IMG/VR virus record: IMGVR_UViG_3300036781_000392
Location: 1-60,479 of that record
Length of the DNA stretch: 60,479 nucleotides
Direction: 5' to 3' (one strand)
Source: a virus
Shown here: piece by piece, positions 1 to 60,479 of the stretch
How positions within the stretch are numbered: the first letter of the stretch is position 1
Layout of the letters: each line of letters starts with the position of its first letter
Made by a program: the position numbers and the translations under genes
The notes under the pieces: model-generated
Database searches by the model: none
What the model was told of the DNA's origin: nothing
Seen by the model: the letters and a program-made list of their open reading frames with translations, nothing else

Positions 1-127
1 TGCCTGGTCCGAGCCTGATCGCCGCAGGTCATTGCCAGGCGGTGCCTGACCATGCCTGACCGTTGGATCTTGCTTATGGTCAGGCAGGGTCAGGCTCGTG
101 ACAGGCATTGCGAGGCTCTGACCTGCG
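1..127. repeat. Exact terminal direct repeat (circle overlap)
   Basis: Bases 1-127 are identical to 60353-60479. A perfect 127-base overlap at the two ends of a contig is the usual mark of a circular molecule assembled with a k-mer of 127, so it should be collapsed to give a 60,352-bp circle. It is not evidence of biological terminal repeats. The circle could be a plasmid-state prophage, an excised prophage, or virion DNA joined at cos or circularly permuted. Confidence 0.9.
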
Positions 128-160
128 ACGTGTCAGGCAAGGTGAGGCAGATGGCAGGGT
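1..160. repeat. TGCCTGAC octamer cluster, candidate clt/TraB recognition site
   Basis: The octamer TGCCTGAC or its complement GTCAGGCA occurs exactly at 43-50, 53-60, 79-86 and 132-139. One-base variants lie at 89-96, 100-107 and 142-149, and related TGCCTGG forms lie at 60341-60348 and 60353-60360 (the latter equals bases 1-8). On the circle this is the roughly 210-bp gap between the 3' end of the TraB-like gene and the start of the gene ending at 60302. Streptomyces TraB translocases bind 8-bp repeats at the clt transfer locus, often close to traB. A clt role is inferred from that context. A replication iteron array or a repressor operator are alternatives. Confidence 0.5.
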
Positions 161-2413
161 TCAGATCCGAACAGAACGGGCGTTACTCTCTGCAACCTTG
201 AGGTCGGACAGCTGGTAGCCCATGGCGCGCTTGTCGTCGACGGTCGACACCCGCACCGACTCCAGACCCAGATCGACAGCGGCCAGCTGCTGCTTCAAGG
301 TCTTGCCAGCGCGGGCCGCGTAAGCGGTGTCCGCCTCGCCCTCGTTACGGGCGTAGCGGACAGAGTCGAAACCGGCGAGCGCCTCGCAAGCCTCCACCGT
401 CGTCACACAGCCGCGACCCGTCCGCTCCGCGGCACCGACCAGGTGGTCGATCAGCGTCGCCCGGACGATGCCGCCGTTGCCGCGAGCGCCGCCGGCCGCA
501 GCCGAGGCGCCCGTGAGACGCAGCATCTCCGCCTCCACCGGGTCGTTGTAGTGACCCGGCAGGCACCCGGCCTTGCGGCGGATCTCCGCGCCCGTCTCGA
601 TCAGCGGCAGGATCTCCCCCGTCGACTCGTCGATGAACAGGCTGCGAACCTCGACCATGCCGGTGTCCGGCGTGGTCAACCAGCCGCGACCACGGGTCTG
701 CTTGCTGTTCTCGATCTCCGACGCGTCGTAGCCGTCCCCAGCCTTCCCGTCACCGAGGATGACGTTGCTGGCGCCGGGCGACTCGACCCGGTTGGCCATG
801 CGGCCGTTGCAGTTACCGCGCAGGCGCGAAGGCACAATGCCGACCTCGGGGAACTGCGTGGCGAGGGCGACGATGATGCCGACGGCTGCGCCGACCGCCG
901 CGATCTGCGCCAGGTACTCGACGATCTCCTCTGCGTGCTCCTTCGACGGGCCCTTGGGCGCGGTGTAGGTGGCGAGCTCGTCGACGACGATCAGTTCGAT
1001 GCCGCCGAGCTTGTCGATCAGCTGCTCGCTCGCCTTGGACACCTGCAGCTCGACGAGGATCTCCGTCCGCCGGTTCATCTCCTCGACCATGACCCGGAGG
1101 AACTCGACCAGGCGCCCGGGATTGCGGCGCACGAACGTAGCGAGGACCGGCGCGAACGGTACGTACTCGCCCGTGCCCTTGCCGTCGAACAGGCGAACAC
1201 GGACACGCGGGTCGAGCATCGACCCCGCAAGGAGGTTCGCCAGCGCCATGCCCTTGCCGGACCTGGTCGCCCCTGCGAACAGCATGCTGTAGTCGCTGAT
1301 CGTCACCGAGTGCACGGTGCCGCGCTTGTCGAAGACCAGGGGAATGCCGTCTCGCCATGTGTTGATGGGCTCTGTGCATCCGATGAGCGGGGACTTGCGG
1401 ACCTTCAGGAACGGGTCCGTGAGCGCTGCCCAGATGTGAAGCCGGCCGTCCCTGTCGCCCTTCTGCAGGTCGATCTGCGACCGGGCGACCCCGAAGGCGC
1501 CCGCGATCTCGTCCTGCTTCGCCATCGCCTTCTGCGCGATCACGCCCGGCGGCAGGTCGACGATCGACACGAACGCGCCGGCCTTGTCGATCGCGGGCGG
1601 GAACACGGTCTTCGTCGTCTCTTCCTTGCCGATGACCCTCGCGGCCCGCAGCGCTTCGTCGATCATGCTCGGGGTCAGGGCGTCCCCGTCACCGAGGCTG
1701 CGGTGCACCGTGGACCAGTCGTCCTCGAGGTGGTCGGCATGCCGGCCGATGAACGCACCGGTGCCGAACGTGGCAGCCGCCGCGGCGACGACGCCGAACC
1801 ATCCCAGCTCTATGAACCCGGCGATCCCGGCAGCGGTGCACGGGGCGCAGACCGCGGCAGCGCGGATGTTCCGCCAGCGCGCCCGATCCTTCTTCGCCGC
1901 CTTGTGCATGGCGATCGCGGACTGCGCGTCAGCAGTCGCCGAGAGCGCCGCCTTCGTCGCCAGCTCCTTCTTCGTCCTCAGCATGCCGGGCGTGCGACGG
2001 GCAATGCGGTTCACCTTCCGGGACTGCTTCGTGGCGACGTGCGCCTGGTGAGCGAGCGCGTCGACCTGCACCCCCTCGAACCCGCGAATCCAGTCGACGG
2101 TCATGTGCGCGCCCCGGCCGAACTGTGCGATGTGGCCGTGGGCGGTGCCCTGCCGGCGAACCCAACGACGGGCGCCACGACGGCGGGCCCGGCAGAAAAT
2201 ACCGGCCCACTGCGCCCACCCCTCAGGGGTGCGCATCCACGTGGGGATCAGCGGGAAGTCGTCGACTGCGTCAACGCCGGCGGTCTTCTTGACCGTGATC
2301 GGGGCGGCCGGGGCCTCCACGCCGGGGAGGCCGTTGAGGACTTGGCGGGCGGATTCGAGGATGAGTGTCTTGTCGTCGGTGCCCCCTTGGGGCCGGGGGA
2401 TGAGGTCCGTCAT
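161..2413 (-). CDS. traB: TraB-like FtsK/SpoIIIE-family DNA translocase
   Basis: 750 aa. A hydrophobic segment at about residues 188-225 is followed by an FtsK-type motor domain with Walker A GATRSGKG (381-388) and Walker B LIVVDEL (about 474-480). The C-terminal 100 residues look like the small DNA-recognition domain of FtsK/TraB proteins. In Streptomyces plasmids and AICEs such as pSVH1 and pSAM2, TraB alone pumps double-stranded DNA between mycelial cells after binding 8-bp repeats at clt. A cluster of octamer repeats lies immediately beyond the stop codon here. The ATG has an AGGAG about 10 nt upstream. The gene follows a multi-spanning spread-type protein gene. It could instead be a cell-type FtsK homologue recruited for partition, but the single membrane segment region, the repeats and the GntR regulator favour transfer. 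Confidence 0.85.
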   Translation of the reverse strand: MTDLIPRPQGGTDDKTLILESARQVLNGLPGVEAPAAPITVKKTAGVDAVDDFPLIPTWMRTPEGWAQWAGIFCRARRRGARRWVRRQGTAHGHIAQFGRGAHMTVDWIRGFEGVQVDALAHQAHVATKQSRKVNRIARRTPGMLRTKKELATKAALSATADAQSAIAMHKAAKKDRARWRNIRAAAVCAPCTAAGIAGFIELGWFGVVAAAAATFGTGAFIGRHADHLEDDWSTVHRSLGDGDALTPSMIDEALRAARVIGKEETTKTVFPPAIDKAGAFVSIVDLPPGVIAQKAMAKQDEIAGAFGVARSQIDLQKGDRDGRLHIWAALTDPFLKVRKSPLIGCTEPINTWRDGIPLVFDKRGTVHSVTISDYSMLFAGATRSGKGMALANLLAGSMLDPRVRVRLFDGKGTGEYVPFAPVLATFVRRNPGRLVEFLRVMVEEMNRRTEILVELQVSKASEQLIDKLGGIELIVVDELATYTAPKGPSKEHAEEIVEYLAQIAAVGAAVGIIVALATQFPEVGIVPSRLRGNCNGRMANRVESPGASNVILGDGKAGDGYDASEIENSKQTRGRGWLTTPDTGMVEVRSLFIDESTGEILPLIETGAEIRRKAGCLPGHYNDPVEAEMLRLTGASAAAGGARGNGGIVRATLIDHLVGAAERTGRGCVTTVEACEALAGFDSVRYARNEGEADTAYAARAGKTLKQQLAAVDLGLESVRVSTVDDKRAMGYQLSDLKVAESNARSVRI

Positions 2414-2451
2414 GATTACTGATCTCCTGTGCTCGTGAGTGGGTCAGGGGG

Positions 2452-2497
2452 CCCGGGGCGGCCGGCACTTGCTTGGCGGCTGGACGGCCGCCCCGGG
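2452..2497. terminator. GC-rich inverted repeat between spread gene and traB
   Basis: A perfect 13-bp inverted repeat (CCCGGGGCGGCCG at 2452-2464, complement at 2485-2497) lies between the stop at 2504 and the traB start. No T-run follows on the minus strand, so it may attenuate traB transcription or protect mRNA rather than fully terminate. Confidence 0.5.
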
Positions 2498-2503
2498 GCG
2501 GAG

Positions 2504-3877
2504 CTACTTGGCGATGCGGGCGGAGACTGACTTGCGGGCGGTGCCGCTGGCGGCGGCCGTGCGGTACTCGGACCGCTCCCTCATGACCCGGTCGCGCAGC
2601 CGAGCGCCACTTCCCTTGCGGATGTGCATGCGGCTCTCGAGCTGCCGCGCGGACACGGGCTTGCCCTCCGCGTAAAGGTCTTCGGCCACACTCAGAGCCT
2701 CCGGCAAGCGCGCCTCCAACTCCTCTTCGGACAGTTCATTTCCAGTGCCCCCAGAACGGGCCTCGCGGGCTTCCTGCGGGCCGTTCTCGGACGCACCCTC
2801 AATCGCGTACAACCCGCCCCCCGTCTGGCTTGTAGGGCCCTCAGGGAGGCTCGCGAAACCAGGCAGCGGAGACACCGGTCCGAGAGTCGGGAACACGTTC
2901 GGCAGAGGGCTCAACGCGGTCGCCATGAGGCCGTTGCGGAGAAGCTCCGGACGAACGTGCTCGCCCAGTTCGAACGCCGCCCCGAGCGCCACCCGAGACG
3001 TCGTCGCCGTCGTGTACAGCTCCGCCGACATACCCGGCTCGGCACCCCGGTGGATACGCCACGCCGTCGCGAACGCTTCCTCGTCCGTGATCTGTCCGAA
3101 GGGCAGCGCCGACAGAAGACGGTCCGCCTCCTTCGCGATGTCCTTGTGATCCTTCCGGCGCTTCGCCAGGTGCTCCGCGCGCGCCTTCTCCGCTGCGCGG
3201 TGCTCCTTCGCCTCCCGACGCTCGGCCTTCGTCCGGCCGTTCGTGCCGTGCATCTTCAAGTCCCAGATGCCGAACGCCACGAGCGACGAAGCACCGAGGA
3301 CGTAGGCGACCCACGGGTGCTGCACGTACTGCTCCTGGCCGTGCCAGAAGTTCACCGCCGACGCGGCCAGCGCGAAGAGCCAACCGGCGGCCCGGAACTT
3401 CCCGGCCCCCCGCTCCTTGTCCTCGGCCTGCTTCGCCATGAACGTCACCGCCCACGCCGAACCCTCGAGCATCGCCGCCAACAGCGCGGCCAACGCGACG
3501 TTGACATCCGCACCCGACAGCGCCGACACCTGGCTGACGACAGCCGGGATGATCGAGGCGGCCATGACGAACGCCACGAACGGCGTCGACGGATTCGCCT
3601 TCAGCCAGCGCACGTGGCGCGCCCGCTTGGCAGCAGCAGCAGCCTTGCCCTGCGCCTTCTTCGCGTCGCGCTGCCGCTGCTCCTCGCGCCTGACCCGACG
3701 CCCCTCCGCGTCAGCGCGGCGCTGCCGCTCCTCCGCGGCCTCCCGGTCAAGACGCTTCTGATCGGCGTCGATCTCCTTGGCCTTCAGCTGAGCCTCCAGC
3801 AGGAGGCGACGGTCTTCGCGGGCCTGTTCGGCGCTCTGCGCCCGGTCGGCGCGGCGCTCCTCGGTCCAGTTGCTCAT
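2504..3877 (-). CDS. Spread-type multi-spanning membrane protein (DUF2637-like)
   Basis: 457 aa. The N-terminal 100 residues are highly charged and predicted coiled coil. They are followed by about four hydrophobic segments between residues 110 and 220, with the pattern of DUF2637-type Streptomyces plasmid proteins. A long charged stretch follows, then a C-terminal part (about 395-450) that resembles a winged helix. Genes of this kind sit beside traB in Streptomyces plasmids and help spread DNA along the mycelium. The start overlaps the stop of the next gene upstream by 4 bp (ATGA), so the two are probably translationally coupled. The spread role is inferred from neighbourhood and topology. 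Confidence 0.65.
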   Translation of the reverse strand: MSNWTEERRADRAQSAEQAREDRRLLLEAQLKAKEIDADQKRLDREAAEERQRRADAEGRRVRREEQRQRDAKKAQGKAAAAAKRARHVRWLKANPSTPFVAFVMAASIIPAVVSQVSALSGADVNVALAALLAAMLEGSAWAVTFMAKQAEDKERGAGKFRAAGWLFALAASAVNFWHGQEQYVQHPWVAYVLGASSLVAFGIWDLKMHGTNGRTKAERREAKEHRAAEKARAEHLAKRRKDHKDIAKEADRLLSALPFGQITDEEAFATAWRIHRGAEPGMSAELYTTATTSRVALGAAFELGEHVRPELLRNGLMATALSPLPNVFPTLGPVSPLPGFASLPEGPTSQTGGGLYAIEGASENGPQEAREARSGGTGNELSEEELEARLPEALSVAEDLYAEGKPVSARQLESRMHIRKGSGARLRDRVMRERSEYRTAAASGTARKSVSARIAK

Positions 3878-4107
3878 CGTGTGCTCCTACGGGTGACGAA
3901 GAGATAGAAGGCGGTGAAGGCCGCTGCTGGGATCAGGACTGCCGGGTTGATCAGCACGCCGAGCACGGCGCACAGGATCGTCGCGACGGGCACCTGGATC
4001 TGCGTCAGCAGCAGCGCCATGAGGACGAGAAGGACTCGACCTCCGGGACGGAGCGTCCGCCGCGGGGATGCGGGGGGCGCCTGATGGCGGGTGAATGTCG
4101 GGCCCAC
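3874..4107 (-). CDS. Small two-span membrane protein, Spd-like
   Basis: 77 aa with a GTG start behind AGGAG. Two hydrophobic stretches (about residues 25-40 and 46-70) and a basic C-terminus. It overlaps the following spread-type gene by 4 bp. Streptomyces conjugative plasmids commonly encode several short hydrophobic Spd proteins next to traB. Size, topology and position fit that group, but no specific family can be named. Confidence 0.6.
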   Translation of the reverse strand: MGPTFTRHQAPPASPRRTLRPGGRVLLVLMALLLTQIQVPVATILCAVLGVLINPAVLIPAAAFTAFYLFVTRRSTR

Positions 4108-4212
4108 GGTGGGCTCCTCTCTAGGTAGTCGGTGGACAGTGGTCGGTGCCCTCGTCTGCCTTTGCAGCTACGCCCGTGATCGACGGACGAGGGTTGAGGT
4201 GGTGCCTGTGCC

Positions 4213-4803
4213 TCAGCTCTGTTCTCGTGCTTTCCGGTTCGCACGGACTGTCCTGGAGTGCTCCGTGTTGGCCGCCCTGCACTGCTCGCATCGACAGCCC
4301 TGCCGGTACCGCCACCAGCCGTGCCGAACCTCGACGACGTTGTTCTGGGGCTTGGCTGGTCGGGCTTGGCGCCGTCGTTCGTGGTAGCGCCTGTCGATCT
4401 CTCGCTTGCACGTCCGGCAGACGCGATGGCCGTCGGCGGCGATGGAGGTGTTGGCCTCATCGAACGGGTGGCCGCTATCGCACTGTTTCTTGCGGGCGTT
4501 TGCGGCGCTGAAGGATGTCCCGCGCAGGATGTTCTCTGCGTTCGTAACGGGCTCCAAGTGCTCAGGGCGCACGCAGGCTCGGTTCCGACACAGGTGGTCG
4601 ATCACGAGCCCTTCAGGTATGGCGCCGTGAGCTGCCTCGTAGGCGAGTCGGTGAGCCTGAAAAGCCTTGCCCCGCAAGCTGAATCGTCCATACCCGTCGA
4701 CATCCACGCTGCCCTGCCAGGTCCAACAGGCGTCTTGCATCTCGACGCGCGCCCGGAAGCGGACCAGGTCCGCGTCGGTCATGTCGAAACTGTTGCTAGG
4801 CAC
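4213..4803 (-). CDS. HNH endonuclease (homing type)
   Basis: 196 aa. The HNH core runs from H51-R52 through D69-H70 and C72/C77 to H82 and N88, with the order DHLCRNRACVRPEHL that is typical of phage HNH_3 homing enzymes. A second cysteine-rich part (CDSGHPF, CRTC) and a C-terminal CRCEQC pair suggest extra zinc-binding DNA-recognition modules. GTG start at 4803 with a weak AAGGG upstream; ATG at 4782 is an alternative. It lies between small transfer-module genes, so it is probably a free-standing mobile nuclease inserted in the operon. Confidence 0.85.
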   Translation of the reverse strand: MPSNSFDMTDADLVRFRARVEMQDACWTWQGSVDVDGYGRFSLRGKAFQAHRLAYEAAHGAIPEGLVIDHLCRNRACVRPEHLEPVTNAENILRGTSFSAANARKKQCDSGHPFDEANTSIAADGHRVCRTCKREIDRRYHERRRQARPAKPQNNVVEVRHGWWRYRQGCRCEQCRAANTEHSRTVRANRKAREQS

Positions 4804-4825
4804 TGGCAGGATCCCTTCGTGATTG

Positions 4826-5062
4826 TTAGCGCCACGGCTGGATGCCGGCTGGCGTGCTGGTCAGTTGCCGTGCGTGCAGTTCGGGTCGCAGTCCCGCGAG
4901 TCGCAGATGGTGACGGTGCCGCAGCCGATCGCCTTGCTGATCCCGTTTGGCGATCCGTCCGCCGGTCTCGCCGGCGACCTGACGACCGGCCCCCTGCAAG
5001 CGCCGGGAGATGTACTCCGGTGCGGACATGTCGTTCTCCTCGCGTGCCTGACGTCCGAACAT
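4826..5062 (-). CDS. Small hypothetical protein of the transfer module
   Basis: 78 aa from an ATG preceded by AAGGAG; a second ATG 33 bases on (MSAPEY) has its own GAGGAG. It shares the opening MFG with the next gene upstream. The last third looks odd in this frame (very rich in His, Arg and Leu). The +1 frame over the same bases reads CDSRDCDPNCTHGN followed by a stop, which looks more like a real Cys-rich protein tail. A frameshift or dual reading is therefore possible. No function is recognised. Confidence 0.5.
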   Translation of the reverse strand: MFGRQAREENDMSAPEYISRRLQGAGRQVAGETGGRIAKRDQQGDRLRHRHHLRLAGLRPELHARQLTSTPAGIQPWR

Positions 5063-5137
5063 GTGGTGCTCCTTCCTGGACCGGGACTGTCCCGGCTCCC
5101 CTCACCGCCGGTACGGGACCGGCGGATCGGGCAACCG

Positions 5138-5407
5138 TCAGGCCGCGTTGGAGGGCAGGTCGTAGCGGATGCCGCGGATCCTGTCGGCGGCGTAAAGCGC
5201 CAAGGCCACGACCAGACCGAGCGATGCGAGGGGCGGGGCGGGCAGCTTTTGCGCGAGCTCCATCACCCTGGCGTCCGCGGCTGCCCACTCCGGGGAGTCG
5301 ACGCCGTGGCTGGCCTCGATCGCGTCCAGCTCATCGAGCGCTGCAGAGTGCTCCGCCTCGACCGCGGCCAGGGCGGCCTTCCGAGCGGGGGTCTTGAATC
5401 CGAACAT
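5138..5407 (-). CDS. Small helical protein with one membrane segment
   Basis: 89 aa. ATG at 5407 chosen because of the GGAGG about 6 nt upstream; an upstream start at 5458 lacks a comparable site. Residues 10-55 form an Ala/Glu-rich helical region and residues 60-76 a hydrophobic segment. Size and position suit a Spd-like accessory transfer protein, but no family is recognised. Confidence 0.6.
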   Translation of the reverse strand: MFGFKTPARKAALAAVEAEHSAALDELDAIEASHGVDSPEWAAADARVMELAQKLPAPPLASLGLVVALALYAADRIRGIRYDLPSNAA

Positions 5408-5493
5408 GTGGGTCCTCCGTTGAGTGGTTGGTGCGGATGGTCTGGTCGTGCTCGGCACCGTCCGGCCCGGAGGCCGGGCGGCACCGGGCTCGG

Positions 5494-5718
5494 TCAGGCC
5501 GCAGCCGGGTAGCTGGGGGCTTCGACGCCGGCCAGGACCGGCGCCTCACCCGGGTGCCGCTGGTCGTAGTCCGAGGCGAGCGCCCCGATGTGCGCCATCC
5601 CGAGCCGGTCCCAGCGCTCCAAGGCGTGCAGGTAGCTGGTCTGGAGCTCGGCCCGGCGGGCCTGGTCGGCCTCGTAGGCGTCAAGGTCGGACGTGATGAG
5701 ACGCAGGTGCGGAGACAT
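5494..5718 (-). CDS. Hypothetical protein
   Basis: 74 aa. ATG at 5718 chosen over an upstream start because GAAAGG sits about 8 nt before it. Mostly helical and acidic, with no membrane segment or cysteine. Part of the run of small genes between the excisionase-like gene and traB. Confidence 0.55.
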   Translation of the reverse strand: MSPHLRLITSDLDAYEADQARRAELQTSYLHALERWDRLGMAHIGALASDYDQRHPGEAPVLAGVEAPSYPAAA

Positions 5719-5816
5719 GGGGGTGCCTTTCAACTGAAGTGGATGGGTTGGTAGCCGCCGCCGCGGGGACGGGGTGGACACCGCGACGGCGGCCGAACAG
5801 GGAGTGGAGCGGTGGA

Positions 5817-5894
5817 TCAGCGGGTCGGGTTCTCGCTGCGCTGGTTCTTCTCGCGAAGCTCGCGGAGCATCCGCTCGCGGTCGGCGTCGGTCAT
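5817..5894 (-). CDS. 25-residue peptide gene, translationally coupled
   Basis: Encodes MTDADRERMLRELREKNQ followed by seven more residues. Its ATG overlaps the upstream TGA (ATGA). The charged helical peptide looks protein-like, and the tight overlap argues that it is translated. Function unknown. Confidence 0.45.
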   Translation of the reverse strand: MTDADRERMLRELREKNQRSENPTR

Positions 5895-6079
5895 CGCGCC
5901 CACCCGCTCGGCTGCTCGGCGTTCGCGGCGGCCGACTCGAAGGCGGCGCGGGCAGACATGCCGTACACCGGCAGAGCGTCAGCCATCGGGTGAGTCGGAT
6001 CCCCGGCGATCTCGATGGCGAAGCGCACGTTGCCCTCGCCCCGGGTCTCCTCGGCCTGAGCGAAGAACGGATTCGACAT
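5891..6079 (-). CDS. Hypothetical protein
   Basis: 62 aa from ATG 6079 with GGGGGTGG upstream; a GTG four codons earlier is possible. It contains FAIEIAGDPTHP near the middle and an Ala-rich end. It overlaps the 25-residue gene downstream by 4 bp. No family recognised. Confidence 0.5.
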   Translation of the reverse strand: MSNPFFAQAEETRGEGNVRFAIEIAGDPTHPMADALPVYGMSARAAFESAAANAEQPSGWAR

Positions 6080-6084
6080 CACCG

Positions 6085-6222
6085 TCACCACCCCCGCACA
6101 GCGATGGCGCGGCGACGGGCACGAGTCTCAGTGGGAAGCGGGCGGGCGTCGGCCTGACGGGCACGGCGCAGAGCCTCATCGGCCTGGGAGGGCGAGGTGG
6201 GCTTCGGGGTCTTCTCGGTCAT
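6085..6222 (-). CDS. Small basic hypothetical protein
   Basis: 45 aa, Arg-rich, with an ATG behind GGAGGTGGCCTG. Its start overlaps the stop of the excisionase-like gene (TGATG), so both are probably made from the same message. No function is visible. Confidence 0.5.
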   Translation of the reverse strand: MTEKTPKPTSPSQADEALRRARQADARPLPTETRARRRAIAVRGW

Positions 6223-6455
6223 CAGGCCACCTCCGACATCGAAGGCGGGGTGACGGCGGCGGTGTCGAGGAACGCCGCGAGCGACGCCTCCAGGACGCGG
6301 AAGCGGGGGCGGCCCTGCCCCTTCGCGATGTCGATCGCCGAGAGGCGGCCGGTACGGATGAGTTGGCGCACGTGCTGAGTGGTGCTGCAGAGGCGGCGAG
6401 CCACCTCGCCGGTGGTCAGGTAGTCGCCCGGAGGGGCGACGGAGTTGGACGTCAC
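6222..6455 (-). CDS. Excisionase-family helix-turn-helix protein
   Basis: 77 aa. GTG at 6455 with AGGGGAG upstream is preferred to an ATG 63 bases earlier that has no ribosome site. Residues 12-60 (LTTGEVARRL then HVRQLIRTGRL then a GRPRFRV wing) are the MerR/excisionase-type HTH used by Xis of pSAM2-like elements. It heads the minus-strand transfer operon just behind a GCTCTAGAGC operator, so the GntR regulator may control it. It may serve either of the element's tyrosine recombinases, or act as an operon regulator. Confidence 0.75.
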   Translation of the reverse strand: MTSNSVAPPGDYLTTGEVARRLCSTTQHVRQLIRTGRLSAIDIAKGQGRPRFRVLEASLAAFLDTAAVTPPSMSEVA

Positions 6456-6524
6456 TGGGTTCTCCCCTGAGGTCGACTGGGGCTGACACCCATAGCTTGG
6501 CAGATTGATATGCAGCAATCAATG

Positions 6525-6534
6525 GCTCTAGAGC
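6525..6534. promoter_or_regulatory. GCTCTAGAGC palindromic operator upstream of xis-like gene
   Basis: A perfect 10-bp palindrome, identical to the one at 7465-7474. It lies about 70 bp upstream of the excisionase-like gene and just past the regulator's terminator. GntR proteins bind short palindromes of this kind. The pairing with the adjacent GntR protein is inferred. Confidence 0.6.
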
Positions 6535-6561
6535 ACATACAACGAATCTAAGACAGCAAAA

Positions 6562-6589
6562 GGCCCCCACCCCGTGCGGGGTGGGGGCC
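6562..6589 (-). terminator. Intrinsic terminator of the GntR gene
   Basis: A strong hairpin (GGCCCCCACCCCG, loop, complement) followed on the minus strand by TTTTGCTGTCTT. It sits 12 bp past the GntR stop codon and isolates that gene from the xis-tra operon. Confidence 0.8.
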
Positions 6590-6601
6590 AGAAGGTGCAG
6601 G

Positions 6602-7360
6602 TCAGGCCTCGAAGTCGTACACGAGGAGGAACTTCGAAGCGTCCAAAACCATTCGGTTGATCTCGACGACACGCCCGTCGGCTCGCATCGCGGAGCGGTG
6701 CTGCTCGATGACCGGCGCACCGGAGGCGAGCTTCAGGTCGTCGACCTCGGGGGGCGTCGCCAAGCGGCAACGAACCTGCTCGCGGAACTTCACCGGTCCG
6801 TGTCCGGCTTCACGCAGGCGGGCGTAGATGCCGCCCGGGCCAGCGTCGCTCTCGGTGATCCGAGTGTCGTGCGCCAAATCGTCCGGAATGTAGGAGGTGG
6901 CGCGCATGACGATCTCACCGTCCACCACGTACCGCCGATCCCGCTTCCAGACGCGGGCGTCAGGGTCCATGTCGAGCGCGCGGGCCACATCGTCTTGAGC
7001 GTTGATCAGTTCGACATCGGTCCGGCCGAGCACCGTCATGCGGCGGTCCTCGATGTCGACCTCCCACATCGAGCGTCCTTCGCCCCACTGGCTCGCCGAC
7101 AGCCGCTCCAGAGCGTTGCGCACGATCGGGCGCCACTGTGTCAGCCACCAACCGGATCCGACGCGGGACTCGACGAGACCCTCATCCTTGAGTACGCCGA
7201 GCGCCTGCCGGACCGTGGCCAGTGACGCTCCGTACTCCGTACTCAGGTCGCGCTCCGGAGGCAGCTTCCGTTTCTCGTCGAACGCCCCGCTCTTGATGCG
7301 ATCGCGCAGCTCGCCGGCGATGACCCGGTACTTGTGCGGCTCGCCGGCCTTTGGTGTCAC
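6602..7360 (-). CDS. GntR-family (UTRA-type) transcriptional regulator, KorSA-like
   Basis: 252 aa from a GTG with AAGGAG 6 nt upstream; an ATG eight codons earlier lacks a ribosome site. Residues about 10-75 are the GntR winged helix (LPPERDLSTEYGASLATVRQ, then ALGVLKDEGLVE). The rest matches a UTRA effector-binding fold. KorSA of pSAM2 and related Kor proteins are GntR/UTRA repressors that hold transfer and replication genes off. Two GCTCTAGAGC palindromes and a half-matching TCTAGAG at 7384-7390 flank the gene, which fits autoregulation plus control of the divergent 7546 gene and the xis operon. Confidence 0.85.
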   Translation of the reverse strand: MTPKAGEPHKYRVIAGELRDRIKSGAFDEKRKLPPERDLSTEYGASLATVRQALGVLKDEGLVESRVGSGWWLTQWRPIVRNALERLSASQWGEGRSMWEVDIEDRRMTVLGRTDVELINAQDDVARALDMDPDARVWKRDRRYVVDGEIVMRATSYIPDDLAHDTRITESDAGPGGIYARLREAGHGPVKFREQVRCRLATPPEVDDLKLASGAPVIEQHRSAMRADGRVVEINRMVLDASKFLLVYDFEA

Positions 7361-7464
7361 GGGCTCTCCTTGGGATCGATTCATCTAGAGCAACGCTACC
7401 TGCTCCATATCACTGCTGGTCAATCTGTGGGTAATGCGCCCCCCGAGAGGAGCTGGCGTCAATT

Positions 7465-7474
7465 GCTCTAGAGC
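7465..7474. promoter_or_regulatory. GCTCTAGAGC operator in the GntR / GIY-YIG divergent promoter
   Basis: The second perfect GCTCTAGAGC copy, about 105 bp upstream of the GntR start and 72 bp upstream of the GIY-YIG start. A related TCTAGAGC at 7384-7391 is closer to the GntR start. Together they suggest a GntR-controlled divergent promoter. Confidence 0.6.
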
Positions 7475-7545
7475 GCTACGGTGGCTCGGTAGCCAGTTCG
7501 TCACCGAGGGCGAATGACCTCTTGCTGTTGGAACCCGGGAGGATC

Positions 7546-8064
7546 GTGTCTGCACCAGAACGCACCGCGCTGTATCGCCTGTACGACGCCGACGACCAAC
7601 TGCTGTACATCGGGATAGCCAAGGATCCAGAAGCCAGGTGGGCAAGCCACGCGACCACCACCCGCTCGTCGAAGTGGTGGCACCTCGTGGCCAGGAAGAC
7701 GGTCGAGTGGCTGCCCTCTCGGGAGGCTGCGGATGCCGCTGAGACCAGAGCCATCGCGGCCGAGAATCCCTACTACAACCAGGCCAAGCGGGACGACGTA
7801 TCGAAACGACGCTTCCGGTTCTACTCCAAAGAAATCCGTTGGGTGAGCGTTCATCTTGACCCTGCATCCGTGCAGGTAGCACGAATCATCAAGGCTGAGA
7901 TCGCAAGTGGCGCTATCCCCACTGGGGCCCTCATGCCAACGGCCCGGCAGCTCGCAGAGCGCTTCGGAATCACCGACCAGACCATGGGGAAAATGCTGCG
8001 AACCCTTGCCGACGAGGGCGTCATCCATCAGAAGAAACCGCGAGGACGCTTCTACTGCTCATGA
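7546..8064 (+). CDS. GIY-YIG nuclease domain fused to a GntR-type winged helix
   Basis: 172 aa from a GTG close behind GGGAGG; a TTG at 7522 is an alternative. Residues 8-80 are a GIY-YIG domain: ALYRLYDADDQLLYIG, Arg and His in EARWASH (R31, H35), Glu in AAETRAI (E66) and Asn in NPYYN (N78), so the catalytic set looks intact. Residues about 105-172 form a GntR winged helix (LMPTARQLAERFGITDQTMG). The fusion could be a nuclease directed by an operator-like sequence, or a regulator using the GIY-YIG fold for binding. It is divergent from a second GntR gene and shares its operator. No close described homologue is recalled. Confidence 0.8.
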   Translation: MSAPERTALYRLYDADDQLLYIGIAKDPEARWASHATTTRSSKWWHLVARKTVEWLPSREAADAAETRAIAAENPYYNQAKRDDVSKRRFRFYSKEIRWVSVHLDPASVQVARIIKAEIASGAIPTGALMPTARQLAERFGITDQTMGKMLRTLADEGVIHQKKPRGRFYCS

Positions 8065-8068
8065 GAAA

Positions 8069-8094
8069 GGCCGGATGGTCGCCACCATCCGGCC
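8069..8094 (+). terminator. Hairpin after the GIY-YIG gene
   Basis: GGCCGGATGGT, loop CGCC and its complement form an 11-bp stem 5 bp after the stop codon. A second hairpin (CAGCGGG, loop, CCCGCTG) follows directly. Neither has a T-run, so termination may be partial. Confidence 0.55.
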
Positions 8095-8143
8095 GAAGCA
8101 ACCAGCGGGTCGCTGCCCGCTGATCAACGAGATTGGAGTCTCG

Positions 8144-8584
8144 ATGACAACTGTACTGCCTGAAGCCCTCGTCGCGCCTGCTCCCGGCCTGCCCCGGACG
8201 TGGCTGCGTCACATCACGGGCGGCGGCCAGATCGTCGAAACCTGCCCGTCCTGGTGTACCGATTCCCACCGCACCGACACTCACGGCGCCTTGGATGACC
8301 TGCAGCACGGCCGGTCCATCCAGGGCGTGTCGCTGCCCGCATTCGACTGGGCGAAGGGCACGGTCGGCGTGCAAGTCCTGCCGGTGCGCCTGGCCGTCGA
8401 CCCGTACAGCGCCGAGCCCGAGCGGGCGGTGCCGCACATCCTCGTCGAGGTCGCCGCCGACGAGTACAGCCTGCCGCTGTCGCCCGCCGAGTTCGCGGCA
8501 ATGCTGGGGTCGGTCCGGGCTCACCTCGACTGGCTGCAGGATGCGGTGCTCGGGCAGCTGGTGGCGGCGCGGGCCGTGGCCTGA
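8144..8584 (+). CDS. DUF6907-like protein
   Basis: 146 aa. ATG with TGGAGT upstream. The motif CPSWCTDSHRTDTHG (about residues 34-48) is the Cys/His signature of DUF6907-type proteins common in Streptomyces genomes and plasmids, probably a zinc site. The C-terminal half (LSPAEFAAMLGSVRAHLDWL) is predicted helical. Hairpins lie on both sides, so it may be a separate transcription unit. Biochemical role unknown. Confidence 0.65.
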   Translation: MTTVLPEALVAPAPGLPRTWLRHITGGGQIVETCPSWCTDSHRTDTHGALDDLQHGRSIQGVSLPAFDWAKGTVGVQVLPVRLAVDPYSAEPERAVPHILVEVAADEYSLPLSPAEFAAMLGSVRAHLDWLQDAVLGQLVAARAVA

Positions 8585-8595
8585 CATCTGGCATG

Positions 8596-8628
8596 AACCG
8601 GCCGGGATGCGTTGATTCCCGGCCGGTT
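8596..8628 (+). terminator. Intrinsic terminator
   Basis: A 12-bp perfect stem (AACCGGCCGGGA, 9-nt loop, complement) ending in TTTCCC, 12 bp after the DUF6907-like stop. Confidence 0.65.
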
Positions 8629-8694
8629 TCCCATGTCCGCCTGCAGTCGATCGATCGACTCGGTGACCATGCGGCTCTACCCGAGGGAGTCGTC

Positions 8695-9048
8695 ATGGCT
8701 GTCGCGTGTCCGTCGTGCACGAGCGCCGCACAGGTGCATCACCTGCCGGCGTTCTGGAAGTCCATGTCGCAGGATGCGGAGCTGAAGCGCGAGTTGGCGC
8801 CGCCGCCCGCCGCGGTGTTGCAGTGGGTTCCGGCCGTGTCATGCCTCGCCGTCGCGGTGATCCTGCTGGCGTCGAGCGTGATCCTGTTCGGGCTGTTGGC
8901 GCTGGCGGTCGCCGGGGTGGTGGGCTACACGGCCTACCGGTCGTTCGCCGCGGCGGAGGCGGCGGTCGCCGCATGGAACGCGGCGCTGTACTGCCGCCAC
9001 TGCCACAACCGATTCCTACCCGGCAGCGGGTTCCTCGAGGCGGCGTGA
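8695..9048 (+). CDS. Two-span membrane protein with split CxxC motifs
   Basis: 117 aa. ATG 8695 has GAGGGAG upstream; earlier in-frame starts lack one. CPSC near the N-terminus (residues 5-8) and CRHC near the C-terminus are separated by two hydrophobic segments (about 47-80). The two CxxC pairs could form one zinc ribbon with both ends on the same side of the membrane. This layout is common in Streptomyces but its function is unknown. Confidence 0.6.
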   Translation: MAVACPSCTSAAQVHHLPAFWKSMSQDAELKRELAPPPAAVLQWVPAVSCLAVAVILLASSVILFGLLALAVAGVVGYTAYRSFAAAEAAVAAWNAALYCRHCHNRFLPGSGFLEAA

Positions 9049-9054
9049 CACACG

Positions 9055-9092
9055 ACAGCCCCTCGCCGAGTAAACGCTCTGCGAGGGGCTGT
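9055..9092. terminator. Convergent terminator between plus and minus units
   Basis: A perfect 12-bp inverted repeat (ACAGCCCCTCGC / GCGAGGGGCTGT) lies between the stop of the plus-strand gene (9048) and the stop of the minus-strand early operon (9104). Confidence 0.7.
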
Positions 9093-9103
9093 GTGCTATG
9101 CAG

Positions 9104-9280
9104 CTACGACCGGACCCACGACTCCCCATCGCGTTCCCAAGTCAGCCGGTCGGACGGGTCGTCGTAGTTGTACTCCAGGCAGAGGTCGCACCAGCCGCCG
9201 TGTTCGCCGCCGTGGCCTGCCGGTTGGTCGCATTCAGTGGTGCCGTGGGCGTGGCGCAAGGTCGCCCCGCACGGCGTCAC
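9104..9280 (-). CDS. Small Cys/His-rich protein, last gene of the early operon
   Basis: 58 aa from a GTG that overlaps the upstream TGA (GTGA). It has C4 and H10, then TECDQPAGHGGEHGGWCDLC, which looks like a small treble-clef or zinc-knuckle site. The C-terminus is acidic. Function unknown. Confidence 0.6.
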   Translation of the reverse strand: MTPCGATLRHAHGTTECDQPAGHGGEHGGWCDLCLEYNYDDPSDRLTWERDGESWVRS

Positions 9281-9882
9281 GCTGCGGCCCGCCGTTCCGC
9301 CATCGGCAGCCCGAGGACCTCGTCGTGCCCGTACTGCGTCTCGCACCCGGGGCACTTCGCGCCGGGGGTGTCGAGGGTGACGCGGAGGACAGCACCGCAC
9401 GGGCAGGCGACGGGGATACGGCGCGGCGCCGGCTCACCGGAGACGAGGCGTCGGGCCTGGCCGGTGACCTGCCGTATTTCGTCCGCGATCTCGCGTATCG
9501 CCGGGTGCTCGTCGCACAGCATCGGCAGGTTGACGAGCAGCAGGCTGCAGGCCCAGTCGACGATCGCCTCGACGGATCCGAGCAGCGGAATAGTCCAGCC
9601 CTCCCGCTCGCACACGTCCCGGGCCCATCCGCCGACAACACCCTCGATCCCGCCGCGGGCCCGCAAATCGAGCACGTCGAGGCTGACGGGAATGGGGGCG
9701 CTGCGGCTCCCGGACCGGCCGCCGTCACCTCGCCGGCCGGGGGCGAGCTCCTGCTCCAACTGCCGGTAGAGGCCGGGCAACTCGGCCAGATCGTCGGCGA
9801 TGTGCTGACGGCACCCATCGTGCACGCGGGGCAGGGATGGGCGGTCACAGACTGCGCAAGGGAACGAGACGGGGTCGGTCAT
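9277..9882 (-). CDS. Hypothetical protein with N- and C-terminal zinc-ribbon halves
   Basis: 201 aa. ATG 9882 with GGAG 7 nt upstream. N-terminal CAVC (residues 9-12) with HDGC just after, and C-terminal CPCG and CPGC (about 170-190), flank a helical middle that includes WACSLLLVNLPMLCDEH. The pattern suits a zinc-stabilised DNA- or protein-binding factor of Streptomyces phages. No function can be named. Confidence 0.6.
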   Translation of the reverse strand: MTDPVSFPCAVCDRPSLPRVHDGCRQHIADDLAELPGLYRQLEQELAPGRRGDGGRSGSRSAPIPVSLDVLDLRARGGIEGVVGGWARDVCEREGWTIPLLGSVEAIVDWACSLLLVNLPMLCDEHPAIREIADEIRQVTGQARRLVSGEPAPRRIPVACPCGAVLRVTLDTPGAKCPGCETQYGHDEVLGLPMAERRAAA

Positions 9883-9931
9883 GTCGGGCTCCATCGGTCG
9901 TGCGGGCGGGGCGGTCAGGCGGGCGGGGCGG

Positions 9932-10570
9932 TCAGGAGGTGAGGGCAGCGAGGGCCTGCTCGGCAAGTTGTCGGCGGCGGGGCGCGATGCCGGTGTCGCA
10001 GCACGCTTCACGCCAGCTGCCATGCGGGGTCGTGTCGTCGTGATACCTGCACGTCGCGGGCAGCTTCTCCAGCGCGTGCTGGATCGCTGGCAGGCACTCG
10101 CGCACCCGGTCGAGGGCGGACCGCGCGGCGACGAGCTCGGCCTCCAGACGGGCCACCTCGTCTCGCAGTTCCGGGAGTTCGGGAACCTGGCGGCCGAGTT
10201 CGCGGGCCACCTCGAACGCGATGTGGCGTCCGTCCAGACGCGCTACCGCGGCGGCCAAGGCTTCGGGCGTCCCGTACACGGTGGCGATCGCATCGAAGTG
10301 GTAGGCGGCTACCTGAATCGGACTTGCGACTCGGCACTCCTCCTCCGACTGGCCGCATTCGCCATCGCAGTCGTGCGCGGCGGCCCGGATCGCGGCGGCG
10401 TAGCGCTCGGCGAGGGTCGCCTCCGACGCCTTGAAGCCCTCAGCGCCCGTCTGAGGGCCCGGAGGGGGGTCCGAACCTCCCGGAGTGCCAACTCCAGGGC
10501 TTGAGGCGCCCTCAGGGGCCTTCAGGCCGTTCCTCGGGGCCTGTTCGGGGGTGAGTGAATCTCCGGTCAC
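9932..10570 (-). CDS. Hypothetical protein with coiled-coil centre
   Basis: 212 aa from GTG behind AAGGAGG; its start overlaps the stop of the gene upstream. A Pro/Gly-rich N-terminal 45 residues, then CDGECGQSEEEC, then a heptad-like region (VARLEAELVAARSALDRVRE), then a final Cys pair. Unknown function. Confidence 0.6.
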   Translation of the reverse strand: MTGDSLTPEQAPRNGLKAPEGASSPGVGTPGGSDPPPGPQTGAEGFKASEATLAERYAAAIRAAAHDCDGECGQSEEECRVASPIQVAAYHFDAIATVYGTPEALAAAVARLDGRHIAFEVARELGRQVPELPELRDEVARLEAELVAARSALDRVRECLPAIQHALEKLPATCRYHDDTTPHGSWREACCDTGIAPRRRQLAEQALAALTS

Positions 10571-10725
10571 GCTTCCTCCTTGGGTTCTGTCCTGGTTTGC
10601 GGGTCTTCGAGGCCCTCCCGCGCCAGCACGCGGATCCCGTCCCGCAGAACATCCGCCTCGCCGGGCAGCATCACGCCCCGCTCCGCCCGGTCCACGATCA
10701 GCAGCAGCAACTCGACCGGCGTCAT
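10567..10725 (-). CDS. Small hypothetical protein
   Basis: 52 aa (begins MTPVELLLLIVDRAERGVML). Linked by ATGA and GTGA overlaps to both neighbours, which supports translation. Helical and acidic, no recognised domain. Confidence 0.55.
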   Translation of the reverse strand: MTPVELLLLIVDRAERGVMLPGEADVLRDGIRVLAREGLEDPQTRTEPKEEA

Positions 10726-10892
10726 CGCCGCCTCCCCGCCGCGCGCTTGAGGGCACGTCGAGTCGCACGGTTCGGTGCCGGCTCCGGCTGCCCGTCGTCG
10801 ACGACGACCTCGAGGCGGCGGAGCTCCGTCTCCCAGCGGGCACCCGGCGCGCCCGCACGCTCGCCGCGGGGGCTGCTCGACGGGGCGGTCAT
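10722..10892 (-). CDS. Small basic hypothetical protein
   Basis: 56 aa from ATG 10892 with GGAGGG upstream. It ends in an Arg/Lys-rich tail (NRATRRALKRAAGRRR), suggesting nucleic-acid contact. Overlaps both neighbours by 4 bp. Confidence 0.55.
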   Translation of the reverse strand: MTAPSSSPRGERAGAPGARWETELRRLEVVVDDGQPEPAPNRATRRALKRAAGRRR

Positions 10893-11077
10893 GACGCCCT
10901 CCGTCGCTTCGGCTGCCCCGCCGCGTTGACCAGGCCGTCGGCGGTGGCCTTCAGCAGCAGCGCTTGATGGATCACGTCCCGCCACCGCTGACCCGGGTAC
11001 AACCCGAGGAGCAGCTTCGTGTCGGACCAGATCTCGGTGACGATCACACGGCGGGGCGGGGCAGTCGGAGTTCCCAC
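10889..11077 (-). CDS. Small hypothetical protein
   Basis: 62 aa from GTG behind GGAGG. Contains VTEIWSDTKLLLGLYPGQRW and a basic C-terminus. Overlaps the gene downstream. No family recognised. Confidence 0.5.
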   Translation of the reverse strand: MGTPTAPPRRVIVTEIWSDTKLLLGLYPGQRWRDVIHQALLLKATADGLVNAAGQPKRRRAS

Positions 11078-11154
11078 GGTTCCTCCAGGGGTCGGTGCGT
11101 GGTTGGGTTGCGGGGCGGCTGGACCTGTTACGAGCAGGTCCAGCCCGTTGCGTG

Positions 11155-12261
11155 TCATGCGGCGGCGCGACTAGCGAGCAGGCGTATGGCCGCCTCGGCT
11201 TGCTGGGGGACGACGCCGTTGCCGAGGGCCTTGAGCTGCTGAGTGCGGGTCAGCGCGGGGACCGCGGTGACGTGGCCGGCGGGCAGACCCATGAGCCATT
11301 AGACGAACACGGGGCTCAGTCGATTGCGATCGTCAGTTGCCCTGGGAGCGGTTCGTCCGGTGGCGGACTCCCAGCGCCGAACGGCGGGGAGGAAACGGCC
11401 CCACGCAGCGTCGGGTTGCCCCGTGCATACGTCGTGCTCGTCCTGTCGCTGTCCGAGGCCGTCGGGGTTGGAAGGAGCTGTACTACTGCCGAGGGGAGCG
11501 CCAGGTCGCCTTTCGAGCCGCGCTGATTCGGGCCGCCCTTCTCCCCATCCGACGCTCGCGGTGTGGGCAGCAGCGCCACGGCTTCGGACAGGTCGACGTC
11601 CGAGAGCGGCCTCGGCCGGCCGTCCCGGCTGCGCCCCTGCGTCGCCCCGCTGCCCTTGTAGTCCGACGCGTTCGGCGTCGGCAGCAGCGACACTGCCGTC
11701 CGTAGATCCGGCCCGCCGTCCCCGTGCAGCCCCGCGCCGTTCGTGTCCGACGTCCGCGGCGTCGGCAGCAGTGGCGACGACGATGAGCCGGTTCCGCTGG
11801 TGGGGAGCGCCGACCTCCGACGCGCGTACAAGGCACCACTCCGCATCGAACCCGATCTCGGCAAGGTCGGCGAGGACGGTGTCGAATCCGAGTCGAAGGT
11901 GATTCGCGACGTTCTCAAAGATCGCGATTCGGGGTCGTAGAACGCGAAGGGCACTGGCAATGAAGGGCCAGAGGTGCCGCTCATCCGAAGTTCCTTTCAG
12001 GTCGCCAGCGAGGGAGAACGGCTGGCACGGGTAGCCGCCGCAGAGGATGTCGATGGGCCCGTACTGGTCTGCGATCTGCTGCCAGTCGGCGGTGGTGAGG
12101 TCGCCGATGTTCGGGGTGTCCGGCCAGCGGTGAGCAAGGATCTTCGAGGCGCCGGGGTCGATGTCCGACACCCAGGCGGTCTCGCCGCCGAACACGGCCT
12201 CCACGGCGGCGTCCAGGCCCCGGTATCCGGAGCAGAGTGAGGCGATCCGCGGGCCGATCAT
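11155..12261 (-). pseudogene. C5 cytosine DNA methyltransferase interrupted by an in-frame TAA
   Basis: From ATG 12261 (AAGGAG upstream) 320 codons run to a TAA at 11299-11301. Motif I SLCSGYRGLD (8-17), catalytic PCQPFS (C79), ENV motif FENVAN and motif VIII HQRNRL are all present. Without any frame change, the next 47 codons to the TGA at 11155 read WLMGLPAGHVT followed later by QLKALGNGVVPQQA, the motif IX/X end every C5 enzyme needs. The usual residue at the stop is Glu, so one base change (GAA to TAA) explains the break. The truncated protein lacks the part that completes the AdoMet pocket and is probably inactive unless the stop is read through. A sequencing error is the other explanation. 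Confidence 0.85.
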
Positions 12262-12449
12262 CGGGTCTCCTTCGTGGTGGTTTCGTATCGGGCCGGGTCG
12301 GCAAGGTGCGTGAGATGAACAAAGCCGCAGGGGCACTCGTATGCGTTGAGCACGCGGCCCCGGACACGCTCGAGGCGGCGGGCCACCAGCAGGGCCGCCT
12401 CCCGCGTCGCGTACCGGTGCTTCGACGGAGTCGGACAGGGCGGGGTCAT
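12258..12449 (-). CDS. Small Cys-containing protein
   Basis: 63 aa, ATGA overlaps on both sides. YECPCGFVHLTH near the C-terminus is a short Cys/His knuckle frequent in Streptomyces phage small proteins. The N-terminal part is basic and helical. Confidence 0.6.
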   Translation of the reverse strand: MTPPCPTPSKHRYATREAALLVARRLERVRGRVLNAYECPCGFVHLTHLADPARYETTTKETR

Positions 12450-12769
12450 GCGGCCTCGGCTATCCGGCCCTGGGCCCGCCAGCGGTAGACGGTCCGGGGC
12501 TCGACGTCGAAGATCCGAGCGATCTCCTCGGCAGGCAGCCCGAGCCGCGTCAACCGCAGCCCCGCCTCGCGGCGTTCGGCCGGCCGCATCCCCGGCAGTG
12601 CGCGGCGGGCAGAAACGGCTGCCTCGATGGCGATGCCGTCCGGCTCGGCCTTGCTCTGGTGCGGGTCGCCGTATCGCCAGACCCTGGTGCGGTGGGTGGA
12701 GCAATAGCTCTGCCCCGGCCGCGGGCTTCGCGGGCATCCGGTGACACGGCATTCACGGTCGCGGATCAT
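12446..12769 (-). CDS. HTH protein with N-terminal zinc knuckle
   Basis: 107 aa. Residues 7-25 (CRVTGCPRSPRPGQSYCSTH) are a Cys/His cluster. Residues 77-103 (LPAEEIARIFDVEPRTVYRW) are a resolvase-like helix-turn-helix. Probably a small regulator within the early operon. Overlaps both neighbours. Confidence 0.65.
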   Translation of the reverse strand: MIRDRECRVTGCPRSPRPGQSYCSTHRTRVWRYGDPHQSKAEPDGIAIEAAVSARRALPGMRPAERREAGLRLTRLGLPAEEIARIFDVEPRTVYRWRAQGRIAEAA

Positions 12770-13077
12770 GCGGCTGTCTCCTCGGCTTCGCGGTAGCGGC
12801 GTGCGTGGACGACGCCGGGGAGGAGCCGGGCCCCGTCGTTGTGGCAGGGGATGCCGGGCTCGACCTGGCACTCGGGGCAGCAGGCCGACTCGCGGGCCCA
12901 GGCGGTCACCCGGGCGGGGTGCGGTTCGGTGAGGATTCGGCCGCTAGCCCGGACGCGGCACGGTCGGTGCGCGCCGGCCTCGCAGTGCGGGCATGAGACC
13001 GCGCGGGCCGGGTGCTGGCCGGCGCGCATGAAGTGGCGGATCTCTTCGGGCATCGGGGCGTTGCGGTGTCGGGTCAT
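12766..13077 (-). CDS. Phage zinc-finger protein (two Cx2C...PC fingers)
   Basis: 103 aa from ATG 13077 with GAAAGG upstream. Two copies of the small phage finger pattern: CPHCEAGAHRPCRV with HPARV, and CPECQVEPGIPCHN with VVHARRY. The same kind of finger ends the next protein upstream. Such fingers are thought to bind DNA in actinophage replication proteins. Confidence 0.7.
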   Translation of the reverse strand: MTRHRNAPMPEEIRHFMRAGQHPARAVSCPHCEAGAHRPCRVRASGRILTEPHPARVTAWARESACCPECQVEPGIPCHNDGARLLPGVVHARRYREAEETAA

Positions 13078-13607
13078 GAGGCTGCCTTTCCGGCTTCGAT
13101 TCGGGACGGGTGGAACGCGACGAGGGGTTTGTTTTGGCCGTTGCGGCACCGGCGCATTGGAGCGGCGCCGCAGTGCGGGCATTCGACGGACGACGGGCCG
13201 CTCTTGGGGGCCTCGGTGGGCACCGAGCGGCCGACGCCGGCGAGGAGTTGGGCGATGGGTCGTGGCTTGAGTTCCAGTCCGTCTGCGGCCTTGACGCGCT
13301 GTGCGCGCAGAGCGGCGAGGTATGCGGGCACGTCGTCGGGGTCGGCGTCGGGCACGGCGGCCGGGAGGCCTGGGCCTTGGAAGTCGCTGGCCTGTGCGTG
13401 CCGGATCTCGCGAACGGCCCCGCGGATATCGGCTGGCATGATCCAGCGGGTTTCTTCGGCGTAGTGCGCGGTGACGGCGGACTTGGCTGCGTTGAAGTCG
13501 ATGTCGGCGAGGACGGTCTGCCAGGCGAGGACGTCGGCCTTTCCGACGGTCCGCCGGTCGAAGGCCGCGCAGAAGGCCAGCAGCTCAGCTGTCTGGGCGG
13601 GTGTCAC
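13074..13607 (-). CDS. Replicative helicase loader-like protein
   Basis: 177 aa from GTG behind GAAGGAA. Residues 1-70 have the pattern of G39P/loader proteins (WQTVLADIDFNAAKSAVTAH, then IMPADIRGAVREIR). A linker follows, then a C-terminal zinc finger (CPHCGAAPMRRC with HPSR). It overlaps the initiator-like gene upstream, matching the lambda O-P order of initiator followed by loader. It would bring the host DnaB helicase to the phage origin. Assignment is by pattern and context. Confidence 0.65.
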   Translation of the reverse strand: MTPAQTAELLAFCAAFDRRTVGKADVLAWQTVLADIDFNAAKSAVTAHYAEETRWIMPADIRGAVREIRHAQASDFQGPGLPAAVPDADPDDVPAYLAALRAQRVKAADGLELKPRPIAQLLAGVGRSVPTEAPKSGPSSVECPHCGAAPMRRCRNGQNKPLVAFHPSRIEAGKAAS

Positions 13608-14518
13608 TGGTTGGTTCCTTCCTCGAGGGCGCGGAACTCCGCGGCGAGGGCGAGGGCGTCGTTGACGCGCTGGTCGGTGGTGGAGGGGCGGCGGCCAGCA
13701 GCAAGGGGCACGACGTTGCTGCCGTTGCTGGGTCCGTTGCCGATGGCGACGGGGGTGCGAATGGCGTGCCAGCTGTCGTAGAACCAGCGGCTGCTGAATG
13801 GCGGCCGGTTGGCACCTTGGGCTGCCTTGAGGGCCTGCTCGACCATGAGCGGGATGCCGAGGCGCTTGATGTCGTTGTGGAGGCGGATCGCGTCGTCGCC
13901 GATGAGCTTCCAGGGGACGTTGATGCCGGCGCCGCTCATGGCGTCCTGGAGGGGGGCCATCCAGTCGGGGGAGTCCACCTCTCCCGCGCTCCGCACGGCG
14001 GGCAGCCGGTCTTCGTGGCTGGCCGGGTTGGAGTGGTGGTTCCCTGACGGTTCCGTTGGTGGTTCTAGTGGTGGTTCCCCCGCAGAATTGACGGGGTTTC
14101 CGTGCTCAAACGACGGGGTTTCTGTCGCAAACGACGGGGTTTCTGTCGCAAACGACGGGGTTTCTTCAGGCGATACCCCGTCAGATGTGCGGGGTTTACC
14201 ATCGGTAACCCCGTCAGATGTTCCGGGTTTCTCGTCAGTAACCCCGTCAGATGTGCGGGGTTTCGGGGTGACCCGATACCGGTTACGAACCCTCCGGCCG
14301 CCGCCTCCCTCGACGTCCAACTCGCCGATCTCGACGAGCTTCGCGACGGCCTTCTGTACGGCACGAGGCGACAGTTTCGTGCGCTCGCAGATGTCCTCGA
14401 CAGACGGCCACGCGAACCCGGTGTCGTCCGCCCTGTCAGCCAAGGCGAGCATGACCAGCCGAGCCCCATTACGGGACTCTGACCGGGCCCACACCCAGTT
14501 GGTGACCTTGATGCTCAC
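13604..14518 (-). CDS. Lambda O-like replication initiator containing iterons
   Basis: 304 aa from GTG 14518. N-terminal winged-helix domain of the HTH_36 type (MLALADRADDTGFAWPS, then LSPRAVQKAVAKLVEIGELD), a repetitive low-complexity middle (about residues 83-145), and a helical C-terminal domain (about 165-255, DSWHAIRTP near its end) that would contact the loader. The repetitive middle is encoded by two families of direct repeats, as expected when the origin lies inside the initiator gene. Immediately followed by the helicase-loader gene. Confidence 0.75.
   Translation of the reverse strand: MSIKVTNWVWARSESRNGARLVMLALADRADDTGFAWPSVEDICERTKLSPRAVQKAVAKLVEIGELDVEGGGGRRVRNRYRVTPKPRTSDGVTDEKPGTSDGVTDGKPRTSDGVSPEETPSFATETPSFATETPSFEHGNPVNSAGEPPLEPPTEPSGNHHSNPASHEDRLPAVRSAGEVDSPDWMAPLQDAMSGAGINVPWKLIGDDAIRLHNDIKRLGIPLMVEQALKAAQGANRPPFSSRWFYDSWHAIRTPVAIGNGPSNGSNVVPLAAGRRPSTTDQRVNDALALAAEFRALEEGTNQ
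14085..14270 (-). repeat. Candidate replication origin: iterons inside the initiator gene
   Basis: On the minus strand three 33-bp units built on AAACCCCGCACATCTGACGG (middle copy AAACCCGGAACATCTGACGG) are followed by three to four units of about 21 bp built on GAAACCCCGTCGTTTG. All share an AAACCCCG-like core. The protein repeats they encode (PRTSDGVTD and ETPSFAT) are low complexity, so the DNA repeat is likely the conserved feature. Lambda-type phages place their origin iterons in the same position in gene O. Confidence 0.7.
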
Positions 14519-14550
14519 GGGATCTCTTTCCGGTCCGTAGGAATGGGGAG

Positions 14551-15843
14551 TTAGGCGGGCGTCGGGCAGCCCGGGTAGTGGCGTCGCACGCCGGACAAGG
14601 TCCGGTGGCTGGCTGGTCTGCCGCAGCCAGGGCATCGCGCATGCGATTGCGGTGCGGTCACGCGGTTCGGGTGTTCGGCCGGCCGCTGACCGGTGGCCAC
14701 CTCGGCGGGCGCGTCCACGGTCAAGGTCAGGCCGGCCGCGGAGATGCCACGGCGGGGCAGGGGCGCGCTGCGCGTGCCGGTGTCCTCGCCGTAGTGGCAG
14801 GAGTCGTCGGTCTCCCGCTGCGAGAACTCAACGTCGTCGCTGCCGCTGTCCTCGTCCTCCGGCTGGTCCTCTTCGCCGTCCGAGTAGTCGAGCCACCGGG
14901 CCTTGTCCGCTGTAGGCACCCAGAGGTAGCGGCCGGAGCGGTGATCCTTGCGCCCAGAGACGAACAGGGACGACATCTCGCCGGTGGCGGCGCCGACGAG
15001 GACCCGGCCGACGGAGTAGGCCGTTTTCGTGCCGTATCCGTCGGGCCCGTCGTCGACGAGGCGCGGGGTCTCCCATTGCAGGTGGACCTTGCCGCAGCCC
15101 GAGGTGCCGATGATTCCGCCGCGGGTGATCTTCCCGTTGGGGCAGGGTCGGCCGTCCGATCCGGCGGCGCTGCAGTGCCACTCGACCAGGACCCGGACGC
15201 CGTTCATGGTGGCCAGGTCGGAGGCGTCGCTGATTTCCTTCCACGTGTATCGAGGGGTCACGAGGTAGTTGGCCCGGTCGATGAGGTGGAAGGTGTTGTC
15301 GTCGGTTATCCAGTTCGCCGTGAGTCCGGCTTCCGCGTGGAGGCGGGAGCGGTGGCGCACGTTGCCCGCCGACGCGTTGTAGTACTGCGCCTCGCACCCA
15401 AGCCCGACGCCGCCGTCGGGCTCCACGGTCACGTCGGGGCGCCTGCGCCGCGTTGTGGCCTTCTCGACGCCGTACCTGAGGCCGGCCCGGTCGCAGGTAC
15501 GGGCGATGAAGTCCTTCGCGGCCTTGTGCTTGTCGGACTCCTCGGCGGTCACCTCGTGCGCGGTGGGCAGGTGGGCGGCCACGTACCGGGTGGTCCCGTC
15601 AGCACCGCGCTGCTTGCGCACCGCCATGTACGGGCTCTTGACCCCGCTCTCCTCGGCCTTGCAGCGCAGCCCGGCGGCGCGGGCCGTGCACATCAGCAGG
15701 TCGCGATCTCGTTCGCCGATGGGGCTGCGGATCTCGTCCCAGATCTGCTCGCTCTCTTCTGGGGTGAGGCCGTCCACGTCGAAGTTCTCGAAGGTGAGGT
15801 TCAGCTTCGTTTGCATTCGGGTGTGGAAGACGGCGTCTGCCAT
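14551..15843 (-). CDS. CoiA-like PD-(D/E)xK nuclease-family protein
   Basis: 430 aa from ATG with AAGGAC upstream. Residues 133-180 (RRRRPDV, then CEAQY, then a run ending LTANWI) match the CoiA-type restriction fold: D137, E151 and Q153 in the right spacing. The second half holds an acidic stretch (about 330-350, EDQPEDEDSGSDD) and ends with a zinc-finger-like CPGCGRPASH with HYPGC. Probably a DNA nuclease linked to recombination or replication. The substrate is unknown. Confidence 0.6.
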   Translation of the reverse strand: MADAVFHTRMQTKLNLTFENFDVDGLTPEESEQIWDEIRSPIGERDRDLLMCTARAAGLRCKAEESGVKSPYMAVRKQRGADGTTRYVAAHLPTAHEVTAEESDKHKAAKDFIARTCDRAGLRYGVEKATTRRRRPDVTVEPDGGVGLGCEAQYYNASAGNVRHRSRLHAEAGLTANWITDDNTFHLIDRANYLVTPRYTWKEISDASDLATMNGVRVLVEWHCSAAGSDGRPCPNGKITRGGIIGTSGCGKVHLQWETPRLVDDGPDGYGTKTAYSVGRVLVGAATGEMSSLFVSGRKDHRSGRYLWVPTADKARWLDYSDGEEDQPEDEDSGSDDVEFSQRETDDSCHYGEDTGTRSAPLPRRGISAAGLTLTVDAPAEVATGQRPAEHPNRVTAPQSHARCPGCGRPASHRTLSGVRRHYPGCPTPA

Positions 15844-15883
15844 GTCGAGTCCTTCCGTGTGAGTCGATCGATGGGTGCGCTGC

Positions 15884-16849
15884 TCAGGCGGCGGTGTCGA
15901 GCCGCTCGGGGTGCCGGTACATCTCTTGCTGCAGGTGCTGCCGTGTGACTCCGATGCGGTCTGCGGCTTGCTCGCAGGTGTGGCCTTGCCGCATGAGTTC
16001 GCGTCCGTCGTGGGCGATCTCGGCGCCGCGGTTGCGGACTTCGGCTCTGGCGTAGGCGGCTTGTCGGCGCTTCTCGGTGACGGTGAGGTTCGCGCGCTCG
16101 GCGACCCACTGGTCGTGGGCGTCTTGGCAGGGCTGGCACATCGGCAGGCGCTGGTTGCGGTGTGTCCAGAAGCCGCGGTCGGTGCCGCAGTAGCCGGTCC
16201 AGTCGGGGCGGGAGGCGGGGTCGTCGATGTCGTCCCAGGCGCCTGCGGGAGGCCAGCCTTCGGCGGTTGCGATGCGGCGAGATTTCGTGCTGGTGCCGGG
16301 GGTGAGGGCGAGCTGCTGAAACACGTGCCGGATTGCGGATGCGGTACGACCGTCTGTTGTTTCGTACCGGGAGTTCGCGATGTGGCTGACGGCTGAGGTG
16401 TCGAGGCCGGCTGCTGCGGCGATTGTGGACGGGCTGTGCCCGAGGACGTACAGGGCTCGAATGCGCCGCTGGGTGCCGGTGGCCGGGCGTTCGGCCAACT
16501 CGTCGAAGTCGCGGGGCTGCACGGCGAGGATGCGGAGGGCCTTTTCGCGCTGGCAGCTCTTGGTGAGCCCGCGGAGGAGGTAGCTGATCGTGGCCGGGGC
16601 GACGTTGGCGCGGCGGGCGATGAGGGCTTGGCTCATCCCGGACGCCGTGAGGGTGTCGATGTGGGCGATGAGCGGTGTGCCGGGGTAGAGGGGGCCTTGT
16701 CCGTTGAGGCGGGCGAGTGCGCGGCGTTTGCATGCGCGGCTGTGGACGGTTGTGCAGAGGGCGCACCGGCATCCGGGCCATGAGCCGTCGGTGGCTCCCC
16801 TGTAGCGGTACTGGGTGCCGTGGTCGGGGAGCTTGCGTTCGGTGGTCAC
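15884..16849 (-). CDS. Large HTH protein of the Streptomyces phage type
   Basis: 321 aa from GTG overlapping the upstream stop (GTGA). Three helix-turn-helix-like segments: SQALIARRANVAPATISYLL (about 72-91), SPSTIAAAAGLDTSAVSHIA (about 138-157) and TCEQAADRIGVTRQHLQQEM (near the end). An N-terminal GTQYRYRGATDG with CRCALC and a central CQPC suggest zinc sites. Likely a DNA-binding regulator or architectural protein. Its targets are unknown. Confidence 0.6.
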   Translation of the reverse strand: MTTERKLPDHGTQYRYRGATDGSWPGCRCALCTTVHSRACKRRALARLNGQGPLYPGTPLIAHIDTLTASGMSQALIARRANVAPATISYLLRGLTKSCQREKALRILAVQPRDFDELAERPATGTQRRIRALYVLGHSPSTIAAAAGLDTSAVSHIANSRYETTDGRTASAIRHVFQQLALTPGTSTKSRRIATAEGWPPAGAWDDIDDPASRPDWTGYCGTDRGFWTHRNQRLPMCQPCQDAHDQWVAERANLTVTEKRRQAAYARAEVRNRGAEIAHDGRELMRQGHTCEQAADRIGVTRQHLQQEMYRHPERLDTAA

Positions 16850-17088
16850 TTGGTCTCCTCTCGGGTGAGTTCGGTCCACAGGTCTGTGAGGTGCTGTTCG
16901 ATGTCGTCCCAGTCGTGGGTGCCGACGCGTGGTGCGGGTGCTGCTGTGAGTTCGCGGCAGGTGCGGAGCTGGTGCCGGAGCCGGGCGATGGCGCGGCGTG
17001 TGCCGCGGATGAGGACGGCGGCGAGGCAGAGCAGGCAGAAGAACTTGAAGAGGTCGAACATCCCGACGGCGACCTCGGTCGGGGTCAT
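16846..17088 (-). CDS. Small membrane protein
   Basis: 80 aa. A hydrophobic segment at residues 11-27 (FDLFKFFCLLCLAAVLI) is followed by a basic, then acidic, cytoplasmic tail. Overlaps neighbours on both sides. Function unknown. Confidence 0.55.
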   Translation of the reverse strand: MTPTEVAVGMFDLFKFFCLLCLAAVLIRGTRRAIARLRHQLRTCRELTAAPAPRVGTHDWDDIEQHLTDLWTELTREETK

Positions 17089-17447
17089 GCGGCCTTCTCC
17101 GTTCCGGTGCCGATCCACGTCCTGCAGAGGCTGCGGTGCACAGTGGCTCGCTTCGACGGGGCTACGCCTGCTGCGCGTATGACTCCGGCGCGGGCTGCGG
17201 CGCCGAATGCGGGTCCCCATTGGGCGGGGCTGACGGGTTCGTCGACGAGTCCTTCGCGGATGAGGTCGGCGGCTTGGAATTCGATGCCGCGGCGGGCCAT
17301 GAGTTCGATGGCGCCTCGGCAGGCGGCGGTCCATCCGATGGGGGTGGCCGTTTCGGCGAGGGCCATGCCGTGGGTTTTGGCGGTCTCGCCGGCTGCCGGG
17401 TTGATGGTGCCGTGGATGGGGTCGGGGAACTGGAGCTGCTGGGTCAC
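17085..17447 (-). CDS. Hypothetical protein
   Basis: 120 aa from GTG behind AGGAG. Helical with ARRGIEFQAADLIREGLVDEP in its middle and a basic end (SKRATVHRSLCRTWIG). The pattern resembles a small winged-helix domain, but this is not certain. Confidence 0.5.
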   Translation of the reverse strand: MTQQLQFPDPIHGTINPAAGETAKTHGMALAETATPIGWTAACRGAIELMARRGIEFQAADLIREGLVDEPVSPAQWGPAFGAAARAGVIRAAGVAPSKRATVHRSLCRTWIGTGTEKAA

Positions 17448-17466
17448 GACGTGGTCTCCTGGTTCT

Positions 17467-17503
17467 GGGCCGCCCTGCCTGCTTCCGACGGGCAGGGCGG
17501 CCC
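17467..17503. terminator. Intergenic hairpin after recT
   Basis: Perfect 13-bp inverted repeat (GGGCCGCCCTGCC at 17467-17479, complement at 17491-17503) between recT and the gene starting at 17447. No T-run. It may attenuate transcription or set the 3' end of the recombination segment. Confidence 0.5.
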
Positions 17504-17517
17504 GAGGCTGGGGTGGG

Positions 17518-18183
17518 TTACGCGGTCTCGCCGCCGGTGAGTTCGGCGATGGACAGCCGCTTGGGCCGCTCCGGCACGACTTCGGCGTGGACGGTGCCTT
17601 CGATTTCTTCGGCGGCGTAGGGCATGCCGTGGAGGACGTCGGCGGCGATGAGGCGGCAGAGTTCGCCGGTGGCGCGGGCGACGAGCATGGTTTGCGGCTG
17701 TTTCTTCCATTCGGCTTTGCCGGTGAGCTGCATCTGTGCGGCGCGTTCGATGGTCCAGCTGACTTCCTGCCAGTTCTCGGCGCCTTTGCGGCGGCCCCGC
17801 ATCACGCAGTGCTCGGGTCCGGAGTCGACGAGCTCAATCTCGTGGCCCTTGTTGAGGACGAGTCCACGCATCGCGTGCGCGCGGAGTGCGGGGGTGCCCT
17901 GGATGATGTCGATCGCCTTGAGGGCGGCCATGGGCTTCAGTCCGAGTTCGTTCCCGGCGAGGATCACCGCGGTGACCTCTTCCGGCTTGCCTTTCAGTTG
18001 GCCGGCGAAGGATGTCTTCGCGATGGACTGGGCGACCTGCGCGGCCTGGCGGGCTTCCTGCGCCCACAGCAGGAGGGCGCTGGTCTCGGGCGTCGCGGGA
18101 AGCTGCTGCGGCTGGTGTGCGGGCTGCTCGTCGGCGACGGCGGGCAGGTCGTTGTTCTCGTCGGGGATGGCGATCTCGGTCAC
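17518..18183 (-). CDS. recT: RecT-family single-strand annealing protein
   Basis: 221 aa from a GTG that overlaps the stop of the exonuclease gene (GTGA). Core RecT signatures are present: LAGNELGLKPMAALKAIDII and ARATGELCRLIAADVLHGMP followed by YAAEE. Together with the upstream RecE-like exonuclease it would anneal 3' single strands for phage recombination, circularisation or repair. Shorter than E. coli RecT mainly at the C-terminus, as in many actinophage versions. Confidence 0.85.
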   Translation of the reverse strand: MTEIAIPDENNDLPAVADEQPAHQPQQLPATPETSALLLWAQEARQAAQVAQSIAKTSFAGQLKGKPEEVTAVILAGNELGLKPMAALKAIDIIQGTPALRAHAMRGLVLNKGHEIELVDSGPEHCVMRGRRKGAENWQEVSWTIERAAQMQLTGKAEWKKQPQTMLVARATGELCRLIAADVLHGMPYAAEEIEGTVHAEVVPERPKRLSIAELTGGETA

Positions 18184-19049
18184 TTCAGGAACTCCTCGGT
18201 GTCGCGGATGGCGGCCCAGGTGGGCAGGTTGATGAAGGGGATGTCGGCGATGGGGCCGGTCCAGTCGGGCCACCGGTCGGCGGCGGTGCACTCGGCGTAG
18301 ATGCGGAGGGCGCGTTCGGCTTTGGCGCGGCCGATGTCGAGGGCCTGCTGGTCGAGCTCCCGCACGGTGATCAGGTACGGGGCGGTCTTCTGCTGGAACA
18401 CGAAGACGAACCGCTGGTCGTCGTCGGGCCGGAGCGTCCCGAGGCCGGCCATGTACCAGGCGGCCTGGAGGTTGTAGCCGTACTCGTGTATCGCCCGGCG
18501 GATGGCCTCTGGGGAGGCGTCCTTGGTGGTCTTGTAGTCGACGGAGAGGGTGAGTCCGGGCAGCTGCTTGAGGTAGTCGACTCGGCCGCGGCACCACTGC
18601 TCGGTTGCCGCGTCCTGCCAGAACAGGGACACCTCGGGGGTGCCGCCCTGGAACAGGCCGCCGATGATGGGGTGTTCGGCGACGCGCTGGGCCATGGCTT
18701 CGGCGGTGGTCCAGTCGCCGGTGAGGATGGGCACCAGGCCACTGGCGCGGGCTTCGTCGCGTGCTTCCCGGGCGGTCTTGCTGCGCCAGTCCGGGAAGTC
18801 GAGGACCTCGAACTGCGGGCCTTCGCCGAGGACGAGGGAGTGCACGGCGTGCCCGAAGTCGAACTCGTCTCGCGGGGCCTGGCCGTGGATGCGGTCGTGC
18901 TGGAACAGGGCCGGGCAGGACGGCGGCAGGAGCTTCTTGGCGCCGGTGGAGGAGAGACTCCTGCCGGGGACCGGGTCCGCGTGGTACGCGGCCTCCGGGA
19001 TGCCCGGGTAGATGCCGGGCTCGGTGACAGTGAAGGTCGGTGCGCTCAT
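18180..19049 (-). CDS. recE: RecE-like 5'-3' exonuclease (PD-(D/E)xK)
   Basis: 289 aa. Motifs in order: FGHAVHSLVLGE (about 65-76), GTPEVSLFW with E139, RVDYL with D158 and SVDYKTTKDAS with D171 and K173, which together form the RecE-type nuclease centre. It degrades one strand of duplex ends and passes the single strand to RecT. Overlaps recT by 4 bp, so the pair is co-translated. Confidence 0.85.
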   Translation of the reverse strand: MSAPTFTVTEPGIYPGIPEAAYHADPVPGRSLSSTGAKKLLPPSCPALFQHDRIHGQAPRDEFDFGHAVHSLVLGEGPQFEVLDFPDWRSKTAREARDEARASGLVPILTGDWTTAEAMAQRVAEHPIIGGLFQGGTPEVSLFWQDAATEQWCRGRVDYLKQLPGLTLSVDYKTTKDASPEAIRRAIHEYGYNLQAAWYMAGLGTLRPDDDQRFVFVFQQKTAPYLITVRELDQQALDIGRAKAERALRIYAECTAADRWPDWTGPIADIPFINLPTWAAIRDTEEFLK

Positions 19050-19267
19050 GCCGCACCGTCCAGCGGCGCGATGTCGATGCCGACCAGTTCGGTGCTGCCC
19101 GCTCCGACCCGGTTGCCGGTGCGGTAGAGCGCGGCGACCTGGAACGGCGTCGCGGCGTCGGTGCCGAGTAGGTAGTGGAGTTTCCCCTCGAAGCTGTCGC
19201 CGGTGGCGACGCGCTCCCTGATGTCGTCGAGGAGGCTGAGGAGCTCCTCGCGGCTCATGTTCTGCAT
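19046..19267 (-). CDS. Small hypothetical protein upstream of recE
   Basis: 73 aa from ATG 19267 with AGGAGAAGG. N-terminal helix (SREELLSLLDDIRERVATG) then a short beta-like part. Overlaps recE by 4 bp. Function unknown. Confidence 0.5.
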   Translation of the reverse strand: MQNMSREELLSLLDDIRERVATGDSFEGKLHYLLGTDAATPFQVAALYRTGNRVGAGSTELVGIDIAPLDGAA

Positions 19268-19292
19268 GTCCTTCTCCTGATGGGTGTGGGGT

Positions 19293-19330
19293 GCCATGCG
19301 CCCCGGCTGGGGGTTGTCGGGGCGCATGGC
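19293..19330. terminator. Intergenic hairpin upstream of the rec block
   Basis: Perfect 13-bp inverted repeat (GCCATGCGCCCCG at 19293-19305, complement at 19318-19330) between the stop at 19375 and the start at 19267. No T-run on either strand. Confidence 0.5.
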
Positions 19331-19374
19331 TGGCGGCGGAGCTGGGGGGTGCTCGACACCGCCGGTTCGTGGGG

Positions 19375-19989
19375 TCAGGCGGCCTTGTGGGACGCGGCGA
19401 TGTTGCGGTCGGTGCCGCAGTGGATGCACGTCTCAAGGCCGCAGTCGCGTCCTGCACGGTGGTCGACGCTGGGTGCCCACGCGTAGCCGTGGCGCAGGAC
19501 GATGGCGTAGATGACGGGGCTGTACGGGGAGCCGTCGTAGTCGGCGTAGGCGCCTGCGTTGAACTCGGCAGCGAAGGCGAGGGCCATCTCGCTGGTGGGC
19601 TGGTCGTGGATGTCGTCCATGCCGGAGATCCAGACGGCCCAGTCCTGGTCCTCGTAGCCGAGGAGCTGCCGGTTCGGTCCGAACAGCGGAGGCTTGGTGG
19701 GGTTGGCGGTGACCTTGGTCGACGTGCCGTCTGCGAGGTTCGTCTGCTGGATCAGTTCGGCTTCGCTGTGTCCGAGTACGCGGCGGACCGTCGGCCCGAT
19801 GGAGGCCTGCAGTGCACCGATCACTTCGGTGCGGGCGGCGTCGGTCAGGTTGTCGCTGAGGGCGACGTGGCAGGCGACGTCCCAGCCGCCGGTTGTGGTT
19901 CGGTAGCCGAACGTCGGTCCGGGCGTGAGGTTGGCGGTGTTGATCGCGGCGGTCCACTCTTCGGTGGAAACGGTCTTGAGGTCAGGCAT
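19375..19989 (-). CDS. Hypothetical protein
   Basis: 204 aa from ATG 19989 with GAAGGAC. Mixed alpha/beta composition, with CGLETCIHCGTDRN near the C-terminus that looks like a zinc knuckle. It stands alone between two hairpins. No family recognised. Confidence 0.55.
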   Translation of the reverse strand: MPDLKTVSTEEWTAAINTANLTPGPTFGYRTTTGGWDVACHVALSDNLTDAARTEVIGALQASIGPTVRRVLGHSEAELIQQTNLADGTSTKVTANPTKPPLFGPNRQLLGYEDQDWAVWISGMDDIHDQPTSEMALAFAAEFNAGAYADYDGSPYSPVIYAIVLRHGYAWAPSVDHRAGRDCGLETCIHCGTDRNIAASHKAA

Positions 19990-20019
19990 GGCTGTCCTTC
20001 TGGGATGCTGGTGGTTGAT

Positions 20020-20044
20020 CCCCGCCAACTAGTCCTTGGCGGGG
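20020..20044. terminator. Intergenic hairpin after the methyltransferase
   Basis: 9-bp perfect stem (CCCCGCCAA, loop CTAGTCC, complement) between the methyltransferase stop (20102) and the next start (19989). It resembles the hairpins at 17467 and 19293. Confidence 0.45.
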
Positions 20045-20101
20045 TGCGTTGTGTGGTGCGCCGGGTCGGCTGGTCTGGTGTCATCCGGCCGGCCCGGCGG
20101 G

Positions 20102-20854
20102 TCAGGCGGCTGGGAGCACGAATGCCGACAGCCGGCGTGCGGCGGCTTCGCAGTAGTCCTCGCGGGCCTCGATCCCGATGGCGCGCCGTCCGGCCTGCCT
20201 TGCGGCGTCCAGCGTGCTGCCGGATCCCGCGAACGGGTCGAGGACCAGGCCTCCCTCGGGGCAGGCGTAGCGAATCAGCGGGTCGAGGACCGGCGCTGGC
20301 TTCTCCGTGGGATGGATCGCGTGGCCTTTCATGGACTTGGCGTGAAGGACCGATCGGGTCATCCGGGTGCCGGTTTCCGTCCACTTGCGCGCGGTCCCGT
20401 AGGCGCCTTGGTGGGCCGGCGGGGTGGTGCGGACAGCTGTGCCGTTTCGGGTTATCTGTTCGGGCGTGGCTGGTACGCGGGGGGTTTCGTGGTGGATGCC
20501 GTTCCAGGCCCCGCGGTACCAGTGCAGGGCATGTTCATGGACGCGCCGGAATCGATCGGTCGCTGAGCCGCTGCCGTTGTGCTTCTCCCACACGACGTCC
20601 TGGCTGAGCTTCCAGTCGGTGAACTGGTCGCGCTGCTGGAGGAACATGCGCATCGACCCGAAGCACCACATGCTGCTGGCGTATTCGGCGACGAGGGCGG
20701 GCCAGCCGTCGGGCCACCGGTCCCAGGCGAGGGACGTTTCGGCGTATGGCGGGTCGGCGACGATCAGGTCGGCCTGCAGCCCAAGGGCGGGCAGGATTTC
20801 CCGCATGCCGCCGAGGTAGAGCGTGACGGTGTCGTCGCGGTAGTAGGGCTCCAT
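20102..20854 (-). CDS. N6-adenine/N4-cytosine DNA methyltransferase
   Basis: 250 aa. Catalytic DPPY at residues 34-37 and the AdoMet loop DPFAGSGST at 206-214, the order of a class beta amino-methyltransferase. KPAPVLDPLIRYACPEGG just before the loop is typical of phage orphan enzymes. Start ATG 20854 forms TGATG with the upstream stop; a GTG one codon earlier sits behind AGGAGG and is as likely. No restriction partner is seen, so it is probably an anti-restriction or regulatory methylase. Confidence 0.85.
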   Translation of the reverse strand: MEPYYRDDTVTLYLGGMREILPALGLQADLIVADPPYAETSLAWDRWPDGWPALVAEYASSMWCFGSMRMFLQQRDQFTDWKLSQDVVWEKHNGSGSATDRFRRVHEHALHWYRGAWNGIHHETPRVPATPEQITRNGTAVRTTPPAHQGAYGTARKWTETGTRMTRSVLHAKSMKGHAIHPTEKPAPVLDPLIRYACPEGGLVLDPFAGSGSTLDAARQAGRRAIGIEAREDYCEAAARRLSAFVLPAA

Positions 20855-21306
20855 CACGCCACCTCCTGGGGCTGGTTGATGCGGGGTACGGGCTGGGTGT
20901 CGGCGAGCGGCGGGACGCCGATCCTGCGGACGTCGCCGTGTTCGAAGCGTTCGGTGATGACCGGGAACTGCAGGGTGCTGGTGTCGATCTCCTGCGTGCG
21001 GGTGACGACGTGTTCGGCGAGGACCTTGGTGTTGAGGCGCCGCGCCATGTCGTCGATCTGCTGCTGCATTCCGGCGACGGTTTCGGCGTGCCGGTCGTCG
21101 ATGCGGTCGAGCGCGGCCTGGAGGTCGGCTTTGTGCTTGAGTGCGGCGTCGAGGTCCGTGGCGGCCTGCATGCCGCGGAGGGTGAGGCCGGTGATCTCGC
21201 GGTCGGACACGACGGCCATGGCCCGGAGTTCCGCGTTCTCGGCTTCGAGTTCGCGGACCCGGTCTATGGCGCGGTGTCGGCCGGTCGCGGTGAGGGTGAG
21301 GCTCAT
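20854..21306 (-). CDS. Coiled-coil protein
   Basis: 150 aa. Residues 12-95 are heptad-rich (RVRELEAENAELRAM and similar). A short C-terminal tail ends in Pro-rich sequence. Coupled to the methyltransferase by TGATG. Function unknown. Confidence 0.55.
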   Translation of the reverse strand: MSLTLTATGRHRAIDRVRELEAENAELRAMAVVSDREITGLTLRGMQAATDLDAALKHKADLQAALDRIDDRHAETVAGMQQQIDDMARRLNTKVLAEHVVTRTQEIDTSTLQFPVITERFEHGDVRRIGVPPLADTQPVPRINQPQEVA

Positions 21307-21635
21307 GCGGCCACCGCCGCGCGGAGTTCGGCTGCGGTGTCTCGGAGCAGCTTGACGGCCTGCTCCTTGCCGGTGTTCCGGTGGGAGCACCAGGCGACGA
21401 TGCTGGGGGCGTCGACGCGGGACGCCAACTCCTTTTCGGCTTCGACGCCTTGCGCCGACCCGGTGTAGCGGGGCGTTTCGTGGAGGGCGATGTTGATCGC
21501 GCCGATGATGTCGACTCGGCAGTTCTTCAGGTTGGTGCCGCCGGCGGCCTGCCGGGTGTCGTACAGGTAGTTCCGGCAGAAACCGTTGGCTTCGACGATG
21601 TCGGCGGCCTTGGCGATGATGTCGGCGGTGTTCAC
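21303..21635 (-). CDS. Hypothetical protein (DUF6197-type pattern)
   Basis: 110 aa from GTG behind GAGGAGG. NTADIIAKAADIVEANGFC, then a middle segment with two Cys, and SIVAWCSHRNTGKEQAVKLL near the end follow the layout of DUF6197-like Streptomyces phage proteins. Assignment is tentative. Role unknown. Confidence 0.5.
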   Translation of the reverse strand: MNTADIIAKAADIVEANGFCRNYLYDTRQAAGGTNLKNCRVDIIGAINIALHETPRYTGSAQGVEAEKELASRVDAPSIVAWCSHRNTGKEQAVKLLRDTAAELRAAVAA

Positions 21636-21829
21636 AGCTCCTCCTCCTCGAGTGCGCGGCGGATCATGCGCCAGGAAGTGCGGCGTCCGGAGTCGCGTTC
21701 GGCGGCGATGCGGTCGTCGATCCAGGCCAGCGGGTCGGGCTTGCGAGCGCGGCGGTTGGCGAGGGTGACGAGGGCGGTCCCGGCGGCTATGAAGCCGACG
21801 GCCGCGTAGATCAGGTGCAGGTAGCTCAC
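21632..21829 (-). CDS. Small single-span membrane protein
   Basis: 65 aa from GTG behind GGAGG. N-terminal membrane helix (about residues 4-24), then a charged tail ending EEEEL. GTGA overlap with the gene downstream. Confidence 0.5.
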   Translation of the reverse strand: MSYLHLIYAAVGFIAAGTALVTLANRRARKPDPLAWIDDRIAAERDSGRRTSWRMIRRALEEEEL

Positions 21830-22035
21830 GGCGTGCCTCCAAGGACTCGGTCGGCCCATTCGTCGAGCGGTTCGACGTATCCGGCGGCGACGGTCGCGGC
21901 GAAGTCCGGGTCGTTGCTGCGGAGTCCCAGGGCGCGGATGAACGCGCCGTCGAGCTGCTGGCGTTGCGGGGCGGGTATCTGGTCGTGGTCGCACAGGAGG
22001 TGGGAGGCGGCGACGGTGTCGGTGCGGGGTGTCAC
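21826..22035 (-). CDS. Small hypothetical protein
   Basis: 69 aa, GTG start overlapping the upstream stop. Helical, acidic, no recognised motif. Confidence 0.5.
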   Translation of the reverse strand: MTPRTDTVAASHLLCDHDQIPAPQRQQLDGAFIRALGLRSNDPDFAATVAAGYVEPLDEWADRVLGGTP

Positions 22036-22223
22036 GCTGCCTCCGTCCGTCGTGCGGCGAGGTGCCGGACGTGCGTGTAGCGGTCGTGGACGGCGGAGAC
22101 GGCGTTGAGGTATCGCTCGATGGACCAGTTCGTGTCGGCGCGGTCGGCGAAGGTCTGCTCGACGCGGACGAGTTCGTCCATCTCTCGGTCGGCGAGGGGG
22201 CGCGGGGCCGTCGCGGCGGTCAT
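22032..22223 (-). CDS. Small hypothetical protein
   Basis: 63 aa with overlaps to both neighbours. Helical and charged (DREMDELVRVEQTFADRAD). No family recognised. Confidence 0.5.
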   Translation of the reverse strand: MTAATAPRPLADREMDELVRVEQTFADRADTNWSIERYLNAVSAVHDRYTHVRHLAARRTEAA

Positions 22224-22528
22224 GAGACGGCCGCCTTCGTCTCGCAGGGGCAGCCGTAGTTGTGCGACTCGGGCGTCTCGCAGCCGTACTTGACCTTGCG
22301 CTCGATGGCGTCCGCCTTCACGCGCAGCTGTTCGGAGGCGTCGCGGCAGGGTCGGAACTTGTCGGGCTCCAGCACCCCGTCGTCCTTGCAGGTCTTCGTC
22401 TCGGCGTCGATTTCGTCGGCGGCCTCTCGCAGCACGGCCGCCTTGACGACGGCGACACCCTTCGCGAAGTCGCTGGTGGCCGCTACCTCCGCAGCGAACA
22501 GGTCGACCAGCTGGTTACGTGCGCTCAT
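22220..22528 (-). CDS. Hypothetical protein with C-terminal Cys motif
   Basis: 102 aa. Long helical N-terminal part. CETPESHNYGCPCETK near the end may bind zinc. Overlaps both neighbours. Confidence 0.5.
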   Translation of the reverse strand: MSARNQLVDLFAAEVAATSDFAKGVAVVKAAVLREAADEIDAETKTCKDDGVLEPDKFRPCRDASEQLRVKADAIERKVKYGCETPESHNYGCPCETKAAVS

Positions 22529-22731
22529 GCGGCCCTCCCGGGCGTCCAGTTCGGGTAGTCGGCGTCGGTGGAGCAGAGTTCGGTGTGATCGAGGAGGACC
22601 AGGTCGTATGCGTAGGCGAGCCGGTCGGACTCGGAGTGGGTGCGTTCACTCGCGGCCTGCAGGGTCTGCCGGGCGATGAGGTCCTGCAGCACGGGCAGGG
22701 GGACGTCGAGGCGGGCGATCGAGGCGGTCAT
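22525..22731 (-). CDS. Small hypothetical protein
   Basis: 68 aa from ATG 22731, overlapping both neighbours. Helical. Ends DADYPNWTPGRAA. No family recognised. Confidence 0.5.
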   Translation of the reverse strand: MTASIARLDVPLPVLQDLIARQTLQAASERTHSESDRLAYAYDLVLLDHTELCSTDADYPNWTPGRAA

Positions 22732-23222
22732 CGGGACGCCTCCGGGGCCTGGTCGGCGGCCGGGCGAATCGCGCCGCGCTGGGCCTTCGACGCAAGGCGC
22801 AGGAGCCAATCGGTCGGGTTCTCCCGGCGGCTCTTCGGGATCGCGTCGTACTCGCGGGCCTTCTTGTTCAGCCACGCGACGACATCGGCGACGGCAACCT
22901 GGCCGCCCTCGCGCCGCTCGCGGGCAAAGGCAGCCACTGCGCCGTCACGGTCGGCTTCCAGCGCGGCGATGCGGTCGAGCAGCCACGGGATGTCGGCGCG
23001 GGCGCGGGCGATGAACTCGCTGTTGCGGTAGGCGGTGGTCTCGTCGCCGCAAAGGACGGCCACGTCGCCGTCTGAGGCGAACCCCTCCTGGAGGGTGACG
23101 CGGGTCCCGCACTCGATCGTGTAGGTGCCGTTCAGGTCTCGGCGGGTTCCCCACGTTCCGGAGCTGGCGGCTTCGGCGCGGGCCCGGATGTCCTGCTCGC
23201 GGTCGGGCCTCTCGGCGGTCAT
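22728..23222 (-). CDS. Streptomyces phage hypothetical protein
   Basis: 164 aa. FIARARADIPWLLDRIAALE is a stretch often seen in small actinophage proteins. A C-terminal segment (WLNKKAREYDAIPKSRRENP) may bind nucleic acid. Overlaps neighbours by 4 bp. Unknown role. Confidence 0.55.
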   Translation of the reverse strand: MTAERPDREQDIRARAEAASSGTWGTRRDLNGTYTIECGTRVTLQEGFASDGDVAVLCGDETTAYRNSEFIARARADIPWLLDRIAALEADRDGAVAAFARERREGGQVAVADVVAWLNKKAREYDAIPKSRRENPTDWLLRLASKAQRGAIRPAADQAPEASR

Positions 23223-23701
23223 GCGGCCACCGCCCCGGTAGAGCGCGGGTCGTTGATCAGGCGGGCGATGTTGAGCGCGAACTGCTGCTCATCGCAGGCG
23301 TCGCAGTCCTCCACGCATTCGCCCTCGTCGGGGTCGCTGTCCGGGTAGTCGGCCACGTCGTGCATCGCCTCGTCGGCCTGCTCGGCTGCGCGCTCCAGCC
23401 AGGACGCCAGCACGGAGCCCAACGCGGGCTGCATGAGGGCGATGTACTCGGCGTTCCACGGCTCGCGGATGCCGCCGTAGCCGGACTTGATGCGGCCGGA
23501 GGCGACGATCTCCGAGTCGACGCTGCCTGCCGGATGGGCGTGTGAGTAGACGGCGCTCGTGCACGTCGCGCGGGGAGACCAGACGGAGCTGGTGACCCAC
23601 GGGCTGTCCGTGGCGTGCTTCACGTGCTTGCGCAGCTTCTCGACGGCCGCGCGGATCTCGTCGACGGGTGCGAGAACGATCTGAGGCGTCGTAGTGGTCA
23701 T
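23219..23701 (-). CDS. Hypothetical protein with acidic Cys-rich segment
   Basis: 160 aa. N-terminal alpha/beta part, then DEGECVEDCDACDEQQ near residue 130, an acidic cluster with three Cys. Overlaps both neighbours. No function recognised. Confidence 0.5.
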   Translation of the reverse strand: MTTTTPQIVLAPVDEIRAAVEKLRKHVKHATDSPWVTSSVWSPRATCTSAVYSHAHPAGSVDSEIVASGRIKSGYGGIREPWNAEYIALMQPALGSVLASWLERAAEQADEAMHDVADYPDSDPDEGECVEDCDACDEQQFALNIARLINDPRSTGAVAA

Positions 23702-24009
23702 CGGGTCGCCGCCTTCGGGGACTCGGTGCGGGCCGCGTACAGGGCCTCGCGGTGCTGCTCCATGGCCTCATCGCGGTCGGAGGCGCGGTGGTTGGTGCTG
23801 TCGATGACGTAGGGCCCGTACTTGCGACCCTCGTGCTCGTGACCGGCGAGGACCATCTCGGCGTGCCGCTTGTCGTTGCTCTCGTCGAAGATGACGGTGT
23901 CGTAGTAGCCGCCGCCGATTCGGACGGTCGAGACGAGCAGGTTCTTGGTGTCCGTGACGATCGGCGTCTGCCGAACGGTCTCGGGCGCCCGGTATTTGGA
24001 TGCGATCAT
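23698..24009 (-). CDS. Hypothetical protein
   Basis: 103 aa from ATG 24009. YYDTVIFDES and HAEMVLAGHEHEG are typical of a small actinophage family of unknown role. No clear ribosome site (a weak GGACC upstream). Confidence 0.5.
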   Translation of the reverse strand: MIASKYRAPETVRQTPIVTDTKNLLVSTVRIGGGYYDTVIFDESNDKRHAEMVLAGHEHEGRKYGPYVIDSTNHRASDRDEAMEQHREALYAARTESPKAATR

Positions 24010-24100
24010 TGGTGGTGGTCCACTTCTGTGTGTTCGCGGATGTGTGGTGGATCGAGAGGTCGTCCCGTGGCTGGCGCTTTCGGGGCGGCCTCGCGCCGCG

Positions 24101-24346
24101 TCAGGCGGCGGCGGCGAACTGGGCGCCGGCTCCGGCTTCGGCCGGGATGCCGAGGTATGCGGCGACACTGGCGACGTGGAAGCGCAGGGTGCGCTTCGAG
24201 CTGCCTTCGGGAGCCAGGTCGATGACGCAGCGGCGGACGAACTCCGGTTCCGCCAGGCGGTCACGGACCCACATGTCGCTGACCTGCAACCAAGCCTTGA
24301 GCTGGGCCTTCGTGATCAGCGGGGTGGGGGTGGGGAGCTGATCCAC
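24101..24346 (-). CDS. Excisionase-like small DNA-binding protein
   Basis: 81 aa from GTG behind AAAGGAGG. LITKAQLKAWLQVSDMWVRD followed by a basic strand region (SSKRTLRFHVASVAAYL) has the winged-helix pattern of excisionase or MerR-type proteins. It is the second gene of the early operon, after the Cro-like gene. A role in prophage excision or early control is inferred. Confidence 0.6.
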   Translation of the reverse strand: MDQLPTPTPLITKAQLKAWLQVSDMWVRDRLAEPEFVRRCVIDLAPEGSSKRTLRFHVASVAAYLGIPAEAGAGAQFAAAA

Positions 24347-24412
24347 GACGCCTCCTTTCAGTGAGTGCGAATGATCTTGCGGTGAATGTGGAAACTGCTG
24401 GCAGAGAAAAGG

Positions 24413-24664
24413 TCACGTGGGGGAGTGTTCGGCGAACAGTTCCGTGATGGGTCGCTCGAGCGCCGAGGCCACCAGGTCGGCGGAGCGGCGTTCGAACTCG
24501 CCGCGTCCGCTCGGTCCGGTGGAGACCATGTGGCCGATCGCCGAGCGGCTGATGCCGTAGCCGGCGGGGTCGGCTTCCTTGGTCTTGTCGGCGAGGCGCT
24601 CGATGGACAGTCCGGCCTCTTGCATCGCATCCCGTATGGGCTGGCCGTTGTCCAAGCGGTGCAT
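24413..24664 (-). CDS. Cro-like XRE-family regulator
   Basis: 83 aa. HTH at about residues 10-50 (IRDAMQEAGLSIERLADKTK, then GISRSAIGHMVSTG). First gene of the leftward early operon and divergent from the larger XRE gene at 24889, with operator repeats between. That layout is the cI/cro switch of temperate phages. It would favour lytic growth, by inference. Confidence 0.75.
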   Translation of the reverse strand: MHRLDNGQPIRDAMQEAGLSIERLADKTKEADPAGYGISRSAIGHMVSTGPSGRGEFERRSADLVASALERPITELFAEHSPT

Positions 24665-24703
24665 GTGGTGCCCCTTCGTGGCCGAGAGTTGATGCCTGGT
24701 GAC

Positions 24704-24880
24704 CGATTGTGGAAATCGGTCGGTGGCTTCGTTTCCACATTCAACGGCGAATGTGGAGGGATGTCAAGCGATGTGGGGCGCATGCTGCCCGTATCAAGGG
24801 CTTGCGGCATATGCTCCGCGTCCGCATGTGGAAAAGATTGCTGGTCAGATAGGGCGACACGGGTTGTAGTGAATGTGGAG
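24704..24880. promoter_or_regulatory. Immunity operators: repeated ATGTGGA sites
   Basis: TTGTGGAAAT (24707-24716), the inverted GTTTCCACATTC (24731-24742), GAATGTGGAG (24749-24758), GCATGTGGAAAA (24824-24834) and GAATGTGGAG (24871-24880) lie between the divergent regulators. A further GTGAATGTGGAAAC sits just past the Cro-like stop near 24382-24395. The shared core ATGTGGA(A/G) in both orientations fits operators for the CI-like and Cro-like proteins. Confidence 0.65.
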
Positions 24881-24888
24881 GATGCCCG

Positions 24889-25254
24889 ATGCTTCTACAT
24901 GTGGATGACCTTGCAGAGCTGATCGAGCGCGTCCTGCGCGAGCGGGACTGGACGCTGACCACCCTCGCCCGTCGGGCAGGCCTCTCGGTCTCCACCCTGC
25001 ACTCGTGGAAGGCCGGCGACCGGGCCACCGGCAGCCGGGGGCCGAGCCCCGACAAGCTCCGCCTACTCGCCGAGGGGGCGGGCCTCCCCGTCGCCGAAGT
25101 CTTCGAGGCCGCCGGGCGGCACGTACCGGCGCCGCTGGATGACGAGGAAGAGCGCCGGTTCCTGCACATGTTCCGCCTCCTGGGCAGTGCTGACCGCAAG
25201 GTCATCGAGGCCACCATGCGGGCCATGCACGACCGGCAGGACGCCGCCAAATAA
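24889..25254 (+). CDS. CI-like XRE-family repressor
   Basis: 121 aa. HTH at residues 15-60 (WTLTTLARRAGLSVSTLHSW, then SPDKLRLLAEGAGL). The C-terminal half (about 75-121) is helical and has no LexA-type protease motif, so induction would not be by self-cleavage. Divergent from the Cro-like gene and adjacent to int, as expected for the lysogeny repressor. Confidence 0.75.
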   Translation: MLLHVDDLAELIERVLRERDWTLTTLARRAGLSVSTLHSWKAGDRATGSRGPSPDKLRLLAEGAGLPVAEVFEAAGRHVPAPLDDEEERRFLHMFRLLGSADRKVIEATMRAMHDRQDAAK

Positions 25255-25418
25255 AGGATCTTGGGTTTTTAGTGTGACCCAATCTGTGAATTTGCTTGGG
25301 GACTACACGATTCTCCAGAGTCGCTTCACTTACGGTGTTAAACACAGGTAACGTCGTGTGTCCGCCGTAACCTCCACCTGCGGCCGGGCTTCTTATGCCG
25401 TGTCTCTACGGGGGATCT

Positions 25419-25682
25419 ATGTGCGCGATAGTGGTTATGGATGGCGTGGACTCGACGGCACCTCGGTGGGACCGGGACCGCGTCGCCATCGTCATTGCAG
25501 ACGGCCTCGACTACTACGAGACGCTCCGTCAAATCCGCGCCATGCTGGAGTGGCTGGGGGCAGCGCAGCAGGAGTCTGGTGCGACATGCTGGTGCGGTGA
25601 GCCCGTAGCGGTCCCTGCCGGGGAGACCAGAGTGCCTCCACCGCGGGCCGCCAGTCCCGTGGAGTTCCACCATGCCAGCTAA
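25419..25682 (+). CDS. Small protein overlapping int
   Basis: 87 aa from ATG 25419 behind GGGGGAT. DRVAIVIADGLDYYETLRQI is helical, then ATCWCGEPV gives a possible metal site. Its last 11 codons overlap the integrase start. It could be a directionality factor or an integrase partner, but no family is recognised. Confidence 0.5.
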   Translation: MCAIVVMDGVDSTAPRWDRDRVAIVIADGLDYYETLRQIRAMLEWLGAAQQESGATCWCGEPVAVPAGETRVPPPRAASPVEFHHAS

Positions 25683-26952
25683 GGCCCGTAACAACCCTCG
25701 GCAGATCCGCGTGAAGTCCTGCAGCTGCAAGCTGTGTGTGGACGAATTCAGGCCGGGGGAGCAGTGGACGCGTAAAGCTTGTACCGGCCCGTGGCAGACC
25801 AGATACCGGGACCCCGCGGGAAAGCAGCGGGCCAAGAACTTCGTGGGAGTTGGGGCCAAGAAGAAGGCCGAGGCTTTCCTCGACCGCATGCGGGACCAGG
25901 TCCGCACGGGCAGCTTCGTTGACCTCGAGCGCGGTCAGATCAGCATCGACGCGTGGCACGCGAAGTGGTGGCCCGCGCAGCGCGTCAGCGCCACGACCAT
26001 GCAGCGGAACGAGAGCGCCTGGCGCAATCACGTGCAGCCGCATTTCGGTTCCTGGCAGCTCGTCTCGATCGGACATCTCGATGTCGAGGAGTGGATCGGG
26101 AAGCTGCTGAAGGTGACCGGGGTGCCGAACATCATCAAGGCGTTCCAGATCCTCGACCGGATGATGGCGGCGGCGCTCAGGGATAGGCGCATCGCGCACA
26201 ATCCGTGCGATGGGATCAAGCTGCCGAAGGTGACGCCGAAGCATCCGGACGACCAGATCCCGCCCACCTACGAGCAGCTGGCGCGGATCCGGTCCCACAT
26301 CCCCGAGCACTACCACCCGCTGTTCATCGTGGCCGAGGAGACCGGGCTGCGATGGGGGGAGCTCGCGGGATTGAGGCGCTGCTCGGTGAACCTGAAGGAC
26401 GGCACCATTCAGGTCCGGGAGACCGTCATCGAGGTCCACGGGGCACCGAGGCGCAAGGCCTACCCGAAGTCGGCGGCAGGCGGGCGCACCGTGCCGCTGT
26501 CGGATCTGGCGGCGGGTGTCCTCAGGGCGCACCTGGAGAAGCATCCCGCTTCCGCCGGTCGGACTTCGCCGGGTGACGGGATGCACGCGGAGGAGCTGGT
26601 CTTCCGGGGGCCGAGGGCGGGACAGAAGACGAAGAAGGGCGTCGTCTTCGAGGGCGTGCTGAAGCGGAACAACGTCAGGCGCCTGTGGGTGCCGGCGACC
26701 CGCGACGCCGGGATCGCTCGTGAGGTGAAGGATGAGGTGACGGGCCGCACCGAGCTGTGGCCGCACTTCCACGACATCCGGCATGCGTTCGCCTCGAGGC
26801 TTCACGCGGCGGGCGTGTCGGAGGCTGACGCTCAGGCGATCCTCGGGCATGAGCGCGGCGGCAAGGTCACGTGGCTGTATACGCACGCGGGCGCGGACTC
26901 GGTGGAGACGGTGCGGTCGGCACTCGGTGCGGGCCTGCGAGTCGTCTCGTAG
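25672..26952 (+). CDS. int: Tyrosine integrase
   Basis: 426 aa. N-terminal Cys-containing arm-binding part (CSCKLC, 18-22), core-binding domain (about 90-190) and catalytic domain with R227 (TGLRWGE), K266, H367/R370 (HDIRH), H393 (LGHE) and nucleophile Y403, all present. Typical of Streptomyces phage and AICE integrases that use tRNA genes. Followed directly by arm-type repeats and a tRNA-Val-like core. Integrates and, with an excisionase, excises the element. Confidence 0.95.
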   Translation: MPAKARNNPRQIRVKSCSCKLCVDEFRPGEQWTRKACTGPWQTRYRDPAGKQRAKNFVGVGAKKKAEAFLDRMRDQVRTGSFVDLERGQISIDAWHAKWWPAQRVSATTMQRNESAWRNHVQPHFGSWQLVSIGHLDVEEWIGKLLKVTGVPNIIKAFQILDRMMAAALRDRRIAHNPCDGIKLPKVTPKHPDDQIPPTYEQLARIRSHIPEHYHPLFIVAEETGLRWGELAGLRRCSVNLKDGTIQVRETVIEVHGAPRRKAYPKSAAGGRTVPLSDLAAGVLRAHLEKHPASAGRTSPGDGMHAEELVFRGPRAGQKTKKGVVFEGVLKRNNVRRLWVPATRDAGIAREVKDEVTGRTELWPHFHDIRHAFASRLHAAGVSEADAQAILGHERGGKVTWLYTHAGADSVETVRSALGAGLRVVS

Positions 26953-26955
26953 CGA

Positions 26956-27268
26956 GTCCACGCAGAGTCCACATCCCGTCCACGCGCCCATGTCACTCCA
27001 CATCGAGTCACATCACATGATGTTGCGTTGTGTGTGGCCTCTGAGCTGCGGTTTCTCGTAGCGCAAGCCGTTCACCTGTGTGGATGCTCCGTCCACATTC
27101 GGGGGACGTTTGGCCTTACAAAGCAGATGTCGGCGGTTCGAACCCGTCCGCGCCCACATGTAGATAGAGCCTGATGAGGGCCCCTGTTGCCGAGTCTGGC
27201 GCGGGGGCCCTTCTCAATGTGGAAGGGGCGGAGTCCACAACCCGTCCACAATGACCGACCCAGTGGAC
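26956..27268. other. attP: attP: tRNA-Val(UAC) 3'-end core flanked by GTCCAC arm sites
   Basis: The core at 27114-27156 equals the 3' half of a tRNA: anticodon-loop bases CTTACAA, T-stem GGCGG, loop TTCGAAC, CCGTC, acceptor CGCGCCC and discriminator A. The UAC anticodon and T-arm fit tRNA-Val. GTCCAC repeats lie left at 26956, 26967 and 26978 (exact 11-bp period) and 27091, and right at 27233, 27244 (11 bp apart) and inverted at 27263. These look like integrase arm sites. The rest of the 26953-27669 gap has no convincing gene. Confidence 0.8.
27178..27210 (+). terminator. Hairpin downstream of attP core
   Basis: GGGCCCC and GGGGCCC pair around a loop with an inner TGCC/GGCG stem, followed by TTCTC. 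Probably ends integrase transcription. Confidence 0.55.
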
Positions 27269-27411
27269 GCTCAACCGATGGAGTGAAGTAGCTCGATGGC
27301 CATTCCATCTACATGGGCGCTGTCATATGGTCTTGATCATCGGGGAGGGCGCGCCGTGTGGGTGCAGTCCCTGAGGCATCCCCCATGCCGAGACCGGTGG
27401 GGAAAGGAAAA

Positions 27412-27534
27412 GGCGGGCTCAACTGCCCGCCGGTGGAGCCCGACTCCACCGGAGACGCCCCGGCCGGACAACGCGGCCGGGGCGTCCTTTACGTGCAACG
27501 TAGACCGCCCCGCACCGGTTCAGGTGCGAGGCGG
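27412..27534. other. Four consecutive hairpins
   Basis: Stems: 27412-27418/27425-27431 (7 bp), 27431-27438/27444-27451 (8 bp), 27454-27465/27475-27486 (12 bp, then CTTT) and 27505-27516/27523-27534 (11 of 12 bp). They run back to back with almost no spacers in a stretch without a convincing gene. The third looks like a terminator. The array could be a structured RNA, stacked terminators or a cruciform-forming site. Confidence 0.5.
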
Positions 27535-27669
27535 GACGCCCGGCCGAAGCCTGGCGTCTTGTGGCCGGATCGCCGAGGCATCGGGACGATCGCGGCCACG
27601 AATAGAAGATCACAAAATGCATGTCTACGTAGGCTGACTCATGATCACGCGGGCATCAGGTTTTGTCGA

Positions 27670-27906
27670 GTGCCCCGCGACTCCGATCCCGACTGGATTC
27701 TCGATAGCCGTCGAGCTATCGGTGAGCGGGTTCGTGACGGGCGCATGCACGCCAACCTCACGCAGGAGAAGCTCGAAGAGCTCGCCGGCGTAACTCGCCT
27801 GACGATCCAGAACATCGAGTCTGGCGTCACCGACGCCCGCATCTCTTGGCTCCTGCGCATCGCCCGCGTTCTGGGCGTCCCCATCGAGCGTCTCCTGACG
27901 GGCTAA
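27670..27906 (+). CDS. XRE-family HTH protein
   Basis: 78 aa from GTG 27670; the upstream part of the open frame runs through the hairpin array and is not coding. HTH residues 28-75 (LTQEKLEELAGVTRLTIQNI, then a segment ending RISWLLRIARVLGV). No good ribosome site is seen. Small stand-alone regulator of unknown target. Confidence 0.7.
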   Translation: MPRDSDPDWILDSRRAIGERVRDGRMHANLTQEKLEELAGVTRLTIQNIESGVTDARISWLLRIARVLGVPIERLLTG

Positions 27907-27916
27907 GGCCGAAGGG

Positions 27917-28126
27917 TCACGCGTCCTTCGCGTCGCGCCACGCCTGCTTGAGCTCGGCGGCGGTCTGGCAGTCGACGCCGTCGACGCGGCAGCTGCCGCA
28001 GTCGGCGGTGTGCGCGAGGTAGGCCCGCCAGGCGGCGTCGACGCGCATCTGGCCTGTGAGGACGACGGCTTGGATGTGCCCTGACCTGCTTCCGTCGTCG
28101 CGCCACTGGCCCGTAGTCTCGCTCAC
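27917..28126 (-). CDS. Small Cys-containing protein
   Basis: 69 aa from GTG. WRAYLAHTADCGSCRVDGVD is a short Cys motif seen in small Streptomyces regulatory or phage proteins. Convergent with the XRE gene, with 10 bp between stops. Function unknown. Confidence 0.5.
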   Translation of the reverse strand: MSETTGQWRDDGSRSGHIQAVVLTGQMRVDAAWRAYLAHTADCGSCRVDGVDCQTAAELKQAWRDAKDA

Positions 28127-28210
28127 GGCTGCCCGCCTCCCGGGTGGTCCACGCCCCCGGCCGGTCGCACGGCGCGGGGGTCTTCATGGTCACTGAGCGT
28201 ACCGCCCTAT

Positions 28211-28240
28211 GGAGCTGTGTAGAGCTGTATGGAGCTGTCC
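28211..28240. repeat. Triple 10-bp direct repeat upstream of GntR gene
   Basis: GGAGCTGTGT, AGAGCTGTAT and GGAGCTGTCC follow each other exactly, one DNA turn apart, 40 bp before the GntR start. Likely an operator read on one face of the helix. Confidence 0.5.
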
Positions 28241-28279
28241 GGATCTGCGGGGTGCTGCACTGCATGTGACGGTCTGGGT

Positions 28280-28543
28280 ATGCCCGACGATGACCAGGAG
28301 AGTCCCTTCGAGCTGAGCTCGCACGTACCGGTGTATGTGCAGCTGGCCGATGCGATGCAGGCGCAGATGGAGGCCGGCGAGCTGAGCGTCGGGGCCCGGC
28401 TGCCTGGCGAGCGGGACCTGGCGCAGGAGTATCACGTGGCGCTCGGTACGGCCCGTCGTGCGGTGCAGGAACTCCGGGACCGCGAACTCGTAGTCACCAC
28501 GCACGGGAAGGGCACGTTCGTGCTGGAGCGTCCCGGGTCCTGA
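28280..28543 (+). CDS. Small GntR-type regulator without effector domain
   Basis: 87 aa. Winged helix (VYVQLADAMQAQMEAGELSV, then LPGERDLAQEYHVALGTARR, then a TTHGKGTFV wing) and nothing beyond it. ATG 28280 is the best fit to the domain. A direct-repeat operator lies upstream, suggesting self-control. Short GntR proteins of this type are common on Streptomyces plasmids. Confidence 0.75.
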   Translation: MPDDDQESPFELSSHVPVYVQLADAMQAQMEAGELSVGARLPGERDLAQEYHVALGTARRAVQELRDRELVVTTHGKGTFVLERPGS

Positions 28544-28575
28544 CGCGTGTCAGTCCGCCGCCCTATTCTTGATCC

Positions 28576-28746
28576 ATGCCCCCCACCACCCCTTCGCCTC
28601 GGTCTGCTGCGACCGTGAACGCGGAGATCCGCGAGCTCATGGCGCGCGCCCGCGGGGTGATGACGGCGGCGGAGGCGGCCCGGTATCAGCAGCTGCTCGG
28701 TGAGTGGGAGGCGGCGGTCCGCCGGGAGCAGGGGCTGGCCGCTTAG
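28576..28746 (+). CDS. Small helical protein
   Basis: 56 aa. TATTCT at 28564-28569 lies 7 bp before the ATG and there is no ribosome site, so the gene may be leaderless. Helical, Ala/Arg-rich. It ends 9 bp before the frameshifted gene and may form a pair with it. Unknown function. Confidence 0.5.
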   Translation: MPPTTPSPRSAATVNAEIRELMARARGVMTAAEAARYQQLLGEWEAAVRREQGLAA

Positions 28747-28755
28747 GATCCGGCC

Positions 28756-28958
28756 GTGGCTATCGAACTCTCTGACGAACTGATCGAGCTGAACGCAAGG
28801 CCTGGGCTGAGCTGCAGGATCGCGCCCTGACTGTGGAGACGGCGGAGGCTGTGCAGACTGCGGTTACGGCGCACGCGGAGGCGACCGGGCAGGGGCGGTT
28901 CGAGGTCGAACAGGCGCTCAAGCGGATCGTGCGACACCCGGAGCCGGAAGAGAGCTAG
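28756..28958 (+). pseudogene. Small Streptomyces phage-type protein broken by a 1-nt frameshift
   Basis: GTG start, then VAIELSDELIELNA and a stop 10 codons on. From about 28798 the neighbouring frame continues AWAELQDRALTVETAEAVQT and on to a natural stop at 28958 as a typical helical protein of about 67 aa. Adding one A near 28797-28801 restores the whole reading frame. A real deletion or a sequencing error. Confidence 0.7.
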
Positions 28959-28967
28959 GAGGCACGA

Positions 28968-29180
28968 TCAGGTCGTCTGCGGCTTGTCCAACGATGTGGG
29001 GTTTGTTGCCTGCACCTCGACTGCCAGCTTCTGGAGCTTTCCGCCGAAGCTCACGGTCCCCTCGACGATCTCCTGGCCGGCAGCACCAGACCGCTTTGCG
29101 TCATGAACGAACGCGGCCAGGTCGTCAAGCGTCATGAACGCCTTCTTCGGCGCAACGTGTTCGATCTTCTTCAAGGCCAT
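28968..29180 (-). CDS. Small Streptomyces phage-type protein
   Basis: 70 aa with a good GGAGGGGG site. MTLDDLAAFVHDAKRSGA, then a short beta segment. Common small accessory protein of actinomycete elements. Function unknown. The 224 bp upstream of it (29181-29404) hold no gene I can support. Confidence 0.6.
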   Translation of the reverse strand: MALKKIEHVAPKKAFMTLDDLAAFVHDAKRSGAAGQEIVEGTVSFGGKLQKLAVEVQATNPTSLDKPQTT

Positions 29181-29404
29181 GTCGTCCCCCTCCGGTGAGC
29201 CCCGCCCGGTGCTGTGCGGACGGGGCTGCTTCCCGCGTTCCCCGGCTTAGTTGTCGGGATGATGCGGCCAGCGTACCGAGCGGGGATGACAGCGGCGGGC
29301 ATGCAGAAGCCCCGCCGAACGGGGGCGCAAGGCGGGGCTAGGACCACCCTGGGAGGACGACGTCCTCGAGGGCGCGCGGCGCACCGCCGCCTACACTCGT
29401 ACAC

Positions 29405-29707
29405 ATGTCCGAACCGCCACTCTCGCCCACCTGGGACGAGCCCGAGCAGGCCAGACCGTGGCGCCCGGAGGACGGGCCGGAACCGCGGATGACCCTGTAC
29501 CCGCACGGAAAGCGCCCCAGGCTGTTGGCCCTCGTCAACGGCAGGTGGCTCCCCATGTCGGTGGAGATGCGGGAGGACCGGCCCGACGGCCGCGTCGCCT
29601 ACCACGGCGTCATCGCCCTGCCCGACCCCCACGACCCCCACCACAGGGGCGGCTACGAGCGGGCCTACCTGTGGCCGCAGCCAGGGAAGCTCCGGGCCGT
29701 GCGGTGA
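29405..29707 (+). CDS. Hypothetical protein
   Basis: 100 aa, Pro/Trp-rich (begins MSEPPLSPTWDEPEQARPWR). KRPRLLALVNGRWLPMSVEM suggests a small beta domain. Stand-alone gene before the tRNA-like gene. No family recognised. Confidence 0.6.
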   Translation: MSEPPLSPTWDEPEQARPWRPEDGPEPRMTLYPHGKRPRLLALVNGRWLPMSVEMREDRPDGRVAYHGVIALPDPHDPHHRGGYERAYLWPQPGKLRAVR

Positions 29708-29740
29708 ACGCACGAACGCCCGCCCCTGAAGGACGGCCGG

Positions 29741-29816
29741 TTTGCGGGGCCGGAGTCGAACCGGCGTCTGTGTCGGAGTTGAGTCGACGGCTCTGTACCC
29801 GTTGAGCTACCCGCCT
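29741..29816 (-). tRNA. tRNA-like gene, anticodon CAA by position (Leu), acceptor stem weak
   Basis: 76 nt fold as a tRNA: D-stem GCTC/GAGC with GG in the loop, anticodon stem GTCGA/CCGAC (one mismatch), loop CTCAACT giving anticodon CAA, T-stem GCCGG/CCGGC with loop TTCGACT. The first two acceptor pairs are mismatched (A-A, G-A), there is no CCA, and there is no long variable arm, which a true tRNA-Leu would have. It could be a divergent phage tRNA, a decayed one, or an attachment-site relic of the second recombinase. Confidence 0.6.
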
Positions 29817-29858
29817 GTATGCCAGTCTCCCACGCGATGACCAGCGCATAACGTTCCC

Positions 29859-30188
29859 TTACCTGCTCCCGCGACGGCGCAAGGCCTCTTGGAGGATGAG
29901 CAGTTCCCTGTTGGCGTGCCAGAGATCCCTTCTCTGCTCTCGTGTGAGGTGGGTCGGCAGTGTGTCCACGACCTTCCATGCCACTCGCCGGAGTTCGCGG
30001 GCGAGTGGAAGGTCCTCATGCCGCAAGGCGACGCGGATCGCTTTGAGGCTGGCGTCGATCTGATTCAGGGCGTCCCGCTGGATCTTCGGGAGCTTCTTGC
30101 GGGGCGTGAGAGCGAACCGGGCTCGTCGCTCATCCGGGGATGGCCCACCTGTCACGAAGTGCACGCGCGGTCGATCCCTGTGCGTCAT
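29859..30188 (-). CDS. Basic helical protein downstream of recombinase
   Basis: 109 aa, Arg-rich, mainly helical. ATG overlaps the stop of the second recombinase (ATGA), so it is probably co-expressed and could be its partner. No family recognised. Confidence 0.55.
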   Translation of the reverse strand: MTHRDRPRVHFVTGGPSPDERRARFALTPRKKLPKIQRDALNQIDASLKAIRVALRHEDLPLARELRRVAWKVVDTLPTHLTREQRRDLWHANRELLILQEALRRRGSR

Positions 30189-31225
30189 CAGGTGGCCGCC
30201 TCTCCTTCGCGCTCCATCCGCTCTGCGAGCCGTGCGGCGAGCGCGTAGGCGGGGTGGTTGTCGAGCTGTCGGCGGCGCCGGTTGTACCGCTGGGTGGTGC
30301 GCGGGTCGGAGTGGCTGACGGCGTCCTGGACGTCCTGGAGCGGGACGCCGCCCGCGAGGTTGTCGGTGATGAACTGGTGCCGCAGGGTGTGGGGTTTGAT
30401 GCTGGCGGCCTGCGGGATGCCTGCGCGGCGGGCGAGGACGCGCAGGTGCTTCCAGACTTCGGGTTGGGACCAGCGGCGCCCGGACTCGGTGACGAACAGA
30501 GGCCCGTCGGCCCGGTCGCCGAGGTAGGCGACGAGCGCGTCGAGGGCGAGCGGCGGTACGGGCGCGGGACGCTTCTTGCCGCCCTTCTGCGTGAGGGGCA
30601 GCGTGCGGTGGCCGCGGTCGTAGCCGAGCTGTCCGGCGTCGAGGGAGAGCAGTTCGTCGACGCGGGCGCCGGTGAGGTAGAGCAACGTGACGAGGGCGTA
30701 GGAGCGGGGTGCCCAGTCGCGCGCGGTCTCGATGAGCCGTGTCGTCTCGTCGTCCGTCATGCCCTCAGTCGGCGAGTAGTCGGGGTCGACGTAGGGCCGT
30801 AGGACGGCGGCGAACGGGTCCGCCTCGACGGCGCCGACGCGGGCCGCGTAGGTATAGAAGGACCCAGCGGCGGCGAGGGCTTGTGCCTGGGTGGTCTCTG
30901 CGGGTGGACGGCCGTTGCGGGTGGGTGTCTTGGCAATGTGCTTGGCGTAGGCGTCGGCGAGCGGCAGCTTCGCCTGCAGCAGGTGGATGCCGGTGCTGCG
31001 GGCGTACTCCTCCCAGCTGCGGAAGGTGCGCGCGTAGGCCCGGCGGGTGTGGCGGGACTTCTGGCGAGCGACCCAGCCTCCGGCGAGGGTGGGCAGCGGG
31101 TCGCGGTCGCCGTAGATGGCCGTGAGGTGGTCGGCGAGGGCGCGGGCTTCGTCGGGCCAGTCGTCGCGGGGGTCGTGCCGGTCGGTCGACAGTTCCGCCG
31201 ACGGTCGAGGGACGAGGGCGGTCAC
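30188..31225 (-). CDS. Second tyrosine recombinase
   Basis: 345 aa from a GTG overlapping the upstream stop (GTGA). SAM-like core-binding domain (about 25-145) and catalytic residues R188 (TGARVDE), K217 (QKGGKKR), H279/R282 (HTLRHQF), H305 and Y314 (TQRYNRR), all present. It lacks the arm-binding N-terminus of the first integrase and resembles XerC/D-like or plasmid recombinases. Likely roles are dimer resolution of the circular form, or integration at a second site. The perfect 28-bp inverted repeat upstream is a candidate target. Confidence 0.9.
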   Translation of the reverse strand: MTALVPRPSAELSTDRHDPRDDWPDEARALADHLTAIYGDRDPLPTLAGGWVARQKSRHTRRAYARTFRSWEEYARSTGIHLLQAKLPLADAYAKHIAKTPTRNGRPPAETTQAQALAAAGSFYTYAARVGAVEADPFAAVLRPYVDPDYSPTEGMTDDETTRLIETARDWAPRSYALVTLLYLTGARVDELLSLDAGQLGYDRGHRTLPLTQKGGKKRPAPVPPLALDALVAYLGDRADGPLFVTESGRRWSQPEVWKHLRVLARRAGIPQAASIKPHTLRHQFITDNLAGGVPLQDVQDAVSHSDPRTTQRYNRRRRQLDNHPAYALAARLAERMEREGEAAT

Positions 31226-31491
31226 CGGCTTCGCTTCCGCTGGACCTCCATGGCGGCGAGACCGCAAACGAAGAGGGGGCCAGTAGCGACCGTCACCGCA
31301 AGAGGTCCGTCGAAGAGTGACACGAGCAGGCAAGCAAGCGCCAGTAGCAGCAGTGCCCCATGCCCAAGGAGACGGCGCTTCAACTGGCGGCCACCCCGTC
31401 GCTGCCGTCGGCCGATCTCCTCGCTGATCTTTCGGCGCATCTCTTCCGGGCTGGCTTGCACGGCAACCTCCAAGGCTAGGATAACTGTCAT
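31222..31491 (-). CDS. Two-span membrane protein upstream of recombinase
   Basis: 89 aa from ATG 31491. A charged helix (residues 10-38) then two membrane segments (about 42-60 and 63-80). Overlaps the recombinase start. Function unknown. Confidence 0.55.
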   Translation of the reverse strand: MTVILALEVAVQASPEEMRRKISEEIGRRQRRGGRQLKRRLLGHGALLLLALACLLVSLFDGPLAVTVATGPLFVCGLAAMEVQRKRSR

Positions 31492-31572
31492 TATCAACCA
31501 CTCAGTTGCGTGATCGCCAGGGCTTCTCAGCCTTGCTACGTGTGAGTTATCGAGAGTCATCGCTCGCGACAG

Positions 31573-31635
31573 GTGCCCTGACAGAACGTCGCCCCAGCCA
31601 TCCGAAGTGGCTGGGGCGACGTTCTGTCAGGGCAC
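31573..31635. repeat. Perfect 28-bp inverted repeat with 7-nt spacer
   Basis: 31573-31600 and 31608-31635 are exact complements, spacer TCCGAAG. An outer 6-bp pair (GCTCGC at 31562-31567, GCGAGC at 31641-31646) extends the stem. The stop of the upstream minus gene lies at its edge. It could be a very strong terminator, but no T-run follows and the length exceeds any other hairpin in the window. A recombinase site, cruciform or small RNA are alternatives. Confidence 0.65.
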
Positions 31636-31637
31636 AT

Positions 31638-31871
31638 TCAGCGAGCCCAACTTCCGTCGGCGCACTGCTGAGTCACATACATCTCGAACGGCCCACAGCA
31701 CCATGCCGGGTCCGCGGTCGGGTCAACGCCGACCAGCGCCCCGAAGGCCGCGGTTTGCTTCACCTCTGCGGGGACGGGGCGCGCATCCTCAGTCCACAGC
31801 ACATCGATCCGATCGCCGACTTTCAGGCCGCGGAAGTGCGCCACCGGACTCAGGTCGGGAAGCCCGCTCAC
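31638..31871 (-). CDS. Hypothetical protein
   Basis: 77 aa from GTG overlapping the upstream stop. FRGLKVGDRIDVLWTEDARP suggests a small beta barrel. It ends inside the outer stem of the 28-bp inverted repeat. Unknown role. Confidence 0.5.
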   Translation of the reverse strand: MSGLPDLSPVAHFRGLKVGDRIDVLWTEDARPVPAEVKQTAAFGALVGVDPTADPAWCCGPFEMYVTQQCADGSWAR

Positions 31872-32131
31872 GCATGCCCCTCTTCTGTGAGGAGTAGCGA
31901 CATCCGCCACCCAGTTTTGTAGGCGTCCGACTGTCGATCGACCTCCTGGCCATCCACGGCGCCGGACAGGAGCCCCGCAGTGAGGTTCGCCAGCCATGGG
32001 GCGCGGTCCGGAGCCGGCATGCCGTGCAGCAGTGCAAGGAGTGGTGCGCGCAGGGCGAGCGCCGCCGCCCGGTCGATGTCGTCGTAGCCGCCGCCGCTGT
32101 ACGAGCTGAGCGGCCTGATGTCTCGGGGCAT
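31868..32131 (-). CDS. Hypothetical protein
   Basis: 87 aa from ATG with AGGAG upstream. Helical middle (ALALRAPLLALLHGMPAPDR). Coupled to the next gene by overlap. No family recognised. Confidence 0.5.
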   Translation of the reverse strand: MPRDIRPLSSYSGGGYDDIDRAAALALRAPLLALLHGMPAPDRAPWLANLTAGLLSGAVDGQEVDRQSDAYKTGWRMSLLLTEEGHA

Positions 32132-32147
32132 GGTCTCTCCTTGCTGG

Positions 32148-32318
32148 TCAGGGGCAGAGGGGGCAGGATGCGGTGAGCGGATAGCGGTGCTCGCAGTAGG
32201 AGAGACTGGCGGCCCTGCGGCCAGGGCCCGCGATGTAGTAGCGGGGGTATCGCTGCACATCCGCCAGAGTGACCTTGCCCGGAGCCTTGGGCTGCGCAGG
32301 GGCACGATCCGATGCCAT
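32148..32318 (-). CDS. Small Cys-rich protein under the GGGTACCC operators
   Basis: 56 aa from ATG behind AAGGAGGAAC. DVQRYPRYYIAGPGRRAASL, then CEHRYPLTASCPLCP (three Cys, one His), probably zinc-bound. Divergent from the HTH gene at 32436 across the palindromic operator array. Confidence 0.6.
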   Translation of the reverse strand: MASDRAPAQPKAPGKVTLADVQRYPRYYIAGPGRRAASLSYCEHRYPLTASCPLCP

Positions 32319-32367
32319 GCGAGTTCCTCCTTTTTAATGTGGGCCTTCCCGATGACTCCAACTTAGT

Positions 32368-32421
32368 GGGTACCCATCAATTTGGTCAAGTGGGTACCCA
32401 TTAAGTTTCTGACGGGTACCC
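32368..32421. promoter_or_regulatory. Three GGGTACCC palindromic operators
   Basis: AGTGGGTACCCATC (core 32368-32375), AGTGGGTACCCATT (32392-32399) and GACGGGTACCCACT (32414-32421), 24 and 22 bp apart, roughly two helical turns. They fill the promoter region between the divergent genes at 32318 and 32436. Binding by the 32436 protein is inferred. Confidence 0.65.
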
Positions 32422-32435
32422 ACTAAACTCGCCGC

Positions 32436-32711
32436 ATGGAGACTCCACCCGAACCGTTCGCCAGTCTCGCCGAGCTCGTCGAAGGACCCGAGACAATCGA
32501 GCAGGCCAAGGCGCTCACCGAAGCGCTAAACGCCGCGCCGAACCTGCAGAGTTGGCTGCGAGAACAGCGCCAACGCGTCGTGCGCACGCTGCATGAGCGA
32601 GACGGGATGAGCTACACCGAGATGGCGCCCCAACTCGGCGTGAAGCCGGAACGGGTGTCGGGGATCGCCCGCGGGCACGCCAGGTCTCCGAGGAGGGGAA
32701 CCAACGAGTAG
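32436..32711 (+). CDS. Sigma-like HTH regulator
   Basis: 91 aa. C-terminal HTH (RVVRTLHERDGMSYTEMAPQ, then LGVKPERVSGIARG) resembles sigma region 4-type helices. The first 40 residues are acidic. It starts 15 bp after the last GGGTACCC site, so it is probably self-regulated and controls the divergent 32318 operon. Confidence 0.65.
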   Translation: METPPEPFASLAELVEGPETIEQAKALTEALNAAPNLQSWLREQRQRVVRTLHERDGMSYTEMAPQLGVKPERVSGIARGHARSPRRGTNE

Positions 32712-32730
32712 GCGAGCCTCTGGCAAGAAG

Positions 32731-32772
32731 AAGCCCCCACCGCCGCCATGAAGGCGGACGGTGGGGGCTTCG
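32731..32772. terminator. Bidirectional terminator
   Basis: 13-bp outer stem (GAAGCCCCCACCG / CGGTGGGGGCTTC) plus an inner CCGCC/GGCGG stem. Between the HTH gene stop (32711) and the end of the late operon (32778). Confidence 0.75.
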
Positions 32773-32777
32773 CTTCG

Positions 32778-32942
32778 TCAGGAGCCATCCTGCGGTGGAT
32801 CATCGTGTGCCGGATCGGGTTCTGGTGGCTCCGGCTGCTCGGGTGCGAGGCCGAGCTCGACCATCGTGCCCAGGTCGGCGGCGGCCGGGTCGATGCGCGG
32901 CTGCGCGGGGACCGGTGCGGGCTGGTCGGGTGGCTGCGTCAC
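32778..32942 (-). CDS. Small Pro-rich acidic protein, last late gene
   Basis: 54 aa from GTG behind AGGAGG. Nearly all Pro, Ala, Asp, Glu and Gln, so likely disordered. Final gene of the lysis segment before the terminator. Unknown role. Confidence 0.5.
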   Translation of the reverse strand: MTQPPDQPAPVPAQPRIDPAAADLGTMVELGLAPEQPEPPEPDPAHDDPPQDGS

Positions 32943-32953
32943 GGGCGTCCTCC

Positions 32954-33610
32954 TCACGGGTATTGGCGGCGGGTGGGGTCGAGGCCGATCGCCTGTGGCG
33001 TGGTGCCGTTGCCGTCAGTGGGCGCCGAGTCGCGGCGGCATTCGAGGGCGTCCGGGTCGCTGGGTGGGGGCTGGAGGCTGTAGCCGTCCGGGCAGGACGG
33101 TCCGGCGGGTCCGGTGTCGCCCTTGTCGCCTTGGGGGCCTTGGGGCCCTGGGTCGCCCTGGGGGCCGGCCGGTCCCGGGTCGCCGGCGGGGCCCTGCTGT
33201 CCGGCTGCTCCGTCGACGCCTGGCGTGCCGGGTTCTCCAGACGGGCCTGTGCCGTCGCTGCCGTTCGCGCCGTTCTTGCCGTTGCTGCCGTCGGAGCCGT
33301 TGCTGCCCTTGCTCCCCTTCTGGCCGGGCGGGCCGCTGGGTCCTGGCGATCCGGACGGGCCGACAGGGCCGATGACGCCCTTGCCGGGTTCTCCGCGGGA
33401 TCCGGGTGGCCCTGCGACCGGCTTGCCTCCCAGCCGCTGTACCTGTGCGGCGAGTTGATCCCGGGCGGTGTTCGAGGCGCGTAGGTCGTGGGACAGGCCC
33501 TGCATGGTGATGACGACCCAGGCGAGCGCGGCCAGCGCGGCGGCCACGCCGAGGACGTACCAGATGTCCTTGCGGCGCTTGGCTTTGGCGGGCGAGACGT
33601 GAGAGCTCAC
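32954..33610 (-). CDS. Collagen-like membrane-anchored protein
   Basis: 218 aa. Membrane segment at residues 16-36, short coiled coil (44-60), then Gly-X-Y triplets from about residue 68 to 172 with a Gly-Ser-Asn interruption. C-terminal part has two Cys. Such triple-helix proteins occur in many Streptomyces phages beside lysis genes. It may trimerise and span the wall. Overlaps the gene upstream by 4 bp. Confidence 0.75.
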
Positions 33611-33921
33611 GCGCTCGCCCCCCTGGTAGAGAGGTACACCTGCAGCAGCACGATCAGGACGGGCACGATCAGCGCGCTGAAGATGAGGCGCCGGTCCGCT
33701 GCTCGCTGCTGCTCTTTCTCCTTGGCCGCTTCCTCGAGGCCCTTCACGCGCTCGGTGAGCGCGGTGACGGTGCTGTCGCGGGCGACCTGCTCGAGCTGGT
33801 AGCGCTCGAGGGAGACCTTGCTGTCGAGCCGTACCCCCAGTTCCCTGAAGTCTTCCTTCAGGTCGAGGCGGACGTCTTCGAGGCGGCGCATGACCTCGCC
33901 GAGGGTCGGCTCGTCAGGCAC
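33607..33921 (-). CDS. Coiled-coil protein with C-terminal membrane segment
   Basis: 104 aa. Residues 5-75 are heptad-rich ([15 protein letters not shown] and similar), residues 79-97 a membrane helix ([20 protein letters not shown]). Next to the holin. Matches the coiled-coil/TM proteins often paired with actinophage holins. Probably a lysis accessory or second holin. Confidence 0.65.
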
Positions 33922-33938
33922 GTGCTGCTCCGATCAGG

Positions 33939-34262
33939 TCAGGCCGCGGCGGTCGCGGTCTTCTTCGTGCCGAGGGCCTGCGCCTTGGCGGATACGCCGG
34001 TGGGCTTCCACAGGCCGAAGTGGGTGAGCACGCCGGTGCCGAAGGTGACGAGGGCGAGGACTGCGGCGGTGCCCCAGCTCCAGTTGGAGCCGTGGTCGCC
34101 GAGCTCGACGAGGAAGCCGTTCAGGACGGACAGGGCGAGCAGGATGACGGCCTTGGTGCCGGCGCTGGTGACCTTCGTGGTGACGAGGCCGACGAGGACG
34201 GGCAGCACCACCGAGGTGAGCAGGCCGAGCCAGTAGGCGAGATCGAGGTGGAGTGTGGTCAT
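33939..34262 (-). CDS. Holin
   Basis: 107 aa with three hydrophobic segments (about 10-29, 35-52 and 60-82) and a basic tail. Follows the endolysin gene by 17 bp and precedes the coiled-coil membrane protein. Size, topology and place fit a phage holin that opens the membrane for the GH25 endolysin. Confidence 0.75.
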   Translation of the reverse strand: MTTLHLDLAYWLGLLTSVVLPVLVGLVTTKVTSAGTKAVILLALSVLNGFLVELGDHGSNWSWGTAAVLALVTFGTGVLTHFGLWKPTGVSAKAQALGTKKTATAAA

Positions 34263-34279
34263 GACGGATCCGATCTGGG

Positions 34280-35149
34280 TCAGGACTTGGGCGGGATGAG
34301 GGAGGCGACGACTGCGGCGAGGTCGGCGAGGGCCTTGGTGAGGGTGTCGGTCTTCGCGGTGAGCGCGGTGAGGCTGTCCTCGATGCGCGCGGCCTGGTCG
34401 TGGACCTGCAGCGCGTCGTAGTGGGTGTGGGCGAGGTAGTAGCCCGCGCCGTGCTCGACGGGGTCGCCCTTGGCGTCCTTCTCGGACAGGCTCCCGATGT
34501 GCAGCAGGTTGCCGGTCAGGTCTTCGAGCATCTCGGTGTTGGATTCCACGTTGGGCTCCGGGGGTGTCGGAGGTGCGGGAGGAGTGGTGCCGGTCGCCCA
34601 CGTCTTCAGGGCGGCCTTGGTGGCGAAGTTCGCGACGTCGACGTCGGCTCCGCTGATGCCGTACTGGTGGAACGTCCACGGGTGGTCGATGGCCGGCTTC
34701 CCGGCCGCGTGGCTGGGGTCGGCGATCCACAGGCCGTCGCCGCAGTACGACGTGGTGTCGATGGTTTTCCAGTAGCTGACGTTGCAGTAAAGGACGGTGC
34801 GGTGCGTGGGTCGCAGCTTCTTTACGGCCTTGATGAAGGCGTCCTTCTCGGCGCAGGTGGGGTGCTTGCCGGTGGACGGGTCGGTCTCCCAGTCGCAGGC
34901 GAGGATGTCGCCGTCGACGCTGGCGCACTTCTCTACGAAGTACTCGGCCTGCGCCTGGATGTTGCCGGTGTGGACGAACGCGTAGAACCCGACGACGAGG
35001 CCAGCAGCACGCGCGGTCGACGCCTGTGACGCCATGTTCGGGTTGATGTACGAGGTGCCCTCAGTCGCCTTGATAAAGGTGAAGCTGAGCCCCGAGGTGG
35101 ACGGCTTCGCGGGCTGGTAACCGGCCCAGTCCTGGCCCTTGATGGTCAT
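34280..35149 (-). CDS. GH25 endolysin
   Basis: 289 aa. Residues 1-190 are a glycoside hydrolase 25 lysozyme domain: D7 in GQDWAGYQ, and D86/E88 in ACDWETD as the acidic catalytic pair. Then a Pro/Thr linker (about 190-205) and a helical C-terminal part. It cuts the glycan of peptidoglycan. Coupled to the cysteine protease gene by TGATG. Confidence 0.9.
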   Translation of the reverse strand: MTIKGQDWAGYQPAKPSTSGLSFTFIKATEGTSYINPNMASQASTARAAGLVVGFYAFVHTGNIQAQAEYFVEKCASVDGDILACDWETDPSTGKHPTCAEKDAFIKAVKKLRPTHRTVLYCNVSYWKTIDTTSYCGDGLWIADPSHAAGKPAIDHPWTFHQYGISGADVDVANFATKAALKTWATGTTPPAPPTPPEPNVESNTEMLEDLTGNLLHIGSLSEKDAKGDPVEHGAGYYLAHTHYDALQVHDQAARIEDSLTALTAKTDTLTKALADLAAVVASLIPPKS

Positions 35150-35889
35150 CAGTGCCCCGCGAACTTCGGCTTGAGGCAGTCGCCTCCGTCGGAGAGGAGC
35201 TGCTGCATGTCGGCGTTGGTGACGTAGCAGGAGCCCTGGTCGCCCCAGGACGCAGCCCACGAATTGTCGATCTTGAACTGCGTCCGGTCCCATCCAGAGA
35301 CGCACAGCTCGTGGCCACCCCCGACACCCGACTCCGGGTCCACGTCGAGGGACCCGTCGCGCTTCGGCGTGAACATGCTCTGGTACCAGGGGATGCCGAT
35401 CAGGACAGCACCCGTCTGGAGCGCGGTCTGCATGGCCTGCAGGCTGAAGGCGTGCAGGTAGTCGCTGAACAGACCGACGGCCTTCCCCGACTTGCCTGCG
35501 GCGAGCGAGGAGGAGCCGGTGTCGTCGGGCGGGTACTGGCCGTCCGCGTCGTCCTCGCGGGTGTTCAGCGAGTAGAACCTGAGCGCGGTCTTCTCGTCGA
35601 GCGTGTACGTGCCCGCCTTGAAGATCTTCTTGCCGTCGGCCTTCAGCTGGACAACCGGGGACGCGGTGCGGCCTGCGGAGTCGGTGCCGATCACGCCGGT
35701 GAGTGCGTTGCCGGTGCACGAGCCGACCTGGCCCTGGTCGAGTATCGGGATGCGACGCTGCCACTGCACAGACTTCAGCGCGGTTTGCGGAAGGACGTGG
35801 TGGGCGTAGTCGAGCGACCGAGAGTCGTGGACGATGTGCCGGCCGAGCCGCGGGTCCGTCGGCTGGTAGCGGTGGCGGTAGACAGTCAC
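35149..35889 (-). CDS. Papain-like (C1) cysteine protease
   Basis: 246 aa from GTG behind GGAGG. Active-site set complete: Q52 and C58 (DQGQVGSCTGN), H193 (GGGHELCVSGW), N209 (IDNSWAASWGDQG). No signal peptide. Encoded between tail and endolysin genes, so it may process a virion protein, act on a host surface protein, or aid release. A phage role for this family is not well defined. Confidence 0.85.
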   Translation of the reverse strand: MTVYRHRYQPTDPRLGRHIVHDSRSLDYAHHVLPQTALKSVQWQRRIPILDQGQVGSCTGNALTGVIGTDSAGRTASPVVQLKADGKKIFKAGTYTLDEKTALRFYSLNTREDDADGQYPPDDTGSSSLAAGKSGKAVGLFSDYLHAFSLQAMQTALQTGAVLIGIPWYQSMFTPKRDGSLDVDPESGVGGGHELCVSGWDRTQFKIDNSWAASWGDQGSCYVTNADMQQLLSDGGDCLKPKFAGH

Positions 35890-35907
35890 AGATGCCTCCA
35901 GGGCATG

Positions 35908-35930
35908 AAAAAGCCGCCTCGACGGGCGGC
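35908..35930 (-). terminator. Intrinsic terminator between tail and lysis genes
   Basis: GCCGCC/GGCGGC stem followed on the minus strand by TTTTT. It separates the minor tail gene (stop 35976) from the protease-endolysin-holin block, which may then need its own promoter or antitermination. Confidence 0.75.
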
Positions 35931-35975
35931 GGTAGAACGAAGGGCGTGATGGCGGCGGCTGGCCGTCTGGCCGAC

Positions 35976-36587
35976 TCAGTTGGTGAGGCTGTACATGATG
36001 TTGTTGAGGCTGACCCACGGCGGTTGCACTCCGCCTTGGGTGACGATCTGGACGGTGCCGTCCGAGTTGAAGTCGATCTTTACGCTGAGGCTGTCGGAGG
36101 CGACAGCGGAGCAGGCGGCGGTTACGGTGCGCTTCGTCGCCGGCCGGGACGGGCTGGGGATCGCGGCGCTGAGGAAGTTCCCGCCGTGCGTAGGGCTGCC
36201 GCCGGAGTAGGGGACGTTGATGCCGCCGCGCCACATGACGGTCATGTCGCCGAACAGGTTGACGAGCCGGTAGGCGGCGTTGCCGTTGCTGTTGCCGCTG
36301 TTGCTGTACCCGGAGGCGAGGGCGGGTGTCGTCCAGACCTGCGAGCCTGCCGCCATCGTCGACCAGGAGGTGCCGTCGAAGACGGTCTTGATGCCCTGGT
36401 CGAGCAGCCAAGCCTCCATGCCCTCGATGGGCGCGGTGATGGTGGCGTCGCGTGTGGAGGCGTTTTGGAAGACCATGTTCGAGCGTTGGGTGAGCGGTTG
36501 GGCGATGCCGGCGCCCATGACGACGAGGTCCGGTTTGTCGGTGTAGTCGAGCCAGGTGATGCCCTGGCCGTAGGGGTCGGTGGGCAC
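35976..36587 (-). CDS. Minor tail protein (distal)
   Basis: 203 aa from GTG with GGAG. Beta-rich, Ser/Asn/Thr/Gly-rich (SGYSNSGNSNGNAAYRLV, WRGGINVPYSGG). Last tail gene, a common place for a receptor-binding or tail-tip protein. Function inferred from position and composition. Confidence 0.6.
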   Translation of the reverse strand: MPTDPYGQGITWLDYTDKPDLVVMGAGIAQPLTQRSNMVFQNASTRDATITAPIEGMEAWLLDQGIKTVFDGTSWSTMAAGSQVWTTPALASGYSNSGNSNGNAAYRLVNLFGDMTVMWRGGINVPYSGGSPTHGGNFLSAAIPSPSRPATKRTVTAACSAVASDSLSVKIDFNSDGTVQIVTQGGVQPPWVSLNNIMYSLTN

Positions 36588-36597
36588 GAAGTCTCCT

Positions 36598-37299
36598 TCA
36601 GGCGACGCGGTGCAGGTCGAGCCACGAGTGCGCGCGGACGGTGGTGGTGCCGGTGCCCATGTTGCGGGCGAACTGGAAGGTGAGGGTTCCGGCGGTGGCG
36701 CCGACGACGAGGAGCCCTTCCACGCGGATGATCAGCGGGGGTGTGGTGAGCGTTCCGAGGACCAGCGTGTCCGTCCATACGCGCTCGAGGGTGCGGAGCG
36801 TGCCGGTGTCGGAGGTCGTCGAGGAGGGCTGCCCGAACGCCGACCACCAGCCGGCCGCGCCGCTCGGTGCGCTGAAGCCGATGTTGATGTCGCCCGGGTC
36901 GACGGTGCAGATGGCGCTGATGTGGCATTCGACCCTGTAGGTGGCCCCGGCGGTGACCGGCAGGGTGAGGTGCGGGTCGGAGGTCACGGTCGCGCTGGCG
37001 TGGCCGGTGTCGGTCGGCTTCTGCACGAACGTGGCGCTGGTGGCCGGGCGGCCCTCGGCCCTCCAGTTCCCTGCGCCGGAGCGGGAGACGTGGATGAGGT
37101 CGCCAACGGCGGGCGACGGATAGGACTCCATGCGGCGTGCGGGGATCCCGTCGGTGGTGACGATGGTCCCGTCATCGTTGACTGTGGCGACGGTGGCGCC
37201 TTGCCAGTCGGCGCCGCGGGCAACAGGGTCGGCCTGGGCGGTGCTGCGTGCCGTGGTCTTCACGCGGGCTGCTGCCTGAAGGGCGGCTTTCCTCGTCAC
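36598..37299 (-). CDS. Minor tail protein
   Basis: 233 aa from GTG overlapping the upstream stop. N-terminal basic helix, then a small OB-like segment (GIPARRMESYPSPAVGDLIH) and a long beta domain. Resembles the baseplate-hub-associated proteins of Streptomyces siphophages. Position-based call. Confidence 0.6.
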   Translation of the reverse strand: MTRKAALQAAARVKTTARSTAQADPVARGADWQGATVATVNDDGTIVTTDGIPARRMESYPSPAVGDLIHVSRSGAGNWRAEGRPATSATFVQKPTDTGHASATVTSDPHLTLPVTAGATYRVECHISAICTVDPGDINIGFSAPSGAAGWWSAFGQPSSTTSDTGTLRTLERVWTDTLVLGTLTTPPLIIRVEGLLVVGATAGTLTFQFARNMGTGTTTVRAHSWLDLHRVA

Positions 37300-38396
37300 G
37301 TGTCCTCCTTGGCGGCGATGGTGGCGAGGTTGAAGCCGCCGGATGTGTCGAGGCTGATCGTGAAGGATTGGACCTGGTGGAGCTCGCGGGAACCGTCGCC
37401 GTAGACGACGCGGATCACGTCGCCGGGTTCGAGGAGCGGGTTGGGCAGGCTGGTGATGTCCGCCGAGGCGTTCGGGCGCAGGGACGTTGACAGGAGTTGC
37501 GCGGCGGCTGATGTGCATAGTCCGACGGAGGTCAGGGTCGCCGAGTTGTAGAACGTTGGTACCCGACCGAAGGGCCCGTTCACGTAGGTGGGCGAGGTCG
37601 GGTCGTCGTCTTCGACGGTGGCCTGCACGGGCGGTGCGTCGTCGACGCTGTTCTCGCCGTAGGCCGTTACAGAGTTGAAGACCTGGTCTCGGCTCATGCC
37701 GCGGTTGGCGCTGATGTAGGCGCCGCCCTCGCCCGCGGCGACCTCCCAGACGGTGTTGGCGCCGGTCAGGTCGGGTAGCGCGGCGATGATGAATTGGCCG
37801 GCGGCGTCTGCGTACAGTTCTGCCCCGAGTGCTGTCGCGAGACTCTGTGCCGCGGTCCATCGGTTGTCTTGCTGGTTCCACGTCATGGTGCCGACGCTCT
37901 GGTCCGACACCTGGTTGATGACGATCGCGGCGGGCATCGTTTCGTGGATGAGCTGGGTGATGCCGCCGACGGCGGTGGTCGCCGAGCTGAGGACGGTGGT
38001 GGGTGCGGTGAATGCGTCGTCGGAGATGAATGCCTCGAGGCCCGTGCCGGAGATGGTGACGGGTCCGACGTCGGGGTCGCCGGTGACGGAGTCGACGCGG
38101 AAGCGTCCGATGGGTGCGAGTACGGGCTGGCCGCCCATGTACAGGCCGCGGGAGACGAGTAGCTGTGAGCCGTACACGCTGAGCTTGTCGGCTGGGGTGC
38201 GCGGGATGAGCGACAGGTCGGCGAGCGTCACAGTGCAGGTGCGGCGGGCAGACTGCCCGCGGTCTGCTGTGACGGAACCGCCGGTGTGGTCGAGGGTTTG
38301 CACTGTCCCGTCGGTGAGGAACAGGTCGACTCTCGTCGCTACCCGGTGGCTGTAGTTGAGTGCGGAGAGGAAGCCTGGCTGCGGCTCGGGGTACAT
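37296..38396 (-). CDS. Tail protein (DUF5047-like)
   Basis: 366 aa. Starts in TGATG with the upstream gene. YSHRVATRVDLFLTDGTVQT and RRTCTVTLADLSLIP are the opening pattern of DUF5047 tail proteins of actinophages; the middle is hub-like (APIGRFRVDSVTG). Likely part of the tail tip or hub. Confidence 0.7.
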   Translation of the reverse strand: MYPEPQPGFLSALNYSHRVATRVDLFLTDGTVQTLDHTGGSVTADRGQSARRTCTVTLADLSLIPRTPADKLSVYGSQLLVSRGLYMGGQPVLAPIGRFRVDSVTGDPDVGPVTISGTGLEAFISDDAFTAPTTVLSSATTAVGGITQLIHETMPAAIVINQVSDQSVGTMTWNQQDNRWTAAQSLATALGAELYADAAGQFIIAALPDLTGANTVWEVAAGEGGAYISANRGMSRDQVFNSVTAYGENSVDDAPPVQATVEDDDPTSPTYVNGPFGRVPTFYNSATLTSVGLCTSAAAQLLSTSLRPNASADITSLPNPLLEPGDVIRVVYGDGSRELHQVQSFTISLDTSGGFNLATIAAKEDT

Positions 38397-40618
38397 CAGG
38401 TCCCCCGGTTGTCGAGTGCCACGTCGAGGACTGTGTTGTAGCCGTTGGCGACGTCGAGGCTGGTGTCCCAGGTGGACAGGAGGTCTTGGACGGTCCACCC
38501 GGCGGTGCCGCCGACGCCGCCGATGGGCGCGTCGACTTGTATGAGCGGCAGGGACCACTGGCGGCGGGGCTCGCTGCCGACTGGGGAGAAGCGGGGCTCG
38601 CTGGCCTCTCCGATGGAGTAGTAGGCGTCGTCGAGTCCGAGGCCTGGCATGAACTGCAGCAGGAGCGGGTCGCCGGAGTCGAGCGCGAAGTGCAGGGCTG
38701 TGCGTTCGGCGTCGGTCGTCGTCCAGACCAGTACGGTGCCGGTGAGGCCGCCGCGGACGTCGGAGAGGATCACGGAGTTGCGGCGGCCGCGGACGCGGTA
38801 CTCGGTCAGCTCGATGGGCCGTGTCCAGTCCGGCGCGACCGAGGCGCGCAGCAGGATGTTCCGTTCGGGTTGGAGCGGGTCTTTGATCCAGCAGTCCGAC
38901 GGGTCGGGCAGGGAGAGTCGGCCGGTGGGACTGTCTCGAAAGCCGTCAGACGATCCGTCGGCCCCGTAGAACTCGACGCGGTAGCTCACGACAGCGCCGA
39001 TAGGGGCTTCATAGTCTTCGACGATCATCTGATCGGTATCGATGACCTGCCCGTCGACCCACCCGGCCGGCCCGCGGACCAGGGTCTGTGTGCCGTTGAC
39101 AACGCGATACAGGCGGATCATGTCGCCGACTGGGAGGTCACGCAGAATGAGGGTGATCCGGCCGAGGGAGCTGTCGAAGTTGAGGGAGAAGCCCGAGGAG
39201 TGGGGGGCGAGTTCGGCTGCATCGACCTGGAGGACGGAGCTACTGGTGCCTGCGTTGGCCGTCACCTCGACGCGGGCTGTGGCGGCCCCTGTGGGTGCGG
39301 GCGCGTCGACGAGAAAGAACCACCAGTGGCCGTCGTTGGGGATTGGCGCCGGCGACAGGGTGGACGTGCCGAGCGACGTGCCACCGGTGTCGTACCAGTG
39401 GATCCCAACTCCGGCTGACCATGCGCCGCTGGTGACCTTGAAGTGGGTCTCAGCGCGCCAAGGTCCGGCGGAGATGGGGTATTGCGCGCTCGCCAGCACA
39501 TTGTTCGACGCCGAGGTGCTGGACACCGTAAGCGAGTAGGAGTCGTCGAATGCCTGCGCCCCCCACGGGGTCGAGCGGGTCAGCGTGGCAGAACCTGAGG
39601 TGCGTGTCCATGATCCGACGCCCTGTTCGAAGCTGGCGTCGGCGTAGGGGATGACGTTTCCCTCGGCCAGCACATTCGTCGCGTCTATGACGACGACGGT
39701 TTCGACGTGTATGACCTGACCGGACGTGGCGCTGGCCATGCCGACGGCGACCGCGCATGTTGCCGCACTCGCCGGTGCGGGCGCGGATACGCGCTGGCGC
39801 ATGTATCCCGTCGTCACGGGGGCGAGGGTGGCGCGGGTGGCGCTGAGCTGGGTGCCGGAGGCGTTGTAGAACCGCAGCTCGATCCATGTCTGAGCCGATA
39901 GGGTCGGCGGATTGAGGTAGCAGTCGGCTCGGTAGTCGACTCCCGGCGTGACGGACGGTCGGTCCACGCAGAGCGCCGACATGTTCCCGGAGCCCGATGC
40001 GGTCAGCGCCAGGACTTGCCCGCCGGCGGTGTAGAAGTCGATGGGCCACGAGAGGATCGGCACTGTCCGCGAAAGGGCGCAGTTCGCCTCAACGCCCCAT
40101 CCGGACGTGTCGATCTCGAAGGACTCTGTATCGAAGCCGAGCAGGTTGCCGGCAGTTCTGAGGGGCGTACCCAGGTACACGTTCTCGAATGAGTGCGTCC
40201 TCGCCGCGGCGGTCGGCGTGGCAGAGAGCACTACGCGCGCTGTCGCCGTGCCGGTCGGTGCGGGACCCGCGACGCTGACGCGGTGCCACGTCACGCTCGC
40301 CGCTGACGTTGTCAGCGACCACGTCGTCGACAGGACGGTGCCGCTGCTGTTCAGCCACTGAATCCCGATGCGTTCGGCCTGGGTCGTCGATGAGGCGTCC
40401 GCGAACGTCTCGTAGGTCTGGCCGACGATTACGGGGTAGCCGGTGGCGGTCCTCGCCTGCATCTCGCCGGAGGCCGCTGACGTGAGCAGCAGCGTGCCCG
40501 CTCCGGCGCGCCCGCCCGTGCCCAGCGTCTTCGTGCAGTTGAGGATCGTGGTCCATCCGGATGTGTCCGGGTCAACCGTCTCGGTGGTCGGCGACAGGAA
40601 GTTGCCCGGGATGGCCAT
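38396..40618 (-). CDS. Minor tail protein with carbohydrate-binding-like modules
   Basis: 740 aa. At least three N-terminal modules of about 150 residues open with the pattern asn-phe/ser...DTSGW or FEQGVGSW and end in APAPTGTATARV, the CBM4/9-like jelly-roll pattern. The C-terminal third is a distal-tail-like domain (RRNSVILSDVRGGLTGTVLV). It probably binds host surface glycans at the tail tip. Starts 1 bp before the tape-measure stop region. Confidence 0.75.
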   Translation of the reverse strand: MAIPGNFLSPTTETVDPDTSGWTTILNCTKTLGTGGRAGAGTLLLTSAASGEMQARTATGYPVIVGQTYETFADASSTTQAERIGIQWLNSSGTVLSTTWSLTTSAASVTWHRVSVAGPAPTGTATARVVLSATPTAAARTHSFENVYLGTPLRTAGNLLGFDTESFEIDTSGWGVEANCALSRTVPILSWPIDFYTAGGQVLALTASGSGNMSALCVDRPSVTPGVDYRADCYLNPPTLSAQTWIELRFYNASGTQLSATRATLAPVTTGYMRQRVSAPAPASAATCAVAVGMASATSGQVIHVETVVVIDATNVLAEGNVIPYADASFEQGVGSWTRTSGSATLTRSTPWGAQAFDDSYSLTVSSTSASNNVLASAQYPISAGPWRAETHFKVTSGAWSAGVGIHWYDTGGTSLGTSTLSPAPIPNDGHWWFFLVDAPAPTGAATARVEVTANAGTSSSVLQVDAAELAPHSSGFSLNFDSSLGRITLILRDLPVGDMIRLYRVVNGTQTLVRGPAGWVDGQVIDTDQMIVEDYEAPIGAVVSYRVEFYGADGSSDGFRDSPTGRLSLPDPSDCWIKDPLQPERNILLRASVAPDWTRPIELTEYRVRGRRNSVILSDVRGGLTGTVLVWTTTDAERTALHFALDSGDPLLLQFMPGLGLDDAYYSIGEASEPRFSPVGSEPRRQWSLPLIQVDAPIGGVGGTAGWTVQDLLSTWDTSLDVANGYNTVLDVALDNRGT

Positions 40619-43600
40619 CTACTCGTTCCTCCCTGCCGTGAGAGCTGTGCTGAGGTCGTCGAGGCCGCAGTCGACGCGCACGTCGATCAGGTCCTTGAGT
40701 GTCGGGTCATCGAAGTGGACGTGCACGGTGACCGGCTGCGTACTGCTGCTGCCGCCGCCGTTGCTGAGGACGTCGACGAGCCGCTCGAACGCGGCGGTCT
40801 GCCGCGGCGAGAGGACCCGCTCGGGTGCCGACGTGTTCTTCGGCATGAAGCCCTTGCCGCGCGCCAGGCCGCCCTCGTCGTACCAGTGCGGTGAGCGGGC
40901 GAGCCACTGCGCGTAGGCCGCGGCGGGTGAGCCGTACCGGTTGCGGATGTAGCCGAGGCCCCACTCGATCTGGGTTGCCGGGTTGGTCCGCCAGTCGGCG
41001 CCCGCGGACGCCATCTTCGAGCCGGGCAGCGACTGGGGGATGCCCGTCGCCCCGGAGGCGGCGTTGTAGGCGTTCTGGTTCCAGCCTGACTCGCCGTTCC
41101 ACAGCGCCTTGAGGGCAGGCCACTGGTCATCGCTCCAGCCGATGGCCTCCATCATGGTCTTGCCGATCTTCTGGTTGGACCCTGAGGTGCCGCTGCCTCC
41201 GCCTATCCCGAGGAAGCCGAGCAGGTCACCGCCGAGGCCACCAAGCGCCTTGAGCGCCTTGCCCGGTAGGGCCTCGATGTGGACGAGGCCCTTCTTGACG
41301 AGGGATCCGAGGGCCTTCGGCAGGGACCCGAAGACACGCTTGGCGATCTGCGTGCCGCCGGTCTGCGCCATGCCCTTGAGGAGGCCGCCCGTCAGGTGGC
41401 CGCCGAGCGAGGCGAAGACGGTCGACGGCGAATGGATGCCGAAGTACTTCTTCACCGCGTTGACGACGGGGTCGACGATGTGCGACTTCACCCAGGTCCC
41501 GATGCCTTTGATGGCGCCGCTGATGCCGGACTTGAGGCCGGAGATCAGCTGCGAACCGCGGCTGGTCAGCCACGTCTTCGCGGCGGAGAACCGGGAGGTG
41601 AGGGGCTGAGCGACGTGGCTGAACGCCCACGAGCCGATGGCCTTCGCCCCGGCCAGCACCCCGTTCTTCAGACCCGACACGAGCTGCGAGCCGCGCGAGA
41701 GGAGCCACGACTTCGCTGCCGAGAAGCGCGACGTGAGCGGCTGGGCAACGTGCGTAAATGCCCATGTCGCGATCGACTTGGCTCCGGCCAGCACGCCGTT
41801 CTTCAGGCCGGTGACGACGCTGCGGCCCTTCGAGACCAGCCACGATCCTGCGCCGGCCATGCGGGTCAGGATCGGCGACACGAGGTGGCTGTACACCCAT
41901 GAGCCGATCTTCAAGGCGGCGTTGAGGATTCCCGACTTGAGACCGGAGACAATGTTCCCCCCGATGCCGGAGAAAACCTTCGACGGTGAGTGGATGCCAA
42001 GCGCGTCCTTCACGCCGTTGACCACCGGGTCGACGATGTTGGTCTTCACCCAGTCGTATGCCGTGCTGATCTTCGCGACGATGCCGTTGTACAGGCCTTC
42101 GATCAGGTTGATCCCGGTCTTGTAGAACGTGAACCGGCCCCACACTTTCAGCAGGCCGCGGGTGAATTTGCTGCCCAGGCCCGGAACATGATCGGTGATC
42201 CACTTGCCGACGTCCCCGAGTAGGTCGCTGAACTTCTTCTTCAGCAACCGGCCGAGGTCCTCGATGCGGACAGGTAGCAGGGTCAGTTGGTCGGAGATCC
42301 AGCCTGCGATCTTCGGGAACTGCCGAGTCAGGGCGTCCTTGATGCTCTTGAACCAGTCGCCCACGTGCTTCGCGGCGTCGGAGAAGAGCTTCCCGATCCC
42401 CTTGGCCAGGTCACCCGCTTTGCCCCACGGGATCTTGCTGAGGAGCTTTCCCAAAAGCTCGCCGACTTTGCCCCATGGGACCTTGCTCAGGAGCTTCCCG
42501 ACTACGTCTCCCACCTTGCCGATGGGGATGACGGAGATGACAGCGATGATCGTGTCGAGCCAGTGCTTCTTCCAGAAGTCCACACTGAACAGCGGGTCGA
42601 AGAGCGACGTGATGATGCCGATCGCCAAGGGGATCGCGGTCTTGCCGAGCACCTTGCCGACGTTGGTCCAGTCGATCTTCTCGAAGATGCTCGCGATCTT
42701 CTTCGACAGGTCGGAGGCGTGCGAGACCACCCAGTCGATCGCACTCCCGAGGCCCTTGCCGAGGATGGAGCCGACCTTGCCCCAGTCGATCGACGAGATC
42801 GCAGAGTTCAGGGTCTTCGCGAGCTGCTGGCCCTGCTTCTGCGCTGCTGAGACAACCGGCTTCGGGGCGGTCTTCGGTGTGACCAGGGGTGCCGACAGTC
42901 CCGAGCCGCCATGCGGCAGCGTAGGAAGCGGCGTGGCCTTGACGAGGGGCGCAACGGAGCCGACACCGGCGTGAGGCTTGCTCAGGCTCTTCTGCTGCTT
43001 GTTCTGGAGCGCGGGGCCGACAGGGAGGTTCGAGGGGGCTGTCTTGCCGGTTCCTGCGTGCGGCGAGTCCGTGGGTTGCGGCTTGTACGGCGCTGGCGGC
43101 TTCGGGGCCTTCGCTTTGCTGGTCAATCCGAGCGCGCCGGTGATGGACTTCTTCGCCGACGAGAGGGCGTCTTTGGCCCCGACCTGCTTGAGGAAACCCT
43201 TGATGACGCCCGTCGCCGTCGTGACGTCCTTCTTGATCTGGTCGACGGGGACCAGCTTGCGGATCGCGGCGCCGACCTTCTCCGCAGCTGGCAGGGCTGT
43301 CTGGGACAGGTACTTCACAAACTTCGTGATCGGCGGCAGCAGCTTGATGCCGAGCTGGATCGTCAGCGTATCGAGACTGCTCGACAGGATCTTCCACTGC
43401 GCCTCGGCGGTTTGGCGCTGCGTCTTGACGGCCGCCCCGTACTTGCCCGTGGACTTGTTGACCTGCTCCTGCTTCTGCTTCAGGACGTCCAAGTTGTTGA
43501 CCATGGACAGGATCGCGGACGACGACTTGCCGCCGCCGAACGCGTGGCTCAGGATCTGCGACTGCTGCGAGGCACTGAGGCCGGACGCGTCCAGGTGGTT

Positions 43601-44410
43601 CTTCAGGAGCTGGATCGCCCCGATGATGCCGTCCTTGCCGCGCATCGCGTTCGCGAGCTCCAGACCGGTCAAGCCGATCTTCTTGAGCTGCTTCTCCGCT
43701 GCGCCTGAGGGTGCACCCAGCAGCGAGATGGACATACGCAGACGGGTCGCCGCGCTGTTCGCGGGAACGCCCTCATCGGTGAAGAGGGCGAGAGCGGCCC
43801 CGACTTGTCCCATGGTCAAACCGAAGGTCTTGGCCGTCGGCAGGATCCCGGAGCTCAAGGCGTCCGTGAAGTCCGTCATCGTCATGTTGCCCGCGCCGAT
43901 GATGGCGTTGACGGTGGCCGCGGCCTGCCCGAAGTTCGTGGCGCCCTTGATTCCCGTCCGCCACGCGCCAGCCAGCGCGTTGGTGGTGTCTTCGAGGTCC
44001 GCGCCACCCACCGCGGCCAGGTCGCTCGCCGTCTTCAGCGCCTTCATGGCGCTGACGTTGTCCATGCCGACGCTCTTGAGGTGGTACAGCGCCTCGGACA
44101 GCGCCTGCGGGCCCTGCTGGGTCGACGGAGCCAGCTTCAGTACCTGCTTGGTTAGAGTGGCGACGTCCTTCGCGCTGGCACCGGCCTGCGTCTGGATCTT
44201 CGTCATCGACGACTGGAACTCGGTCGCCTTCTCCGCCGCCTCGGCGGCCCCGGCGCCGAGTGCGACCAGGGCAATGCCTGCCGCCGCCGCACCCTTCGCG
44301 AGGATGCCGAAGCCCTTGTTCATCTTGTCCGCGCTACGGCCGACCTTGTCGAAAGTCTTCGACGCGCTATCGCGTGCGATCAGGTCGTAGAGGACCGCCG
44401 TACTCACCAC
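40619..44410 (-). CDS. Tape measure protein with transglycosylase-like domain
   Basis: 1263 aa. N-terminal tape-measure core (AEKATEFQSSMTKIQTQAGA), hydrophobic centre, several repeats (SWLLSRGSQLVSGLKNGVLA) and a C-terminal lytic transglycosylase-like segment (LKALWNGESGW, then GATGIPQSLPGSKMASAG). Sets tail length and may cut peptidoglycan on DNA entry. 1263 aa would give a tail of roughly 190 nm at about 0.15 nm per residue, an inference from the usual scaling. Confidence 0.95.
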   Translation of the reverse strand: MVSTAVLYDLIARDSASKTFDKVGRSADKMNKGFGILAKGAAAAGIALVALGAGAAEAAEKATEFQSSMTKIQTQAGASAKDVATLTKQVLKLAPSTQQGPQALSEALYHLKSVGMDNVSAMKALKTASDLAAVGGADLEDTTNALAGAWRTGIKGATNFGQAAATVNAIIGAGNMTMTDFTDALSSGILPTAKTFGLTMGQVGAALALFTDEGVPANSAATRLRMSISLLGAPSGAAEKQLKKIGLTGLELANAMRGKDGIIGAIQLLKNHLDASGLSASQQSQILSHAFGGGKSSSAILSMVNNLDVLKQKQEQVNKSTGKYGAAVKTQRQTAEAQWKILSSSLDTLTIQLGIKLLPPITKFVKYLSQTALPAAEKVGAAIRKLVPVDQIKKDVTTATGVIKGFLKQVGAKDALSSAKKSITGALGLTSKAKAPKPPAPYKPQPTDSPHAGTGKTAPSNLPVGPALQNKQQKSLSKPHAGVGSVAPLVKATPLPTLPHGGSGLSAPLVTPKTAPKPVVSAAQKQGQQLAKTLNSAISSIDWGKVGSILGKGLGSAIDWVVSHASDLSKKIASIFEKIDWTNVGKVLGKTAIPLAIGIITSLFDPLFSVDFWKKHWLDTIIAVISVIPIGKVGDVVGKLLSKVPWGKVGELLGKLLSKIPWGKAGDLAKGIGKLFSDAAKHVGDWFKSIKDALTRQFPKIAGWISDQLTLLPVRIEDLGRLLKKKFSDLLGDVGKWITDHVPGLGSKFTRGLLKVWGRFTFYKTGINLIEGLYNGIVAKISTAYDWVKTNIVDPVVNGVKDALGIHSPSKVFSGIGGNIVSGLKSGILNAALKIGSWVYSHLVSPILTRMAGAGSWLVSKGRSVVTGLKNGVLAGAKSIATWAFTHVAQPLTSRFSAAKSWLLSRGSQLVSGLKNGVLAGAKAIGSWAFSHVAQPLTSRFSAAKTWLTSRGSQLISGLKSGISGAIKGIGTWVKSHIVDPVVNAVKKYFGIHSPSTVFASLGGHLTGGLLKGMAQTGGTQIAKRVFGSLPKALGSLVKKGLVHIEALPGKALKALGGLGGDLLGFLGIGGGSGTSGSNQKIGKTMMEAIGWSDDQWPALKALWNGESGWNQNAYNAASGATGIPQSLPGSKMASAGADWRTNPATQIEWGLGYIRNRYGSPAAAYAQWLARSPHWYDEGGLARGKGFMPKNTSAPERVLSPRQTAAFERLVDVLSNGGGSSSTQPVTVHVHFDDPTLKDLIDVRVDCGLDDLSTALTAGRNE

Positions 44411-44434
44411 GAGAGGACCCCCTCCCGTGTCTGC

Positions 44435-44991
44435 TCAGAGGTTGGTCATCGGGCGGTTCGGATGATCGGCCTGCTCGATCGCCTCAGCCTCAGCGCGTTC
44501 CTGCTCTTCATGTTCGAGCTGATAGAAGAGCTGCCACTCGAGCAATTCGCGCGCCGAGATGCTGCTCAGTAGCTCTGCACGGGTCCGTCCGAGGGCGCGG
44601 GCGAGGATGAACTGGAACTGCCGGTCGTCCCGGCTTCGAAGTTTCCCTCCATCTCCGCCTGCTCTTCCTCCGTGAGGCCCGAGAGCCGGGCGGCCACGTC
44701 CCACAGCCGGTCGAGCACCTTGGAGTTCTTCCGCCCCAGGGCCTCGACGTCCTTGTCGGTGAAGAGTCGGACGCCGTGCTCGTCGACCAGCGCCAGGGCG
44801 ACCAGCTTGGCGTGCGCGTTGGGCTGCATCACCACCTGGTTGCCGACCTGCTTCCGCAGGGAGTTGTTGTAGCTATCCAGCTCGCGGCCGGTGAGGGACC
44901 GGACGCTGACCTTGCCACCCCACTCGGGTACGTCGACCGTCTCGGTCTGGGAGTCGACGGCGCCGAGGATGGCATCGCGGGACAGGGACAT
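44435..44991 (-). CDS. Tail assembly chaperone GT (-1 frameshift product)
   Basis: Reading starts at 44991 and shifts -1 on GGGAAAC (minus strand, 44641-44647), then continues GKLRSRDDRQFQFILARALG to the stop at 44435. The extension ends in an acidic helix (YQLEHEEQERAEAEAIEQAD). It matches the gpG/gpGT arrangement of siphophages, where GT recruits the tape measure protein. About 185 aa in all. Confidence 0.8.
44566..44991 (-). CDS. Tail assembly chaperone G
   Basis: 141 aa in the zero frame, ending in a Ser-rich tail after the slip site. WGGKVSVRSLTGRELDSYNN near the start is typical. Sits directly between tail tube/completion genes and the tape measure, the conserved place for this chaperone. 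Helps tail tube assembly but is not in the virion. Confidence 0.85.
   Translation of the reverse strand: MSLSRDAILGAVDSQTETVDVPEWGGKVSVRSLTGRELDSYNNSLRKQVGNQVVMQPNAHAKLVALALVDEHGVRLFTDKDVEALGRKNSKVLDRLWDVAARLSGLTEEEQAEMEGNFEAGTTGSSSSSSPAPSDGPVQSY
44641..44647 (-). other. GGGAAAC programmed -1 frameshift site
   Basis: Canonical X XXY YYZ heptamer, in phase with the zero frame as G-GGA-AAC. The -1 frame is open on both sides and encodes the GT extension. Confidence 0.85.
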
Positions 44992-44998
44992 GGTTCTC

Positions 44999-45493
44999 CT
45001 AGGTGATCTTCTTGCTGACGTCGGCGACGACCCGGTTGACCGCCTTGCGCGCGAGCGGGCCGGCCTTGGGCCTCAGGGCTTTGTAGAAGTACGGGCTCGG
45101 GCCCTGGGACACCCACGCATTCGTGTTCCCGTACACCGGGTGCCGCCAGGGCTTCTTCGTGCCCTCCATGAACGCGGGCAGCGAGCCTTGCTTGGTGGCC
45201 ATCTTCCGGCCGTCGACACGAATGCGGACACCGGCCTCTTTGCCGGACACCCGCACCTCCGCCTTTACGGCCTTCGACAGGCGACCGCGCAGGCCGGCCG
45301 CGGAATACGCCCGGGACGACGGGATCGCGCGGATCGCCTTGCGGGTGATCGGCACGAGCGGTTTCGCTGCGGCCCGTAGTTCCTTGCTGAACTGCTTCTT
45401 GAGCGTCTTGTCGTCCACGGCCCGCAGCTCTTTGGAGATGCGCCGCAGGTCGTCCCCGCCGCGCATCGTGACGTTGGAGCGCCGGCTCGGCAT
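44999..45493 (-). CDS. HK97 gp10-like tail completion / minor head protein
   Basis: 164 aa, strongly basic. MRGGDDLRRISKELRAV, then GSLPAFMEGTKKPWRHP and PSPYFYKALRPKAGP are the family's pattern. Joins head and tail. Coupled to the tail tube gene by TGATG. Confidence 0.7.
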   Translation of the reverse strand: MPSRRSNVTMRGGDDLRRISKELRAVDDKTLKKQFSKELRAAAKPLVPITRKAIRAIPSSRAYSAAGLRGRLSKAVKAEVRVSGKEAGVRIRVDGRKMATKQGSLPAFMEGTKKPWRHPVYGNTNAWVSQGPSPYFYKALRPKAGPLARKAVNRVVADVSKKIT

Positions 45494-45981
45494 CAGGCCG
45501 CAGCGGGGATCGCGACGTCCTCGCTCGGCTCGCGGGTGACGACGCAGGTCACCATGATGAGCGCCGGGTCCGACATGGACCGCTGCTTCGAGCACGCCGA
45601 GACGAGGATCGGGAAAACGTCCATCGTGTTGCTCGGGTCGTCGCCCCCGTCCATCCAGACGATGAAGCCGCGGGTGTTCCGAGACAGCAGCGAACGGACG
45701 TCCTGGCCGTCCTCGGAGGAGTACATGGTGAGGCTGGAGTCGTCGGCGGACGTGGTCGTCGGCAGCTTGCCGACGAACGTCGAGACGAGGTCGGGGGTGT
45801 CGGCGGTGTCGGAGGTGACCGTCCAGCCGTCGAGGGCGTTGAGCTCTCCCGACAGGTCGGTGCCCGCGTCGAGCTCCGAGCGGGTCGGCGACGCAGGGTT
45901 GGAGATCGTCGGCACGTACAGGACCTTGCTGATCCCGGGTGCGAAGTACCGGGTTGCCTGGGTGATCGGGGTCGCTGACAT
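45493..45981 (-). CDS. Major tail (tube) protein
   Basis: 162 aa. GELNALDGWTVTSDTADTPD and SRNTRGFIVWMDGGD match Streptomyces phage tail tube proteins. Position between completion protein and head-side genes supports it. Forms the tail tube. Confidence 0.75.
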   Translation of the reverse strand: MSATPITQATRYFAPGISKVLYVPTISNPASPTRSELDAGTDLSGELNALDGWTVTSDTADTPDLVSTFVGKLPTTTSADDSSLTMYSSEDGQDVRSLLSRNTRGFIVWMDGGDDPSNTMDVFPILVSACSKQRSMSDPALIMVTCVVTREPSEDVAIPAAA

Positions 45982-46199
45982 CAGTCTTCCTCCTTGTGCG
46001 CACGGCGGCGCTTCGGCGCGACCGGCTCCGATGAATCCCCGCCGTCAGCGGGCTGGTGGTGCACGGCCTGCGGTTTGGTCGCGGGCACGTCGACGACGAC
46101 TTCCCAGCCAGCGGCCTGATGGTGCGGGACGGACCGCTGGGTGACGGTAATGGTCTGCGTCGGCGGCAGCGTCGGGTGCCGCATCGTCACGGCGGTCAT
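45981..46199 (-). CDS. Small structural-region protein
   Basis: 72 aa. Beta-like start (TQTITVTQRSVPHH) and basic tail (PKRRRAHKEED). Overlaps both neighbours. Possibly a connector accessory. Confidence 0.5.
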   Translation of the reverse strand: MTAVTMRHPTLPPTQTITVTQRSVPHHQAAGWEVVVDVPATKPQAVHHQPADGGDSSEPVAPKRRRAHKEED

Positions 46200-46531
46200 C
46201 ACAGGCCCACCCGGATCGCGGCGACCGTCATGGACGTCACCGCGTCGTAGGAGAGGGCCGCACGGCCCGTGGAAGGGTCGCGGTACAGATCTGTGACGGG
46301 GATCGCCGCGGTGCCGCCGTGGGCGACTGTCACCGACCGGTCGGCGACGGCCAGCCCAGCCACAGTCTGTGGCGTCGCCAGAGTCACCGTGTGATCGCTG
46401 CTGTCGCCGTTCGCGACCAGCAGCAGCACGCCGCCGCCAGTCGCGCACGTATCGCCAGCCGCTGCGGGGGTGAGCAGGTTGTCGTAGCGCAGCCCCGTCA
46501 CCGGGACCACATGAATGGGGAGAGCAGCCAT
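46199..46531 (-). CDS. Small beta-rich structural-region protein
   Basis: 110 aa. GVLLLVANGDSSDHTVTLAT and SVTVAHGGTAAIPVTDLY suggest a beta-sandwich domain, perhaps a head or tail decoration. TGATG with the next gene. Position-based. Confidence 0.55.
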   Translation of the reverse strand: MAALPIHVVPVTGLRYDNLLTPAAAGDTCATGGGVLLLVANGDSSDHTVTLATPQTVAGLAVADRSVTVAHGGTAAIPVTDLYRDPSTGRAALSYDAVTSMTVAAIRVGL

Positions 46532-46553
46532 CAGGGCAGTCCTCTCGAATCGG

Positions 46554-46582
46554 TTGACCGCCCGTCAGCCCACTGGGACGAT
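46554..46582 (+). promoter_or_regulatory. Candidate promoter of the moron gene
   Basis: TTGACC (46554-46559), 17-bp spacer and GACGAT (46577-46582), 37 bp before the plus-strand ATG. The -35 is a full match and the -10 is weak. It lies antisense within the late operon. Confidence 0.5.
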
Positions 46583-46619
46583 CCGGACCATCAGGACATG
46601 AAGAACGCAGGGGGGAACC

Positions 46620-47129
46620 ATGAAGACCGCGATCACGGCAGTCACAGCAGGAGTTGTCGGAATCGTCATCGGGGCAGGCGGATGGGCGCTGCTCGGCCCG
46701 GACGACAGCCCCAAGGCGGACACGGCGGGACACAGCAGCGCGACGACCGCGAGACCCGCCGCAGGGCCGAAGAAGCAGCACTACACCAGCGCCCAGGCCA
46801 TCGCCGACAAGATGACCGCCGCAGGACTCGTCGTGACGATGGTCCACGAGGACACCAGCGACAACTACATCAGCGACACCGGCGGGAAGTCTTACGACCT
46901 CGGCATCAGCGAGAAGACCGGCCAGCAGATCGGCGACAGCGGCATCAACATCTTCCCCAACGACAAGGCCCTCACGGCTTGGGCAGGGATCTCGCAGAGC
47001 ATGGGCGGAATCGCCGTCACCGGCGACACGTGGGCCGTCAGTCTCCCCTCCAGCAGCGAGGACCGGGCCATCACCAACCGCATGGCCCCGAAGATCGCGA
47101 AAGCGCTCGGTGGGACCATCACGCGGTAG
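46620..47129 (+). CDS. Membrane-anchored moron protein
   Basis: 169 aa with GGGGGGAACC before the ATG. N-terminal membrane segment (residues 4-27, no lipobox Cys), a Ser/Thr/Ala/Pro linker, then a soluble domain (YTSAQAIADKMTAAGLVVTM, DTWAVSLPSSSEDRAI) typical of secreted Streptomyces proteins. The only plus-strand gene in the 27-kb minus-strand late region, with its own promoter. This is the usual form of a lysogenic-conversion or superinfection-exclusion gene. Role inferred. Confidence 0.8.
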   Translation: MKTAITAVTAGVVGIVIGAGGWALLGPDDSPKADTAGHSSATTARPAAGPKKQHYTSAQAIADKMTAAGLVVTMVHEDTSDNYISDTGGKSYDLGISEKTGQQIGDSGINIFPNDKALTAWAGISQSMGGIAVTGDTWAVSLPSSSEDRAITNRMAPKIAKALGGTITR

Positions 47130-47588
47130 TCAGCGGCCGGTGTAGCCGTCCGTCGTCACCTCGAAGACGACGATCGCCTGCATACCGTTCTTCGTCTGGT
47201 TCCAGGTCATCTGGTGCGAGCCGACGCTTGCGCGCATCACGCCACCGAGCGTGCGGTCCAGCGCGATGACATCGCCCGCGGCGCCCATCAGCTCGTAGAC
47301 GTCGCGACGGGCCGCCGAAGCGTCGGTGTCGCCCCGAAGGACAGCTGCCGCGCACCGGACCGTGATCTGCTCGCGGTCCGGTGTCCGCGCCAGGCCCTCC
47401 TGCTGGAGGGTGCCTTCCACGGACGTCTCGTCGTCGCCACCCGTCCACCCCACACACAGCAGGCGTTGCGTGGGCGACTGGTCCACGAACGGGCCATCCT
47501 GGACGACGGTGCCCTCCAGAGACGGCGCCTGTCGCCAGGCCGACACGAGGGCGTCCATCAGATCCGGTGTCTTTGACCGCCACGCCAT
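47130..47588 (-). CDS. Head-tail connector protein
   Basis: 152 aa. TPDLMDALVSAWRQAPSLEG and ERs typical of gpFII-like/neck proteins (QMTWNQTKNGMQAIVVFEV near the end). TGATG with the gene upstream. It abuts the moron gene, whose stop is 1 bp away. Confidence 0.65.
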   Translation of the reverse strand: MAWRSKTPDLMDALVSAWRQAPSLEGTVVQDGPFVDQSPTQRLLCVGWTGGDDETSVEGTLQQEGLARTPDREQITVRCAAAVLRGDTDASAARRDVYELMGAAGDVIALDRTLGGVMRASVGSHQMTWNQTKNGMQAIVVFEVTTDGYTGR

Positions 47589-48388
47589 CACGCCACCCCC
47601 GGCATCGACAGGCCGATCAGCTCCAGCGCCCGCCGCGGGATCGCAAAGCCAGGGCCAGGCATGTAGTCGTCCGTCCCGCCCATCTGCACGCCCATCGCGC
47701 CCCGCCTGGTCTCCCAGAGGTGCTGAAGGATGATGAGCCCCGCGAGGCGATAGTCGGCCGGGATGACGACCCGGCCCGCCTGGTAGGTGAAGTCCACGTC
47801 GCCCGAGAGCCGCTCTCCGGACGCGACCCTCAACAGGCCCGTGTCGGCGTCGAACTGCATGTTCGCCGGGTCCCATGTCCTCGAACCATCCACGGCCGAC
47901 ACCGACGTGAGGGACAGCACCGGCACCTTGCGAAGGAGAACCTCGGTGGCCCGGCCGATCCGATGCTGCTCAACGACGGTGCGTCGCACCACAACCTGGC
48001 CGAGCGCCCGCTCCACCGCGCCCGTCGCCGCAGCGATGAAGCCACGCAACGCGTCGTCGTCCGCGGTCTCCGACGGGCCCATGCCCAACTGGGTGCGGGC
48101 ATACGCGAGCGACACGATGCCGACAGGCATCTCGGGTTGTACGTCAAAAACATCCGCATACGAGGTGGTCGGCCCGCTGGTGACGAGCCGCCACACGTGC
48201 CGGCCAGCTTGAACGGTCACGTAGTCGACGCGGACCTGCCCGACCACCGTCGGCGTCGGCACGGCGGGACTGACCGTCGAACCGTCCGGCAGAATGATTG
48301 TGAGGTCGACCGAGCCCGGGTTCGTGGGGGTGCCTGACGCATCGGCGACGTCCACAGCCACCTGGTACACGGCTCCGAGGTCAATCAC
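47588..48388 (-). CDS. gp6-like head-tail connector with N-terminal extra domain
   Basis: 266 aa from GTG behind GGGGGAG. N-terminal beta domain (about 1-85), then the connector domain (YARTQLGMGPSETADDDALR, then FIAAATGAVERALGQ). Typical Streptomyces phage neck protein. Overlaps the repeat-rich gene upstream (GTGA). Confidence 0.75.
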   Translation of the reverse strand: MIDLGAVYQVAVDVADASGTPTNPGSVDLTIILPDGSTVSPAVPTPTVVGQVRVDYVTVQAGRHVWRLVTSGPTTSYADVFDVQPEMPVGIVSLAYARTQLGMGPSETADDDALRGFIAAATGAVERALGQVVVRRTVVEQHRIGRATEVLLRKVPVLSLTSVSAVDGSRTWDPANMQFDADTGLLRVASGERLSGDVDFTYQAGRVVIPADYRLAGLIILQHLWETRRGAMGVQMGGTDDYMPGPGFAIPRRALELIGLSMPGVA

Positions 48389-49917
48389 TGGGCTCCCCCT
48401 TTGGCCGTCGGTACAGCTGACTTTCCGCGCTGCGCCCGAGGCCCGGCCGGCTGACCGCGGCGGGCCAGCGGCCCGGCTCCTGCAGCTCCTCGAGCTGTGC
48501 CGCGCACTACCGTGCCGTCGACCAGCCCGGACGCCTGAAGTCCCACGGTGATGACCGTGCTCCCACCAGACGTGGACCCGATCAGCCCGGACGCCGTGAG
48601 GGCCGCCGTCCCGCCGAGTCCCACATCGACACGTCGGCCGGCCGACCCCGCTGCCGCAAGAGCTGCAGTGGCGGCGAGTACCGCACTGCCGCTTCCGCCA
48701 CTGGCCACGGTGCCGTCGGCGATCAGCGATGCTGCCACCTCGAGGCCCGCCGCCCCGACCGCCCCTCGAAGGCCGCCCGCGGTCATCCCGGCTGTGGTGG
48801 CCAGCGCCGCGTCGCCTGCGGTTGCCCGCAAGCCCGACGCCGACAAGGCGGCCGCCGCTGCCAGAGCGGAAGAGCTCGCGGCGGCCCGTACACCATCCGC
48901 GGAAAGGTCCGCCGTCGCCGTGAGGGACGAGCCTCCCGCCGTACCGCGAAGACCTGAGGCAGACAGGTCCGCCGTCGCCGTGAGAGCAGTTGAGCCCGCC
49001 GTACCGCGAAGACCAGCCGCAGACAGGCCCGCGGCTGATGCGAGGGACGAGTCTCCTGCGGTGCCGTGCGAACCGGACGCCGACAGCGTGGCGGTCGATG
49101 CGAGAGCAGTCGAACTCGTCGTACCGCGAAAGCCCGAGGCGGACAGGTCTGCGGTCGTTGCCAGCGACGAGTCGCCCGCGACACCGCGAGAGCCGGACAC
49201 CGAGAGACTCGCTGTCACCGCCAGAGACGATGCTCCTGCCGTACCGCGAAGGCCTGAGGACGACAGGGTCCCGGTACCCGAGAGCGCAGCATCGCCCGTG
49301 GCGCCGCCGCTGGACGCCGGGGCCAGCGCGACGAGGGCGGCCCCCCAAATCTGGCTCGGGCTGAACGTCCCGGAGGCCGCCGACTCGCTGCCGCCCGCGG
49401 TCGAGATTTTGTACGCCATCGACCAGGGCGCGACGTCCGCGACCTCCGTGAACCCGCTCGGCGGGGTGTGCGTGATCCCGGATGAGGAGGCGATCGTGTT
49501 GACGTGCCACGCCAGCGCCGCCCCTGTCACCGTGGTGACCGTGAGCGTAGACACGGGAGCGGCGGTGCCCGTCAGCGACTGGAACGGAACCAGCGACAAA
49601 TCCAGGGCCGGATCAACGCCGGAGAAGAACTCCGCCGCCAGAGCCGACCAGCGGGTCCCGGTCCACGAATACGCGAACGCGGTCTCCGTGGTAACCCGCT
49701 GCAGGTAGACGAGCGTCTGACTTGTCGCCGTCGCGATCGTGCCACGCAATACGGCACCACTCGGCGGGGTCACCGCGGGGAAGCTCGCCGACGGCTCCCA
49801 CCGGGCGAGGAAGAACACGCCGACATCGCCCGCTGTGACGCCAGCCGGTTTCGACACCGACCTCGACGTGAGGAGCTGATCCGCACCCGTATTGACCTGC
49901 GCGACGTAGGACGTCAC
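48385..49917 (-). CDS. Repeat-rich surface/fibre protein
   Basis: 510 aa. Residues 1-205 form a beta-rich domain (VNTGADQLLTSRSV, LALAPASSGG at its end). Residues about 205-465 are some 12-13 copies of a 20-residue repeat of the form GDxSLxxTAxLSASGLRGTA, encoded by 60-bp repeats. A basic tail follows. It lies among head-connector genes, which suggests a capsid or neck fibre that can gain or lose repeats. Ligand unknown. Confidence 0.7.
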   Translation of the reverse strand: MTSYVAQVNTGADQLLTSRSVSKPAGVTAGDVGVFFLARWEPSASFPAVTPPSGAVLRGTIATATSQTLVYLQRVTTETAFAYSWTGTRWSALAAEFFSGVDPALDLSLVPFQSLTGTAAPVSTLTVTTVTGAALAWHVNTIASSSGITHTPPSGFTEVADVAPWSMAYKISTAGGSESAASGTFSPSQIWGAALVALAPASSGGATGDAALSGTGTLSSSGLRGTAGASSLAVTASLSVSGSRGVAGDSSLATTADLSASGFRGTTSSTALASTATLSASGSHGTAGDSSLASAAGLSAAGLRGTAGSTALTATADLSASGLRGTAGGSSLTATADLSADGVRAAASSSALAAAAALSASGLRATAGDAALATTAGMTAGGLRGAVGAAGLEVAASLIADGTVASGGSGSAVLAATAALAAAGSAGRRVDVGLGGTAALTASGLIGSTSGGSTVITVGLQASGLVDGTVVRGTARGAAGAGPLARRGQPAGPRAQRGKSAVPTAKGGAQ

Positions 49918-49940
49918 GACGACCGCCTCCGATCAGGCCG

Positions 49941-50339
49941 TCACACAGCCTGCGGCGAGAGACTGACACCCAGAGTCTTCAGCGTGAAAAAGTCTCCACT
50001 CGACCAGTCCTTCGATGGGGACAAGGTGACAGAGAACATGAAGGTGCCGCCCGTGGCGGCCGTCCACAGCGAGACGGCCGTCAGCTCCTCGCTGGTGCCG
50101 CCGTTCGTCCACGGTCCGACGTCGCCCGACAGGGCCAGCGCGGAACCGCCGGAGGATGCGTCGTGCGTGGCCGCGATACGAGTCGTAGACCCGGCGGAGA
50201 CTGCAGTTGTCCCGGCCGCGCCCGGGTTCGCGGTGTGCAGCTGCACATAGGCGGCAGCGATCGGCCCGAAGGCGGCCCCGGCCGGGCGCAGCGTGTTCAG
50301 CCAGTTGCTGACCAGTGTCGAACTCAGGCCCTCAGCCAT
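49941..50339 (-). CDS. Structural protein, head-side
   Basis: 132 aa. YVQLHTANPGAAGTTAVSAG and SAGSTTRIAATHDAS match a family of small beta proteins found in tail or head decorations of actinophages. ATG 50339, overlapping the 37-residue gene. Confidence 0.6.
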   Translation of the reverse strand: MAEGLSSTLVSNWLNTLRPAGAAFGPIAAAYVQLHTANPGAAGTTAVSAGSTTRIAATHDASSGGSALALSGDVGPWTNGGTSEELTAVSLWTAATGGTFMFSVTLSPSKDWSSGDFFTLKTLGVSLSPQAV

Positions 50340-50445
50340 CAACCACCACGTCCTCCCCCTCGGGGGTGTCGCTCTCCTGCTGCTCGGCCGCTGGGGTGAC
50401 CTCGCCAGAGGCCTCCAGCGTGAGTACGAACACGAGCTCGTCCAC
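50332..50445 (-). CDS. 37-residue acidic peptide gene
   Basis: GTG overlaps the upstream TAG (TAGTG) and the end overlaps the next start. Sequence VDELVFVLTLEASGEVTPAA then acidic. Tight coupling supports translation. Function unknown. Confidence 0.45.
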   Translation of the reverse strand: MDELVFVLTLEASGEVTPAAEQQESDTPEGEDVVVDG

Positions 50446-50756
50446 TACTTGTCCTCGCCGGGCTTGGCCGGGGTGCGCTTCGCCGCGGCCTTCTTCGCGG
50501 CAGTCGGCTTCACTTCCGGGCTCGCGGGCTGCGGCTTCTGCTCGACCGCGGCCTCCGGCATCGGGTCGGCGGCAGCCGCCTCCGGAGCCGAGCCCGCCTT
50601 CTCGGTCTCCAGGTCGGCAACGTCGAAGCCGTGCCGAGCCTTCAGCACGCGAGCGACCTGTTCCGCTCGTTCGTCAAGACCGGCCTTGCGGTAGGTCCGG
50701 TAGGTAGCAACGCGCGACCTCAGGTACGCGTCGGGAATGTCTCGTATCTTAGCCAC
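50445..50756 (-). CDS. Hypothetical head-region protein
   Basis: 103 aa from GTG with GGGAGG. Helical N-terminal 45 residues (RKAGLDERAEQVARVLKARH), then disordered Ala/Pro/Lys tail. Between capsid and connector genes. Possibly a head accessory. Confidence 0.55.
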   Translation of the reverse strand: MAKIRDIPDAYLRSRVATYRTYRKAGLDERAEQVARVLKARHGFDVADLETEKAGSAPEAAAADPMPEAAVEQKPQPASPEVKPTAAKKAAAKRTPAKPGEDK

Positions 50757-50773
50757 TAGTTAATGCCTCCCGG

Positions 50774-51430
50774 CTAGTCGGAGGCGGTGGCCTCCAGATA
50801 TGCGGCTGCTCGCCGCAAAACCGACGTGCGGTCATAGAACGAACCTAAGCCGGTGTTGCAAGTGCCGCATAGCAGCCCTCGAACCTTGCCCGACCGATGG
50901 CAGTGATCCACATGCCAGAAACCGTGGCTCGTTTTCGGATTCGATGTGCCGCATATGGCGCACACCTCTCCCTGCTTCGCCAGAAGCGCTTCGTAGTCGT
51001 CGACTGTGATCCTGTACTTACTCCACAGCCTGTACGCGCGCCGCCGTTCAGGGGTGAGGTTGCGTCCGCGATACCGCCCTGCACAGGTTCCACTGCAGAA
51101 GCGAGCATCCTTGCGCATGTGCGTGATGTCGGTCTTACAGAAGTCACAACTGCGCGCCTCTCGCGGATTGTCACGCCAGTAGCGTGCTCGCATCTTGCAG
51201 TTGCTCGAACAGAACCGCTGCGCGAGGCTTCGCTGTTTTGGCGTGTACTCCTTGGCGCACCATTCGCAGGCGCGTGGATCATCGCTGCCTTTGGGCTTGT
51301 ATCGATCCCGGTGCCATCTCCGATAGCAGTCGATACACCAGGGATTGAGACCGTCCGAGGCGGACTTCCGTTTATAGAAGCCCGCCTCGGGCTTCGTCTC
51401 GCCACATCGATTGCATCGCTTCTGGCTCAT
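50774..51430 (-). CDS. Endonuclease VII-like HNH nuclease
   Basis: 218 aa. C-terminal endonuclease VII domain: YRITVDDYEALLAKQGEVCA, CxxC, then HVDHCHRSGKVRGLLCGTC and NTGLGSF. The N-terminal 110 residues carry four CxxC-type zinc sites (CNRCGETKP, CEWC, CSSNC, CDFC). T4 endo VII resolves branched DNA, but free-standing versions inserted between head genes behave like homing enzymes. It breaks the capsid-to-connector gene order here. Confidence 0.85.
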   Translation of the reverse strand: MSQKRCNRCGETKPEAGFYKRKSASDGLNPWCIDCYRRWHRDRYKPKGSDDPRACEWCAKEYTPKQRSLAQRFCSSNCKMRARYWRDNPREARSCDFCKTDITHMRKDARFCSGTCAGRYRGRNLTPERRRAYRLWSKYRITVDDYEALLAKQGEVCAICGTSNPKTSHGFWHVDHCHRSGKVRGLLCGTCNTGLGSFYDRTSVLRRAAAYLEATASD

Positions 51431-51466
51431 ACCTCATTCTACTGGAAATGAGGTGATGATTAGAGA

Positions 51467-52861
51467 TCAAAAGCTAGGCGAAGCCAGGCCGGACCCGCCG
51501 ATTTCGACGATGCTCTTCGGATAACGGGCCGCGGTAAAGGCCAAGTAGCCGTAGACCTGGAGGCGCACCGTGAGGTTGCCGGAGCCGACCTCGGGGAGCA
51601 CGCGCGAGCGAATCCCCGACTCGTACAGCAGGGCGTCCGACGCACGCAGGACGTGAATGACGTCCTCGTCGGTGTCGTCGCCGAGAGTCGTCGGGAGCGA
51701 CGGGTCGGTGATGACCGGCAGGCCGTGCATCTGACCGACGACCTGCTCCGAGGCGACTGCGCCGAGCGTCGCGATGACGTTCTGCGGGTTCCCGGCGGAC
51801 GGGACGACGAGCGGCCGGCCGGTGCTGTCGGACGCGGCCAGAAGGTAGGCCCACCTGCGCGGGTGCATGACGATCGCAGTCGGCGCCATGAACCGCAGCG
51901 TGTGCACGCGCTGCACCGCGTCGGCGACCTTCGAGTACAGCTTCGCCACGGTCGGGCTCGCGTCGTCGTAGGTGACGGTCTCGATGCCCGACGTCCCACG
52001 GATGCCGGTCACCTGACCGTTCGTGCCGGTGCCGGAGATGACCTGCACGTCGACCTTCGTGGCGTAGTCCGCGACCAGGTCACGGAAGATGACCTCATCG
52101 AAGGAGACCGGCGACTGGTCGAGGAGCTGGATAGCCACGTCCTGCTGGCCCGCGATCGTGCGCACCGGGGCGTTGATGAACGTGTCCGTCAGGTCGGTCT
52201 CCTGCACGGCCGCATTGTCCGCGGTCTGCGCCGAGGTGGCCGTGCCGGTGGCGATCTTCGGGATGTTGATGCTGTCCGTGCCACCCGGGAGCGGCTGCCC
52301 GTTGACGAGGTTCGCGTAGGCCCGACCGGGCCTCGCCAGCTCGATGAACTGGGACATGAGCCACAGCGGCGGGATGGCGTACCCGCCGGTGCCGTCCGTG
52401 CGGTTCAGGTCCCGGTACTCCGGGTCCGACGCGACGTCCTGGGCGTGCCGCATCAGGCGGTCGCGGGCGCTGCCGTCGGCGTCCATGTTGAGCTGGAGGC
52501 GCGCGAGGTCCTGGAGGTACGAGCGGCCGTTGCCGCGGTCGTAGGTGCGGGCCTCGGAGACGGAATCGACACGGGCGCGGGCCCGCTTCACCGCAAGGGC
52601 GCCCGCCGTGACGGTGCGCTCCCGCTCGGACTCCTCCGACAGCTCGGAGATGCGCTCGTCGAGACCGCGGAGCTCCTCGTCCTTCGACTTGACCTGCGCG
52701 GTCAGCTCGCGGAACTCGGAGTCCTCCTCGGCCAGAAGGTCCTCACGGGCCTCCTCCTCGGCAAGGTCGGTGATGGCCTTGCGCTGCGCGACGATCTGCT
52801 CGCGCTCTCCAGCGGCCTTGTCACGCCTGGCCACCAGGCGCTTGAAACGCTCGTCAGACAT
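51467..52861 (-). CDS. HK97-type major capsid protein
   Basis: 464 aa. Residues 1-110 are charged coiled coil, the scaffold-like delta domain removed by the protease. The rest is the HK97 fold (GGYAIPPLWLMSQFIELA, MAPTAIVMHPRRWAYLLAA, GLPVITDPSLPTTLG). Good GAGGAG site. Downstream of portal and protease as usual. Confidence 0.95.
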   Translation of the reverse strand: MSDERFKRLVARRDKAAGEREQIVAQRKAITDLAEEEAREDLLAEEDSEFRELTAQVKSKDEELRGLDERISELSEESERERTVTAGALAVKRARARVDSVSEARTYDRGNGRSYLQDLARLQLNMDADGSARDRLMRHAQDVASDPEYRDLNRTDGTGGYAIPPLWLMSQFIELARPGRAYANLVNGQPLPGGTDSINIPKIATGTATSAQTADNAAVQETDLTDTFINAPVRTIAGQQDVAIQLLDQSPVSFDEVIFRDLVADYATKVDVQVISGTGTNGQVTGIRGTSGIETVTYDDASPTVAKLYSKVADAVQRVHTLRFMAPTAIVMHPRRWAYLLAASDSTGRPLVVPSAGNPQNVIATLGAVASEQVVGQMHGLPVITDPSLPTTLGDDTDEDVIHVLRASDALLYESGIRSRVLPEVGSGNLTVRLQVYGYLAFTAARYPKSIVEIGGSGLASPSF

Positions 52862-52897
52862 GACGAAGCTCCTCAGGTTGAGTTGGGTGAACGACGG

Positions 52898-52970
52898 CCA
52901 GTGCCAGGCCGGTTGAAGCCGTCGTCAGCCAGTGCCAGGCGCACGACAGCGACCGCGATCAGTGCCAGAC
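52898..52970. repeat. Three CAGTGCCAG(G/A)C repeats upstream of the capsid gene
   Basis: CCAGTGCCAGGC at 52898-52909 and 52929-52940, and TCAGTGCCAGAC at 52959-52970, spaced 31 and 30 bp. They fill the untranslated gap between protease and capsid genes. Even spacing of about three helical turns suggests protein binding. Confidence 0.55.
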
Positions 52971-52995
52971 CGCGGTTGAGTGAGTGGAGACGCCG

Positions 52996-54039
52996 TCAGT
53001 CGGCGTCGGTGAGGTGGCGGCGCAGATGCCGCTCGACGGCGGCGCGCTCCTCCTCGGGGATGTCCGACTGCGGCAGCCGGGACAGGGCGTAACGGACCGC
53101 GCCGACATTCGCGGGTGCCCCGATGCGGCCCTCGTGGTGGGCGAAGCGGTACGACGCTTTGTCCTCCGGGTCCCCAGTTGGGTCAACCCAGGCGTGCATG
53201 TAGCGCAACGCGACCTGGTCGGCGGGCGCGGCCTCGATGGCGGCACGCCGGTCCATCTGGCCCTCGGTGACGCCGGTCGAGTGCGCGGGGATCGCGGCAG
53301 GCAGCCGGAGCAGCTTGAAGTCGTCCTCCATCGCCCGCGCTTCCGCGACCGACAGCCGCACACGCGGCCTCGCTCCGGACGCCGATCGGTGGAGAGTCAG
53401 GAGGTTGTCCCGCGCCTGCGTGAGGCGCTGGAGGGCATCCGTCCCGCCCGAGCGCACCTCCGACAGCGCCTCCTCGGGGTCCCAGGTCGCGAGAACCTCC
53501 AGGGCGTCCGTGGCGCTGTTCAGCTGGACGCTCGTGGCCGGGTTGGCGCCGAAATTCACGACACTGACGTCGCCCTTGTGGAGACTGACCTCCATGAGCC
53601 GGCGCTGCGTGTAGTCGTCGCTCCACTCGTCCTGCTTGACGCGGAAAGCGAAGGACATCTCGTCCATGTCGCCGCGGTCCATCTTCGGAGCGAGGCGCTG
53701 CACGTCCGGATCGGACGGGTCGAGACCGGCCTCGACGTGCAGGCCGGTCGAGTCGGTGGCCAGCTTGAGCGTGCCGGACTTGGTACGCGCGAGCGGCATC
53801 CCCGCGTGGTTGATCAAGAGGTGCAGATCGGGGCTGGCCGCGAGTGTCTGGTCGAAAGCTCGCGGATCCACAGTCTCCGTCCAGCCGACCGGGGGACCAC
53901 CGAGTACGTCATAGCCGTTGTTGAAGATGGACGCGTAGCCGGTCAGAGTCAGCTGGCCGCCCTGCGCGCGCAGTTCGAACTGGCCAGACGCGATACCGCG
54001 GCGCTCAGGGGAATCCCGAAGATCTCGCCGGTCAACCAT
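52996..54039 (-). CDS. Prohead protease (HK97/S78 family)
   Basis: 347 aa. LTLTGYASIFNNGYDVLGG, LLINHAGMPLART with the catalytic His, then MSFAFRV and a Ser-containing segment of the family. A C-terminal 150-residue helical extension is unlike the 200-aa minimal enzyme. Cuts the capsid delta domain during maturation. Overlaps the portal gene end. Confidence 0.9.
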   Translation of the reverse strand: MVDRRDLRDSPERRGIASGQFELRAQGGQLTLTGYASIFNNGYDVLGGPPVGWTETVDPRAFDQTLAASPDLHLLINHAGMPLARTKSGTLKLATDSTGLHVEAGLDPSDPDVQRLAPKMDRGDMDEMSFAFRVKQDEWSDDYTQRRLMEVSLHKGDVSVVNFGANPATSVQLNSATDALEVLATWDPEEALSEVRSGGTDALQRLTQARDNLLTLHRSASGARPRVRLSVAEARAMEDDFKLLRLPAAIPAHSTGVTEGQMDRRAAIEAAPADQVALRYMHAWVDPTGDPEDKASYRFAHHEGRIGAPANVGAVRYALSRLPQSDIPEEERAAVERHLRRHLTDAD

Positions 54040-55285
54040 GGTCCCTCCTCGGGGGCTTGATCAGATGCAGCCCGGAGTCAAGGTCACGGACCTGAGGCAC
54101 GGTGATCGCCGTACCCGCTTGGATCGGCAGCGGCGTGTAGTCCTCGCCGCCCGCGCCATCAGGCAGCGGCGGCATGTCTTCCTTCGCACGGATCTCATCG
54201 CGGTTCATGACGCCGATCAGGCGCGACCGCTCGTAGACCGTGTAACGCGTCTCGATGTCCGTGCGGATCAGATGGTCCGCGTCGAACTTGATGTACTGCC
54301 CCCGCGGCAACAGGGCCGACAGGTGGGACTCGAACTTCGTGATCCACGGCAGCAGGCTCATCTGGATGAACTCGATCTGTCGCTGCTCAGGCGAGCTGTA
54401 CGTGTACGAGCCGCCCGTCTCGCCGCCGATCATCTCCGGCGGGATCCCGTAGATCGCCGCGATCTGCGTCGCCCCCAGGCGCATCGTGTCGACGAACTGG
54501 GCTTCCGCCAAGTTCACCGAGATCGGGCTGTACTCCCAGTCCTTGCCGTACACGATCGGCTCATGCGACCGGATCGACTGCACCAGGCGCCGCTTGATCG
54601 TCGTCGCCTCTGTCTGGTCCACCGTCTGCGTCGTGTTCCGGAAGTGCCCAGGAGGCTGCCCACCCGACTTGAACCAGTCGTCAGAGAACCTCTGCGCCGC
54701 CAGCCCCGTCGACACCGTCACCGCATAAGCGGCCAGCGGCGACAGACCCCACACACGGCCCGGATGCGTCATCCACGGGATGTGGACGATGTCCTCCGAC
54801 GGGATCTCCACCCCGCGGTACGACCACACAGGATCCGTCGGAGAGCCCCGCAGCCCAATCGGGAGCGAGTCCTCGACGAACACGTCCACCGGGTTCAGCC
54901 ACTCGATCGCCGTCGGGTACTCCAGGTAGTCCCGCTCCATGACGAGCCCCACGGCATTACCGCCGTACACCAGCGACGTCATCGCACGGAACAACCAGTC
55001 GTCGAGCGTGCCCTGGGCTCCAGGCTTCATGAACAGAGAACTGAGCGGCAGCGCCGACCGGGCATCACCCGACTTCCGGTATTGCCGGATCGGGAGACTC
55101 GACAGAGACGACGCCAGCAGCCGGCCCGCCGCGAACACAGGCGTCAGCCGCAGCGCGCCCTCGAGGCTCACCGCCGCCGGATCCGCCAACTCATCGATCG
55201 GCCACGACATCGCACCCGCGTCCAGGCGCCGCCGCTCCGGCTCACCAGCGCCCCGTCGCAGCATTCCGCGGAAGGGATTACGCAT
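54032..55285 (-). CDS. HK97-family portal protein
   Basis: 417 aa from ATG 55285 with GGGGAG. Family pattern throughout (LTPVFAAGRLLASSLSSLPI, GLSPLAAYAVTVSTGLAAQR, IYGIPPEMIGGE). Forms the dodecameric ring through which DNA enters the head. Confidence 0.95.
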   Translation of the reverse strand: MRNPFRGMLRRGAGEPERRRLDAGAMSWPIDELADPAAVSLEGALRLTPVFAAGRLLASSLSSLPIRQYRKSGDARSALPLSSLFMKPGAQGTLDDWLFRAMTSLVYGGNAVGLVMERDYLEYPTAIEWLNPVDVFVEDSLPIGLRGSPTDPVWSYRGVEIPSEDIVHIPWMTHPGRVWGLSPLAAYAVTVSTGLAAQRFSDDWFKSGGQPPGHFRNTTQTVDQTEATTIKRRLVQSIRSHEPIVYGKDWEYSPISVNLAEAQFVDTMRLGATQIAAIYGIPPEMIGGETGGSYTYSSPEQRQIEFIQMSLLPWITKFESHLSALLPRGQYIKFDADHLIRTDIETRYTVYERSRLIGVMNRDEIRAKEDMPPLPDGAGGEDYTPLPIQAGTAITVPQVRDLDSGLHLIKPPRRDHG

Positions 55286-55296
55286 CGCGTCTCCCC

Positions 55297-56823
55297 TCAA
55301 AAGATGCTCGACAACACGTCGTACTGCGAGCCCGCCAGCAGATGCGAGCGGGTCTCAAAGCTCCAGCGGGCCAAAGTCATCGCCACCAGCGGCGAGATGT
55401 CGCACTCGGCGCCCTTCACCGTCCACGCGATCGTGTCGCCCGTCGCCCGCGTCTTCGCCCCCGCCACCGCCGAGTCCAGATGCCGGTTCGGCACGTACCG
55501 GAACGACTCCTCGCGGACCGCCTCCAGCAGCTGCCCAGCCGCCGCCGCCATGTCCACCGGCCCCGTCACAGCCAAATCCCCGACGCCGGGCGCCTCGGGA
55601 TCCTCCGGCTTCACGAAGCCGGCCTTGTCGAGCTCCGTCTCCAAGAACGCGTGTGTGCCCCGGCCCATCGCGATCGCCACCGGCCCCAAGGCGTCCCGCA
55701 ACTCGAGCAGCCGCGGGACCAGCCACTTCGACCCCGGCCGGTAGTCAGCGAGCTGCACATGCCCCAACTCGTCACCGCGCAGCCCGTACACGCACACAGC
55801 GCCGTAGTCCCTCAACGGCGACAAGTCCACGCCGATCGCGACGCCGCCCGAACGCCGCGACTCCGCATCCGCCATCCCCGCCCACACCGCCGGATCGAGG
55901 ACCAAGCCGCCACGCGACATCTGCGGCCACATGCACAGCCGCTCCCGCGCGAAGCCAGCGTCGCCCATCGAGCGTCGCTCCCGAAGGATCGTCTCCTCGG
56001 TGAGCCTCATACCGAGGGCAGGGTTCGATGCCGCCCACAAGCGCCGGTCGTCCAGGTCCACCTGATCCAGGTGGTCGAGGTCGCCCTCGATGCCCCAATC
56101 ACGCCAGCCGAGACTGTCGTCGCCACCGGCGTCCGCGCGCTTCTTCAGGTTGAACATCACCTCGCCGGAGATGCCGTCAAGCGGCGGCGACGAGGTGTAG
56201 ATGATCTGCGGATTCGGGCGGGCCGCCAGCGCCGGCATCAGCGCTTCCTGCTGCAGCAGCGTGTACGCGAACGACTCGTCGATGATGATGAGGTCGCCGG
56301 AGAAGCCACGCCCCGAGCCCTTCGACCGGGCCACGAACTTCACCCGGGCGCCGGTGTCGAGCCGCTCGAAGCTCTCTTCCCCGTTGGTGTTACTGATCTT
56401 GATGAGGACGCCGCCGACATCCAGCAGGTTCTCGTTGTTCGGGTTGACCAGCTTGCCCAGCCTGCGCAGCAACGTCCGGAAGCGCCGGAACGCCTCCATG
56501 GCCGTCTTGTACTCGTGCGCCGACCACATGATGAGCTCTTCGCCGAGCAGCAAGAAGCCGGCCAGCACCCGAATCTCCAGCAGCGCACCCTTGCCGTTCT
56601 GCCGAGCCAGGATCTCCCCGTACTCGAAGCAGGCCCACTTCCCATCCTCGCGACAGGAGAGCAGCAGGTCGATCGCATCCGCCTGCCACGGATCCGGCGT
56701 CAGACCCGCCCGCTCGGCCAGCTCACACGCCTCCGGACCCAGCGTGTAAGCCGAGTGGGGAGCGAGCTCAACTCGAGGCCGCCTTGCGCCGCGCGGTGAT
56801 TCGCGCACTGAGGTCGGAGACAC
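55297..56823 (-). CDS. terL: Terminase large subunit
   Basis: 508 aa from GTG 56823 with GGAGG. Motor: ARQNGKGA (73-80) as Walker A, LIIIDESFA (178-186) as Walker B. Nuclease: GVDLSPLRDYGAV with D333. Packages phage DNA and makes the terminal cuts. Overlaps terS by 56 bp. Confidence 0.95.
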   Translation of the reverse strand: MSPTSVRESPRGARRPRVELAPHSAYTLGPEACELAERAGLTPDPWQADAIDLLLSCREDGKWACFEYGEILARQNGKGALLEIRVLAGFLLLGEELIMWSAHEYKTAMEAFRRFRTLLRRLGKLVNPNNENLLDVGGVLIKISNTNGEESFERLDTGARVKFVARSKGSGRGFSGDLIIIDESFAYTLLQQEALMPALAARPNPQIIYTSSPPLDGISGEVMFNLKKRADAGGDDSLGWRDWGIEGDLDHLDQVDLDDRRLWAASNPALGMRLTEETILRERRSMGDAGFARERLCMWPQMSRGGLVLDPAVWAGMADAESRRSGGVAIGVDLSPLRDYGAVCVYGLRGDELGHVQLADYRPGSKWLVPRLLELRDALGPVAIAMGRGTHAFLETELDKAGFVKPEDPEAPGVGDLAVTGPVDMAAAAGQLLEAVREESFRYVPNRHLDSAVAGAKTRATGDTIAWTVKGAECDISPLVAMTLARWSFETRSHLLAGSQYDVLSSIF

Positions 56824-57142
56824 CCGTCGCCTCCTCACCCTTGGCGGGCTTCGCAGAAACGACCGCGCCCTGCCGAATCTCGGCGAGAAGCACCTTCAAA
56901 GCACCTGCCTGCAGCCGCGCTTCAGCCAACCACTGCGAGATATCCCCGGATTCACTCTCCGGATCGTTGACCCCGGCAGCGCCCGCGCGGATAATCGAAT
57001 CCAGCAGTTCCAGCCGGTCAACAGCCCGGCAAGCCTCCTCCAATAGCACCAAGTGCGCCGGAGAGAGCGACCACTGCGCCAGCGAATCCCGCCACAGCCG
57101 GCGGCCCCGGGCTTCAAGCCCCGGAGGAGCCTTCACCGCCAT
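56768..57142 (-). CDS. terS: Terminase small subunit
   Basis: 124 aa. Helical (WRDSLAQWSLSPAHLVLLEE, ACRAVDRLELLDSIIRAGA), matching the P27-type small subunits of actinophages. Directly upstream of terL. Recognises the packaging site. Confidence 0.8.
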   Translation of the reverse strand: MAVKAPPGLEARGRRLWRDSLAQWSLSPAHLVLLEEACRAVDRLELLDSIIRAGAAGVNDPESESGDISQWLAEARLQAGALKVLLAEIRQGAVVSAKPAKGEEATGVSDLSARITARRKAASS

Positions 57143-57145
57143 CAA

Positions 57146-57284
57146 AGACCCCCTCCAAGATCATCTGACCCCTGCCAAAAACAGCGGGGGGAGGGGGCGG
57201 ATAGGTGGGGGCGGGTCGGGAAGGCGCTCCGTAAAAAACGGACATTCCTACGCACCTCGGGCTTGGATCAAGCATCGTCGCAGG
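57146..57284. other. Gap between terS and HNH gene, candidate cos/pac region
   Basis: 139 bp without a gene. It holds a G-run-rich tract (57185-57222) and a CGCTCCGTAAAAAACGGACA stem-like segment near 57227. Packaging sites of HK97-type phages often lie beside terS and the HNH gene. No cut site can be read directly. Confidence 0.3.
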
Positions 57285-57611
57285 TCAGAGCGCTCTCGCG
57301 TCCATGCTGAACCCCGGACGCGGCCTGATCTTGGCTCTGAGCTGGTTGTTTCGGATCGTGTTGCATCGCCGATGGCATAGCCGCAGGTTGGAGCGGTCGG
57401 TCGGGTCACCACCGAGCCACAGTGCATGCACATGGTCAGCAGTACGACCCATGGGGTGGGTGGGTGGCAGCCCCTGGTCCACGTACTGGTGACACCACCA
57501 GCAGTGGGTCTCTTCAGCGAACACAGCGGCCTGCGAGCGCAGGAAGGCGGGGCTGTTGCGCCCCTCCTTGGTGCGGCGAGCAAGGTCAGGATCGGTGGGT
57601 GGAGTGCTCAT
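57285..57611 (-). CDS. Terminase-associated HNH endonuclease
   Basis: 108 aa from ATG 57611. CWWCHQ, then GRTADHVHALWLGGD, then NLRLCHRRCN: a complete HNH-Zn finger. In HK97-like phages an HNH protein beside terS is needed with terminase for cos cutting, so this is probably a packaging factor. Confidence 0.85.
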   Translation of the reverse strand: MSTPPTDPDLARRTKEGRNSPAFLRSQAAVFAEETHCWWCHQYVDQGLPPTHPMGRTADHVHALWLGGDPTDRSNLRLCHRRCNTIRNNQLRAKIRPRPGFSMDARAL

Positions 57612-57625
57612 GCACACCCCCGTGG

Positions 57626-58042
57626 TCAGCTGCCGGTGATGATGCCGCGAGAACGCAGCTCGGTAAGCAGGGTATTGAGGTCGGCCACCACGCCCGGCGT
57701 ATCGGTGGCCACGGAGTGGTTGACCGCACTCGCCGACCCGGTCAGCAGACGAGCGTCGTTGCCAGCACAGGCCGTCGTGCTGGTGGTGCCCAGTGCACGC
57801 ACGGTGGCCGTACCTGCAGCACCTGCACTCAGCCGGCCGTCGTTACCCGCTATCGCCGTGGAAGCCGTGGTGCCGATGGCAGGCGGGAACGTCGTCGGCT
57901 TACCAGTGATGTCGGTCCACGCGGGGGCACTACCCTCGCCACTGGTGAAGTCGCCACCGACGACGACCCCTTCGACTACCTGCTGTTCACCTGCATCGTC
58001 GATGTCGCCGCTGTTGAGGTTGAAGTACATGGGCGTGTTCAC
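57626..58042 (-). CDS. Head fibre-like protein
   Basis: 138 aa from GTG behind GGGAGCG. Two GND(A/G)RL motifs (AIAGNDGRLSAG, ACAGNDARLLTG) and a helical end (VVADLNTLLTELRSRGI) recall the shaft repeats of phage head fibres. Likely trimeric. Located upstream of the terminase genes. Confidence 0.65.
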   Translation of the reverse strand: MNTPMYFNLNSGDIDDAGEQQVVEGVVVGGDFTSGEGSAPAWTDITGKPTTFPPAIGTTASTAIAGNDGRLSAGAAGTATVRALGTTSTTACAGNDARLLTGSASAVNHSVATDTPGVVADLNTLLTELRSRGIITGS

Positions 58043-58245
58043 GGTCGGCGCTCCCTGTTCCGGATGCGGTCGATGTTGGGGAATGACGGTCCGGTCGAGC
58101 CAGGCCATAGCGGGTCGGACCCGCGGTCGCCTGCTGCGAGACGTTCGGGCTGGCGACAGACGTCCCAGTCGCATGGGGTGCCGGGCTCGATGTGGAAGCA
58201 CGGGCCGAACTCGACCTCGTCGTCTTCCTCATACCTGCTTCGCAT
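58039..58245 (-). CDS. Small Cys-containing protein
   Basis: 68 aa. FGPCFHIEPGTPCDWDVCRQ, a short Cys motif, then a flexible tail. GTGA overlap with the head-fibre gene. Unknown role. Confidence 0.5.
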   Translation of the reverse strand: MRSRYEEDDEVEFGPCFHIEPGTPCDWDVCRQPERLAAGDRGSDPLWPGSTGPSFPNIDRIRNRERRP

Positions 58246-58344
58246 GACGTGCACCTCCAGCCCGCCTCGGGAGCGCGGGCGGGCGCCCGGAGTATGCAGT
58301 CCCGCCGCCGTGCCCTCAGTCACGGTCGGCGGGACGATCGGGGG

Positions 58345-58578
58345 TCACGCGGCCTGTCGCGTCCGCGGCTTGTACGTGACGGCCTGCTCTTGTATCTCCG
58401 GCAGGGCGTACATGGTCTTGTACTCGTGCCCTTCGCCCGAGTAGCGGCCGTTGCCCTGGAACCGCTGGATCTTCCCGCGCCGGGCCCACTGCCGGATCAC
58501 CGTGCCGGGGATCCCGGTGACGGCGACGGCCTGGTGCTCGAAGACGAGGTCGCGGGTGTACAGCTCGCTCGGGAGCAT
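58345..58578 (-). CDS. HTH protein at the start of the late region
   Basis: 77 aa from ATG with GGAGG. FEHQAVAVTGIPGTVIRQWA then RGKIQRFQGNGRY is a MerR/excisionase-like HTH followed by a wing. Stands between two intergenic hairpin gaps and could be a late-gene regulator. Confidence 0.6.
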   Translation of the reverse strand: MLPSELYTRDLVFEHQAVAVTGIPGTVIRQWARRGKIQRFQGNGRYSGEGHEYKTMYALPEIQEQAVTYKPRTRQAA

Positions 58579-58600
58579 CGGGCCTCCCTGGGCATGCAGA

Positions 58601-58628
58601 AGGCCCCCGGCGGTAACCGCTGGGGGCC
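58601..58628 (-). terminator. Hairpin upstream of the late HTH gene
   Basis: AGGCCCCC and complement with an inner GCGGT/CCGC stem, followed on the minus strand by TCTGC. Ends the transcript of the gene at 58709 or attenuates the HTH gene. Confidence 0.6.
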
Positions 58629-58708
58629 TGAAGTCTGCGGGCATGAAGGTGTCCCGCCGATGGCACTGTGACATACCGATGATCAGTAGGTCAAGGCGGT
58701 GGATCCTG

Positions 58709-59260
58709 CTACGCGCCGCCCTCACGGTCGATCTGTCCTGCCAGGGCATTGAACGCGGTCACGTACTGATTGGCGGCCCGCATCACGGCCTTGTCGGGCT
58801 TGACGTTGTACGTCTGCGCGGCGCCGTTCCCGAACGTCAGGTTGATCACCGCGACGCCCTTGTTCTTCCGCCCCGTCATCGCTGCCGAGGCACCGAGGGT
58901 TGCGGCTCCCGCGACGAGACGCGTAGCCGTCCACCCTTTGTGCGCGCCGGCGTCAATGAACTCAGCATGGCCGCCGCCAATGGGGCCGTAACGTGTCTCG
59001 CCGCGTTTCGACTGGGGCCACGACTGCAGGCTCGCCGCGGCGTTGAGCGTCTTCTCCGCGGGGTGCGAGGCCCGAAAGCTACTCAACCCCACCTTGGCCT
59101 CTTGGGCTTTGGCGGCTGCAGCAGCGCGAGCCTGGGTGCGCTCTTCGCGGCGAACGGCGGCTTCCTCGCGACGCTTGGCGGTCGCGACTTCGCGTTCCTT
59201 CTGCCTTTCCTCACGCTGAGCGGCGGCAACTGCCGCTTTCTCGGGATCACGCTTGAACAC
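58709..59260 (-). CDS. Hypothetical protein with charged coiled coil
   Basis: 183 aa from GTG. Residues 1-60 are an Ala/Arg/Glu coiled coil. Then a domain ending VINLTFGNGAAQTYNVKPDK and a helix. Common in Streptomyces phages and plasmids. Function unknown. The 174 bp upstream (59261-59434) hold only a possible 21-codon frame. Confidence 0.6.
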   Translation of the reverse strand: MFKRDPEKAAVAAAQREERQKEREVATAKRREEAAVRREERTQARAAAAAKAQEAKVGLSSFRASHPAEKTLNAAASLQSWPQSKRGETRYGPIGGGHAEFIDAGAHKGWTATRLVAGAATLGASAAMTGRKNKGVAVINLTFGNGAAQTYNVKPDKAVMRAANQYVTAFNALAGQIDREGGA

Positions 59261-59434
59261 GACGGGTGTCCCCCTTCTGTGGCTGGCGAGATCCAGGACA
59301 ACGTGACGCGGGCGATGGTTGCAGGGGGTTGGGTATGAATTCCTCTACGCCGCAGCGCCCTTAGCGCTCGATCCACGTGACGGCATTCGCCTCGGGGTGA
59401 TCAGCAGCGGTGCGGCCTGCCAGCACCGGGTAAC

Positions 59435-59800
59435 TCAGTGCGGCAGATCCTCCGGCTGTTCCGCCCGCCGTGCCGCTTCCTCATAGTTGCCGCGAATCTT
59501 CGCCCGCAGAGCTTCCGGGTCGGGAGCTTCATCGAGCTTCTTCAGGTCCCGGTTCCCCCGGAGTTCCTGATTGATGCCCCATTCGGTGTTCTCCTCGACC
59601 CGCTTCCTCTTCAGGTCTTCGAGGACCTTGATGACGTCGTCGAGGGCACTTAGCGGGACGGGATAGGAGCCGTACTGCCGCTGCCCGTCGCCGGTCTGCA
59701 CAGCGATCCGTATGCTCTCCTCGCCCTCGCCGAATCGCCGGTCGTACACCCCGCCGATGAAGCAGATTGCGTAGAGGAGCCGGCTGATGTCCCTGCTCAC
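59435..59800 (-). CDS. Hypothetical protein
   Basis: 121 aa from GTG 59800, just after the upstream stop. YAICFIGGVYDRRFGEGEES then SYPVPLSALDDVIKVLEDLK, and a helical acidic end. No family recognised. Confidence 0.55.
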   Translation of the reverse strand: MSRDISRLLYAICFIGGVYDRRFGEGEESIRIAVQTGDGQRQYGSYPVPLSALDDVIKVLEDLKRKRVEENTEWGINQELRGNRDLKKLDEAPDPEALRAKIRGNYEEAARRAEQPEDLPH

Positions 59801-59801
59801 C

Positions 59802-60302
59802 TCACAGCCCCCTTGCCGCTGCGAGTCGTGCGGCCTGCCCGAGGAGCCGGGCAGCTTCGGGGGCGCCGGAGAGGCGCCGGTTGATGTGCGTGATCGGGTC
59901 GCCGCTGCCGAGGACCGAGCGCAGCACGATCCGCGCTTCCTGCTCTTCGGCTTCGCTGCGGGCCTCGGCCTGCAGGGCGTACTCAAGGCAGACACCGCCC
60001 GCGCCGTCGGTGCCGGTCTCGCGACTCCAACCGCCGGGCCGGAGCACACGCACCTGAGCCCGCCGAAGCAGTGCGGCGACGGGCGCCAGTCGCTCGCCGG
60101 TCGGGACCGCGACGGGGACGGTGATCACGTCGGCCAGGTCGACGGGCTGCTCTACGTGCGCAGAATCGATGTCGAGGGCGAGCAGGGCGCTCTCCAGACG
60201 AAGCGTCATCTCGGCGTCGACGGCGGCGAGGCGGGCCTCGAGGCTGAGGACGACCGGGGCGGGGGCCACAACGGTCGGGCTGTAACTCTCTGTAGCGATC
60301 AT
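59802..60302 (-). CDS. DUF6197-like protein
   Basis: 166 aa. APVAALLRRAQVRVLRPGGW, GVCLEYALQAEA and ITHINRRLSGAPEAARLLGQ follow the DUF6197 pattern of Streptomyces phages. The first gene past the octamer repeat cluster, so those repeats could also be its operators. Function unknown. Confidence 0.6.
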   Translation of the reverse strand: MIATESYSPTVVAPAPVVLSLEARLAAVDAEMTLRLESALLALDIDSAHVEQPVDLADVITVPVAVPTGERLAPVAALLRRAQVRVLRPGGWSRETGTDGAGGVCLEYALQAEARSEAEEQEARIVLRSVLGSGDPITHINRRLSGAPEAARLLGQAARLAAARGL

Positions 60303-60479
60303 GGGGCGTGCTCCCTCCAGGGATGTATGTGGTGGTTTGTTGCCTGGCCAGTTGCCTGGTCCGAGCCTGATCGCCGCAGGTCATTGCCAGGCGGTGCCTG
60401 ACCATGCCTGACCGTTGGATCTTGCTTATGGTCAGGCAGGGTCAGGCTCGTGACAGGCATTGCGAGGCTCTGACCTGCG

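Follow-up and report, generated by a model that had tools for sequence, protein, structure and literature searches.

An octamer array after traB in the genome of a temperate actinophage, very likely a docking site of the TraB translocase

Genes and features of the locus

The window examined here, by which we mean the whole stretch of 60,479 nt presented as record IMGVR_UViG_3300036781_000392, begins and ends with the same 127 bases. This exact repeat indicates that the record is circular, with a true length of 60,352 bp, and that the terminal overlap (60353..60479, no strand assigned) is an exact duplicate of window positions 1-127 and not a second array, so three of the 11 exact octamer matches in the window (at 60395, 60405 and 60431) are duplicates. 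The genome encodes a terminase large subunit (terL, 55297..56838, minus strand), which marks the element as a phage, a major capsid protein, a tape measure protein and a tyrosine integrase. These four genes were taken as the criterion for a temperate, siphovirus-like phage and all of them are present; the window is therefore the genome of a temperate tailed actinophage and not a plain plasmid, which the first-pass annotation, made from the sequence alone, had missed. The terminase family phrog_9 was also present in 15 of the 21 viral records checked among the traB relatives. The host is probably Streptomyces, although this is not proven; most of the TraB relatives reside in Streptomycetaceae.

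The gene at 161..2413 (minus strand) codes for a TraB of 750 aa, an FtsK/SpoIIIE-type DNA translocase in which an FtsK-type motor is followed by a predicted C-terminal winged helix. The product carries a Pfam FtsK_SpoIIIE domain (1.5e-8), its motor resembles TcpA and FtsK motor structures (Foldseek), and it is 41% identical to the TraB of plasmid pSVH1 over residues 8-626, beyond which the C-terminus could not be aligned by BLASTP. In the AlphaFold model (mean pLDDT 70.5) the winged helix is predicted at residues 654-748, with a long recognition helix alpha3 at about residues 695-713 that contains DTAYAARAGKTLKQQLAAV. Directly upstream of traB, as is expected of a Streptomyces conjugation module, lies a spdB2-type spread gene (2504..3877, minus strand) encoding a DUF2637 membrane protein with 48% identity to pSVH1 SpdB2. 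The earlier naming of the gene as traB thus held on all these grounds, namely domain, pSVH1 identity, winged helix, SpdB2 neighbor and FtsK/TcpA fold. Further upstream is a GntR/UTRA-family regulator gene (6602..7384, minus strand), of a kind that also accompanies the tra operons of Streptomyces plasmids; in the plasmids compared it is situated upstream of, and divergent from, the tra operon. An HNH_3 endonuclease gene (4213-4803, minus strand) was observed between the spdB2-type and GntR genes. On the other side of the array lies a gene of 166 aa with a weak DUF6197 match (59802..60302, minus strand), a relative of which (31%) directly follows traB in locus L152. An Rfam search of window positions 1-2500 found no RNA, and nucleotide and protein searches with the traB region found nothing among 50,697 records of isolated phages.

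The octamer array

The 210-bp gap after traB is filled with four exact and about seven near copies of the octamer TGCCTGAC, in an array which spans the contig junction (60341-60352 plus 1-149). Followed from the traB stop, the traB-side half contains TGCCTCAC with one mismatch (142..149, minus), an exact copy (132..139, minus), TGCCTGTC (100..107, minus) and AGCCTGAC (89..96, minus), each with one mismatch, and another exact copy (79..86, minus). The half of opposite orientation contains two exact copies (53..60 and 43..50, both plus), AGCCTGAT (12..19, plus) and TGCCTGGT (1..8, plus), each with two mismatches, and beyond the contig junction the last member of the array, TGCCTGGC with one mismatch (60341..60348, plus). 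In the orientation of traB these slots lie 11, 21, 53, 64 and 74 bp (forward) and 100, 110, 141, 152 and 164 bp (reverse) past the stop. The sole site that breaks the order is the weak octamer-like CGCCTGGC (34..41, minus; two mismatches) at offset 119, with which the array counts eleven slots at no more than two mismatches. Two further elements are nested in the array, constant box A (CGCAGGTCA in the traB sense; 119..127, minus) and constant box B (TGACCTGCG in the traB sense; 23..31, minus). Both match exactly and their starts are 96 bp apart; the dyad of the boxes and that of the octamers are about 5 bp apart.

Exact TGCCTGAC occurs 11 times in the window, compared with 2.61 expected, and none of 100 shuffles reached 11. 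The 60,352-bp circle holds eight, of which four are clustered and four are lone copies (5045, 19981, 33913 and 48331), and these scattered singletons are at about chance level. The core GCCTG is found ten times in the gap from the traB stop (161) to 60302, while its mean is 0.92 per 210 bp and no other window of this size has more than five. When the best octamer was picked for each window of the locus, the cluster scored 9.3 and the maximum among 289 other windows was 6.47. Three properties expected of a clt/TRS, the locus at which a TraB docks, are thus present: the array is a noncoding locus adjoining the 3' end of traB, beginning 11 bp past the stop; it repeats a motif of about 8 bp that is particular to the element, far denser than on the rest of the circle; and its cognate TraB combines an FtsK-type motor with a predicted C-terminal winged helix.

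The first-pass annotation had reported four exact copies, two in each orientation, in a gap of about 210 bp after traB, and at least five near copies; both statements held, the positions of the former being confirmed. Its span of 1-160 clips the array, which crosses the contig junction and has a further near copy at 60341-60348. It had also asked for a count over the whole circle, and with four of the eight copies in the cluster an equal density elsewhere was not found. Neither the phased, two-halved dyad over the contig junction nor the invariant boxes beside the octamer had been noticed.

Octamer clusters in other traB loci

For comparison we used 71 nonredundant traB loci from Streptomycetaceae genomes, plasmids (including pSVH1 and pSG5) and viral contigs. 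Scans of viral and genome contigs with single proteins gave few relatives, and it was an alignment-based scan that succeeded. The 215 bp past each traB stop were scored against background windows; a permissive EM motif finder, which fused sites into degenerate motifs, was discarded, and simply counting the most frequent 7-mer proved too weak. The post-traB octamer score exceeded the 95th percentile of the background in 52 of the 71 loci and the 99th in 30, and in the remaining 19 it did not rise above the 95th percentile in the same scan. The octamer is almost always different from one locus to another (CCTGGACA, CCCCGGAC, GGTCTGCC, GTTGGACA, ACCCTGCC, GATGCGAC, GAGGTTCG, TGTCCGGA and more). 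The earlier suggestion that the window octamer would be a new specificity is fair, as no other locus examined had TGCCTGAC as its consensus.

In the post-traB gap of pSVH1 the scan yielded ACCCGGAC. The published TRS of this plasmid, GACCCGGA, differs from it only by a shift of one base, and pSVH1 can be regarded as a positive control. In the viral contig L032, where BLAST had found no TraB, an octamer array with box A at 5241 was detected. The 667-aa gene which ends at this array (L032:3256-5259) has no Pfam match, and comparison with a TraB profile gave E = 7.5e-9; it is a divergent TraB-like translocase, to which the clt-like array had pointed and which the profile match confirmed. Clusters were also detected after AAA_25 ATPase genes in L053 (about 2361) and L084 (about 5041). 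They were rejected as clt sites and are probably replication iterons in related phage contigs, which indicates that a cluster alone is not diagnostic of clt.

The octamer and the C-terminus of TraB

Over all pairs of loci, similarity of the octamers correlates with identity of every part of the TraB protein, as would be expected from shared descent. Within clusters of motors that are at least 85% identical, octamer similarity correlated with C-terminal identity with r = 0.64 (permutation p = 0.0005; such p values are only approximate, since the loci share common descent). A natural swap illustrates the same relation. Between loci L137/L180 and L179 the motors are 96-98% identical and the C-termini only 66-68% (98% and 66% for L137 against L179), all eight slots have remained in place, and the octamer has changed from GGTCTGCC to GTTGGACA while alpha3 has changed from DRGWTTRVGK to DRAWSSRVGK. 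The octamers thus follow the C-terminal winged helix of TraB rather than its motor. The first-pass annotation had placed the specificity in the C-terminus, and this tracking inside motor clusters supports it indirectly; it is the only evidence we have that TraB binds the motif through its winged helix, which remains an inference.

Geometry of the array

The two halves of the arrays are opposite in orientation. In total 330 of 353 sites were sorted in this manner, compared with 276 +/- 4.6 when strand labels were shuffled, and 31 loci were perfectly sorted where 4.4 were expected. With only one locus retained per motor family (85% identity), 159 of 170 sites were sorted versus 130.3 +/- 3.3. 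Since the octamer's own direction is arbitrary, calling the halves convergent would be a mere naming convention; the finding is that they are opposed. Distances between sites on the same strand peak at 11, 21, 32-33, 43-44, 53-55, 64 and 75 bp, with a period of 10.8 bp.

Constant boxes in and beyond clt

Oriented k-mer comparison of the post-traB regions revealed two words that do not change with the octamer, TGACCTGC in 34 and CGCAGGTC in 25 of the 71 regions (1.07 expected for each). When up to two mismatches were allowed over both boxes together, 29 of the 71 loci and 0.4% of background windows contained the inverted pair CGCAGGTCA...TGACCTGCG. In well-matched loci the spacing of the pair is mostly 96-98 or 106-110 bp, values one helical turn apart. 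The constant pair is absent from some clt, for example those of L035, L054 and L140. A further motif (CCCAAACC / CACAAACC) recurs past the array, ahead of the start codon of the next gene, in 15 and nine of the 71 loci (0.29 and 0.03 expected).

The box is not confined to clt. A third copy in the window, TGACCTGCG / CTCTGACCTGCGGAAACG (57279..57287, also given to 57288; minus strand), immediately precedes the inferred cos site on its upstream side, and an HNH-like ORF has its stop codon within this copy's span. Among terL relatives, CTGACCTGC on the terL-sense strand is found 300-650 bp upstream of terL in 32 of 57, compared with 16 of 1815 background windows, and the CTCTGACCTGCGGAAACG box lies 420-580 bp upstream of terL in L012, L022, L032, L067 and others. 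Ten Streptomycetaceae genomes (L193-L222) contain 67 copies of CTCTGACCTGCG, four to ten per genome, and eight of the reversed control; these chromosomal copies are mostly solitary and not beside traB. As the box overlaps HNH stop codons in phages, we considered whether it could be a signature of the 3' end of HNH genes, which was rejected as the chromosomal copies lack such a context. A host-encoded factor that binds the box is one possible explanation of its recurrence, and no such factor has been identified.

Interpretation of the array

From these results we consider it very likely that the array is the docking site (clt/TRS) of the phage's TraB, with TGCCTGAC read by the winged helix, although there are no binding or transfer data. 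The earlier proposal of a candidate clt/TRS is supported in so far as clusters follow traB homologues, each with its own word and with a link to the TraB C-terminus; neither binding nor transfer has been shown. In the mechanism we propose, in which binding, loading and transfer are inferred, TGCCTGAC would be the recognition sequence that alpha3 of the C-terminal winged helix reads. The octamers, set in steps of 10-11 bp on one face of the helix and in two opposed halves around a dyad near window position 70, would allow TraB to load at the array as rings and to pump the phage genome, a double-stranded circle, through septa or into a mating hypha, with SpdB2 helping it to spread. A second conserved factor, also inferred, would bind the inverted boxes CGCAGGTCA/TGACCTGCG and help to build the complex. 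The host may encode this factor, given that the box is also found beside cos and at other places in host genomes.

The alternative that survives best, though we find it unlikely, is in fact a variant of this explanation and does not exclude its docking-site part: the array would be a true TraB docking site, used for segregation or spreading of the genome through septa and into spores and not for conjugation between hyphae. In its favor, the biochemistry would not differ, intramycelial spreading is a role of SpdB2 proteins, and septa are where the FtsK/SpoIIIE family natively acts. Against it, self-transmissible plasmids have the same full set of transfer parts (TraB, SpdB2, GntR and clt) as this module.

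It could also be argued that the array is a cos or pac site, bound by terminase at the junction of the right and left ends of the circular map, since it separates the last gene of one arm from the block that precedes terL, a gene about 3.5 kb away. This is very unlikely. A cos site would require genome ends just upstream of the terminase, and contigs of related phages, whose terL are about 68-80% identical, begin upstream of that gene, at a distance of about 340-550 bp and with a common CTG...TCTCCCCCCGC. Its counterpart in the window is CTCCCCCCGCTG at about 57195-57225 (minus strand), where we infer the cos site to be by homology to these recurrent contig starts; together with the conserved CTCCCCCCGC they place cos near 57.2 kb, and the array is 3 kb off. 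Moreover, arrays of the same design are present in plasmids that have no terminase (pSVH1, for example), and similarity of terL between phages does not extend to the octamer (L081 and L035, with terL about 80% identical, have others at their traB stops).

That the array represents origin iterons to which a replication initiator binds is just as improbable. Similar clusters do follow AAA_25 ATPases in L053 and L084, but no replication gene was found to adjoin the array, as would be required of an initiator (its neighbors are traB and the DUF6197-like gene), the rep gene of pSVH1 is distant from its cluster, and the octamers track the TraB C-terminus. An operator array for a regulator of the downstream gene, of GntR type or other, is likewise very unlikely: the module comes with a GntR gene and a gene starts after the array, but the octamers vary in step with the TraB C-terminus when the motor is unchanged, an operator with as many as eight or more phased sites within about 165 bp would be unusual, and in plasmids the GntR gene is upstream of and divergent from the tra operon.

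If the docking-site reading is taken further, clt would be an invariant frame of phased slots, opposed halves and inverted boxes, the latter bound by a host factor which phages also use beside cos, and this frame would hold an exchangeable address word, altered when a few residues of the winged helix change. Temperate phages would then use clt to spread between hyphae as naked circular DNA, a second route without particles. We offer this bolder reading tentatively and lean slightly against it.

Comparison with known systems

The clt loci have so far been described as varied sequences with only repeats in common. Here a common frame appears: the halves are opposed, the sites keep a 10.8-bp phase and constant boxes recur, and only the octamer changes. 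The novelty of the opposed halves and constant boxes is provisional, as it is possible that the original TraB papers already describe them. A common frame with a variable octamer makes the specificity of TraB a readable code, and clt sites, and through them missed translocases such as that of L032, can be found from sequence alone. Two questions are raised, whether conjugation is a means of spread for Streptomyces phages and what factor recognizes the box common to clt and the cos region.

TraB is known to bind repeated 8-bp motifs through alpha3 of its winged helix (PMC3583192; PMC10191066). Among the closest of the known loci is the clt of pSVH1 from Streptomyces venezuelae, in which an octamer cluster likewise comes directly after traB, with homologous TraB (41%) and SpdB2 (48%) and with the downstream constant box present as TGACCTGCGCAAAC. 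It differs in its octamer, in a less cleanly orientation-sorted array and in the lack of a clear upstream box, only the distal one being present. The winged-helix sequences of the two proteins are not alignable (BLASTP), hence the TraB that is best characterised gives no direct indication of the window octamer. An independent precedent is pWTY27, in which footprinted clt repeats lie directly after traA (PMC3583192). The array shares with the clt of pWTY27, pJV1 and pIJ101 the presence of repeats (TGACACC in pWTY27, CCGCACA[CG][CG] in pJV1) and of inverted repeats, which are required in cis there (PMC3583192), although these three are plasmids and the window is a phage. A phage with conjugation functions also has a precedent in pZL12, a Streptomyces plasmid-phage with transfer genes (Zhong et al. 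2010; cited in PMC7157519, PMC3583192) that combines a plasmid state with transfer genes; it is described as extrachromosomal, whereas the phage of the window has a tyrosine integrase. Further parallels are the loading sequences KOPS and SRS of FtsK and SpoIIIE, which are 8 bp long and are recognized by the winged helix of an FtsK-type motor. These are dispersed and polarised over the chromosome, while the octamers of the window form one compact, two-oriented array.
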